Position numbers and translations under genes: made by a program. From the NCBI GenBank assembly GCA_024682455.1, contig JAIKZF010000023.1:1-45131 (forward strand): a stretch of 45,131 nt of DNA, written 5' to 3'. This DNA is from Ruminiclostridium sp. Its GTDB lineage: Bacteria > Bacillota > Clostridia > Oscillospirales > Ruminococcaceae. Below the pieces are notes generated by a model. That model made no database searches. It saw only the letters and a program-made list of their open reading frames with translations, and was not told where the DNA came from. Positions 1-45,131 of this stretch are shown here, one piece after another (position 1 is the first letter of the stretch; every line of letters starts with the position of its first letter).

Positions 1-26
1 TGTCTCCCTATTTATCTGATAAAGAG

Positions 27-1541
27 GTGTCGGAATTGGACGGGAATAAAAAGAGATTTTCAATAGGGCGTAAGATGTATGTGTTCGTGATATGCGTCGT
101 TCTGGCGGCGGCATTCGGCACGGCGGCTCTTTCGTATTTCATAAGCGCAGATCAGATAGACCGGTATTTCAAGCGCCTTGCTTATAACTCCGCACGCAAC
201 TTTGCATCGTTCATAGATGCCGAATACTGCGCACGGCTCAGGGAGCACATCGAGTCCGACGAATTCCAGGCTCTCCGCGATACAGCCGAAGAGGAGGATG
301 ACGAGGAAGCTATAAAGAGCTACCTTACGGAACACGATCTGTGGGAGGGCTACTCTGATATAAGAGAAAGGCTCAGTACCTACCTGAGCAATATGTACGA
401 CCTGAAATACCTGTACATAATAGTCATAGGCGATAAAGACGCGGTCAAGGATATGTATCTGATAGACGATTATGAACAGCCCCTGTATGAGACCGGATAT
501 TACGAGGACCGCGAAGAGGGGCTTCTCGGCAAGGATATCGCGAACAGCGACGATTCCTACATCTCCAACGGCGACTGGGGCTGGCTGTGCTCGGCTTACG
601 CACCGGTGCGCACGCCGGACGGAAAAACTGTCTGCAGTGTGGGCTGCGACGTCTCTATGGAAGGCATAATGGAGGAACGAGCACAGCTGATCGCTTATGT
701 TTCCGTAGCGGTGATACTGCTGACGATCATTGTGCTTGCAGTCGCGATACTGTTCGTAAACAGGGTCATCGTAAATCCGCTCAATAAGCTGACTGCCGAA
801 ATGAAGAAATTCAAGCCGGCCGAGGGTGTAGATTACCATGAGGCGGGCGTCGTCGACATTGATATCGGAAGCAAGGACGAGATAAACGACATCTATATGA
901 CGGTGCGAACGATGCAGACGAATATCATAGACTATATAAACGATCTGTCCGTTATGCAGCGCGACAATATGAAATATAAGTCAAGTCTGAGAAAGGCAAA
1001 GAGCGATATAAGGTCAAAGGACGAGCAGATAGGTCAGATAAGCAGAGAGGCATACCGCGATGCGCTGACCGGTCTCGGCAACAAGACCGCCTATATAAAG
1101 AAGAGCGATGAGCTGAACCAAGAGATAGAGAGTAAAAATGTCGAATTCGGCATCGTGGTCGCGGATCTTAACGACCTGAAGCAGATAAACGACAAATACG
1201 GTCACAGGGCAGGGGACGCCTATATCCTCGGCTCCGGCAAGGTGCTCTGCGAGGCGTTCAAGCATTCGCCCGTGTTCAGGATAGGCGGCGACGAGTTCGT
1301 GGTCATACTTCGGGGCAGGGATTATCAGAACAGACACTCTCTTATCGAGCATGTGAGGAGTTCCTTCGCGGAGAGCTGCCGGGACGAGTCCGTCGAGCCG
1401 TGCGAAAGATACTCGGCAGCGGTCGGCATGGCGGAGTACGCCTCGGACGACAGCACGGTCGAGCTCGTATTCAAACGTGCCGATAAGGCGATGTATGAGG
1501 ACAAGAAGCTCTACAAGAGCAAAAACGGAAGCTATCGCTAA
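27..1541 (+). CDS. Membrane-bound sensor diguanylate cyclase (periplasmic sensor, HAMP-like linker, GGDEF)
   Basis: 504-aa ORF with GTG start; two TM segments flank an extracytoplasmic domain; C-terminal RDALTGLGNKTAY...FRIGGDEFVVI with an intact GGDEF motif. Confidence 0.93.
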   Translation: MSELDGNKKRFSIGRKMYVFVICVVLAAAFGTAALSYFISADQIDRYFKRLAYNSARNFASFIDAEYCARLREHIESDEFQALRDTAEEEDDEEAIKSYLTEHDLWEGYSDIRERLSTYLSNMYDLKYLYIIVIGDKDAVKDMYLIDDYEQPLYETGYYEDREEGLLGKDIANSDDSYISNGDWGWLCSAYAPVRTPDGKTVCSVGCDVSMEGIMEERAQLIAYVSVAVILLTIIVLAVAILFVNRVIVNPLNKLTAEMKKFKPAEGVDYHEAGVVDIDIGSKDEINDIYMTVRTMQTNIIDYINDLSVMQRDNMKYKSSLRKAKSDIRSKDEQIGQISREAYRDALTGLGNKTAYIKKSDELNQEIESKNVEFGIVVADLNDLKQINDKYGHRAGDAYILGSGKVLCEAFKHSPVFRIGGDEFVVILRGRDYQNRHSLIEHVRSSFAESCRDESVEPCERYSAAVGMAEYASDDSTVELVFKRADKAMYEDKKLYKSKNGSYR

Positions 1542-1544
1542 AAA

Positions 1545-1577
1545 AAGACCCGCGTGCGTTCAAGCGCCGCGGGTCTT
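1545..1577. terminator. Bidirectional intrinsic terminator between convergent diguanylate cyclase genes
   Basis: aagacccgcg...cgcgggtctt, 10-bp stem (1545-1554/1568-1577), flanked by an A7 run upstream and TTGTTGTT downstream. Confidence 0.8.
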
Positions 1578-1603
1578 GTTGTTCTGTTTCTTCCGGCTGC
1601 CGT

Positions 1604-3085
1604 TCAGGAGCGCGGAGAGCTGCGTCTGTCCCTGCCGGAGGTCATATAATACCTGTTCTTGTTCTCGTACATATTCTTGTCCGCTTCTTTCAGCAGCGCG
1701 CCGAAATCCGAGCCCTCTTTATACAGACCCGTTCCGTAGGAAACGGAGAAGCCGTTCAGGTATTTTCCCTTGTATTCCGCAGCGGCGTGATCGAGCTTTT
1801 CGAGACAGCCGGGGATTTTGTTCTCGGGGTCGGTCATTATGAGGCAGAATTCGTCGCCGCCGAGACGGTAAATGTCTCCCTGTTCGCCGAATGCGGCTCG
1901 TATGCATTTGGCGGCTGCGATGATGAGCTCGTCGCCTGCTTCGTGACCCATACTGTCATTTACGGACTTAAGACCGTTAACGTCGAAAATTATCACGCAG
2001 CAGTCCTTCGGTAGCTCTTTCGAGAGCCTGTCGAATTCCTCGGAATATGCTCTGCGGTTTTTCAGCCCCGTCATCTGGTCGTAATAGGCGTATATCGTCT
2101 GAATATCCGCAAGCTTTTTCATCTTTTCCGCAAGGGCGCTCTTCTTATCGGAGCGGATCATTATGAAAAGAAGAATAGCGATAACGAGCGCCGCTACGAC
2201 GATAGTCAGCAGCAGCGGAAGAGCCAGTCTTCTGAATACCAGCGTAGTGTCGATAACCGACAGACAAAGCCACTTGTTCTCGATCGGCATAGAGTAGACG
2301 AAATACTGCTTGGCGCCGTGATTGAGAGAGAAGAAGCGTCCCTCTGTTACTGTCAGCTGCTCGGATATGGCGTGTCCGAGCGTACCCTCTTCCTTACGGT
2401 AGTTCTTGTCTATCTCGTTCTTATCGGAATGAGCTATGACGCGGTGCTTCTCATCGAGGATGAACTGCATATCCGAGCCTCCGACAAGCACAATATTCTC
2501 GGTTATCTTCTGGAGCTGCTCCAGCGAGAAGTCCGCCGCGACCACGCTTACGCCGTCGCACAGAGTCTTGGCGAGAGTTATCATAATGGTGCCGGTCTGG
2601 GCGTCGAGGTACGGCTCCACGACGACTACGTCGCCGCTGCCGGCTATCGCGTCTTTGTACCACGGTCTTTCTGTTGGTACGTAATCAGCGTCCGGGACCC
2701 AGCCCACGCCGTCAAGGTAATCGCCGTCTATATAGGCGTAGATGCCCGTGGCGTTGCCGGACATGATGTTTGCTGCCGCTACGGACTGGTTTTCGAGATA
2801 GTCGAGCATCTCTTCGTGTGAGCGCTTCTCGGTTATCATATTGTCTAGAGTATACCCGGTCAGTCTGATGACGTCGACGCCGGTAGACAGGTACTTGTCT
2901 ATCTGTCCCGCCGAGCTTACGGCGTCGAGCTCTCCGCTGGTTATGATGTTATCCTTTGTCTCGGAATACAGCATAAAGTAGTAGATGATAATTATACCTA
3001 CAAAAAACACAATGATAAGCGTGGTAACTATCATACTATGTATTGCGGATAAGCCGTTTTTTCTGGTTTCATTATCCACGTTCAT
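1604..3085 (-). CDS. dCache-domain sensor diguanylate cyclase (GGDEF)
   Basis: 493-aa ORF: N-terminal TM, dCache-like domain (YVPTERPWYKDAIAGSGDVVVVEPYLDAQTGTIMITLAKTL), second TM, then MTGLKNRRAY...YRLGGDEFCLI. Confidence 0.94.
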   Translation of the reverse strand: MNVDNETRKNGLSAIHSMIVTTLIIVFFVGIIIIYYFMLYSETKDNIITSGELDAVSSAGQIDKYLSTGVDVIRLTGYTLDNMITEKRSHEEMLDYLENQSVAAANIMSGNATGIYAYIDGDYLDGVGWVPDADYVPTERPWYKDAIAGSGDVVVVEPYLDAQTGTIMITLAKTLCDGVSVVAADFSLEQLQKITENIVLVGGSDMQFILDEKHRVIAHSDKNEIDKNYRKEEGTLGHAISEQLTVTEGRFFSLNHGAKQYFVYSMPIENKWLCLSVIDTTLVFRRLALPLLLTIVVAALVIAILLFIMIRSDKKSALAEKMKKLADIQTIYAYYDQMTGLKNRRAYSEEFDRLSKELPKDCCVIIFDVNGLKSVNDSMGHEAGDELIIAAAKCIRAAFGEQGDIYRLGGDEFCLIMTDPENKIPGCLEKLDHAAAEYKGKYLNGFSVSYGTGLYKEGSDFGALLKEADKNMYENKNRYYMTSGRDRRSSPRS

Positions 3086-3322
3086 AAATATAATATTCTC
3101 CCCCGGTCCCCGAAGCCTTCTTCCGTATGTGCGCAGTCGTTTTGACGCGATGTGCGCGCTTACGGAACGCCGATCCCGCGAAGACCCTGTACTGTGAGAT
3201 AGAAAGGCGGTATTATACTGAGTTCAGTCCTGTCTGAAAAAATCTTGCCGGCTGTGATTCCGTCAATATGTCCGCGGGCAGAACTGAAATTATTATTACA
3301 GCCGCTTCCTCGTGTGCATTTT

Positions 3323-3351
3323 ATTATATCATATTATGCCGGAATTTGCAA
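3323..3351 (-). promoter_or_regulatory. Sigma-A-type promoter for the dCache diguanylate cyclase
   Basis: Minus strand TTGCAA-N17-TATAAT; implies a ~230-nt 5' leader before the ATG at 3085. Confidence 0.7.
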
Positions 3352-3410
3352 GTTTTTTTCGATAATTCGCGGCGAATTATCCCCGTGAAAAACAGTTCCG
3401 ATACAAAAAG

Positions 3411-3438
3411 AAAAGCCGGAGCTTTCGTTCCGGCTTTT
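3411..3438 (-). terminator. Intrinsic terminator downstream of hsp20
   Basis: aaaagccgga/tccggctttt 10-bp stem, followed on the minus strand by TTTTCTTTTTG. Confidence 0.75.
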
Positions 3439-3449
3439 CGCTTGTGCTG

Positions 3450-3905
3450 TTATGATATGGCGATATACTGGCTTGTCGGGAGCTTTGACTTGGGTTCCTT
3501 CTTCGGTATCTCTATTTTCAGAACGCCGTTGTCGAATTTCGCCTTGATCTCGTCCTGTGTGATATCCTCGCCGACATAGAAGCTTCTGGACATAGAGCCC
3601 GAATAGCGCTCCTGACGGATAAGCTTGCCCTTCTTGTCCTTCTCGTCCTTGTCGAGTCCCTTTTCGGTGCTTACGGTCAGATAGCCGTTTTCGAGCTTAA
3701 GCTTTATCTGCTCCTTCTTAAAGCCCGGCAGGTCGATATCCGCCTCGAAGTGATCGTCGTGCTCATGCACATCGGTCTTCATTATGTGAGAAGCCTTCTT
3801 GCCGTACAGCTTCCTGTCGATGTCTCCGAAGTCCCCGAACGTCGGGAAGCTCATGTCCATAAAATCGTCAAACAGACCGTCATTGAAAATTGTAGGCAGC
3901 AACAT
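3450..3905 (-). CDS. Hsp20/alpha-crystallin family small heat shock protein
   Basis: 151 aa; HEHDDHFEADIDLPGFKKEQIKLKLENGYLTVS...ERYSGSMSRSFYVGEDI...DNGVLKIEIPKKE is typical of the alpha-crystallin domain. Confidence 0.96.
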   Translation of the reverse strand: MLLPTIFNDGLFDDFMDMSFPTFGDFGDIDRKLYGKKASHIMKTDVHEHDDHFEADIDLPGFKKEQIKLKLENGYLTVSTEKGLDKDEKDKKGKLIRQERYSGSMSRSFYVGEDITQDEIKAKFDNGVLKIEIPKKEPKSKLPTSQYIAIS

Positions 3906-4040
3906 AGGTCATTCCTCCTTCATACTCATCAACATTATTGCCTTGAATGCTTCCGAGCAGAGGCACGGAGGTTCGGGATACGAGGTATTTGTTTTTTGGA
4001 GCTCCGCCTCATATCGTCTCTGTTCCTTTGTTCGTTTCTT

Positions 4041-4068
4041 ATTATAGCACGATTTTTAGCAATGTCAA
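4041..4068 (-). promoter_or_regulatory. Sigma-A-type promoter of hsp20
   Basis: Minus strand TTGACA-N16-TATAAT. Confidence 0.75.
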
Positions 4069-4082
4069 TAGGAGAGTGCTAA
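4056..4082. promoter_or_regulatory. CIRCE-like operator (HrcA binding site) overlapping the hsp20 -35
   Basis: TTAGCAATG-N9-GAGTGCTAA against consensus TTAGCACTC-N9-GAGTGCTAA: right half perfect, left half 7/9. Confidence 0.85.
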
Positions 4083-4181
4083 TTTTAACAAAATTTTCAC
4101 AAACTTCACATTACGATCATATATTTTTTTCGGAGGCGCGGAAGGGTGGAGCCGGGAGCCTGTTCGCAGACAAGAAAATAC

Positions 4182-4210
4182 TTGCATATTATAAAAGAAT
4201 ATGCTATAAT
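4182..4210 (+). promoter_or_regulatory. Sigma-A-type promoter of the lipoprotein gene
   Basis: TTGCAT-N17-TATAAT upstream of the RBS aaggaggt and ATG 4244. Confidence 0.7.
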
Positions 4211-4243
4211 ATCCTTGTATTCCGAAAAGGAGGTAATTTCATA

Positions 4244-5707
4244 ATGAAAGATACAGCAAAAAAACTGCTTGTTTCCGCTGTGATGTGCGCTATTTCGCTG
4301 ACCGCGGCTTCCTGTTCCGAACAGCCCAAGCCCGCGGCTGCGACTTCCGCTGCGCAGAGCGAGACCACGACGACAGCGGCAGCCGTGACGGAGCCTGCCA
4401 AGACCGGGACCGTGACCGAGCCGGAGAAAACAACCGCCTCTGCAGTGACCTCCGCGTCTCCGGAGACCGTGACCGAGACAACTACCACGACTCAGGCTGA
4501 GGAGCCCGCTGCCGGTACAGAGGATAAGCTTCACCCGTTCAGGCTCGGAGTATGGCTCTCGACAAATGAAGAATATGACGGTATGTACTACGATGAGAAT
4601 TATTACTGCTTCCGCGATAACGGCGGAGGCTCCGTGCGCTCACAGTCCATGGGCATAGGCGTAGGCTTCGGTTATGAAATGAACGCCGACGACCCGCTCA
4701 GGGGCGTTTTCCATCTGGGCGCTGCCGATGCCGATTCCGAAATGGAGATCATTGATGTCGGCACGGATACCGTAAGGGTAAAGTGGCTGGACTCCGGTGT
4801 CGAGGAGCTGTGGACATATATGGGCTCCGAGGACGATTTCAGCTGGTATGACAGCTATTCTCTCGGCGAAATGGCGAAGTATCTGTACGGAATGAGCCAG
4901 TACTGCCCCTCAAATATGGGCGCCGACCCTTACATCGACGAATGGAACGGACCCGTAAAGATCCTCATTTTTGACATCGACGATACCGACGGCATGAGAA
5001 GCAGAGAGGCGCTCTATACCATAGACAGATATACCGGTAAGGGCACGGTATACACATACAAGGAAAACGGCGTCGCGGTCGAGAAAGGCCAGACATACGA
5101 TGTCGACCTGACGATGTTTGAGGGCGAGTGGGTAGATATGCCCTACCCGAACAGGTTTTCCGCCGTACCCGATATGCCCGAGAGACACGAGCTCCTTGAA
5201 AACGGCGATATGCTTGGCTTCTGGTACATAGGCTATGTGGACTCGTGGATGACTGATATCGACAGCGCACGCGATGTGTACAACATTGTATTTGAGAAGA
5301 CGGGCATGATGAGCAAAATGAGACTGCTTAAGACCTTCCCCTACGACAGGTTCGTGAACAACGGCAGCGGTACTCAGCTTTACTACATACTTCCCGCCGA
5401 CGAGCACGGAACGATCACCGTGACCGCGCTCACTCCCGATAACGACGATAATCTCCGTGAAAGCGACGTGCTGTACAGCGGCGAGTATTTCAGCTATCCG
5501 CTGCTGCTGAAGTGCAACACCACCGAGATATACTCAGATGTGGTCATCAGGGTCACCGACAGCTCCGGCAGAACGGTAGAGTGGAGCCCGTTCGTCAGCG
5601 GCGAGAACGGCAGGGTAGTGACCGATAACGCCGTGGGCGGCACGGTGAGGGACTTCACGGATTACGATCACCTCATGCACCCCGATATGATGCCCGGCGT
5701 GGGCTGA
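4244..5707 (+). CDS. Putative lipoprotein with Thr/Ala/Glu-rich linker, function unknown
   Basis: Starts at ATG 4244 (MKDTAKKLLVSAVMCAISLTAASCSEQ; lipobox TAASC) after a strong RBS; the ORF-track extension to 3947 lies upstream of promoter and RBS. Confidence 0.85.
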   Translation: MKDTAKKLLVSAVMCAISLTAASCSEQPKPAAATSAAQSETTTTAAAVTEPAKTGTVTEPEKTTASAVTSASPETVTETTTTTQAEEPAAGTEDKLHPFRLGVWLSTNEEYDGMYYDENYYCFRDNGGGSVRSQSMGIGVGFGYEMNADDPLRGVFHLGAADADSEMEIIDVGTDTVRVKWLDSGVEELWTYMGSEDDFSWYDSYSLGEMAKYLYGMSQYCPSNMGADPYIDEWNGPVKILIFDIDDTDGMRSREALYTIDRYTGKGTVYTYKENGVAVEKGQTYDVDLTMFEGEWVDMPYPNRFSAVPDMPERHELLENGDMLGFWYIGYVDSWMTDIDSARDVYNIVFEKTGMMSKMRLLKTFPYDRFVNNGSGTQLYYILPADEHGTITVTALTPDNDDNLRESDVLYSGEYFSYPLLLKCNTTEIYSDVVIRVTDSSGRTVEWSPFVSGENGRVVTDNAVGGTVRDFTDYDHLMHPDMMPGVG

Positions 5708-5721
5708 GACGGCTCAATACC

Positions 5722-5763
5722 TCCCCTTATGACGCGATACCGCGGAGTAAGGGGATTTTTTTG
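5722..5763 (+). terminator. Intrinsic terminator after the lipoprotein gene
   Basis: ccccttA...Taagggg stem (723-729/748-754) followed by a T7 run. Confidence 0.75.
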
Positions 5764-5771
5764 ATTTGCTG

Positions 5772-5800
5772 TTGATTTTTTCCCGGCGTTGTGCTATAAT
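5772..5800 (+). promoter_or_regulatory. Sigma-A-type promoter of the HD-GYP gene
   Basis: TTGATT-N17-TATAAT, 32 bp before ATG 5833. Confidence 0.7.
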
Positions 5801-5832
5801 GGTTACATAGTTTTCCCGGAAAAGGAGTCGGT

Positions 5833-7506
5833 ATGCAGAACTTTTATCTTATCCTGACAATATTGTCATTTGCGCTGTCGGGAGTTTACTTTTTGATGTG
5901 GCGCAAGCGGTTCAATGTATATTCGGCAGTCTTCTATACGATCATACCGTTCTGCGAGCTTGGCTACTGGCTGCTGTCAAACAGCACCACGCTCCAGGAA
6001 GCCATAATAGCCAACAAGATCATCTATGTGGGAGCCTGCTTCCTGCCGCTGTTCTATATGCTGTTCATCTACTCGATATGTGATGTGAGGATACCGAAGC
6101 CGCTGACTGTTGCGGCATTTGCCGCCGCGACCCTTATTTACAGCTCCGTGCTGTCCATAAAGCATTCCGAGCTGTTCTACAAGGATATAAGCATGGAATT
6201 CAACGGAGATTCGCCGGTTCTCATAAAGGTGTACGGACCCATGCACACCGTGTGCGTGATTTGGGTAATAGTCTCGTTCGCGGCAAATCTCGCGGTCATC
6301 GTATACAGCTTCTTCAAGAATAATAAGGTGTCCATAAAGCACGTGATGATACTGTTCATCGTTGATGTACTGGCTGTGTTCTTCTACTTCGGAAGAAGGC
6401 TGACAAACTCCGATATCGATCTGGTCGGGATTGCGTATCTGCTGATGCAGGCGGGCTATCTGCTCATCATAAACCGCATCTGTCTCTATGATATAAGCGA
6501 CAACGTCATCGAGGGCCTGATAGACAGCGAGGAGCACGCGTATGTCTCGCTCGATCTCAGCTTCAACTACCTCGGCAGCAATATCACGGCGAAGAGGATC
6601 CTTCCCGCTCTTGCAGATCTGCGTATCGACGCGAAGATAAAGGGCAGTGAGCTAAAGGCGATCAACGAGTGGGTATGGGACTTCATCGAGGACGGAAAGT
6701 CCGATCTCGATTATACCTTTGAGGACAGGATATATTCCGTAAATGTAGATTATCTGTTCAATAACAAGAAAAAGTACGGCTATCAGATCACACTGAACGA
6801 TATCACGGAGGAAAGAAAGCACCTTGACTTTATAAAGAATTATAATACCATTCTGGAGAGCGAGGTAGAGAGAAAGACCGAGCACATAAGCGAAATGCAC
6901 AACAAGCTGATACTCGGACTTGCGACAATGGTAGAAAGCCGCGACAACTCTACCGGCGGACACATCAGGAGGACAAGCGACTGCATAAGGATACTTATAG
7001 ACAGCATAAAGCGTACAGGCGCGTACGACCTGGACGACGAATTCTGCAAAAATCTTATCAAAGCCGCGCCTATGCACGACCTTGGCAAGATAGCCGTCGA
7101 TGACGCCATACTCAGGAAGCCCGGAAGGTTCACCCCGGAGGAGTTCGAGCAGATGAAGACCCATGCCGCCAAGGGCGCTGAGATGATAGAACAGGTGCTT
7201 GAGGGTACTGACGACGAGGACTTCAAGCGCATAGCGGAGAATGTCGCGCACTATCATCACGAGAGAATGGACGGTACAGGCTATCCCGAGGGTCTCACGG
7301 GGGACGAGATACCGCTGGAGGCGCGTATCATGGCGATCGTCGATGTGTATGACGCTTTGGTGAGCAAGCGCTGCTACAAGGAGAGTATGTCGTTTGAGCA
7401 TGCCTTCGGTATCATAGACGACGGCATGGGAAAGCAGTTCGATATCGAGCTGCGTGACAGCTTCTATGACGCGCGCCCGGAGCTTGAAAAGTATTATTCC
7501 GCATAA
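5833..7506 (+). CDS. Integral membrane HD-GYP domain phosphodiesterase (N-terminal 7TM histidine-kinase-like sensor region)
   Basis: Multi-TM N-terminus; C-terminal APMHDLGKIAVDDAILRKPG...HHERMDGTGYPEGLTGDEIPLEARIMAIVDVYDAL, with both HD and GYP motifs intact. Confidence 0.93.
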   Translation: MQNFYLILTILSFALSGVYFLMWRKRFNVYSAVFYTIIPFCELGYWLLSNSTTLQEAIIANKIIYVGACFLPLFYMLFIYSICDVRIPKPLTVAAFAAATLIYSSVLSIKHSELFYKDISMEFNGDSPVLIKVYGPMHTVCVIWVIVSFAANLAVIVYSFFKNNKVSIKHVMILFIVDVLAVFFYFGRRLTNSDIDLVGIAYLLMQAGYLLIINRICLYDISDNVIEGLIDSEEHAYVSLDLSFNYLGSNITAKRILPALADLRIDAKIKGSELKAINEWVWDFIEDGKSDLDYTFEDRIYSVNVDYLFNNKKKYGYQITLNDITEERKHLDFIKNYNTILESEVERKTEHISEMHNKLILGLATMVESRDNSTGGHIRRTSDCIRILIDSIKRTGAYDLDDEFCKNLIKAAPMHDLGKIAVDDAILRKPGRFTPEEFEQMKTHAAKGAEMIEQVLEGTDDEDFKRIAENVAHYHHERMDGTGYPEGLTGDEIPLEARIMAIVDVYDALVSKRCYKESMSFEHAFGIIDDGMGKQFDIELRDSFYDARPELEKYYSA

Positions 7507-7525
7507 AAAGGCTATAACATAAACG

Positions 7526-7558
7526 ATTCCCGGAGGCTTGCAGCTTCCGGGAATTTTT
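7526..7558 (+). terminator. Intrinsic terminator after the HD-GYP gene
   Basis: attcccgga...tccgggaat stem followed by TTTTC. Confidence 0.65.
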
Positions 7559-8101
7559 CTATTCTTCCATTTGTTTTGAGAAATACATAGCCGCCGCTCT
7601 CACCAGGGCGGTCTGTTCGGGCGTCGCGTATTCGCTGGCTCCGCCGGACAGCATAACGACGGCTCCGTTCACATCACCCTGCGCCACGATAGGCGCACAG
7701 GCTATCGCGTACTTGTCTATACCCTCGATCGGGTTTATGCGCTTATCCTCCAGCGAGGCATACACCAGCGGACGGCGGCTCTCGATAACATCCTCCAGCG
7801 AGCTTGACACGCGGCGTTCGAGGACCTCCTTCTTCTGCATACCCGATACTGCTATGACGTGGTCGCGGTCGCATATCGCAGCGGGGCAGCCGCCGATCTT
7901 CGCCAGCACTTCGGCATACTGATTCGCCAGGTCGGTTATGTCCCCCACGGGCGAGTATTTCTTGAATATGACCTCGCCCTCGGCGTTAGTGAATATCTCC
8001 AGCGGGTCGCCTTCCCGTATACGCATGGTCCTTCGTATCTCCTTTGGTATTACGACCCTGCCGAGATCGTCTATCCTTCTGACTATTCCGGTTGCTTTCA
8101 T
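7559..8101 (-). CDS. spoVT: Stage V sporulation protein T-like AbrB-family regulator with C-terminal GAF-like domain
   Basis: MKATGIVRRIDDLGRVVIPKEIRRTMRIREGDPLEIFTNAEGEVIFKKYSPVGD is canonical for SpoVT/AbrB; 180 aa with a ligand-domain C-terminus. Confidence 0.92.
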   Translation of the reverse strand: MKATGIVRRIDDLGRVVIPKEIRRTMRIREGDPLEIFTNAEGEVIFKKYSPVGDITDLANQYAEVLAKIGGCPAAICDRDHVIAVSGMQKKEVLERRVSSSLEDVIESRRPLVYASLEDKRINPIEGIDKYAIACAPIVAQGDVNGAVVMLSGGASEYATPEQTALVRAAAMYFSKQMEE

Positions 8102-8156
8102 ATATATTATTCCTTTCGGTGCATTATTTTGCGGGAGCTCTTTGCTCCGTTGGGAA

Positions 8157-8185
8157 TATTATCTGCGGTGAAAAGCAATTTATTC
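8157..8185 (-). promoter_or_regulatory. Candidate sigma-G-like promoter of spoVT
   Basis: Minus strand GAATA-N17-GATAATA against sigma-G GHATR-N17/18-CATWHTA (6/7 in the -10). Confidence 0.4.
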
Positions 8186-8255
8186 TGAAAAATGTAAAGA
8201 AAGCTTTTATATATTATCGCCGCGGCGGTAATATAAGTATTTTGAAAATGAAATA

Positions 8256-8291
8256 AAAAGGCCGGCTCCGTGGAATGATCCCGGAGCCGGT
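8256..8291 (-). terminator. Intrinsic terminator downstream of purL
   Basis: ccggctccg (262-270)/cggagccgg (282-290) stem, followed on the minus strand by CCTTTTTATTTC. Confidence 0.75.
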
Positions 8292-8309
8292 CTTATTATG
8301 AAAGTTTCT

Positions 8310-11300
8310 TTATCCGAAATACTCGACGCCGCTTTTGAAGAGAGGCTGATCCTTGATACCGTCGACGTTGGTGCAGCAGTCGGCGGAGATTCGTTCGCTG
8401 TGACCCATTTTGCCGAGCACGCGTCCGTCGGGGGAGATGATACCCTCAATGGCGTACATCGAGCTGTTGGGATTGTAGCGCAGATCCATTGTCGGGTTGC
8501 CGTCAAGGTCTACGTACTGGGTAGCCACCTGACCGTTGGCTATCAGCTTCTTTATGACCTCGTCGCTCGCTACGAACCTGCCCTCGCCGTGGGAGATCGG
8601 AATGGTGTGGATATCGCCTACATTGCAGTTCATCAGCCACGGGGACTTGTCAGTGCAGATGCGTGTTCGCACGAGCTGAGACTGGTGCCTGCCGATCTTG
8701 TTGAAGGTGAGGGTAGGGCTTTCCGCCGTCAGCGGCACGATCTCGCCCAGCGGCACAAGCCCCAGCTTTATGAGCGACTGGAAGCCGTTGCAGATTCCGA
8801 GCATAAGTCCGTCGCGGTTGTAGAGCATATCGTTGACAGCTTCCTTCACCTTCGGGTTGCGGAAGAACGCGTTTATGAACTTGCCGGAGCCCTCGGGCTC
8901 GTCGCCGCCGCTGAAGCCGCCGGGTACTGCGATGATCTGGCTCTGCGCGATAAGCTTCGCGAACGCCTCAACAGACTCCTCCACGGAAGCCGCGTCAAGG
9001 TTCTTTATCACGAATATCGACGGTTCGCCTCCCTCGCGCCGGAAAGCCTCAGCCATATCGTATTCGCCGTTGGTACCCGGGAATGCGGGAATGAGCACTC
9101 TGGGCTTTGCGGTCTTGTTGGCGGGAGCGCATACGAGCTTTTCGCCGGTGACTGTCGCTATCGGCTCGGGAGCGTCGTAGTGCTTGACGATATCTCTGAA
9201 TATAGGTTCGAGAACAGCGTCCCACTTCTTTTCGAGCGCCGCGATGTCAAGTGTTACGCTGCCGCTTGTGATCGTGTATTCCTCGGTAGTCTCACCGATG
9301 AGCTCGAAGCCGTCGAGCTCCTTGCCTGACTCGACGATGAATGCGCCGTAATGAAGTCCGAACAGCTTGTTGTCGTCAAGCTCTTTGAGCTTCGCGCCGA
9401 TGCGGTTGCCCAGAGACATCTTGAATATGCCCTCCGCGAGACCGCCGTGACCGAGAGTCCATACCGCAGCAGCGTCGCCGTCGGCGATGACCTTTTCGAC
9501 CTTCTTGTATACTTTCTTTACGCTCTCGAAGTCGGGCATACCGTTCTCGTCGTACTCGGGAGCGATATAGTACAGCTTGTCAAAGGGCAGCTTGAATTCC
9601 GCGCTTATGATCCTGTCGGCTCTGCCCATTCCGACAGCGAACGATACGAGAGTCGGAGGAACGTCGATGTGCTCGAACGTGCCGCTCATCGAGTCCTTGC
9701 CGCCGATAGCTCCCGCGCCGAGAGCCTTCTGCGCCTTATACGCGCCGAGAATAGCGCTGAAAGGCTGTCCCCAGCGTTCGGGGTCGCCCTGTGTTCTCTC
9801 GAAATACTCCTGGAATGTCAGCCAGCATTCGTCGCTTTTGCCGCCCGCGGCGACGAGCTTCGCGATGCTCTCGACAACGGCGAGTGCCGCGCCGTGATAG
9901 GGCGACTGCACCGCGACTGCCGGATCATAGCCCCAGGCCATTATCGAGGCAGCCTTTGTCTCTGCTCCGAGCACCGGTATCTTTGCCGCCATTGCCTGAA
10001 CGGGTGTCTGCTGTGTCTTGCCGGAGAAGGGCATGAGCACGGTAGCAGCGCCGACGGTGGAGTCGAAGCGCTGAACGAGCGCTCTCTGCGAGCAGACGTT
10101 CAGATCTGTCACCAGTCTCTCCCAGTCCCCTGCGGTATTCTTAAAGCCTGTCTCATAGGAGACCTTTACGTCATTTACCTTTATATCCGTGTGCTTTTCG
10201 GCACCGTTGGAGTTCAGGAACTCTCTGGAAATATTGCATATCGTCTTGCCGTTCCAGTTCATCACAAGTCGCGGCTCTGCCTCGACCACCGCTACGGGAG
10301 TAGCTTCGAGGTTCTCTTCTCCCGCCAGCCCGATGAACTTTTCGACATCGTTTTTGTCGACTACGACAGCCATTCTTTCCTGCGACTCGGAGATAGCGAG
10401 CTCCGTGCCGTCGAGACCCGCGTACTTCTTGGGCACCGCGTTGAGGTCTATGGTCAGGCCGTCGGCAAGCTCGCCGATAGCGACGGAAACGCCGCCCGCG
10501 CCGAAGTCGTTGCAGCGCTTGATGAGCACGGTGGCCTCACGCGTTCTGAAAAGCCTCTGGAGCTTGCGCTCGATCGGGGCGTTACCTTTCTGTACCTCCG
10601 CGCCGCAGCTTTCGAGCGACTGAACGCTGTGGGATTTGGAGGAGCCGGTAGCTCCGCCGCAGCCGTCGCGGCCCGTGCGTCCGCCGAGCAGGATGATCAC
10701 GTCTCCGGGAGCGGGACGCTCTCTGCGCACATGATCCTCGGGAGCTGCCGCTATGACCGCGCCGATCTCCATACGCTTAGCCATATAACCGGGGTGATAT
10801 ATCTCCGCGACGTGTCCTGTGGCAAGTCCTATCTGGTTGCCGTAGGAGGAATAGCCCGCGGCAGCCGTGGTCGTGATCTTGCGGGGAGGCAGCTTTCCGG
10901 CTATCGTCTTGTCAACGGGCAGCAGCGGGTCGGAGGCGCCGGTCACGCGCATTGCCTGATAAACGTAGGCTCGTCCGGAGAGCGGGTCGCGTATAGCTCC
11001 GCCGAGGCAGGTCGCAGCTCCGCCGAAGGGCTCTATCTCGGTGGGGTGGTTGTGGGTCTCGTTCTTGAACATAAGGAGCCAGTCCTCGTCCTTGCCGTCC
11101 ACGTCCACCTTGATCTTTACCGAGCAGGCGTTTATCTCCTCGCTCTCGTCAAGGTGTTTCAGTATGCCGTCCTTTTTGAGCTTCTTGGCGGCGAGCGTCG
11201 CGATATCCATGAGGCATATCGGCTTGCCTGAGCGGCCGAGCTCCGCGCGGTCGAGCTGATACTCCGCATAAGTATCGGCTATGTACGAAGGCTTTATATC

Positions 11301-12011
11301 CGCGCTGTCGATGATAGTTCCGAATGTGGTGTGGCGGCAGTGATCCGACCAGTATGTGTCTATCATTCTTATCTCGGTGATCGTGGGATCGCGCTTTTCG
11401 CTCCTGAAATAATCCTGACAGAATTTGATGTCGTCGTTGTCCATAGCGAGACCGTAGTTCTTCACAAAGTCCGCCAGTCCGTCCTTGTCAAGGTCAAGAA
11501 AGCCGTTCAGAACAGCTACCTCGGTGGGTATATCGTACTCTGTCTTGAGCGTCTTGTATTCCTCATATCCGCACTCGCGGGACTCCACGGCGTTGATGAG
11601 GTAGTGCTTTATGCGGGCAAATTCCTCGTCCGTGATCTTACCCTTGAGCAGATAAAGCTTTGCGTACTTTACGAGCGGTCTGTCGCCCTTGCAGAGCATC
11701 TGTATGCACTGTGCGGCGCTGTCTGCGCGCTGGTCGAACTGTCCGGGCAGGAACTCCACCGCGAACATTCTCTCGTCCGCAGCCGGGACGGGAAGCGAAT
11801 CAAGGATATCGTCAACGGGGGGCTCGGAGAAAACGACGGGTATCGAGCGTTTGAAATCCTCCTCCGAGATATCCTCCGCGTCGTAGCGGTTGATTATCCG
11901 TACGCCTTCAAGTCCCTCGATACGAAGCGAGGTCTTGAGGTCGGAAAGAAGCTGATCGCCCTCTACCGCGTAGCGGGGCTTTTTTTCGACATAAATCCGG
12001 TAAACTGCCAT
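8310..12011 (-). CDS. purL: Phosphoribosylformylglycinamidine synthase, large single-chain form with glutamine amidotransferase domain
   Basis: 1233 aa; TYWSDHCRHTTF, FKNETHNHPTEIEPFGGAATCLGGAIRDPLSGRAYVYQAMRVTG; C-terminal GATase RVLIPAFPGTNGEYDMAEAF...GGFSGGDEPEGSGK...LGICNGFQSLIKLGL. Confidence 0.96.
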   Translation of the reverse strand: MAVYRIYVEKKPRYAVEGDQLLSDLKTSLRIEGLEGVRIINRYDAEDISEEDFKRSIPVVFSEPPVDDILDSLPVPAADERMFAVEFLPGQFDQRADSAAQCIQMLCKGDRPLVKYAKLYLLKGKITDEEFARIKHYLINAVESRECGYEEYKTLKTEYDIPTEVAVLNGFLDLDKDGLADFVKNYGLAMDNDDIKFCQDYFRSEKRDPTITEIRMIDTYWSDHCRHTTFGTIIDSADIKPSYIADTYAEYQLDRAELGRSGKPICLMDIATLAAKKLKKDGILKHLDESEEINACSVKIKVDVDGKDEDWLLMFKNETHNHPTEIEPFGGAATCLGGAIRDPLSGRAYVYQAMRVTGASDPLLPVDKTIAGKLPPRKITTTAAAGYSSYGNQIGLATGHVAEIYHPGYMAKRMEIGAVIAAAPEDHVRRERPAPGDVIILLGGRTGRDGCGGATGSSKSHSVQSLESCGAEVQKGNAPIERKLQRLFRTREATVLIKRCNDFGAGGVSVAIGELADGLTIDLNAVPKKYAGLDGTELAISESQERMAVVVDKNDVEKFIGLAGEENLEATPVAVVEAEPRLVMNWNGKTICNISREFLNSNGAEKHTDIKVNDVKVSYETGFKNTAGDWERLVTDLNVCSQRALVQRFDSTVGAATVLMPFSGKTQQTPVQAMAAKIPVLGAETKAASIMAWGYDPAVAVQSPYHGAALAVVESIAKLVAAGGKSDECWLTFQEYFERTQGDPERWGQPFSAILGAYKAQKALGAGAIGGKDSMSGTFEHIDVPPTLVSFAVGMGRADRIISAEFKLPFDKLYYIAPEYDENGMPDFESVKKVYKKVEKVIADGDAAAVWTLGHGGLAEGIFKMSLGNRIGAKLKELDDNKLFGLHYGAFIVESGKELDGFELIGETTEEYTITSGSVTLDIAALEKKWDAVLEPIFRDIVKHYDAPEPIATVTGEKLVCAPANKTAKPRVLIPAFPGTNGEYDMAEAFRREGGEPSIFVIKNLDAASVEESVEAFAKLIAQSQIIAVPGGFSGGDEPEGSGKFINAFFRNPKVKEAVNDMLYNRDGLMLGICNGFQSLIKLGLVPLGEIVPLTAESPTLTFNKIGRHQSQLVRTRICTDKSPWLMNCNVGDIHTIPISHGEGRFVASDEVIKKLIANGQVATQYVDLDGNPTMDLRYNPNSSMYAIEGIISPDGRVLGKMGHSERISADCCTNVDGIKDQPLFKSGVEYFG

Positions 12012-12050
12012 ATTGCTGCCACCATTCCTTTCGGTAATTCATATAAAGAT

Positions 12051-12079
12051 ATTATATCATCTTTATAAAAAATAGTCAA
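12051..12079 (-). promoter_or_regulatory. Sigma-A-type promoter of purL
   Basis: Minus strand TTGACT-N17-TATAAT. Confidence 0.8.
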
Positions 12080-12095
12080 GAGAAAAACATAATTC

Positions 12096-12259
12096 ATGTG
12101 TCCTCAACAACTGCCGTTTGGCAGTTGTTGTCCCAAATCCTGTTTTACAGCGGACACATTCCTTGATGTCATGCTCATTTCGCCCTTCGGGCGAACAAGC
12201 AACCGCGAATCAGCTTCATAGCGCAGCTTGAAGCTGATTCGCGGTTGATGAGCAGACAT
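12096..12259. mobile_element. Candidate MITE/BIME-like palindromic element (no ORF)
   Basis: Two palindromic modules (12096-12159; 12166-12259) with 8-bp, 11-bp, 12-bp (one bulge), 7-bp and 19-bp stems; ends ATGTGTCCTCAACAAC / revcomp ATGTCTGCTCATCAAC form an imperfect TIR; flanked by the direct repeat TAATTC(AT) at 12090 and 12260. Confidence 0.55.
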
Positions 12260-12265
12260 TAATTC

Positions 12266-12292
12266 ATAACCGCAGGTCTGTCAGCATATCAT
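12266..12292 (+). promoter_or_regulatory. Candidate sigma-E-like promoter upstream of yaaL-bofA
   Basis: ATA-N16-CATATCAT against sigma-E ATA-N16-CATACANT; located 30 bp before ATG 12322. Confidence 0.35.
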
Positions 12293-12321
12293 TGAACAGA
12301 TGAGACAAGCGGGGTGACATC

Positions 12322-12534
12322 ATGGAAAGCGAGAGCAGGCTGATACTGGAGGAGCTTGAACGTGTAAAAGCCATGCTGTACAAGAATGAGCAGCTTTTTG
12401 ATCTTGCGGTAGCCGATGCGGACATAGAGTCGCTGATATATGAACGCAAAGCGCTTCATATCAGGTATTCGGCGCTGACTGCAAGAGCCAAGGAGCTCGG
12501 TATAAAAAGGGAGGTAACGAAATGTATGAAATAG
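12322..12534 (+). CDS. yaaL: YaaL/DUF2508-like small protein
   Basis: 70 aa, RBS ggggtga; ...AVADADIESLIYERKALHIRYSALTARAKELGI resembles the DUF2508 core; located directly upstream of a bofA-like gene, as in Bacillus. Confidence 0.6.
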   Translation: MESESRLILEELERVKAMLYKNEQLFDLAVADADIESLIYERKALHIRYSALTARAKELGIKREVTKCMK

Positions 12535-12758
12535 CCGGTATCTGCGCCGCTGCGGTAATAATGGCGGGAATATACGCGCGCACCGCTCACCCGAGGCTGT
12601 ACGCGTTCTTCAACATAGCGGCGGGCGCAGTGAGCCTTGTTGCCTCGGAGATATATTTCGCAGGCTCGGCGGCGGGGATAACCCCGTACAGCGCGGCGCT
12701 GTCGGTGATACTCGGAGTTCCGGGAACGGCGCTGCATTATTTTATCGGTATGATGTAA
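12522..12758 (+). CDS. bofA: BofA-like pro-sigma-K processing inhibitor family protein
   Basis: 78 aa, two TM segments, C-terminal ITPYSAALSVILGVPGTALHYFIG matching the BofA N..T..(L)G(V/I)PG signature. Confidence 0.65.
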   Translation: MYEIAGICAAAVIMAGIYARTAHPRLYAFFNIAAGAVSLVASEIYFAGSAAGITPYSAALSVILGVPGTALHYFIGMM

Positions 12759-12770
12759 AGGAGCGGTATA

Positions 12771-13049
12771 ATGACGGTACAGGTAATGTCCGGAACTGCG
12801 GCTGTCCCCTCGGTCAGCCCGGAGAAAACGCCGGCAGACAAGCCCTATGTGTATACGCCTCCGGAGCCGGTCTACTCGGTAACGGACAGGACATATACGA
12901 GAAGCCGCCGGAGCCTCGGGTTCGCGGCGGTGATCGCGGCTCAGATCGCGGCATCGGTCTTGCTCGGAGCCGCGCTCTGGGCGGGGCTCAGCTTCGGCGG
13001 CGAGGGCGTGGGTGAGATATGCGCAGGTCTGAAAGAGCTTTTCGGCTGA
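12771..13049 (+). CDS. Small single-TM protein between bofA-like and M50 protease genes, function unknown
   Basis: 92-aa ORF preceded by ggagcgg RBS; cytoplasmic Pro-rich N-terminus, one TM, short tail. Confidence 0.65.
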   Translation: MTVQVMSGTAAVPSVSPEKTPADKPYVYTPPEPVYSVTDRTYTRSRRSLGFAAVIAAQIAASVLLGAALWAGLSFGGEGVGEICAGLKELFG

Positions 13050-13600
13050 GGACGGAGTTCCGTTTCTCGTTCTTCGCGGTGCTGGGCTTTATGGTCTGCA
13101 CCGACAGGGAAGGAGCCGTGCTGCTGTGCGCGCTCGCCTGCCTGCTGCACGAGCTCGGACATCTGACGGTGATGCTTATGGTGAGGCGTCCGCCGTCCGC
13201 GGTGATATTCTGCGGCGGAGGCATACATATACGCGGCGGGAGCACGGGCTTTCCCGCCGTAATAGCCGGCTGTGCGGTCAATACCGCACTTTTTCTTGTG
13301 TTCGGGCTCATTCCGTGGGAGAATGAGAGCGTAAGGCTCTTCGGCGTGCTTAACTTGCTTATCGCCGCGTTCAACCTGCTTCCGATAGGCACGCTCGACG
13401 GCAGACGGCTGCTGGAGCTTGCTGTGATACGTATGCTCCCGCCGGAGAAGGCGGCGAGCTTCACGGATATCTTCGAGCGGGTAATGCTTGTGATACTGCT
13501 GCCCGCGGTAATGCTGCTGGTTTTTTCCGGACGGCTTAATTTTTCCGCGATTATTTTCTTCTTTTACCTTTTAGTGGTTGAAATCCTCGAAAAAATATAG
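13019..13600 (+). CDS. M50 family site-2 intramembrane metalloprotease, SpoIVFB-like
   Basis: 193 aa, multi-TM; LACLLHELGHLTVMLMV (HEXXH) and FNLLPIGTLDGRRLLEL (second metal motif). Confidence 0.88.
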   Translation: MRRSERAFRLRTEFRFSFFAVLGFMVCTDREGAVLLCALACLLHELGHLTVMLMVRRPPSAVIFCGGGIHIRGGSTGFPAVIAGCAVNTALFLVFGLIPWENESVRLFGVLNLLIAAFNLLPIGTLDGRRLLELAVIRMLPPEKAASFTDIFERVMLVILLPAVMLLVFSGRLNFSAIIFFFYLLVVEILEKI

Positions 13601-13606
13601 TATAAT
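13578..13606 (+). promoter_or_regulatory. Sigma-A-type promoter at the 3' end of the M50 gene
   Basis: TTGAAA-N17-TATAAT. Confidence 0.6.
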
Positions 13607-13650
13607 ATAAGATATTATTCACGCGGAATGAAAAAAAGAGGAGGCAAGCC

Positions 13651-13998
13651 TTGAAGAAAAAGATCGTTTATGCCCTGAACCTGCTCTGGACGTGCGCGGC
13701 GGCGTATCTGTCCCCGCTGGCATTCGGGCTGATATATTTCGATATCACCGGTCACTCGAAGGGCTATGCTTACGACCTGGGCCCGGAGAAAGATGTGTCA
13801 GTAATGTTCGGCTGCGCCGGGCTGGTGCTTGGGCTCGCTCTGACGCTGCCGTCGCTGATATATGTCACGGTCAGGACGAAAAGAACGGGAGCAGCCTTTC
13901 TTTTTCTGCTGATAATGCTGTGGTTATCGCTCGCGGAGCTGTACGTCTGTGCGGCTTTCGGCTGGGATACATATTTAGAAATGATATTCAACATATAA
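13651..13998 (+). CDS. Small integral membrane protein, function unknown
   Basis: 115 aa with three predicted TM stretches; RBS agaggaggc; first gene after the 13578 promoter. Confidence 0.65.
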   Translation: MKKKIVYALNLLWTCAAAYLSPLAFGLIYFDITGHSKGYAYDLGPEKDVSVMFGCAGLVLGLALTLPSLIYVTVRTKRTGAAFLFLLIMLWLSLAELYVCAAFGWDTYLEMIFNI

Positions 13999-14014
13999 AC
14001 ACTATGGAGGTTCT

Positions 14015-15862
14015 ATGACATACAAGGACAAGCTTGACAGGATACTGTTAAAGGTGCAGAAGCCCTCCCGCTATATAGGCGGGGAGCTGAATTCTGTCGA
14101 AAAGGATCCGGAGAAGGTCACTATGCGCTTCGCTTTCTGCTTCCCGGACACCTACGATATCGGAATGTCCCATCTCGGTATGAAGATACTCTACTCGCTG
14201 ATAAACGATGTCCCCGGATACTGGTGTGAGCGCGTCTATATGCCCCTGCCCGATATGGAGGAGCAGATGCGCAGACACGATATACTTCTCTACGGCCTGG
14301 AGAGCCTGCAGCCCATAAAGGACGCGGATTTCATAGGCTTTACGCTCCAGTATGAGCTGTCGTTCTCGAATATCCTCGCCATGCTCGACCTCGCGGGACT
14401 GCCTGTTTACGCGAAGGACAGACCGGCTCTCACGCCGATAGTCTGCGCCGGAGGTCCCTGCGTCTGTAACGCCGAGCCGATAGCCGATTTTGTCGATCTG
14501 TGCATACTCGGCGAGGGCGAGGAAGTGAACCTTGAGCTTATGCGCCTGCTCGAACGCTGCAAGGCCGAGGGGACGACAAAGCATGAGTTCCTTGTCCGTG
14601 CCGCGCGGATAGAGGGCATATACGTCCCGTCGCTCTATGAGGTAGAATACAACGATGACTGCACGATAAAGAGCATAACCCCGACCGAGGGGGCTCCCGA
14701 AAAGGTAAGAAAGCGCATCATAAAGGATTTTGACAGCGTGTTCTATCCCGACACGTTCGTAGTACCGTTTTCGGAGATAGTCCATGACCGCGCTGTTGTG
14801 GAAGTCCTGCGCGGCTGCATACGCGGCTGCCGATTCTGTCAGGCGGGGTATCTATACCGTCCGTTCCGGGAAAAGACCGTGGAGACCATAGAAAAGGAGA
14901 CGATCTCGCTCTGTGAGAGCACCGGATATGACGAGGTATCGCTGACCTCGCTGAGCACGAGCGACCACAGCGAGATAGAGCGTATGCTCGGGACTCTCGC
15001 GACTTACTCGGACGCGGCGCGCGTCAATCTGTCGCTGCCGTCGCTGCGGATAGACCGTTTCAGCAAGGAGCTCGTCGACCGCATAAAGAGCGTCCGCAAG
15101 AGCGGCCTCACCTTCGCCCCGGAGGCCGGCACACAGCGGCTCCGCGACGTGATAAACAAGAACATCACCGAGGAGAACGTGATGAACAGCTGCCGTATAG
15201 CCTTCGAGGGCGGCTACTCGTCGGTCAAGCTTTACTTCATGCTCGGTCTGCCTGACGAGACCATGGAGGACATAGACGGCATAGCCGACCTCTGCCAAAA
15301 GATAATCGACCTGTTCTACTCGATAGAAAACCGTCCGAAGGGCGGGATAAAGATATCCGTATCGCTCTCCACGTTCATACCTAAGCCCTTCACGCCGTTC
15401 CAGTTCGAGCCTCAGCCGACCGAGGACGTGATAAGGGAGCGTCAGAAGCACTTAATGGAGGTCGTCAACAAGAAGCGCGTCACGGTAAGTCGCTCGCACT
15501 TCGACGTCACGCATCTCGAAGCTGCTCTTGCGCGCGGAGACAGGCGGCTTTCCGCTGTGATATACTCGGCGTGGAAAAAGGGCTGCAAGCTCGACGGCTG
15601 GACCGAATACTACAAGTACGACAAGTGGATGGAGGCGTTTAAGGAATGCGGCATAGACCCCGCGTTCTATGTGAACCGTACCCGCAGCTATGACGAGATA
15701 ATGCCCTGGGAGCAGATGGACGTGCTGGTGAGCAAGGAATTCCTTATCCGCGAGAACAAAAAAGCGCATGAAGCAGTGCCTACGCCCAACTGCCGCGAGA
15801 GCTGCGCGGGCTGCGGCGTGAACAGGTGCGTCGGCAGACCGTGCTTTGAATATGATAAATGA
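14015..15862 (+). CDS. TIGR03960-family radical SAM protein (B12-binding-like N-terminus)
   Basis: 615 aa; FCFPDTYDIGMSHLGMKILYSLIN; EVLRGCIRGCRFCQAGYLYRPFREK (CxxxCxxC); Cys-rich C-terminus CRESCAGCGVNRC. Confidence 0.93.
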   Translation: MTYKDKLDRILLKVQKPSRYIGGELNSVEKDPEKVTMRFAFCFPDTYDIGMSHLGMKILYSLINDVPGYWCERVYMPLPDMEEQMRRHDILLYGLESLQPIKDADFIGFTLQYELSFSNILAMLDLAGLPVYAKDRPALTPIVCAGGPCVCNAEPIADFVDLCILGEGEEVNLELMRLLERCKAEGTTKHEFLVRAARIEGIYVPSLYEVEYNDDCTIKSITPTEGAPEKVRKRIIKDFDSVFYPDTFVVPFSEIVHDRAVVEVLRGCIRGCRFCQAGYLYRPFREKTVETIEKETISLCESTGYDEVSLTSLSTSDHSEIERMLGTLATYSDAARVNLSLPSLRIDRFSKELVDRIKSVRKSGLTFAPEAGTQRLRDVINKNITEENVMNSCRIAFEGGYSSVKLYFMLGLPDETMEDIDGIADLCQKIIDLFYSIENRPKGGIKISVSLSTFIPKPFTPFQFEPQPTEDVIRERQKHLMEVVNKKRVTVSRSHFDVTHLEAALARGDRRLSAVIYSAWKKGCKLDGWTEYYKYDKWMEAFKECGIDPAFYVNRTRSYDEIMPWEQMDVLVSKEFLIRENKKAHEAVPTPNCRESCAGCGVNRCVGRPCFEYDK

Positions 15863-15882
15863 TCTGTCAATGAGGCTGAAAA

Positions 15883-16239
15883 ATGGGTGAATTGTGGCAA
15901 TGGCTCACGGAGACCAGTGAGGGCGGGTATATGCTGCTCGCGGTAATGATATGCGCGACAGGTGCTTTCTTCTATATAATGAACTGGCTGATATTCATAA
16001 ATAACTTGATACCGGGAAGAAAGTGGTCATCTATGGTGCCGCCGCTCGGGGGACTTCTCATAGCGGTCGCTATGCTTGTTGCGGGGCTCGGCTGGTGGGC
16101 GTTGATCGGGCTTACCGATCCGTTCACATTCGTGCTGATATATTCGCTGGCGGACGGAGGCAGAGGAAAATCGCGGGAAACCGACAAGAAAGAGACAGAA
16201 AAGGAAGAAACGGAAGAAAATGGCGAACACGGCAACTAA
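15883..16239 (+). CDS. Small membrane protein with charged C-terminal tail, function unknown
   Basis: 118 aa, two TM segments; 3' end overlaps the next gene by 20 bp. Confidence 0.6.
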   Translation: MGELWQWLTETSEGGYMLLAVMICATGAFFYIMNWLIFINNLIPGRKWSSMVPPLGGLLIAVAMLVAGLGWWALIGLTDPFTFVLIYSLADGGRGKSRETDKKETEKEETEENGEHGN

Positions 16240-16861
16240 AAATATGAGGATATTCTTCTCGAAAACGGGAAGAGCGATATATATATCACATCTCGATCTG
16301 TACAGGCTGTTCCAGCGCTCGATAAAGCGCGGCAAGCTGCCGGTGTGGGAGACCGAGGGCTTCAACCCGCACGTCTATATCACGTTCGCGCTGCCGCTGG
16401 CGCTCGGAACGGCGGGAGTACGCGAGAGCCTTGACCTGAAGCTTATCGAGGACATAAGCAGGGAAGAGCTGATCTCCCGCTTCAACGACGCGCTCCCGCG
16501 GGATATCAGGGTGACGGACGCCGCGGAGCCCGTGATGAAGCCCACCGAGATAGCGCTGTCCGAGTATGAGGCGCGCTTCGAGTGTGATAACGCGGCTTTC
16601 GCGGAGTTCCTGTCCTCGGAGCACATCATGACCGAGAAAAAGACAAAGCGCGGCATCGCCGAGCTCGACCTTAAGGAGCATCTTGACATTCTCGAACGTT
16701 CCGACGGATATCTTCGGTTCACGTTCCCGTCGGGTACGGAGTTCAACATCAACGCGGGGCTGCTGTTCGACGCTTTCGAGAAGCAGTTCGGCACCGAGAT
16801 TTATACACTTCGCATAACAAGGACGGCAATAAAATGCCGCAATGGAGAAATTTTCCATTAA
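16220..16861 (+). CDS. TIGR03936/DUF2344-family protein
   Basis: 213 aa; MRIFFSKTGRAIYISHLDLYRLFQRSIKRGKLPVWETEGFNPHVYITFALPLALGTAGVRESLDLKL. Confidence 0.92.
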   Translation: MANTATKNMRIFFSKTGRAIYISHLDLYRLFQRSIKRGKLPVWETEGFNPHVYITFALPLALGTAGVRESLDLKLIEDISREELISRFNDALPRDIRVTDAAEPVMKPTEIALSEYEARFECDNAAFAEFLSSEHIMTEKKTKRGIAELDLKEHLDILERSDGYLRFTFPSGTEFNINAGLLFDAFEKQFGTEIYTLRITRTAIKCRNGEIFH

Positions 16862-16886
16862 ATTTTGTGAAAATTGCAAAAAACTC

Positions 16887-16915
16887 TTGCTTTTTTAAAA
16901 AGAAAGTGTTATAAT
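16887..16915 (+). promoter_or_regulatory. Sigma-A-type promoter of rplS
   Basis: TTGCTT-N17-TATAAT. Confidence 0.75.
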
Positions 16916-16920
16916 ATAAA

Positions 16921-17160
16921 GGCATTTGTAACCGCCGCAAAATACGGCGAGGGTTAATGCAGAGGGCGGGATCGTGCGCACGGCGGCAGAACGCTGCTTT
17001 CGCGGCAGATACATCGCCCGCATTAAACGGGTATTCCGCTGCGTATGGAGAGTCAGGACGGCTTTCCGGCGGTGAGGACGCGCGGCATAAGACCGCCAGG
17101 GGGCATGTGCAGTCCCGGAGGTCCCCGCTCCGTAAAGGATACGCAAGAATGCCGTAACAG
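16921..17160 (+). ncRNA. Candidate structured 5' leader of rplS (L19-leader-like)
   Basis: ~250 nt between promoter and ATG 17173; first domain gcat/atgc (922-925/957-960), taacc/ggtta (929-933/952-956), gccg/cggc (934-937/945-948); further GC-rich stems follow. Confidence 0.5.
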
Positions 17161-17172
17161 GAGGAAAAAGAA

Positions 17173-17514
17173 ATGGATGCACTGAAGATCATTGCTCAGG
17201 ACAGCATGAAGGCCGAGGCTCCGGAGATCCACGTAGGTGATACCGTCAAGGTACACGTACGCATCACGGAAGGCGACAAGTCGCGTATTCAGGTCTTCGA
17301 GGGAACGGTAATCGCCAGAAAGCACGGCGGTATCAACGAGACATTCACTGTAAGAAGAGTGGCTCACGGCGTAGGCATCGAGAGAGTATTCCCGATCCAC
17401 AGCCCCTCTGTTGACAAGGTAGAGGTCATAAGGACCGGTGTTGTTCGCAGAGCGAAGCTTTACTATCTGCGTGACAGAGTAGGTAAGGCTGCAAAGGTAA
17501 AGGCAAAGTATTGA
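17173..17514 (+). CDS. rplS: 50S ribosomal protein L19
   Basis: 113 aa; [61 protein letters not shown]...[20 protein letters not shown]. Confidence 0.98.
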
Positions 17515-17613
17515 TTTCTCCCCTTTACCGGAAATGACAGACGAAAAGGTAATAACGGGAGACCGTTATTGCCTTGATTCGCTGTATTTATTGAGTTTTT
17601 GTGAGTGGTGGAT

Positions 17614-18261
17614 ATGGAAGAGAACGAGATCCTTGAGCGGAGCGGGGAGCAGCAGACGGCAGAAGCTCCCGCGCATAAGCGCCACGGCATAGCCGCGGAG
17701 ATATACGACTGGTTTGACAGCGTTTTCTACGGACTGCTGATCGTAACAGCCGTTTTTGTTCTTATTACCCGTACGAGCACCGTTGACGGCTCTTCGATGT
17801 TCCCGACGCTTGAGGACGGGCAGCTGCTTCTGGTCTCCGACTTCGCGTATACACCCGGCTATAATGATATAGTAGTCTGCTGGTCGGACACTCTGCCCAA
17901 CGACAAGGGCGGCCTCGGAAAGGCGATAGTCAAGCGCGTGATCGGTCTGCCGGGGGATACCATAAATATTGATTACAAGGCGGGGACCGTTACCCGAAAC
18001 GGCGAGCCGCTCTCCGTCACGGAGACGGACGGACAGCTCTTTGAGGACGGACACATGATAAACGCCCGTACCAAGACCGATGAAGGTCAGGGCGGCGATT
18101 TCATAGTACCCGCGGACAGTCTGTTCGTAATGGGCGATAACAGGAACTGCTCCACCGACAGCCGCAGCAGGCTGATCGGCTTCATAGACCGCCGCAAGGT
18201 CGTGGGCAGAGCCTATCTGAGGATCTTCCCGTTCGATAAGTTCGGCGGGCTTTACGGCTGA
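17614..18261 (+). CDS. lepB: Signal peptidase I
   Basis: STVDGSSMFPTLEDGQLLLVSDF, IVKRVIGLPGDTINI, SLFVMGDNRNCSTDSR; ATG at 17614 (GTG codons at 17605/17608 possible). Confidence 0.95.
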   Translation: MEENEILERSGEQQTAEAPAHKRHGIAAEIYDWFDSVFYGLLIVTAVFVLITRTSTVDGSSMFPTLEDGQLLLVSDFAYTPGYNDIVVCWSDTLPNDKGGLGKAIVKRVIGLPGDTINIDYKAGTVTRNGEPLSVTETDGQLFEDGHMINARTKTDEGQGGDFIVPADSLFVMGDNRNCSTDSRSRLIGFIDRRKVVGRAYLRIFPFDKFGGLYG

Positions 18262-18263
18262 TA

Positions 18264-19109
18264 ATGGCGTACGAAAGCGATATACAGTGGTTCCCGGGAC
18301 ACATGACCAAGACCCGGCGGCTCATCGAGTCCGATCTGAAGCTCGTTGACGCGGTGGCGGAGGTCGTTGACTGCCGTATTCCCGAATCGAGCAGGAACCC
18401 CATGATAAACGAGATCGTAGGCTCAAAGCCGAGGATCATCATACTGAATAAGTGCGATCAGGCGGACGAGAATGTGACCGCGTGCTGGCGGAGCTTCTAC
18501 GAAAAGAGCGGCATAAAGACCATAGTATGCGACTGCCGCAGCGGCAAGGGCATAAACAGATTTCTGCCTGTTCTCAAATCCGAGCTTGGTGAACTGCTCG
18601 AACGCAGACGCGCGAAGGGCACCATAGGAAAGGCTCTGCGCGTGATGGTGCTGGGGATACCGAATGTGGGCAAGTCCTCTTTTATAAACCGCATGGCGGG
18701 CTCCCGCAAGACAAAGGTCGAGGACAGACCGGGCGTGACGCGCGGAAAGCAATGGGTCACGATAGACAAAGAGGTCGAGCTTCTGGATATGCCGGGCATA
18801 CTCTGGCCGAAGTTTGACGATAAGCAGGCGGCTTTGAAGCTTGCGTTCACGGGCGCGATAAAGGACGATGTGACCGATGCCGAGGGGCTCGCATACGAGC
18901 TGGGATCGTATCTGGCGGAAAACTACCCGGAGCGGATCAGGGAGCGCTACAAGCTCGAAAGCCTCGACGGGAACATACTTGAACTTATAGCGGAGAAGCG
19001 CGGGATGATGCGGTCGGGCGGAGTTCCGGATACCGAGCGCGCCGCGGCTGCTTTGCTGGACGAATACAGGAGCGGTAAAATTGGCAGGATCAGTCTCGAA
19101 AGACCTTGA
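18264..19109 (+). CDS. ylqF: Ribosome biogenesis GTPase YlqF/RbgA
   Basis: [23 protein letters not shown], circularly permuted GTPase motifs [27 protein letters not shown]. Confidence 0.97.
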
Positions 19110-19707
19110 GCTTAAGGCGCGGTTCGCGTTCGACGCGGAATACCGCGGGAAATACGGCATAATATGCGGGATAGACGAAGCGGGACGAGGTCCTCTGGCA
19201 GGCGCAGTTTATACGGCGGCTGTGGTGCTCCCCGATGACGCGTTTATCGACGGACTGAACGACAGCAAGAAGCTTTCGGAGGCAAAGCGCGAGGCTCTTT
19301 TTGACGAAATAACCGGAAAGGCTCTCGCTTACTGCGTGGCTTCGGCTTCCGCTGCGGAGATAAACGAGCTGAATATACTCAAAGCTACGATGCTCGCCAT
19401 GAAGCGGGCGTTCGACGGCTTATCCGTCAGACCGGCTTATGTACTTATAGACGGCAACAAGACTCCCGACCTCGACATTGAGGCGGAGGCAGTGGTCAAG
19501 GGCGATTTCCGTTCCGCAAGCATAGCAGCCGCGTCTATACTCGCGAAAGTCTCCCGTGACCGCTATATGTGTGAGCTCGACGAGAAATACCCCGAGTACG
19601 GCTTCGCGAAGCACAAGGGCTACGGCACGACGCAGCATATCGAGGCGCTGAAAAAGTATGGTCCGTGTCCGGAGCACCGGGCTTTGTTCATAAGAAAGTT
19701 CGTATGA
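19081..19707 (+). CDS. rnhB: Ribonuclease HII
   Basis: [55 protein letters not shown]. Confidence 0.97.
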
Positions 19708-20126
19708 GTACACAGAGCGTAAGAGGCAAAGCGGGCGAAGAACACGTCTGCGGCTGGCTCAGAGAAAACGGCTGGACTGTCGAAGCCCGTAACTACCGCA
19801 TAAAAGGCGGAGAGATAGATATAGTGGCGCGTAAGGGCGGAGTCCTCGCCTTTGTGGAGGTCAAGACCCGCAAATTCGGCAGTCTCACGGACGGTATCGG
19901 AGCTGTTGACCGCAGAAAGCGGAGCCGCATTATCCGCACAGCCGACAGATACATACAGGAGCACCCCTCGGACGCTGACACGATAAGCTTCGACGTCGCC
20001 GAGGTCACGGTGACGAGCGAGGACATGCCGAGAGTACTGGATATGGATTATCTGCCGAACGCGTTCGACTCGTTCTCTGTTTCGGAAGGCATGAACAATA
20101 TTGAAGACCACGGAGGTCATTTATGA
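19704..20126 (+). CDS. YraN/UPF0102-family endonuclease-like protein
   Basis: [53 protein letters not shown] 19704 overlaps the rnhB stop (ATGA). Confidence 0.95.
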
Positions 20127-21619
20127 ATTACAAAAGCACAAGAAACGACGCGGTGATCGTCACGGCGTCAAAGGCGATAGCGCAGGGGCTTTCCGCCGAG
20201 GGAGGACTTTTCGTCCCGGAAAGCATACCTCAGCTCACGAAGGACGAGATCATGGCGTTAAGCGAAAAGTCCTATCCCGAGAGAGCCTTTGATATATTCA
20301 GAAAGTATCTCTCCGATTTTTCGGACGAGGAGATAAGATACTGCGTGAACGGCGCGTATTCGGATAAGAACTTCGACAGTGAGAATATATCCGAGATATC
20401 CCACCTCATGCCCGGCACATATATACTTGAGCTGTGGCACGGCCCGACATGCGCGTTCAAGGATATGGCGCTGCAGATACTTCCTTATCTGCTGACCGTG
20501 TCTGCGAAGAAGGTCATCGACGGCAAGGAGATAGCGATACTCGTAGCTACGTCGGGTGATACCGGAAAGGCGGCTCTTGAGGGCTTCAAGGACGTTCCCG
20601 GCACATCTATAACGGTGTTCTATCCCGAGGACGGCGTCAGCGATATGCAGAAGCGCCAGATGACCACGCAGGAGGGCTCGAATGTCAACGTATGCGCGGT
20701 AAAGGGCAACTTTGACGACTGCCAGAACGGCGTAAAGGCGATATTCACGGACGAGGGCGTGAAGAGCGAGCTCGAAAAGCTCGGAATGACCTTCTCCAGC
20801 GCGAACTCGATAAACTGGGGCAGACTGTCTCCGCAGATAGTTTACTACATCTCAGCCTACGCGTCGCTTGTGAAGAGCGGCGACATCGAGTACGGCGAAA
20901 AGGTGAACATCGTCGTTCCCACGGGCAACTTCGGCAATATCCTCGCGGCGTTCTACGCGAAGGAAATGGGACTGCCGGTGCACAAGCTTATCTGCGCTTC
21001 CAACGCGAACAATGTTCTGACGGATTTCATCAATACCGGCATTTACGACAGAAACAGACATTTCTATACAACGATATCCCCGTCAATGGATATCCTCATC
21101 TCCAGCAACCTTGAAAGACTGCTGTGGCACCTCACGGGCGGCGACGACAAGCAGATATCCGAGTGGTTCGGAAAGCTCTCGAAGGACGGCAGATACGAGG
21201 TAACTCCGGAAGTCAAAGCAAAGATCGGAGAGCTGTTCTACGCGGGCTGCTGTGACGACGAGGCTACAAAGGGCGCGATAAAGCAGGCTTTCGACGAGTA
21301 TTCCTACCTTATGGATACTCACACGGGCGTAGCTTACAAGGTATACAACGACTACAAGGCTGCGACCGGCGACACGACAAAGACGATAATAGCGTCCACA
21401 GCGAACCCCTACAAGTTCGGCAAGGCTGTTTATGAGGCTGTAGGAGGCGAGACAGCGGGACTTGACGAGTTTGATATAATCGAGAAGCTTGAGGAAAAGA
21501 CCGGCACTCAGATACCGGCGCCGCTCGCGGCTACGAGAACAAAGCCGGTGCGCTTCAAAGGCTCCGTTGAAAAGAGCGGTATGCCTAAGGTAGTGCTCGA
21601 CTTCCTCGGGAGCAGATGA
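20123..21619 (+). CDS. thrC: Threonine synthase
   Basis: 498 aa; LWHGPTCAFKDMALQILPYLL, VATSGDTGKAALEGF, VPTGNFGNILAAFYAKEMGLP. Confidence 0.96.
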   Translation: MNYKSTRNDAVIVTASKAIAQGLSAEGGLFVPESIPQLTKDEIMALSEKSYPERAFDIFRKYLSDFSDEEIRYCVNGAYSDKNFDSENISEISHLMPGTYILELWHGPTCAFKDMALQILPYLLTVSAKKVIDGKEIAILVATSGDTGKAALEGFKDVPGTSITVFYPEDGVSDMQKRQMTTQEGSNVNVCAVKGNFDDCQNGVKAIFTDEGVKSELEKLGMTFSSANSINWGRLSPQIVYYISAYASLVKSGDIEYGEKVNIVVPTGNFGNILAAFYAKEMGLPVHKLICASNANNVLTDFINTGIYDRNRHFYTTISPSMDILISSNLERLLWHLTGGDDKQISEWFGKLSKDGRYEVTPEVKAKIGELFYAGCCDDEATKGAIKQAFDEYSYLMDTHTGVAYKVYNDYKAATGDTTKTIIASTANPYKFGKAVYEAVGGETAGLDEFDIIEKLEEKTGTQIPAPLAATRTKPVRFKGSVEKSGMPKVVLDFLGSR

Positions 21620-22308
21620 GCGTTTACGCAATAGCCGATCTGCATCTGTCGCTCGGCGAGAAGAAGCCCATGGACATATTCCGGGGCTGGCAGAATTATG
21701 TCGAACGGCTTACCGAGAACTGGAACGGTACTGTGAAAGATGAAGATACCGTGGTGATACCGGGAGACATTTCCTGGGCAATGAAGATAGAAGACACGGA
21801 AACGGACTTCCGCTTCATCAATGACAGGCTCAGCGGGAACAAGATATTTCTGAAGGGCAACCACGACTACTGGTGGGCGACTCTCGGCAAAATGCAGCGT
21901 TTCCTTGCCGAAAAGGGGCTCAACCGTATCAGGATAGTCAACAACAACGCGTACAGAGCCGAGGATATATGCGTAGTCGGCACAAGGGGCTGGATAAACG
22001 ACGGCACCGAGGAGGCCGACGTCAAGGTGCTCGCCCGCGAGGAGGGCAGACTGAGGATGTCTGCCGCGGAGGGCGTGAAGCTAGGCGGGGAAATGGTAGC
22101 TTTCATACACTATCCGCCGCTTTACAACGGAGAGAAGAATGACTATATCCTGCGCGTGATAAAGGAATTCGGCATAAAAAGGTGCTATTACGGGCATATA
22201 CACGGCAGACAGGGGCATGAGAGAGCCTTCACAGGTGAGTACGAGGGTACGGATTATAAGATGATATCCGCCGACTGGCTGGGATTTATGCCGGTAAAGA
22301 TCAATTGA
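21616..22308 (+). CDS. Metallophosphoesterase
   Basis: IADLHLSLG, VVIPGDISWAM, FLKGNHDYWW, YYGHIHGR; ATGA overlap with thrC. Confidence 0.92.
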   Translation: MSVYAIADLHLSLGEKKPMDIFRGWQNYVERLTENWNGTVKDEDTVVIPGDISWAMKIEDTETDFRFINDRLSGNKIFLKGNHDYWWATLGKMQRFLAEKGLNRIRIVNNNAYRAEDICVVGTRGWINDGTEEADVKVLAREEGRLRMSAAEGVKLGGEMVAFIHYPPLYNGEKNDYILRVIKEFGIKRCYYGHIHGRQGHERAFTGEYEGTDYKMISADWLGFMPVKIN

Positions 22309-22356
22309 AAATTATAAATAAAAATATAATTTTGCAGTTTACGGAGGTAACACAAA

Positions 22357-23661
22357 ATGGAAGTAATTTCAAACAACAAGACAGGCACAAACACAGTGGA
22401 GCTTGAGATCAAGGCAACAGCCGAGGAATTCGAGAACGCTCTTCAGGCGGCATACACCAGAAGAAAGAAGAATATCCAGATCCCCGGTTTCAGAAAGGGC
22501 AAGGCTACCAGAAAGATGATCGAGTCCAGATACGGTGAGACCTTCTTCTTTGAGGACGCTGTAAACGGTATGTATCAGAAGACCGTTGAGGACGCTATAA
22601 AGTATCAGAAGCTCGAAGCGGTAGATATCCCCGATACAAAGGTTGATGACGTAAGCAGGGAGAACGGCGTTACATTCAAGGTAACGGTGACAGTAAAGCC
22701 CGAGATAGAGATATCCGGCTATAAGGGATTAAAGGTAGAGAAACCTGTCAAGACTATAACAGACGCCGATGTCGATGCCGAGATCGAGCGTATCAGAAAC
22801 AACAACGCGAGAATAATCGACGTTACCGACAGACCCGCGGAAAAGGGCGATACCGTAGTATTCGATTTCGAAGGCTTCAAGGACGGCGAGCCTTTTGAGG
22901 GCGGCAAGGGCGAGAAGTTCAACCTTGAGCTCGGCAGCGGCAGATTTATCCCCGGCTTTGAGGATCAGATCGTCGGCAAGAGCATAGGCGAGGATTTCGA
23001 TGTGAATGTAACGTTCCCCGAGGACTACAACGCCAAGGAGCTCGCAGGTCAGGCAGCTGTATTCAAGTGTAAGATACATGAGATCAAGGGCAAGGAGCTC
23101 GCCGACCTCGACGATGAATTTGCCAAGGACGTGAGCGAGTTCGATACTCTCGACGAATACAAGGCGGACGTTAAGACCAAGCTCCAGGAGCATGCGGATC
23201 AGCACGCTGAGTCCGATCTGGAGAACGCCGTTTCCGAGGAGCTCGTGAAGCTCGTAGACGCGGAGATCCCGCAGGCTATGGTAGAGAACCGCGTGAACGA
23301 TATGCTCCGCGAGTGGGAATACAGAAACAGATATGCCGGTGTAACGATCAAGGATTACCTCAATTACACGAACCTTACAATGGAGCAGTTCAGGAACACC
23401 TTCAAGGAGCCCGCTCTCGCTCAGGTAAAGCTCAGACTCGCGCTTGAAAAGATAGCCGAGATCGAGAACCTTGAGATCACCGATGAGGAGATCGAGAAGC
23501 AGTACGACCACTATGCCGATCAGTACAAGAGAACTGTCGAAGATGTCAAGAAGCTCATCTCCGAGGACAGCCTCAGACAGGATCTCGGTGTTGACAAGGC
23601 ATTCAAGTTCGTGCGTGAGAACGCCGAAGTTACCGAAAAGGCTGCCGGCGCAGAGGAATAA
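22357..23661 (+). CDS. tig: Trigger factor
   Basis: 434 aa; IPGFRKGKATRKMIESRYGE, FKBP-like GDTVVFDFEGFKDGEPFEGGKGEKFNLELGSGRFIPGFEDQIVG. Confidence 0.97.
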   Translation: MEVISNNKTGTNTVELEIKATAEEFENALQAAYTRRKKNIQIPGFRKGKATRKMIESRYGETFFFEDAVNGMYQKTVEDAIKYQKLEAVDIPDTKVDDVSRENGVTFKVTVTVKPEIEISGYKGLKVEKPVKTITDADVDAEIERIRNNNARIIDVTDRPAEKGDTVVFDFEGFKDGEPFEGGKGEKFNLELGSGRFIPGFEDQIVGKSIGEDFDVNVTFPEDYNAKELAGQAAVFKCKIHEIKGKELADLDDEFAKDVSEFDTLDEYKADVKTKLQEHADQHAESDLENAVSEELVKLVDAEIPQAMVENRVNDMLREWEYRNRYAGVTIKDYLNYTNLTMEQFRNTFKEPALAQVKLRLALEKIAEIENLEITDEEIEKQYDHYADQYKRTVEDVKKLISEDSLRQDLGVDKAFKFVRENAEVTEKAAGAEE

Positions 23662-23708
23662 CTTACGGCACCGGGCCCCGACAGAAAACAGAAAGGAAAT
23701 GAAGCGGA

Positions 23709-24302
23709 ATGAACTATATGAGTCTTGTACCTACGGTCATTGAACAGACAGGCAGAGGAGAGCGTGCCTACGATATCTACTCGCGTCTGCTGAATGACAG
23801 GATAGTTATGCTCACCGAGGAAGTAAACCCTGTAACGGCGGGTCTCGTGGTGGCTCAGCTCCTGTTCCTGGAGGGACAGGATCCCGAGAAGGACATCTGC
23901 CTTTATATCAACAGCCCCGGCGGCTCGATAACCGACGGAATGGCTATATATGACACAATGAACTACATCAAGTGCGATGTTTCCACTATCTGCATGGGCA
24001 TGGCGGCTTCAATGGGTTCGTTCCTGCTTGCTGCCGGCGCAAAGGGCAAGAGACTTGCTCTGCCGAACAGCGAGATAATGATACACCAGCCTCTCGGCGG
24101 CACGGGCAGAGTGCAGGCGTCCGATTTTGAGATCCACGCAAAGCACATAGTCAACATCAAGAAAAAGATGAACAAGCTGTATTCCGAGATGACGGGTCAG
24201 CCGGTCGAGGTTATCGAAAGAGACACCGACCGCGATAACTTCATGACCGCTCAGGAAGCTATGGAGTACGGACTTATAGACAAGGTGCTCGACAAGAGAT
24301 AA
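23709..24302 (+). CDS. clpP: ATP-dependent Clp protease proteolytic subunit
   Basis: [71 protein letters not shown]. Confidence 0.98.
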
Positions 24303-24335
24303 GCCTGACAGAGACCGAGGAAAGGAATTCGCGTT

Positions 24336-25652
24336 ATGCTCAGATGCAGTTTCTGCGGAAAATCCGATGATAAAGTAATAAGAATGCTGTTCTCAAACAA
24401 CGCTGCGATCTGCAACGAGTGTGTGGTGGCTTCCTACCGTATGCTGCTTGAGGAGGGCGATATAACCGAGATAACGGCGCCCAGAAAGCGCTCGGGCCAG
24501 CAAAACCATTCAAGGCGCGGCTACGGCGAACAGGCGGGTGTTGTTAAGCCCGCCGACATAAAGGCTGTTCTCGACCAGTACATCATAGGTCAGGAGGCAG
24601 CGAAGAAAACGCTTGCCGTCTCCGTATACAACCATTACAAGAGAACTCTTGCCAATGACGACGAAAACAGCGAGGTCGAGCTCCAGAAAAGCAACGTTCT
24701 GCTGCTCGGACCGACCGGCGTCGGCAAAACCATGCTTGCGCAGACGCTTTCGCGTATATTGCACGTTCCTTTCGCGATAGCGGACGCAACTACGCTGACG
24801 CAGGCAGGCTATGTAGGCGAGGACGTCGAGAACGTCCTGCTCAGGCTCATACAGGCTGCCGATTACGATATCGAAGCCGCCGAGCACGGCATAATCTACA
24901 TCGACGAGATAGACAAGATATCCCGCCGCTCCGAGAACACCTCTATAACCCGTGATGTAAGCGGAGAGGGTGTACAGCAGGCTCTCCTGAAGATCGTCGA
25001 GGGGACGGTCTCCAATGTGCCTCCGCAGGGCGGCAGAAAGCATCCCAATCAGGAATTCATACAGATCAACACTAAGAATATCCTATTTATCTGCGGCGGA
25101 GCGTTCGACGGCATCGACAAGACCATATCCGCCCGCATCAATTCCTCGGCGCTCGGCTTCGGGGCGGAGATCACGGATAAGAAGGATAAATCGGTCAACA
25201 AGCTCCTGCACGCTGTGGAGCCCGACGACCTTGTAAAATACGGCATTATCCCCGAGCTTGTGGGCAGACTTCCCATTATCGCGGTGCTCGACGAGCTCGA
25301 TGAGGACGCGCTCATCAAGATACTTGTTGAGCCGAAGAACGCCATAGTAAAGCAGTACAGCTACCTGTTCAATCTCGACGGCGTAGAGCTTGAGATCGAG
25401 AAGGAGGCTCTACGTGAGATAGCGAAGAAGTCTATCGCGAGAAAGACCGGAGCCCGCGGACTTCGCACGATACTTGAATCTCTGCTCAGCGATACGATGT
25501 TTGATACGCCGAGCGACGACAGCATCGTTAAGGTAGTTATCAGCGCGAAGTGCGCGCGCGGCGAGGAATCTCCGCAGATCGTGCACGGCGAAAAAAAATC
25601 GGCGGCTCACAAGACCGAGCAGCCGATCAAAAAACGCGCCTCAGCAAAATAA
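24336..25652 (+). CDS. clpX: ATP-dependent Clp protease ATP-binding subunit ClpX
   Basis: N-terminal zinc finger CSFCGKS...[62 protein letters not shown]. Confidence 0.98.
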
Positions 25653-25688
25653 CCAGCGTTTTCAGTTGAAAATTGGGCAATATGCCTA

Positions 25689-25717
25689 TTGATATTACAG
25701 TTGAGTTACTGTATAAT
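25689..25717 (+). promoter_or_regulatory. Sigma-A-type promoter with internal inverted repeat, upstream of the yjfB-like gene
   Basis: TTGATA-N17-TATAAT; TACAGT-n6-ACTGTA (696-713) occupies the spacer and -10 start. Confidence 0.65.
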
Positions 25718-25748
25718 ATAGGTACAAGGATGAAGGAGGTGCTTGGAT

Positions 25749-25946
25749 ATGGATGGGATATCGAATTTCTTATCCACTATGTCTATGAGCATGGCGCGGT
25801 CGAATTTACAGACCGATGCAAGCCTGGCTTTGATGAAGAATTTCATGGAAGCGGACGAAAACGCAAGCGCACGCCTCATAGAAAGCATTTCGGAAGCCGC
25901 ACCGTCTGCGGACGGACGCGGGGCTCTCATGGATGTAAGAGCATAA
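25749..25946 (+). CDS. YjfB-family small protein (putative motility-associated)
   Basis: RBS aaggagg then ATG 25749; MDGISNFLSTMSMSMARSNLQTDASLALMKNFMEADENASARLIESI resembles the YjfB pattern (MDI..LS...S......A...LKK.MD). Confidence 0.65.
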   Translation: MDGISNFLSTMSMSMARSNLQTDASLALMKNFMEADENASARLIESISEAAPSADGRGALMDVRA

Positions 25947-25980
25947 TGGAGGTCGGATCGGGTGTCCGGCAAAGCATCTG

Positions 25981-26008
25981 AGACGGATAGAAGTATCCGT
26001 CTTTTTTT
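25981..26008 (+). terminator. Intrinsic terminator of the yjfB-like gene
   Basis: gacggata-gaag-tatccgtc followed by T7. Confidence 0.9.
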
Positions 26009-26474
26009 ATTTTGTCCGCTCATGCTGCCGCAGAGCCGCGAATATACCGTATCCAATGCACGCGCCTGCCGTGTTGAGGATAAGGTCGTCAATGTCGCAG
26101 GCACCGAGCAGGGTGAACGCCTGTATCAGCTCGACGCACAGGATAGTGATAACAACGGCGATCACGGTCCCGGAAAAGCTGCGGAGTTTCGTAAAAAGAG
26201 CCGGTATGAACAACCCGAGCGGGATAAAGAGCACGATATTGCCGCCGATGTTTATGAGGGCGGGGAGCGAGCCGTTATCATCGGGAGCTAGGGTAAGGAT
26301 ATCGTTCACATATTCTGCGACAGTCCGGAACGGTATGAGCTGAAATCTTTCGGAAAGCGGGACATCATCCCGTCCGACGCGCTGAAAGAACAGCAGATAT
26401 AGCATTATCGCCGCGTAGACAGCAAAGCATATCAGGAGTATCATTTTAGGTATCTTCTTTTTTACACTGTTCAT
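26007..26474 (-). CDS. VanZ-like family membrane protein
   Basis: 155 aa multi-TM; LSERFQLIPFRTV...NIGGNIVLFIPLGLFIPAL...ELIQAFTLLGACDIDDLILNTAGACIGY. Confidence 0.92.
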   Translation of the reverse strand: MNSVKKKIPKMILLICFAVYAAIMLYLLFFQRVGRDDVPLSERFQLIPFRTVAEYVNDILTLAPDDNGSLPALINIGGNIVLFIPLGLFIPALFTKLRSFSGTVIAVVITILCVELIQAFTLLGACDIDDLILNTAGACIGYGIFAALRQHERTK

Positions 26475-26505
26475 TTTGGCCTCCGGATATGCACGATATA
26501 CAGAT

Positions 26506-26532
26506 AAGCGCTCCCGGGATCCGGGAGCGCTT
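26506..26532. terminator. GC-rich hairpin between hpf and vanZ (probable terminator)
   Basis: aagcgctcccgg-gat-ccgggagcgctt, 12-bp perfect stem; the U-tract is weak on the minus strand. Confidence 0.5.
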
Positions 26533-26547
26533 TTGAAGCTTAGCTAA

Positions 26548-27072
26548 TCAGTTGCTGGGCTCAAGCACCGCGTAGTTATCGTCGGCGCGCTTGTAAACAA
26601 CATTAATCGCACCGGTGTCGCCGTTCTTGAACATGAAGAACGAGTGACCGAGCATATTCATCTGGAGGATAGCCTCTTCGACGGACATGGGGCGGAGCTC
26701 GAATTTCTTGTGCTTGATGACCTCATAATCGACCTGTTCATCGGGCACAGCCTCGATCTTATCTGTCCAGGTATTGTCGCGGAGCTGCTTTGCGAGGCGC
26801 GTTTTATTCTTCCTGATCTGGCGTATGATCTTGTCGATGCAGGCATCGAGAGCGTCGTTCTTATCGTCCGCGGACTGCTCCGCGCGGAATGTGATACCGT
26901 CGTATACAACGGTAAGCTCAAGAACGATCTTGTTTTTCTGTGACGTGAGAATGAGCTTTGCGCTTGCTTCATCGCCGAAGAATTTGTCGAGCTTTGCGGA
27001 GAGTCTTTCTTCCGCGTAGTCGTTGAAGCTCTGGCTTAACTGCATTTTTTTCGCTGTGATCTGAACCTTCAT
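26548..27072 (-). CDS. hpf: Long-form ribosome hibernation promoting factor
   Basis: MKVQITAKKMQLSQSFNDYAEERLSAKLDKFF...; C-terminal VIKHKKFELRPMSVEEAILQMNMLGHSFFMFKNGDTGAINVVYKRADDNYAVLEP. Confidence 0.95.
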   Translation of the reverse strand: MKVQITAKKMQLSQSFNDYAEERLSAKLDKFFGDEASAKLILTSQKNKIVLELTVVYDGITFRAEQSADDKNDALDACIDKIIRQIRKNKTRLAKQLRDNTWTDKIEAVPDEQVDYEVIKHKKFELRPMSVEEAILQMNMLGHSFFMFKNGDTGAINVVYKRADDNYAVLEPSN

Positions 27073-27119
27073 TGCTTTGATCATTCCTTTCAAACGGGCA
27101 AAACCCTTTTTGTAATCTT

Positions 27120-27148
27120 ATTATACCATATCCCGAAATAATTTACAA
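27120..27148 (-). promoter_or_regulatory. Sigma-A-type promoter of hpf
   Basis: Minus strand TTGTAA-N17-TATAAT. Confidence 0.7.
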
Positions 27149-27246
27149 GTATTTTTTTAGAAAATATATAGATTTTGACAGATTTCACAAAATTTTCATA
27201 TTTCTTTTGAATTGAACGGAGGGAACATCTATCACGCAAAAAACTC

Positions 27247-27275
27247 TTGAAAAATACAGTATTTTGTGGTATACT
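27247..27275 (+). promoter_or_regulatory. Sigma-A-type promoter of the miaB operon
   Basis: TTGAAA-N17-TATACT. Confidence 0.65.
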
Positions 27276-27320
27276 ATAATTTATGATTGATCTGTTGTAT
27301 TTTATGCGGAAGGAAGTGAC

Positions 27321-28739
27321 GTGTTGGCTGTCGCGGCAGTAAGCGAAGAGGAACTCAGAGAGCAGCGCTTTTTCATGCAGCGCGTAAGGGCTGTTACCCA
27401 CACATTCGACCATAAGCCTCTGGCGTTCACCCACAGCTACGGCTGTCAGCAGAACGTATCGGACGGCGAAAAGCTCGACGGTATGCTGTCGGAGATGGGC
27501 TTTGAGCTGACGGATACGCCCGATAACGCCGATCTTGTGCTTTATAACACCTGCGCGGTGCGAGAGAACGCCGAGAACAGAGTGTTCGGAAATGTCGGAG
27601 CCTTAAAGCACGCGAAACGCAGGAATCCCGAAATGGTGATCGCGGTATGCGGCTGTATGGTGCAGCAGGAGCACATCGCGCGGCGCATGAAGGAACGCTT
27701 CCCGTATGTTGACCTGATATTCGGCACCCATGTGCTGCACAGGTTCCCGGAGATGCTCTACGGCATATACGAAAAGGGGAGCAGGACAGTCTGCATACCC
27801 GAGTGTGACGGAGTTCTTGCGGAGGGGCTCCCGGTACGCCGTTCGGACAGCGTAAAGGCGAGCGTGCCGATAATGTACGGCTGCAACAACTTCTGCACAT
27901 ACTGCATAGTGCCGAAGGTACGCGGCAGAGAGCGCTCGCGCGGGCCCGCCGAGGTCATTGCCGAGGTCAGGGGGCTTATTGAGAAGGGCTATAAGGAGAT
28001 ACTGCTTCTCGGTCAGAATGTCAATTCCTACGGCAAGGACAAGGGTATGGCTTTCCCGCAGCTCCTTAGGGAGCTCGACGGCTTTGACGGCGAGTATGTG
28101 ATAAGCTTCATGACCTCGCACCCGAAGGACTGCTCGCGTGAGCTGATAGACGTTATAGCCGGCAGCCGTCACGTCTCGCATCACCTGCATCTGCCGGTAC
28201 AGAGCGGCAGCGACAGGATACTGAAGCTGATGAACCGCCACTACGATACCGCGGCATACCTTGATCTGGTGGATTACGCGAGGAGCCGCATACCCGACAT
28301 GCAGCTCACGACCGATATAATCGTCGGCTTCCCGGGGGAGACGTATGAGGATTTCCGCATGACTCTTGAGCTTATTGAGCGCGTGAAGTATGACAGCGCC
28401 TTCACGTTCATATACAGCCGCCGCGAGGGTACGAAGGCAGCTGAAATGGACGATCCCGTGTCCGACGAGGAAAAGGGAAGGTGGTTCCGCGAGCTGCTGG
28501 ACGTTCAGGGCAGGATAGGCGAGAATGCCTACGCGCGTTATGTCGGACAGACCCTGCGCGTGCTGTGTGAGGGACGCGGCAGAACGGACGAAAAGCTGCT
28601 GACCGGAAAATCGCGCCAGAACATCATCGTCGATTTCGCGGGAGGCGACGAGCTTCTGGGAAAATTCGCGGACGTAAAAATAACAAAGGCGCTCCCGTGG
28701 GCGCTTCTGGGAGAACTTATAAATGAAAAGGAGAAGTAA
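27321..28739 (+). CDS. miaB: tRNA-2-methylthio-N6-dimethylallyladenosine synthase
   Basis: YGCQQNVSDGEKLDGML, YNTCAVRENAENRVFGNVG, VPIMYGCNNFCTYCIVPKVRGRERSR, TRAM-like C-terminus. Confidence 0.97.
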   Translation: MLAVAAVSEEELREQRFFMQRVRAVTHTFDHKPLAFTHSYGCQQNVSDGEKLDGMLSEMGFELTDTPDNADLVLYNTCAVRENAENRVFGNVGALKHAKRRNPEMVIAVCGCMVQQEHIARRMKERFPYVDLIFGTHVLHRFPEMLYGIYEKGSRTVCIPECDGVLAEGLPVRRSDSVKASVPIMYGCNNFCTYCIVPKVRGRERSRGPAEVIAEVRGLIEKGYKEILLLGQNVNSYGKDKGMAFPQLLRELDGFDGEYVISFMTSHPKDCSRELIDVIAGSRHVSHHLHLPVQSGSDRILKLMNRHYDTAAYLDLVDYARSRIPDMQLTTDIIVGFPGETYEDFRMTLELIERVKYDSAFTFIYSRREGTKAAEMDDPVSDEEKGRWFRELLDVQGRIGENAYARYVGQTLRVLCEGRGRTDEKLLTGKSRQNIIVDFAGGDELLGKFADVKITKALPWALLGELINEKEK

Positions 28740-28740
28740 A

Positions 28741-29109
28741 ATGAAAAGAATTTTCAAAATTCTTGCTGTGCTGCTCGGTGTATTTGCCATAATAGCAGCT
28801 GTGGGAAGCTGCGACCTTTTCGGCGGGAAGGAGCCCATTCCCGACATCGTGCTCGATGATCTTGTCGGCACGTGGAAGCGCGAGCTCGCAAACGGCGATG
28901 AGATCTACAAATTCTATGATAATATGAATTATAACCGCAGTAAGGTGGGCGATATAGAAAAGGGCACATTTTCAATATCGGGCAGCGAGCTTACCGTCAC
29001 GTCCTCCGAGACCAATAAGCCCGTTGTGCACATCGTGCGGTTCTCAGAGGACAAGAACACGATGATCTGGGGCGACGGACCCGTTACAGCCGAATACAAA
29101 AGACAATAA
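28741..29109 (+). CDS. Small putative lipoprotein
   Basis: MKRIFKILAVLLGVFAIIAAVGSCDLFGGKEP (lipobox AVGSC); 122 aa; lipocalin-like Thr/Gly-rich C-terminus. Confidence 0.75.
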   Translation: MKRIFKILAVLLGVFAIIAAVGSCDLFGGKEPIPDIVLDDLVGTWKRELANGDEIYKFYDNMNYNRSKVGDIEKGTFSISGSELTVTSSETNKPVVHIVRFSEDKNTMIWGDGPVTAEYKRQ

Positions 29110-29126
29110 GAAAAGGAGATAACGAT

Positions 29127-29543
29127 ATGGACGCAATAATGGCAGCGCGCGAGCTTGGAAAGGCAATACAGGCGGATCAGCGCTATAAGGACTACGTTGC
29201 CGCGAAGGCGGCGAATGACGCGGACGAAGCTCTCCAGGGGCTTATATCCGATTTCAGCGCAAAGAGACAGACTCTCGCGGCTGAAATGCAGAAGCCGCAG
29301 GAGGAGCAGGACGCCGAGAAGATACGCCTGATGAACAAGGATATGCAGGACGCGTACGGCGAGGTCATGAAGAATGTGAACATGGCGAATTTCGCGATAG
29401 TTAAGAACGCGCTCGACATACTGCTCAACGAGGTGAATATGATAATCTCAATGAGCTGCGAGGGCGAAGATCCCGAGACCTGCGACCCGCACGCTTCTCA
29501 CGGCTGCGGCGGGAGCTGCGCGACCTGCGGAGGCTGCGGCTGA
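29127..29543 (+). CDS. ymcA: YlbF/YmcA (RicA/RicF) family protein with Cys-rich C-terminus
   Basis: 138 aa; helical YlbF-like core; located between miaB and mutS as in Bacillus (miaB-ymcA-cotE-mutS); C-terminal CEGEDPETCDPHASHGCGGSCATCGGCG. Confidence 0.8.
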   Translation: MDAIMAARELGKAIQADQRYKDYVAAKAANDADEALQGLISDFSAKRQTLAAEMQKPQEEQDAEKIRLMNKDMQDAYGEVMKNVNMANFAIVKNALDILLNEVNMIISMSCEGEDPETCDPHASHGCGGSCATCGGCG

Positions 29544-29596
29544 GCGCGGAGCCGGTACCTGAAAAAGCAACAAACGGAAAAGTGTGGTGACGGTAA

Positions 29597-32206
29597 ATGG
29601 CGGCAGGCGCCGAAAACGAGAAAAAGCCTACTCCGATGCTGGAGCAGTATCTTAAGGTGCGCGACGAGTATAGGGACTGTGTATTGTTCTACCGCCTCGG
29701 TGACTTTTATGAGATGTTCTATGAGGACGCTGAGGAGATATCCAAGGAGCTTGAGCTGACGCTCACCTCCCGCGCGGGCGTTCCTATGTGCGGCGTTCCG
29801 TATCATTCCGTCGAGCAGTATATAAAGAGGCTCATAGATAACGGCCATAAGGTGGCAATATGCGAGCAGATGGAGGATCCGGCTCTCGCGAAGGGTCTTG
29901 TCGAGCGCGGAGTTATCCGCGTCATCACGCCCGGCACGCTGTATGAGGACAGCATGCTCGACGAGAGCAGGAACAACTACATCTCCTGCTTTTACTGCGA
30001 GCCCGGAGTCTGTGGAATGGTGTTCGCGGACATATCCACCGGAGAGTTCCACGCCATGGAGAAGCGCGGAAAGAATATCCAGCGCGACATAAACGCGGAG
30101 ATATCCCGCTATGTTCCCGCCGAGCTGCTGTTCAACGCGGAATTTCTTGATTACAGCGACGTGAACGCATTTGTGCACGCAAGACTTGAAAAGTCGGTGG
30201 GCGATCTTCTTGATGCCTCCGAATTTTCGCTCAACGATAAAAACGCGCTGTATGAGCAGTATTTCGGCGATGCCTCCGACGTCGAACGGATAGAAAAGCT
30301 GCCGCTGGCGGAAAAGGCTCTGCTGGCGGTATTCAGGTATATAAATGAGACGCAGAAGGCGTGCATAAAGCGCTCCGTCCGCCTGACCGTACATATAAGC
30401 GACGATTATATGGATCTGCCGATAACCACACGCCGCAATCTTGAGCTTACCGAGACAATGCGCAGCGGCGACAGGCGCGGTTCGCTGATATGGGTGCTCG
30501 ACCGCACCAAGACCGCAATGGGCAGACGAAAGCTCCGCAGCTTCATTGAGCAGCCTCTGCTCGACGCCGCGAACATACTCGACCGCCTTGACGCTGTGGA
30601 CAGGCTGGCGTCGGACTATGTGCTGCTGGAGGAGACGCGCGAATGTCTGCGCGGGATATACGATCTCGAAAGACTGATAACGAGAGTGGTGTACCGAGCC
30701 GCGGGTCCGCGGGACGTTACAGCTCTCGGCAATACCTGCCGCAGGATACCTCCGCTGAAAGAAAAGCTTGAGGAGGCAAAGTCCTCAAAGCTCCTCGCGA
30801 GGCTGAACGAGAAGATAAGTCCGCTCACGGAGATAGCTACGCTCGTCGAGAACGCCATAGCCGAGGAGCCCCCCGCTCTGATGAAGGACGGCGGCTATAT
30901 CCGCGACGGCTTCAACGACGAGCTCGACAGGCTCCGTGCTGTGGCAAGCGACGGGAAGGATATCCTGAAAAGCATCGAGGAGCGTGAGCGCGAGGCTACC
31001 GGCATAAAGAACCTGCGCGTCGGCTACAACCGCGTGTTCGGCTATTATATCGAGGTGTCGAAGGGCAATATCCCGCTCGTTCCCGACAGCTACATAAGAA
31101 AACAGACTCTCACCAACGGCGAGAGATATATAACCGAGGAACTGAAAAAGACCGAGAACGAGATACTCGGCGCGAACGACAAGATACTCGCTCTCGAAGC
31201 CGAGATATTCGCCGAGGTGCGCGATTTCATATCCTCGAAGCTGGAGATCGTTCAGCGCACCGCCGACGCGGTCGCGTACGTGGACGTGCTCCAGAGCTAC
31301 GCGACTGCGGCGCGCGAGCAGAGCTTCGTGCGCCCGGATATATCGCTGGAGCCTGTCATAGATATAAAGGCGGGCAGGCATCCGGTAATAGAGAAGATGC
31401 GTACCGACACGGTTTTCACGCCGAATGACGCGCTTCTCGACACAAACGAAAACAGGCTGCTCATCATCACGGGCCCTAATATGGCGGGAAAATCCACGTT
31501 CATGCGCCAGGTCGCGGTCATAACGCTCATGGCGCAGATAGGCAGCTTTGTCCCGGCGCGCTCCGCGAGGATCGGGATAGTGGACAAGATATTCACCCGT
31601 GTGGGAGCCAGCGACGATCTCGCGGCAGGACAGTCAACGTTCATGGTGGAGATGAACGAGGTGGCGGAGATACTCAAGAACGCGACCAAGAACAGCCTCG
31701 TGATACTCGACGAGATAGGCCGCGGAACCTCGACTTTCGACGGAATGTCGATAGCCAAGGCGACTGCCGAGTACATCAACAACAAGATAGGCTGCAAGAC
31801 CCTGTTTGCGACTCATTATCACGAGCTGACGGCTCTGGAAAAGGACAACAAGGGCGTGCGCAATTACAGCGTCGCGGTGATGAAGAAGGGCGACGACATA
31901 AAGTTCCTGCATAAGATCGTTGACGGAGGCACCGACAACAGCTACGGCATAGAGGTCGCGAAGCTCGCGGGGCTCCCGCCGAAGGTCATAGCCGCGGCAA
32001 AGGAGGCTCTGCGGGATATCGAGCTAGGCTCGAAGATAGATCTTGAAAAGCGCCTGACCGAGGAAGAGGAAAACCGTGAGCAGTACGATTTCTCGCAGAT
32101 AGCGAAAAACAACGTGATACAGGCGATAAAGAACCTCGATCTCGACGATATGTCGCCGCGTGACGCTTACGCTCGCCTCGCGGAGTTCAAGGAAATGCTT
32201 AAGTAA
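29597..32206 (+). CDS. mutS: DNA mismatch repair protein MutS
   Basis: 869 aa; PMLEQYLKVRDEYRDCVLFYRLGDFYEMFYEDA; ITGPNMAGKSTFMRQVA; DEIGRGTSTFDGMSIAKA; FATHYHELT. Confidence 0.98.
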   Translation: MAAGAENEKKPTPMLEQYLKVRDEYRDCVLFYRLGDFYEMFYEDAEEISKELELTLTSRAGVPMCGVPYHSVEQYIKRLIDNGHKVAICEQMEDPALAKGLVERGVIRVITPGTLYEDSMLDESRNNYISCFYCEPGVCGMVFADISTGEFHAMEKRGKNIQRDINAEISRYVPAELLFNAEFLDYSDVNAFVHARLEKSVGDLLDASEFSLNDKNALYEQYFGDASDVERIEKLPLAEKALLAVFRYINETQKACIKRSVRLTVHISDDYMDLPITTRRNLELTETMRSGDRRGSLIWVLDRTKTAMGRRKLRSFIEQPLLDAANILDRLDAVDRLASDYVLLEETRECLRGIYDLERLITRVVYRAAGPRDVTALGNTCRRIPPLKEKLEEAKSSKLLARLNEKISPLTEIATLVENAIAEEPPALMKDGGYIRDGFNDELDRLRAVASDGKDILKSIEEREREATGIKNLRVGYNRVFGYYIEVSKGNIPLVPDSYIRKQTLTNGERYITEELKKTENEILGANDKILALEAEIFAEVRDFISSKLEIVQRTADAVAYVDVLQSYATAAREQSFVRPDISLEPVIDIKAGRHPVIEKMRTDTVFTPNDALLDTNENRLLIITGPNMAGKSTFMRQVAVITLMAQIGSFVPARSARIGIVDKIFTRVGASDDLAAGQSTFMVEMNEVAEILKNATKNSLVILDEIGRGTSTFDGMSIAKATAEYINNKIGCKTLFATHYHELTALEKDNKGVRNYSVAVMKKGDDIKFLHKIVDGGTDNSYGIEVAKLAGLPPKVIAAAKEALRDIELGSKIDLEKRLTEEEENREQYDFSQIAKNNVIQAIKNLDLDDMSPRDAYARLAEFKEMLK

Positions 32207-32219
32207 GGAGATACGGGCA

Positions 32220-32804
32220 GTGAAACAAAGCTGCAAAAAAGCCGCCGCCGCCGGGATAATATGCGAAGTGCTGTATTTTCTGTCGGTCACTGTGTTTCTT
32301 GTTACAGGGAACGATATCGCGCTGACCGTCTGGGAGCTTATGACGGTGGCGGGCGCAGTCGTTATGCTTGTCGGGATGCTTGTTATAGCGGAGGGATACG
32401 GGACAGGACCACTGCACCTGAGACTGTTGACGGTCTCTTTGGCGGGAACGGTCATTATTACCTCCATAGCCCATTTTACGAGCATCGGAGTTATCAGACC
32501 GCTTGCGGCGCGGGGAGAAGCGATACCGGAATATTTTAGGATCGGAGTATTCCCGAGCCTTGAAATGACGCTTGATTATACCGCGTGGGGCTTCTTTATG
32601 GGAGCGGCTTTCATCATACTGTTCCTTGGGATAAAGGGCAAGGCCCTGAGGATTATTTCGTTAACGTGCGGAGTACTGTGTTTTATTGGCTTCGCGGGCA
32701 GCTTCTTCAACGAAAATCTGTGGTACGCGGCGGTTTTCGGTTACGGCTTCGGATATCTGATAATGTGCATATCTGTTCTGAACAAGCGGCCTGAAAAGAA
32801 ATGA
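32220..32804 (+). CDS. Integral membrane protein, function unknown
   Basis: GTG start after RBS taaggag; about six hydrophobic segments; lies between mutS and a DUF3795 gene. Confidence 0.75.
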   Translation: MKQSCKKAAAAGIICEVLYFLSVTVFLVTGNDIALTVWELMTVAGAVVMLVGMLVIAEGYGTGPLHLRLLTVSLAGTVIITSIAHFTSIGVIRPLAARGEAIPEYFRIGVFPSLEMTLDYTAWGFFMGAAFIILFLGIKGKALRIISLTCGVLCFIGFAGSFFNENLWYAAVFGYGFGYLIMCISVLNKRPEKK

Positions 32805-32828
32805 CTCTGTAAAGAAAAAGGGGTTTTT

Positions 32829-33227
32829 ATGAAAAGAGAACTCGGTATAGCACGCTGCGGGCTTGCCTGCTGTCTGTGCTCGGAGAATAAGGAGTGCAGG
32901 GGCTGTAAGCGCGACGGCTTTCTGGAGCTTTCATGGTGTAAGGACGCCGAGTGGTGCGAGAACAGAAAGTGCGTCATAGAAAAGGGGCTGTCCGGCTGCT
33001 GCGAGTGCGAGCCGAAGGACTGCCGCAAGGGTCTGTACGCCGATAAGATAAAGCCGAGGGCTTTCGCGGAATTTGCGCACAGGTACGGCGTTGAGAGGCT
33101 GCTCGACTGCCTTGAGCGCAACGAGAGGGCGGGCATTGTCTATCACCGCGAGGGAATAATCGGCGACTACGACGATTTTGACGATATAGAGAAGCTTATT
33201 GATTTTATTGGAACAGGAAAGAGATAA
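32829..33227 (+). CDS. DUF3795-family Cys-rich protein
   Basis: ELGIARCGLACCLCSENKECRGCKRDGFLELSWCKDAEWCENRKCVIEKGLSGCCECE. Confidence 0.85.
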   Translation: MKRELGIARCGLACCLCSENKECRGCKRDGFLELSWCKDAEWCENRKCVIEKGLSGCCECEPKDCRKGLYADKIKPRAFAEFAHRYGVERLLDCLERNERAGIVYHREGIIGDYDDFDDIEKLIDFIGTGKR

Positions 33228-33229
33228 AA

Positions 33230-35218
33230 TTGGCAAAGATAAATCTGCTCGATAAAAGCGTATTCGAGCTCATAGCGGCGGGCGAGGTCATAGAACGCCC
33301 CGCGTCCGTCATCAAGGAGCTTGTCGAAAACTCAATAGACGCCGGAGCCGGGCACATCACCGTCGAGATAAAGAACGGCGGCAGTACCTTCATGCGCGTG
33401 ACCGACGACGGCTGCGGTATCGCATTTGACGAGATACCGACCGCGTTCCTGCGCCACGCGACCAGCAAGGTCAGGACAGCGAAGGATCTCGACAGGATAT
33501 TCACGCTCGGGTTCCGCGGCGAGGCTCTCGCGTCAGTCGCGGCGGTAGCCCGCGTCGAGGTGCTTACAAAGGAGCCCGGCACGGAAATGGGCGGGAGCTT
33601 CCGTATCAGCGGCGGCGAGATCACCGAGCACGAGCGTACGGGCTGCCCGGACGGAACGACGATAATAATACGCGACCTGTTCTATAATGTTCCGGCGCGT
33701 CAGAAATTCCTGAAAAAGGACATCACCGAGGGCAATCAGATACAGTCCCTCGTCGATAAGTTAGCCTTGGCGCACCCGGAGATCGCGTTCCGTATGATAC
33801 GCGACAACAAGTGCGTCCGTGACACGAGCGGCGGGGGAGACTATTACTCCGCCATTTATTCGATATTCGGCAAGCAGTTTGCGCTGAGCCTTATCCCGGT
33901 CGATTTCACGCTGAACGGCGTTTCGGTGACCGGCTATGTATCGTCTCCGCTGTTCACACGCGGGAACCGTTCATTGCAGTATTTCTATGTGAACGGCAGG
34001 AACGTCCGTTCCCTGACATGCACTACCGCGCTTGAAGAGGGCTTCCGCAACAGCATCATGGTGGGAAAGTTCCCGGCCTGTGTGCTCAATATCGTAATGG
34101 CACCCGAGCTCTGCGATGTGAACGTCAGCCCCTCAAAGACCGAGGTGCGCTTCGCGTTTGACAGGAACGTCTTTGACGCCGTGAATTTCGGCGTAAGGAA
34201 TGCGATCCTCAACGCCGACAGCCGCCGCGAGGTGAAGCTCGTAAAAAAGGATATACCCACGGAAGACCCCGATATGCGCGGCAATGACAAGATACTGTTT
34301 GACAAGGCGATCAAAGCCATAGAGAACACGCCTGCCGCCGCTCCGGAGAGCGTCGGCGATACCGGCGAGCCCGAGGTATTCGTGCCTGCGGCACCCCCCG
34401 AGCCTGTGAGACCCGCGGCAGCTCCGTTCACGGTAAAGCATGAGGAGAACGAGTTCGTTCAGCAGCGCTTTGCGAGCGGAGTCGACGTGACGATCGAATA
34501 TGATGAGGACGGCGATGATGCCGCAGAGGCTCCGAAAGCGCCGGAGACGGGTTCATTCCGCTATATAAACAGCTCATCGTTCGGAGAGCGGGAACAGCCC
34601 GCCCCGCGTAAGGTACCCGTTGTAACGTCCGAGCCCGAGAAGCCCCCCCTGAAAGTGATCGGCGAGGCGTTCGGCACCTATATACTCTGCACCTGCGGCG
34701 ATGAGTTCATTATGATGGACAAGCACGCTGCCCACGAGCGCATACGCTTTGAAAAGCGCAAGCTTGAGCTGCTCACATCGTCGCAGCTTCTTGCCGAGGC
34801 TGAGGAGGTCATACTGAGCGACGCGCAGTACGGGGCTGTTGCCGAAAACGTCGATCTTCTCGCGGATGTCGGGATAGACATAGTGCTGACTGATGGAAAA
34901 TGCGAGATAACGGCGGCACCGTCCGCGTTCACGGGAGGCCCCGAGGCTGTCGATCCGGCGGAGCTTCTGATACACTGCGCCGACGCGCTGGCAGGCGGCA
35001 ATACGAACATCGAGGCGGTCGTCTACGGCGACCTGCTCCATACCCGCGCCTGCAAGTCCGCGATAAAGGCGCATGACGTGACCTCGCGCGAGGAGCTGGA
35101 GGCTCTGGCAAAAGAGGTCTGGGAAAACGAGGGCATACGTTTCTGTCCTCATGGCAGACCGATAATGGTCAAGCTGACCGAATACGAGATAGAAAAGTAT
35201 TTCAGCAGGATACAATGA
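33230..35218 (+). CDS. mutL: DNA mismatch repair protein MutL
   Basis: 662 aa; IAAGEVIERPASVIKELVENSIDAGA, FLRHATSKV, TLGFRGEALASVAAV, DLFYNVPARQKFLKK; C-terminal DKHAAHERIRFE. Confidence 0.98.
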   Translation: MAKINLLDKSVFELIAAGEVIERPASVIKELVENSIDAGAGHITVEIKNGGSTFMRVTDDGCGIAFDEIPTAFLRHATSKVRTAKDLDRIFTLGFRGEALASVAAVARVEVLTKEPGTEMGGSFRISGGEITEHERTGCPDGTTIIIRDLFYNVPARQKFLKKDITEGNQIQSLVDKLALAHPEIAFRMIRDNKCVRDTSGGGDYYSAIYSIFGKQFALSLIPVDFTLNGVSVTGYVSSPLFTRGNRSLQYFYVNGRNVRSLTCTTALEEGFRNSIMVGKFPACVLNIVMAPELCDVNVSPSKTEVRFAFDRNVFDAVNFGVRNAILNADSRREVKLVKKDIPTEDPDMRGNDKILFDKAIKAIENTPAAAPESVGDTGEPEVFVPAAPPEPVRPAAAPFTVKHEENEFVQQRFASGVDVTIEYDEDGDDAAEAPKAPETGSFRYINSSSFGEREQPAPRKVPVVTSEPEKPPLKVIGEAFGTYILCTCGDEFIMMDKHAAHERIRFEKRKLELLTSSQLLAEAEEVILSDAQYGAVAENVDLLADVGIDIVLTDGKCEITAAPSAFTGGPEAVDPAELLIHCADALAGGNTNIEAVVYGDLLHTRACKSAIKAHDVTSREELEALAKEVWENEGIRFCPHGRPIMVKLTEYEIEKYFSRIQ

Positions 35219-36156
35219 TGGATAAGACATTTCTTGTCGTGGTCTGCGGACCGACGGCTTCGGGGAAGACAAGGCTGGCGGTGGATCTTGCTCTGCGCTT
35301 CGGCGGGGAGGTGGTCTCCGCAGACTCTATGCAGATATACAAGGGCATGGACATAGCAAGCGCCAAGCCGACGGAAGCTGAAAAAATGGGCGTGCCGCAC
35401 CACCTTATGGACTTCCTCGACCCGAGGGAGCCGTTTTCCGTGGCTGATTACGCCGTTATGGCGCGAAGCTGTATCGCGGATATACATTCGCGCGGGAAGC
35501 TGCCGATAATGTGCGGAGGCACGGGACTGTACATAAACGCGGTCGTGGATAACATCGAATTCGACGATACGGGCAGCGACCCGGGCTTCCGGGCTGAGAT
35601 GAACGCCCTCGCTGCGGAAAAGGGAGCGGCGTTCCTGCTCGAAAGGCTGGCTGAGATAGACCCGGAAGCGGCGTCGCAGCTCCACGAGAACAATCTGAAA
35701 CGCGTCATACGCGCCCTGGAGGTATATCACATAAGCGGCAGGACCATGACCGAGCTGAAAGCGGCGAGCCGTCTTAACCCCTCGCCCTACGAGCCGTGCA
35801 TGATGATGATAGACTACCCGCGCGAGGAGCTTTATTCCCGTATCGACAAGCGCGTCGATATGATGCTCGAAGCCGGGCTCCTTGACGAGGCAAGGGAGTT
35901 TTTCACGCACGATGACTATGTCACGGCGGCGCAGGCGATAGGGTACAAGGAGCTTAAACCTTACTTCGACGGACAGCGTTCTCTGGAGGAATGTACAGAC
36001 ATTCTGAAGCGCGAAACGCGTCGATATGCCAAAAGACAGCTTACATGGTTCAAAAAAGATAGTCGAATTGAACATATTTCGACCGTATCTGCCGTCAATT
36101 ATGATAAAATTGTAAAAATTGCTGAAAATTTAATAAAAAAATATAGCTTTTTATAA
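35215..36156 (+). CDS. miaA: tRNA dimethylallyltransferase
   Basis: VVCGPTASGKTRLAVDLALRFGGEVVSADSMQIYKGMDIASAKPTEAE; GGTGLYINAVVD; QAIGYKEL; YAKRQLTWFKKD. Confidence 0.98.
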   Translation: MMDKTFLVVVCGPTASGKTRLAVDLALRFGGEVVSADSMQIYKGMDIASAKPTEAEKMGVPHHLMDFLDPREPFSVADYAVMARSCIADIHSRGKLPIMCGGTGLYINAVVDNIEFDDTGSDPGFRAEMNALAAEKGAAFLLERLAEIDPEAASQLHENNLKRVIRALEVYHISGRTMTELKAASRLNPSPYEPCMMMIDYPREELYSRIDKRVDMMLEAGLLDEAREFFTHDDYVTAAQAIGYKELKPYFDGQRSLEECTDILKRETRRYAKRQLTWFKKDSRIEHISTVSAVNYDKIVKIAENLIKKYSFL

Positions 36157-36279
36157 AAAAGTATGTTATAATGATTAAGTATGGTATTGCGGTATGCCCG
36201 AGAGCCGGAGCGCCCCTCCGGAAAGAAAGAGGACAAGCTGCCGTACCGACGGGATAGGTTTATTAAGGAAGGACATATC

Positions 36280-36534
36280 ATGGCTAAGGAACTCAATCTT
36301 CAGGACGTATTTCTCAATCAGGCAAGAAAAGACAGAATACCCGTAACTATCTACATTACCAACGGTTTCCAGTTCAAGGGTATAGTAAAAGGGTTCGACA
36401 ATTATACGGTGATACTTGATACGGACGGCAAACAGAACCTCATCTACAAGCACGCTATCTCAACTATAACGCCGCTCAGACCTATTTCACTCCTTGACGC
36501 TTTCGATAAGGAAGACGGAGAGAGCAAGGAATAA
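36280..36534 (+). CDS. hfq: RNA chaperone Hfq
   Basis: [68 protein letters not shown] 36280 with RBS aaggaagga. Confidence 0.98.
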
Positions 36535-36540
36535 CAGCCG

Positions 36541-37782
36541 ATGGATGAATCGGATAAGAGACGAGCGTTTACCACCAGGGTGATATGGGTAGTTATCGGT
36601 ATCTTCCTTATTGTCATGGTGGGCAGCCAGATAATTCTGTATTTCAGCAGCCCGGTGCGCACCGAAACGGCGACCCTTTATACCGCTACCGAGGCGATAA
36701 GCTTCAAGGGCGTTTACGTAAGGGACGAAAAGCTCGTTTCATACAATGTTAACGGAATAATAAGCTATACTCACCCCGACGGCTCGAAGGTCGGCAAGAA
36801 TTCGGTCATAGCGAAGGTCTACAAGAACCGCTCGGACATTATTCTCCGCCGCCGGATAGACGAGCTTGAGGAGCAGAGGGCTGTGCTCACGGAGGCTCAG
36901 GCTTTCGTCGGCGCGGATACCTCACAGCTCGAATCCTTTTCAAATCAGATAAGCGAAAAGCATTCCGAGCTTATGCAGTATATATACGACGGCAATTATG
37001 AGGCTGCGTCGGCGATGAAGAGCGATTTCCTCGACCTTCAGAGCAAGCGCGAGATAGTCAAGGGAACGGAAACCTCCTTCGACGACAAGATAAGCAGTAT
37101 CGACAGTATGATATCGGAACTGCGCTCCCGTATAACCTACGAGCCTTATGAGATCACGATCCCGGAAACGGGTTATTTCATAAGCAGGGCGGACGGCTAC
37201 GAAAACAAGCTCAATACAGCGTCTGTCTATGACCTGACCGCCGAGCAGATAACCGAGATAGTCGACGCGGAGGAGCGTCAGGACAATCCCGCGGGCGTTA
37301 TCGGCAAGCTCGTCAGCGATTATACTTGGTATATGGCTGCCGTGCTCGATACGGTAAGGCTCGGTACGGTGTTTCAGGGCGCGGAGGTAACGCTGCGCAT
37401 AGGCAATTCCGGACAGAACGTAAAGGCTGAGATAGTCAGCCTTACAAAGCAGACGGACGGCAGGTGCATCGCGATATTCAGGTGCGATATGTTCCTCGCG
37501 GACTTCATAGGCTCAAGAGTGGCGCAGGCAAGGCTCCTGCTGGACGACCATATAGGCATAATGATACCGAACTCCGCGCTCCGCATAAGCGACACGGACG
37601 GTTCCGTCGGTGTTTATATACAGGACGGCATAGTTGTGAGATTCAGGAAGGTAAGACAGATACTCTCGCAGGAGGAATATACGCTTGTACAGGATACCTC
37701 CGACGAGGACGGCTATCTTCACCTGTATGACAATATAATCGTTGAAGGAAGGGATCTGTATGACGGAAGGATCATCGGATAG
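36541..37782 (+). CDS. HlyD/membrane-fusion-like single-TM envelope protein
   Basis: 413 aa; N-terminal TM, lipoyl/hairpin-like architecture (GVYVRDEKLVSYNVNGIISYTHPDGSKVGKNSVIAKVY ... coiled-coil ... IPNSAL). Confidence 0.75.
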   Translation: MDESDKRRAFTTRVIWVVIGIFLIVMVGSQIILYFSSPVRTETATLYTATEAISFKGVYVRDEKLVSYNVNGIISYTHPDGSKVGKNSVIAKVYKNRSDIILRRRIDELEEQRAVLTEAQAFVGADTSQLESFSNQISEKHSELMQYIYDGNYEAASAMKSDFLDLQSKREIVKGTETSFDDKISSIDSMISELRSRITYEPYEITIPETGYFISRADGYENKLNTASVYDLTAEQITEIVDAEERQDNPAGVIGKLVSDYTWYMAAVLDTVRLGTVFQGAEVTLRIGNSGQNVKAEIVSLTKQTDGRCIAIFRCDMFLADFIGSRVAQARLLLDDHIGIMIPNSALRISDTDGSVGVYIQDGIVVRFRKVRQILSQEEYTLVQDTSDEDGYLHLYDNIIVEGRDLYDGRIIG

Positions 37783-38482
37783 CAGGCTTTCCGTTATAGC
37801 CGATAACATAAAGCGCATTGAGGAGAACATCGAAAAAGCGAAGCTCGATGCCAGCAGGTCAGACACGGTAAGGCTCATGGGAGTCACGAAAACGGTCGAC
37901 CCCGAAATAGTGAGCTTTTCGGTGCGAAACGGCGTTAAGCTGCTCGGCGAGAACAGAGTTCAGGAGTTCCTCGACAAGAGAGACCGTTATGAGGGCAGCC
38001 CGGAGATCCATTTTATCGGAGGACTCCAGACCAACAAAGTAAAATATATAATCGACAAGGTAAAAATGATACATTCGGCGGACAGCGAAAAGCTTATCCG
38101 CGAGATAGCTCACCGCGCCGGGAACGCGCAGCTGACAATGGATATCCTTATCGAGGTCAACATCGGCGGGGAAGAAAGCAAGAGCGGCGTGAAGCCTGAA
38201 GCTCTGGACGAGCTGGCGGACATGGTCGGGGAATTCCCTGACGTGCGGCTGCGCGGGCTCATGGCTATACCTCCCGTTGACGTGAACGGCAGCTCGGAGA
38301 AGTATTTTGAGCGGATGCAGAGGCTTTTCGGCGATCTGCGGGACAGGAAGAACGGCGTTCCCGGATACCTGATAGACACATTGTCAATGGGTATGTCGGG
38401 CGATTACGAGGCGGCTGTAAGGCACGGCTCCACCATTGTGAGGGTCGGCAGCGCGCTGTACGGACAAAGGATCTATAAGTAA
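37760..38482 (+). CDS. yggS: YggS/YlmE-family PLP-homeostasis protein
   Basis: RLMGVTKTVDPEIVSF, LLGENRVQEFLDKRD, IHFIGGLQTNKVKYI, GLMAIPP, LSMGMSGDYEAAVRHGSTIVRVGSALYG. Confidence 0.96.
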   Translation: MTEGSSDSRLSVIADNIKRIEENIEKAKLDASRSDTVRLMGVTKTVDPEIVSFSVRNGVKLLGENRVQEFLDKRDRYEGSPEIHFIGGLQTNKVKYIIDKVKMIHSADSEKLIREIAHRAGNAQLTMDILIEVNIGGEESKSGVKPEALDELADMVGEFPDVRLRGLMAIPPVDVNGSSEKYFERMQRLFGDLRDRKNGVPGYLIDTLSMGMSGDYEAAVRHGSTIVRVGSALYGQRIYK

Positions 38483-38536
38483 ATCACATATATCAGCAAT
38501 TCCCGTTTAAGGATACGGGAGGAGGAGGACTTAAAC

Positions 38537-38983
38537 ATGGGATTCATGGATCAATTCAAGAAGATCACGGGTCTGAACGGAAATGATGAGAATTACGATC
38601 AGGACAACGACTACGGCAACGAGATCTCGTCCGCCATCAATTTCGACGACTATGATTCTCAGAGACCCACGATCAAGAGCACGAAAACGATGAGCATACC
38701 CGCGACCACACATCTGCAGGTCATCGTTGTAAAGCCCGAGAAGTATTCGGACGCAGCCGCGATAGCCGATCACTTCAAGAACAAGAAGACCGTCGTGCTC
38801 AATCTTGATAATACCAACAAGGATGTCGCGAACAGACTCATCGACTTCCTCGGAGGTGTCGCGTACGCGGCGGACGGCGACCTCAAGCGTATCGCCAGCA
38901 CCACATACATAATCGTTCCCGTGAACGTTGATATCTCGGGCGATATGATAGAGGAGCTCGGCAATAACAACGACTTTATCTGA
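38537..38983 (+). CDS. sepF: Cell division protein SepF
   Basis: 148 aa; HLQVIVVKPEKYSDAAAIADHFKNKKTVVLNLDNTNKDVANRLIDFLGGVAYAADGDLKRIASTTYIIVPVNVDI. Confidence 0.96.
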   Translation: MGFMDQFKKITGLNGNDENYDQDNDYGNEISSAINFDDYDSQRPTIKSTKTMSIPATTHLQVIVVKPEKYSDAAAIADHFKNKKTVVLNLDNTNKDVANRLIDFLGGVAYAADGDLKRIASTTYIIVPVNVDISGDMIEELGNNNDFI

Positions 38984-39747
38984 TGAAGAGCTCCGCCGGG
39001 AAATTTGACCCTTCCGTGCGCCTTGAGGATATGTGCGTGCTTGCGGAAAAGCGGGGGAGACCCGTTTATTCGTCGTTCCTGAACGAGCGCGAGCAGTACG
39101 AGGCCGAGAAGCTCCTCGGCAGCCGACGCGGTATAAGCATAGAGCTCTGGGGAGGCGACAGCGCGTGCGTCAGGCGTATGCTGTGCGTCGCGCTGGACTT
39201 TGCCGGTATCGCGAGAGAGGACTTTCCGATATACCCGCTGACGCTCTCATTCCGCAGAGCGGACAAGCCGGGACACCGCGATTTTCTCGGAGCCTTTATG
39301 GGGCTCGGGATAGAGCGCGAGACTGTCGGGGATATATTCATAGGCGAGGGTACAGCCGCGGTGTTCTGCACAAAAACTGCGCGGGATATGATAACCGACT
39401 GCGTCACAGCTGTCGGCAGGATAGGGGTATCCGTGTCGGACGGACTGACCGCCGATGCGAAGGAAATGATAAGACCCGCGGAGATGAAGGATAAGATCAT
39501 AAATGCAGCGTCATTAAGAGCGGATTGTATCGTCGGCGGTATTACCGGTCTATCACGGGAAAAGTCGGCTGAGCTGATCCGCTCGGGTAATTTTACGCTC
39601 AATTACGCTGAATGTCTTGACATCAGCGGAAAGATAGAAACGGGGAGCATACTGACTATACGGGGATACGGCAAGTTCCTTGTGACGGATGACATCTCCG
39701 AGACCAAAAAAGGAAGAATAAGGATAACAATTAAACAGTATATCTGA
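38983..39747 (+). CDS. ylmH: YlmH-type S4-domain RNA-binding protein
   Basis: YSSFLNEREQYEAEKLL, HRDFLGAFMGLGIERETVGDIFIGEGTAAVFCTKTARDMI; C-terminal S4 domain SLRADCIVGGITGLSREKSAELIRSGNFTLN. Confidence 0.92.
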   Translation: MKSSAGKFDPSVRLEDMCVLAEKRGRPVYSSFLNEREQYEAEKLLGSRRGISIELWGGDSACVRRMLCVALDFAGIAREDFPIYPLTLSFRRADKPGHRDFLGAFMGLGIERETVGDIFIGEGTAAVFCTKTARDMITDCVTAVGRIGVSVSDGLTADAKEMIRPAEMKDKIINAASLRADCIVGGITGLSREKSAELIRSGNFTLNYAECLDISGKIETGSILTIRGYGKFLVTDDISETKKGRIRITIKQYI

Positions 39748-39784
39748 CCGCAGAAAGAAAAAGAGCGGAAGAACGGAGGATAAC

Positions 39785-40840
39785 ATGGATATCAACAGCA
39801 TAATCGACAGAAGCTTCACCGAGGCTATGAGAGGCTATAAGAAGGAAGAAGTGGACGAGGTACTCGGCGATATAGCGCGTGAGTTCTCGCAGCTCAAGAA
39901 AGAGAATGCCGACCTCGAAAAGAAGCTGCAGGTCTGCGCTGACAAGATAAGAGAATACCGTGAGGACGAGGACGCGCTGAAAGACGCGCTGCTCGGGGCT
40001 CAGAAGGCGGGTAAGGCCGTGCTTTCCGAGGCCAACGAAAAGGCTGCCGGCATAATCAAGGAAGCCGAGGATAACGCAGCCGACAGACGCCAGGAAGCCG
40101 ACGACTATGTTGCTGACAGAAAGGCTGAGGCGGAGAAGATAATCAGCGATGCTCTCGCCGAGAAAAAGCGCATCGAGGAAGAGGCGCAGAAGGCAAAGGA
40201 CGATATCCACGCCCAGATGGTGATACAGACAGAGCTTGACAAGGAAGTGCTTGACCGCACCAAGCGCGAGGCGGAGGATTTCAGAACGCGCATAATCGTC
40301 GAGTATCAGAACCATATCGAGTTCATTAAGAAGATACCCGAGGCTTGCTTCAACGAGTTTGTTGTTGAAAACTCGGCCAACCATAACAGCAATACTCTGC
40401 GTGAGCTCATCGCAGCGCAGCAGGGAGTTCAGGCACCTGTGATACCGGAGATCAAGGAAGAGAAGATAACCGAGGAAGCTCCCGAGGAAAGGGATTCCGA
40501 TGTCAAGGTGGTCGAGTCGATATCCGGCATCGAGGTCAGCGGGACCGAGAACACGGAAGATGAGGAGATAGAGGAGCAGAATGAGTATGAGGCTGCTCCG
40601 GAGGAGGAAGACGATCAGGAGTCCGAATTTGAGGAAAACTCAGGCTCCTCGGGAAGCTTCACCGTCGAGAACGCGTTCGGCGACGATGACGACGAAGGCG
40701 ATGATAGCCTTGAGCTGCCCGATTTTCTGAGCTCGCGCCCGACAAGAACTCCCAACGGCAATTCAAAGTACGACAAGCTCGAATTCGGCAGCAACAATAA
40801 TGACAACAGAAACGGCAGCCATAAGAAAAAGAGAAGATAA
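39785..40840 (+). CDS. divIVA: DivIVA-domain protein with long acidic C-terminal region
   Basis: MDINSIIDRSFTEAMRGYKKEEVDEVLGDIAREFSQLKKENADLEKKL; long coiled coil; Glu/Asp-rich tail ending HKKKRR. Confidence 0.9.
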   Translation: MDINSIIDRSFTEAMRGYKKEEVDEVLGDIAREFSQLKKENADLEKKLQVCADKIREYREDEDALKDALLGAQKAGKAVLSEANEKAAGIIKEAEDNAADRRQEADDYVADRKAEAEKIISDALAEKKRIEEEAQKAKDDIHAQMVIQTELDKEVLDRTKREAEDFRTRIIVEYQNHIEFIKKIPEACFNEFVVENSANHNSNTLRELIAAQQGVQAPVIPEIKEEKITEEAPEERDSDVKVVESISGIEVSGTENTEDEEIEEQNEYEAAPEEEDDQESEFEENSGSSGSFTVENAFGDDDDEGDDSLELPDFLSSRPTRTPNGNSKYDKLEFGSNNNDNRNGSHKKKRR

Positions 40841-40908
40841 AGAAATATCAAAGCTAACGATAAGCACCCCGACGGGTGCCGGTCATAATAATGAAAGGAC
40901 AAAAAGAA

Positions 40909-43710
40909 ATGGCACAGGATCTTAACGAAACGCTCAATCTCCCGCAGACCGGTTTTCCGATGCGCGGAAATCTTCCTGCGAGGGAGCCGGGCTGGCTCGA
41001 ACAGTGGGAAAAGGACAGAGTTTATTATGAGCTTCAGAAGAAGAACGAGGGTCTTCCGAAGTTCATTCTGCATGACGGACCTCCCTACGCAAACGGCGAT
41101 ATCCACATGGGTACGGCGCTGAACAAGATCTTAAAGGATATAATCGTAAAGTATAAGTCTATGACAGGCTATCAGGCTCCGTATGTTCCGGGCTGGGACT
41201 GCCACGGACTGCCGATAGAATTGAAGGCTCTCAAGCAGATAGGCAAGGAGAGCAGCGCGTCGAGCATCGACCCTGTTGAGCTCCGCAAATGCTGCCGCGA
41301 TTTCGCGCTTTCCTGCCTTGATGACCAGAAGAAGCAGTTTAAGCGCCTCGGCGTATGGGGAGATTTCGACGATCCGTACCTTACCATAAAGCCCGAATTT
41401 GAGGCAAAGCAGGTCGAGGTGTTCGGAAAAATGGCTGCAAAGGGACTTATGTACAAGGGCCTTAAGCCCGTGTACTGGTGCGCGGACTGCAACACCGCCC
41501 TCGCGGAAGCCGAGATCGAGTATCAGGACGACGACTGCCATTCCATATATGTAAAGTTCCCGCTCACCGACGGGAAGGGCAGGTTCGACAGCCTCGGGAT
41601 AGATCTTTCTAAGGCTTCGGTAGTTATCTGGACGACGACCACCTGGACGCTGCCAGGAAACCTCGCTATCTGCCTCGGACCAAACTATGAATACACCTTC
41701 GTTCACATCGAGGACGAGAACAGCCGCTCGAACGGCGAATACCTGCTCATGGCGACGGAGCTCGTTTCCACGGTAATGGACGCGGTAAAGATAAGCAAGT
41801 ACTCCACCGTAGGTTCGTTTACCGGAAAGGAGCTTGAATTCGTTGAGACGCGTCACCCGTTCATGGGAAGAAAGTCTCCGCTCATCGTCGGCGACCACGT
41901 AACTCTCGACAGCGGTACCGGCTGCGTTCATACGGCGCCGGGCTTCGGTCTGGAGGACTTTGAGGTATGCAGCAGCTACAAGGGAATGTTCAATATCGTC
42001 GTTCCCGTAGACAGCAAGGGCATACTCACCGAGGAAGCCGGAAAGTTCAAGGGACTCACCACCGACCAGGCGAACAAGGAGATAGCGAAGGATCTTGACG
42101 AGACCAACTCGCTTCTTGCCATAGAGAAGATAGTCCACCCCTATCCTCATTGCTGGCGCTGCCACAAACCGATAATATACCGCGCTACCGAGCAGTGGTT
42201 CTGCTCCGTGGACAAGTTCGCGGACGACGCGGTTAAGGCTATAAACGAGGTCAACTGGATACCCGGCTGGGGCGCGGAGCGTATCACGAACATGGTGCGC
42301 GACAGAAGCGACTGGTGCATCTCCCGTCAGAGACGCTGGGGCGTTCCGATACCGATACTGTACTGCAAGAAGTGCGGCAAGCCGATCGTGAACGATGAGA
42401 CCATAAAGGCGATATCCGACCTGTTCCGCAAGGAAAGCTCGGACGCATGGTACGCGAAGGATCCCGCGGAATTCATCCCCGCAAGCGTAAAGTGCGACTG
42501 CGGCTGCGGCGAGTTCACAAAGGAAATGGATATATTCGACGTCTGGTTCGATTCCGGCTGCACATGGGCTGCTGTAATGGACGAGAGGGAGGAGCTCTCC
42601 TCGCCCGCGGATATGTATCTTGAGGGCTGTGACCAGTACAGAGGCTGGTTCCAGAGCTCGCTGCTCACCTCGGTGGCAACGACGGGTCACGCTCCTTATA
42701 AATCCGTCTGCACCCACGGCTGGATAGTTGACGGAAAGGGCGAGAAGATGTCTAAGTCCAAGGGCAACTACATCGTACCCGAGGAAGTCATAAAGCAGTA
42801 CGGCGCCGACGTGCTCCGTCTGTGGGTCACCTCTCTCGATTTCCACAGCGATATCAGAGTATCGCAGGATATCCTCAAGCAGCTCTCCGAGACCTACCGC
42901 AAAATAAGGAACACGGCGAGATTTATCCTCGGCAACCTGTGCAACGGCAAGGGCTTCGACCCCGATAAGGACTGCGTGGCATTCGACAAGCTGACTGAGA
43001 TCGACAAGTGGGCGCTCACCAAGTATGACGAGCTTATCGGCAAGGTGCAGACAGCCTATGACGATATGGATTACTTCCACGCTTATCACGCGATAAACAG
43101 CTTCTGCGTTGTTGATATGTCGAACTTCTACCTCGATATCATCAAGGACAGGCTTTACTGCGAGAAGGAAGACAGCGAGGACCGCAGAGCCGCTCAGACA
43201 GCGATGTATGTTATACTCAGCGGACTTACAAGACTTGTGGCGCCTATCCTCACGTTCACGGCGGACGAGATCTGGAAGGAGCTCCCCAAGAGCTCGAAGG
43301 ACGATCCGAGAAACGTAGTATTCAATCGTATGCCCGAAAAGACAGGCGTTTCGATAGATACCACCAAGTGGGACAGAATACACGCGATAAGGGACGATGT
43401 CCTGACCGCGCTGGAGAAGAAGCGTAACGAAAAGCTCATAGGCAAGTCTCTTGAGGCCAAGGTGATACTCCACACAGCCGACGACCTCAGCGATATCCTC
43501 CCCGAGCTCGCGACGGCGTTCATAGTTTCGCAGGTCGAGACCGACAAGAACGGCGAGGGCGAGTTCAAGGGCAGCGTGGACGGCCTGACGATCACGGTCG
43601 TAAAGGCAGAGGGCGAGAAGTGCGAGCGCTGCTGGACATATTCCGCATACGTCGGAACGAATCCCGCGCACCCGAATCTCTGCGAGCGCTGCTGCAAGGC
43701 GATAGATTAA
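40909..43710 (+). CDS. ileS: Isoleucine--tRNA ligase
   Basis: HDGPPYANGDIHMGTALNKILKDI (HIGH region), GEKMSKSKGNYI (KMSKS), C-terminal zinc motif CERCWTYS...CERCC. Confidence 0.98.
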   Translation: MAQDLNETLNLPQTGFPMRGNLPAREPGWLEQWEKDRVYYELQKKNEGLPKFILHDGPPYANGDIHMGTALNKILKDIIVKYKSMTGYQAPYVPGWDCHGLPIELKALKQIGKESSASSIDPVELRKCCRDFALSCLDDQKKQFKRLGVWGDFDDPYLTIKPEFEAKQVEVFGKMAAKGLMYKGLKPVYWCADCNTALAEAEIEYQDDDCHSIYVKFPLTDGKGRFDSLGIDLSKASVVIWTTTTWTLPGNLAICLGPNYEYTFVHIEDENSRSNGEYLLMATELVSTVMDAVKISKYSTVGSFTGKELEFVETRHPFMGRKSPLIVGDHVTLDSGTGCVHTAPGFGLEDFEVCSSYKGMFNIVVPVDSKGILTEEAGKFKGLTTDQANKEIAKDLDETNSLLAIEKIVHPYPHCWRCHKPIIYRATEQWFCSVDKFADDAVKAINEVNWIPGWGAERITNMVRDRSDWCISRQRRWGVPIPILYCKKCGKPIVNDETIKAISDLFRKESSDAWYAKDPAEFIPASVKCDCGCGEFTKEMDIFDVWFDSGCTWAAVMDEREELSSPADMYLEGCDQYRGWFQSSLLTSVATTGHAPYKSVCTHGWIVDGKGEKMSKSKGNYIVPEEVIKQYGADVLRLWVTSLDFHSDIRVSQDILKQLSETYRKIRNTARFILGNLCNGKGFDPDKDCVAFDKLTEIDKWALTKYDELIGKVQTAYDDMDYFHAYHAINSFCVVDMSNFYLDIIKDRLYCEKEDSEDRRAAQTAMYVILSGLTRLVAPILTFTADEIWKELPKSSKDDPRNVVFNRMPEKTGVSIDTTKWDRIHAIRDDVLTALEKKRNEKLIGKSLEAKVILHTADDLSDILPELATAFIVSQVETDKNGEGEFKGSVDGLTITVVKAEGEKCERCWTYSAYVGTNPAHPNLCERCCKAID

Positions 43711-43798
43711 GAATATACAGAGCCGTGCTTATATCGGTGCTCCGGTGAATTCCGGAGCATCGGTGTGTATGGCTCTGCACTATATAACGGAGATTGTT

Positions 43799-44386
43799 TT
43801 GGAAAAAAGATCGTTTGTGTACTATATCGTGTCGGTCGTCATAAGTCTGGCGCTGGCGGGTATAGACCAATTCACAAAGTATCTCGCGGTAGAGTATGTC
43901 AAGCCTGTCAACTCGATCTCGCTGCTGAAATCCGGCGATACCGAGTGGCTGTGCCTTACCTACTGCGAGAATACGGGAATGTCCTTCAGTATGCTTGAGG
44001 GGCAGACGCTCCTGCTTATCCTCTTGCCGGTGCTGCTTATCGCGGCGATAGAATGGTATATTTTCTCCGGCAGGGCAAAACGCCTCGATGTCATGATCGC
44101 AGCCGCCGTCATAGCTGGCGGAGGCTTCGGCAACCTTATCGACCGCGCGTTTCAGGGATATGTGGTAGATTTCATAGATGTGCGTATCATAAACTTCGCG
44201 ATATTCAATTTTGCCGATATCTGCGCGGTATGCGGAGGGATCTACTTCTGTATAGTTCTTATCTTCGAGGAACACAAGGAGGATAAGAAGAAAAAGAACG
44301 TGAAGAACGATAACGTTCAGGATACCGGGGAGTCCGGCGTTCACAGCGAGGAACAGGGCGGTGAGCAGTCCGATGAGAACGCTTGA
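43799..44386 (+). CDS. lspA: Lipoprotein signal peptidase (signal peptidase II)
   Basis: TTG start with RBS ggag; GIDQFTKYLA, ENTGMSFSML, GGGFGNLIDRAFQGYVVDFIDV, FNFADICAVCG. Confidence 0.92.
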   Translation: MEKRSFVYYIVSVVISLALAGIDQFTKYLAVEYVKPVNSISLLKSGDTEWLCLTYCENTGMSFSMLEGQTLLLILLPVLLIAAIEWYIFSGRAKRLDVMIAAAVIAGGGFGNLIDRAFQGYVVDFIDVRIINFAIFNFADICAVCGGIYFCIVLIFEEHKEDKKKKNVKNDNVQDTGESGVHSEEQGGEQSDENA

Positions 44387-45131
44387 ATTCATCGCGGAGA
44401 GCGACGGCGAACGTATCGACAAGGCCGTCACAGCCGCGTCCGACGGCGAGATCACGCGCTCTTACGCCGCGGTGCTGATATGGAACGGCGGCTGTAAGGT
44501 GAACGGCGTTGTTGTCCCGAAAAACTACAAGCTCAAAGCGGGCGACAGCGTATGTATGGAGCTGCCCGAGCCGAAGAGCGCGGAGATACTTCCGGAGGAT
44601 ATCCCTCTGGATATCGTGTACGAGGATAATGACCTTCTTATAGTGAACAAGCCGAAGGGTATGGTGGTACACCCCGCCCACAGTCATTATTCCGGCACTC
44701 TCGTGAACGCGCTGATGTATCACTGCGGAGACAGCCTTTCCGGCATAAACGGAGAGGCGCGTCCTGGCATAGTGCACCGCATAGATATGAACACCAGCGG
44801 ACTTCTGATAGTTGCGAAAAGCGACGCCGCGCACCGAGGGCTTGCCGAACAGATAAGCGTGCACAGCTTCAAGCGTGAATACGAAGCTGTGGTTTGCGGC
44901 AATATAAAGGACGACGGCACGGTGAACGCTCCCATAGGGCGGAGCAAGGCGGACAGGAAGAAAATGGCTGTCACCGCCGAAAACAGCCGTGAGGCGATAA
45001 CCCATTACAGCGTTATCCGCAATTACAGCGCCTATACTCATCTCAGGCTAAGGCTCGAAACGGGCAGAACTCATCAGTTACGCGTTCACATGGCGTACAT
45101 CGGTCACCCGGTCGCGGGCGACGAGGTGTAC
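44374..45131 (+). CDS. rluD: RluD-family pseudouridine synthase (3' end truncated by the window)
   Basis: Open at window end; N-terminal S4-like region, VVHPAHSHYSGTLVNALMYHC, GIVHRIDMNTSGLLIVAKS, LETGRTHQLRVHMAYIGHPVAGDEVY; ATG 44374 overlaps the lspA end. Confidence 0.95.

Follow-up and report, generated by a model that had tools for sequence, protein, structure and literature searches.

A dispersed, gene-less MITE of Ruminiclostridium and its probable mobilization in trans by an IS5-group transposase

We found that an intergenic block of the window (the whole 45,131-nucleotide stretch of Ruminiclostridium sp. DNA analysed here) is one copy of a dispersed, gene-less MITE that inserted with a duplication of TAATTC and is very probably mobilized in trans; the enzyme would be a DDE transposase of the IS5-family group NF033578. 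The element is short and non-coding, has imperfect terminal inverted repeats, is bounded by target-site duplications with matching empty sites, and is dispersed in unrelated contexts. No copy of it encodes a transposase or any other protein, and we therefore classify it as a MITE. The kind is a known one: an IS can mobilize MITEs in trans (PMC10969869), and repeats with a modular, folded build include BOX and RUP (PMC3049150). To an abundant rumen group, the present work adds a MITE family and a transposase that is probably its partner.

Insertion of the window copy

The whole copy, from left end to right end, occupies positions 12096–12259 of the plus strand (164 bp) and belongs to a multi-copy family. 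It is flanked on the same strand by identical copies of TAATTC at 12090–12095 and 12260–12265, and, apart from one copy of this duplication, it is the stretch that is missing from three relatives. The joined flanks of the window copy gave continuous matches in three genomes of the same genus as the window genome (G007, 91%; G039, 81%; G048, 75%), and alignments of the empty sites revealed one target copy each and no element (TAATTC at L240, CAATTC at L242 and TAATTA at L243). Because these relatives lack the element and have a single target copy, the block is an insertion, as the empty sites directly demonstrate. The first-pass annotation had anticipated such sites, lacking the insert and one repeat copy. 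It had also read TAATTC(AT) outside both ends as a target-site duplication; we located the flanking TAATTCAT at 12090 and 12260, and the empty sites support the 6-bp TAATTC as the duplication but show that the AT after the right copy is original flank. A third TAATTCAT at 12035–12042, in the purL leader, is unrelated to the duplication and looks coincidental.

The insertion lies in the intergenic region upstream of purL, a gene named from its sequence as the large single-chain FGAM synthase. The copy sits between purL and the next genes, just 5' of a putative purL promoter. This promoter, assigned from sequence, is on the minus strand at 12051–12079 (−35 TTGACT at 12079–12074, a 17-bp spacer and −10 TATAAT at 12056–12051), and 16 bp separate its −35 box from the MITE upstream. 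At the place where other copies have TATAAT, the window copy has CATAATTC, with no clear −35.

Composite architecture

The complete form of the MITE is ~254 bp long and consists of two three-hairpin 'cloverleaf' domains joined by TCCTTG. Full-length copies read, in order, LE-ATGTGTCC, hairpins 1, 2 and 3, GGACACAT-TCCTTG-ATGTCAAGCTCAT, hairpins 4, 5 and 6, and ATGAGCAGACAT-RE, with each domain bounded by inverted copies of its own end. The complete MITE would be a composite of two palindromic units set 6 bp apart, left-end/inverted-left-end and inverted-right-end/right-end, with three hairpins each.

In the window copy, domain 1 (12096–12159, plus strand) comprises the left-end terminal repeat ATGTGTCCTCAACAAC, hairpin 1 (12105–12130), a remnant of hairpins 2 and 3, and the inverted left end GGACACAT. 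Compared with full-length copies, hairpin 2 has lost half and hairpin 3 most of its sequence, in a deletion between two GTTTTACAG repeats. One copy in G007 and one in G011 have the same breakpoint as the window copy, whether by recurrence or by inheritance, but the G011 one has the G011 subfamily base. The linker TCCTTG follows at 12160–12165 (plus strand) and, where it is retained, is conserved in almost every copy. Domain 2 (12166–12259, plus strand) runs from the inverted right end ATGTCATGCTCAT through hairpin 4 (12179–12195), a scar (about 12196–12199) where hairpin 5 of the full-length copies has been lost, and hairpin 6 (12200–12247) to the right end ATGAGCAGACAT (12248–12259). The palindromic modules described in the first-pass annotation were found in place (ATGTGTCC/GGACACAT at 12096–12103/12152–12159), as were its 11-bp hairpin (12105–12115/12120–12130) and 19-bp hairpin (12200–12218/12229–12247). 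The terminal repeats ATGTGTCCTCAACAAC and ATGTCTGCTCATCAAC match at 15 of 20 positions, in agreement with the imperfect terminal inverted repeat that it had proposed, although the imperfection counts against the reading preferred here. The loop of hairpin 6 is inverted in the window copy only (1 of 62 scorable right ends), as would be expected if the hairpin had formed in DNA and been copied by template switching. The block folds far more tightly than chance would allow, both as RNA (−93.4 kcal/mol, compared with −42.7 ± 3.7 for shuffled sequences; z = −13.8) and as single-stranded DNA (z = −12.4).

Copies of the MITE range in size from 46 to 323 bp, with a mode of 253–254 bp. Tiny derivatives of 46–59 bp retain perfect duplications, and one of them is domain 1 alone (L202, TATTTA). 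Variants of 322–323 bp occur at L115, L161, L200 and L206, and those at L115 and L161 have an extra long hairpin inside hairpin 3. Tandemly inserted MITE copies are separated by a spacer that equals the linker in length (6 bp) and reads TAANNA at L193, L112, L168 and L178. Two tiny MITEs (51 and 53 bp) stand in tandem at L193:2900–3070 (G011:C8), with the same TAAATA between and outside them, and look as if one had inserted into the other's duplication.

Distribution, target polarity and promoters

About 14 separate places in the window's own genome (1.94 Mb, 109 contigs) match the block, as copies or fragments. Among 99 relatives, strong matches were limited to part of the same genus, and an order-wide sample contained the MITE in 1 of 168 genera. 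A conserved 19-base core was found at more than 100 loci, nearly all of them in rumen 'Ruminiclostridium', Ruminococcaceae or Clostridia MAGs; core matches in Desulfobacteraceae, Syntrophaceae and Xenorhabdus look like chance. Viral contigs searched with the core pattern gave no match, and plasmids searched for MITE DNA contained none. Both ends could be located at 66 places, and 59 rows of a scan, including a few redundant, composite or two-copy-spanning ones, paired element-like ends with perfect 6–7-bp duplications. Intergenic copies with the same ends and differing duplications, which the first-pass annotation had named as a check, are thus numerous.

We also observed that the MITE inserts in a single orientation relative to its asymmetric target. 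Among 123 left flanks, 76 read TAANNA and 2 the reversed TNNTTA, with 27 fitting both and 18 reading otherwise; in the simplest symmetric class (TAAATA, TAAGTA or TAACTA), the counts were 44 versus 2. This polarity is unusual, because related ISs use TANNTA in both orientations, and it is a testable oddity of the family. TATAAT occurred within the last 12 bases of 51 of the 123 left flanks, and in 49 (~40%) it lay exactly 2–3 bp from the element. A −35-like box was present above 31 of these 49 promoter-type sites, compared with 281 of 884 other TATAAT sites in the same loci (p = 1.5e-5), which indicates that real promoters are hit. In a gene-context sample scored with a crude ORF caller, the downstream gene was sense in 18 of 21 promoter-type copies. 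Copies away from promoters, scored with the same kind of caller, were divided between 11 sense and 13 antisense, and we rejected for them the idea that orientation is selected by transcription.

As the target overlaps TATAAT, many copies probably lie at a transcript start and would become structured 5' leaders. Neither the −10 box nor the ribosome-binding site downstream would be disrupted by insertion of this kind, and the MITE may represent a naturally occurring small element that inserts where transcription begins, with the promoter and ribosome-binding site unbroken. A tentative explanation, which we consider possible but not probable, is that the DDE transposase complex reads target polarity or an open promoter bubble, and in this way yields ready-made structured 5' leaders across the genome.

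A related reading holds that an IS5-group MITE now serves, by co-option, as a portable 5' leader, kept behind −10 boxes because its transcribed double cloverleaf alters mRNA stability or translation. The proximity of TATAAT, the enrichment of −35 boxes and the sense orientation of genes downstream of promoter-type copies would all suit co-option. However, the TAANNA target preference alone could yield the promoter association, the stems bear no sign of RNA-level selection, and copies away from promoters show no orientation bias to genes; we regard co-option as unlikely. We give a far lower probability to the block being a conserved cis-regulatory RNA, such as a riboswitch or an attenuator acting on purL or on the operon that follows, despite its very stable fold, the covariation-like changes in its stems and the many family members at transcript starts. 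The element is absent from the orthologous locus of three relatives, so that the empty sites refute this reading for the purL locus, and other copies sit upstream of unrelated genes and also downstream of genes. An Rfam search of the window block found no family at the gathering threshold, and twelve sub-threshold matches were judged chance families.

The stems themselves also argue against an RNA. In 35 distinct full-length copies, read on the sense strand, the stems had many double-sided changes, and their mismatches comprised 47 G.U and 48 A.C pairs (12 versus 25 by distinct contexts). G.U pairs should be tolerated in an RNA helix but A.C pairs should not, and selection at the RNA level should favour G.U. 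Because G.U is not in excess over A.C, stem pairing appears to be kept at the level of DNA rather than RNA, contrary to the earlier suggestion of a structured RNA spread by mobility. Selection or hairpin-templated correction, acting on DNA hairpins or cruciforms, may maintain the pairing, and the data fit both. For strand-symmetric hairpins such as those of the MITE, covariation alone must not count as evidence of a functional RNA. The remaining proposal, a REP/BIME-type element whose mobility depends on a TnpA-REP (Y1) transposase, is exceedingly improbable. Although the MITE is palindromic, intergenic, multi-copy and sometimes tandem, it has exact 6–7-bp target duplications at dozens of sites, paired terminal repeats, and ends similar to those of DDE IS elements. 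To our knowledge, Y1 transposition makes neither target duplications nor paired terminal repeats, and the true target duplications contradict this proposal.

Candidate mobilizer and known relatives

Our preferred reading, mobilization of the MITE in trans by an NF033578 transposase, draws on the resemblance of the MITE ends to those of ISs of this group. A transposase of 489 amino acids in G002 (L208) scored 442 bits against NCBIfam NF033578 (IS5 family; cut-off 275), and its IS has the ends GTCTCTCCTCA at TANNTA-type flanks; plasmid pRUMAL02 of R. albus 7 carries a 97% identical IS that has TAATTA on both sides. We found that the IS end GTCTCTCCTCAACAAC matches the MITE left end at 13 of 16 positions; of the ends of related ISs, GTGTCTGCTCAACAAC matches the right end at 14 of 16 and ATGTCTACTGAACAAC both ends at 13 of 16. 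For the best IS ends the match is 12–14 of 16, with an unshifted register relative to the TA-bounded flank, and the chance of a match of at least 13 of 16 is ~1e-5 per end. Some other IS ends of the group match poorly (6–9 of 16), and the nearest complete IS differs from the MITE at 3–4 of 16 end positions. A transposase family with matching ends, which the first-pass annotation had proposed to look for, was found, its ends being similar but not identical to those of the MITE. Together with the dispersed copies, the 6–7-bp duplications and the empty sites, this transposase family upholds its reading of a small non-autonomous transposable element. NF033593 (ISNCY) had been guessed from the 6–7-bp duplications, and the best match proved to be NF033578; IS1182-like matches such as L211 were without matching ends.

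No intact IS with the exact MITE ends (ATGTGTCCTCAACAACTGCC/ATGTCTGCTCATCAACC; ATGTGTCC/ATGTCTGC) was found in the same genomes, and a search of G011, G058 and G000 for an autonomous copy with these ends returned nothing beyond MITEs, tiny derivatives, truncated ends and coding sequence matched by chance. The transposase is intact or near-intact in one MITE carrier (G002), is partial or a relic in G000, G007, G011, G024 and G043, and was not found in other carriers; the genomes are incomplete MAGs. Most genomes with relics of an NF033578-type IS carry the MITE, and recognizable IS remnants are present in half or fewer of the carrier genomes, a fraction drawn from incomplete MAGs. In the window's own genome, partial NF033578-like transposase genes at contig ends (G000:C93:4748–4948 and G000:C68:11015–11110) have GTTTCTCCTCAACAACC ends and are flanked by TAACTA and TAATTA.

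The target duplications of the IS group are TANNTA of 6 bp (some apparently 7), compared with TAANNA of 6–7 bp for the MITE. ISLrh3 copies are flanked by TACTTA, TATTTA, TAGCTA, TAAGTA, TATGTA and TAATTA, the relatives in E. lactis and T. halophilus by TATTTA, and certain cyanobacterial and Alicyclobacillus relatives apparently have 7-bp duplications. We infer that the MITE is mobilized by a member of the NF033578 group, whose DDE transposase, related to those of ISLrh3, ISMae6 and ISAcma17, would act in trans. Because the ISs target TANNTA in either orientation and the MITE targets TAANNA in one, the true mobilizer may be a member that is divergent, lost or absent from the sample.

A search of the open-access literature, subscription journals being outside its scope, yielded no description of the MITE family. 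The kind is known, and the family, with its unusual polarity and promoter association, is apparently undescribed. Prokaryotic MITEs such as Correia, Nezha and QMITE2 (PMC10969869, PMC3049150) are likewise non-autonomous and intergenic, with terminal repeats, target-site duplications and stable folds; compared with such MITEs in general, the present family stands apart in its TAANNA duplications, its composite build of two domains and its fixed orientation to the target. The pneumococcal BOX and RUP repeats (PMC3049150) resemble it in being small and tightly folded, and modular in the case of BOX, with terminal repeats that pair together and target-site duplications. For these repeats, too, mobilization by a resident IS has been proposed and co-transcribed genes are likely affected, but their sequence differs, as do the proposed ISs (IS630-Spn1 for RUP and, with weaker similarity, ISSpn2 for BOX; PMC3049150).

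The NF033578 ISs themselves (ISLrh3, ISMae6, ISAcma17 and the pRUMAL02 IS) share with the MITE the terminal consensus [AG]TGTCTGCTSAACAAC. Unlike the MITE, they are ~1.6 kb long, encode a transposase of ~480 amino acids, insert in mixed orientation to the target and lack the double-cloverleaf interior. MITE hairpin 5 (AAAAGTGCAAGG..CCTTGCACTTTT) is similar to a hairpin that the IS transposase genes have in their leader (AGTGCAAG..CTTGCACTT). Among the NF033578-type IS loci (L208, L225, L231, L252, L254 and L255), several divergent ISs have a GTGCAAG..CTTGCAC-like hairpin between the transposase promoter and the ribosome-binding site, and this hairpin is possibly a regulatory leader.
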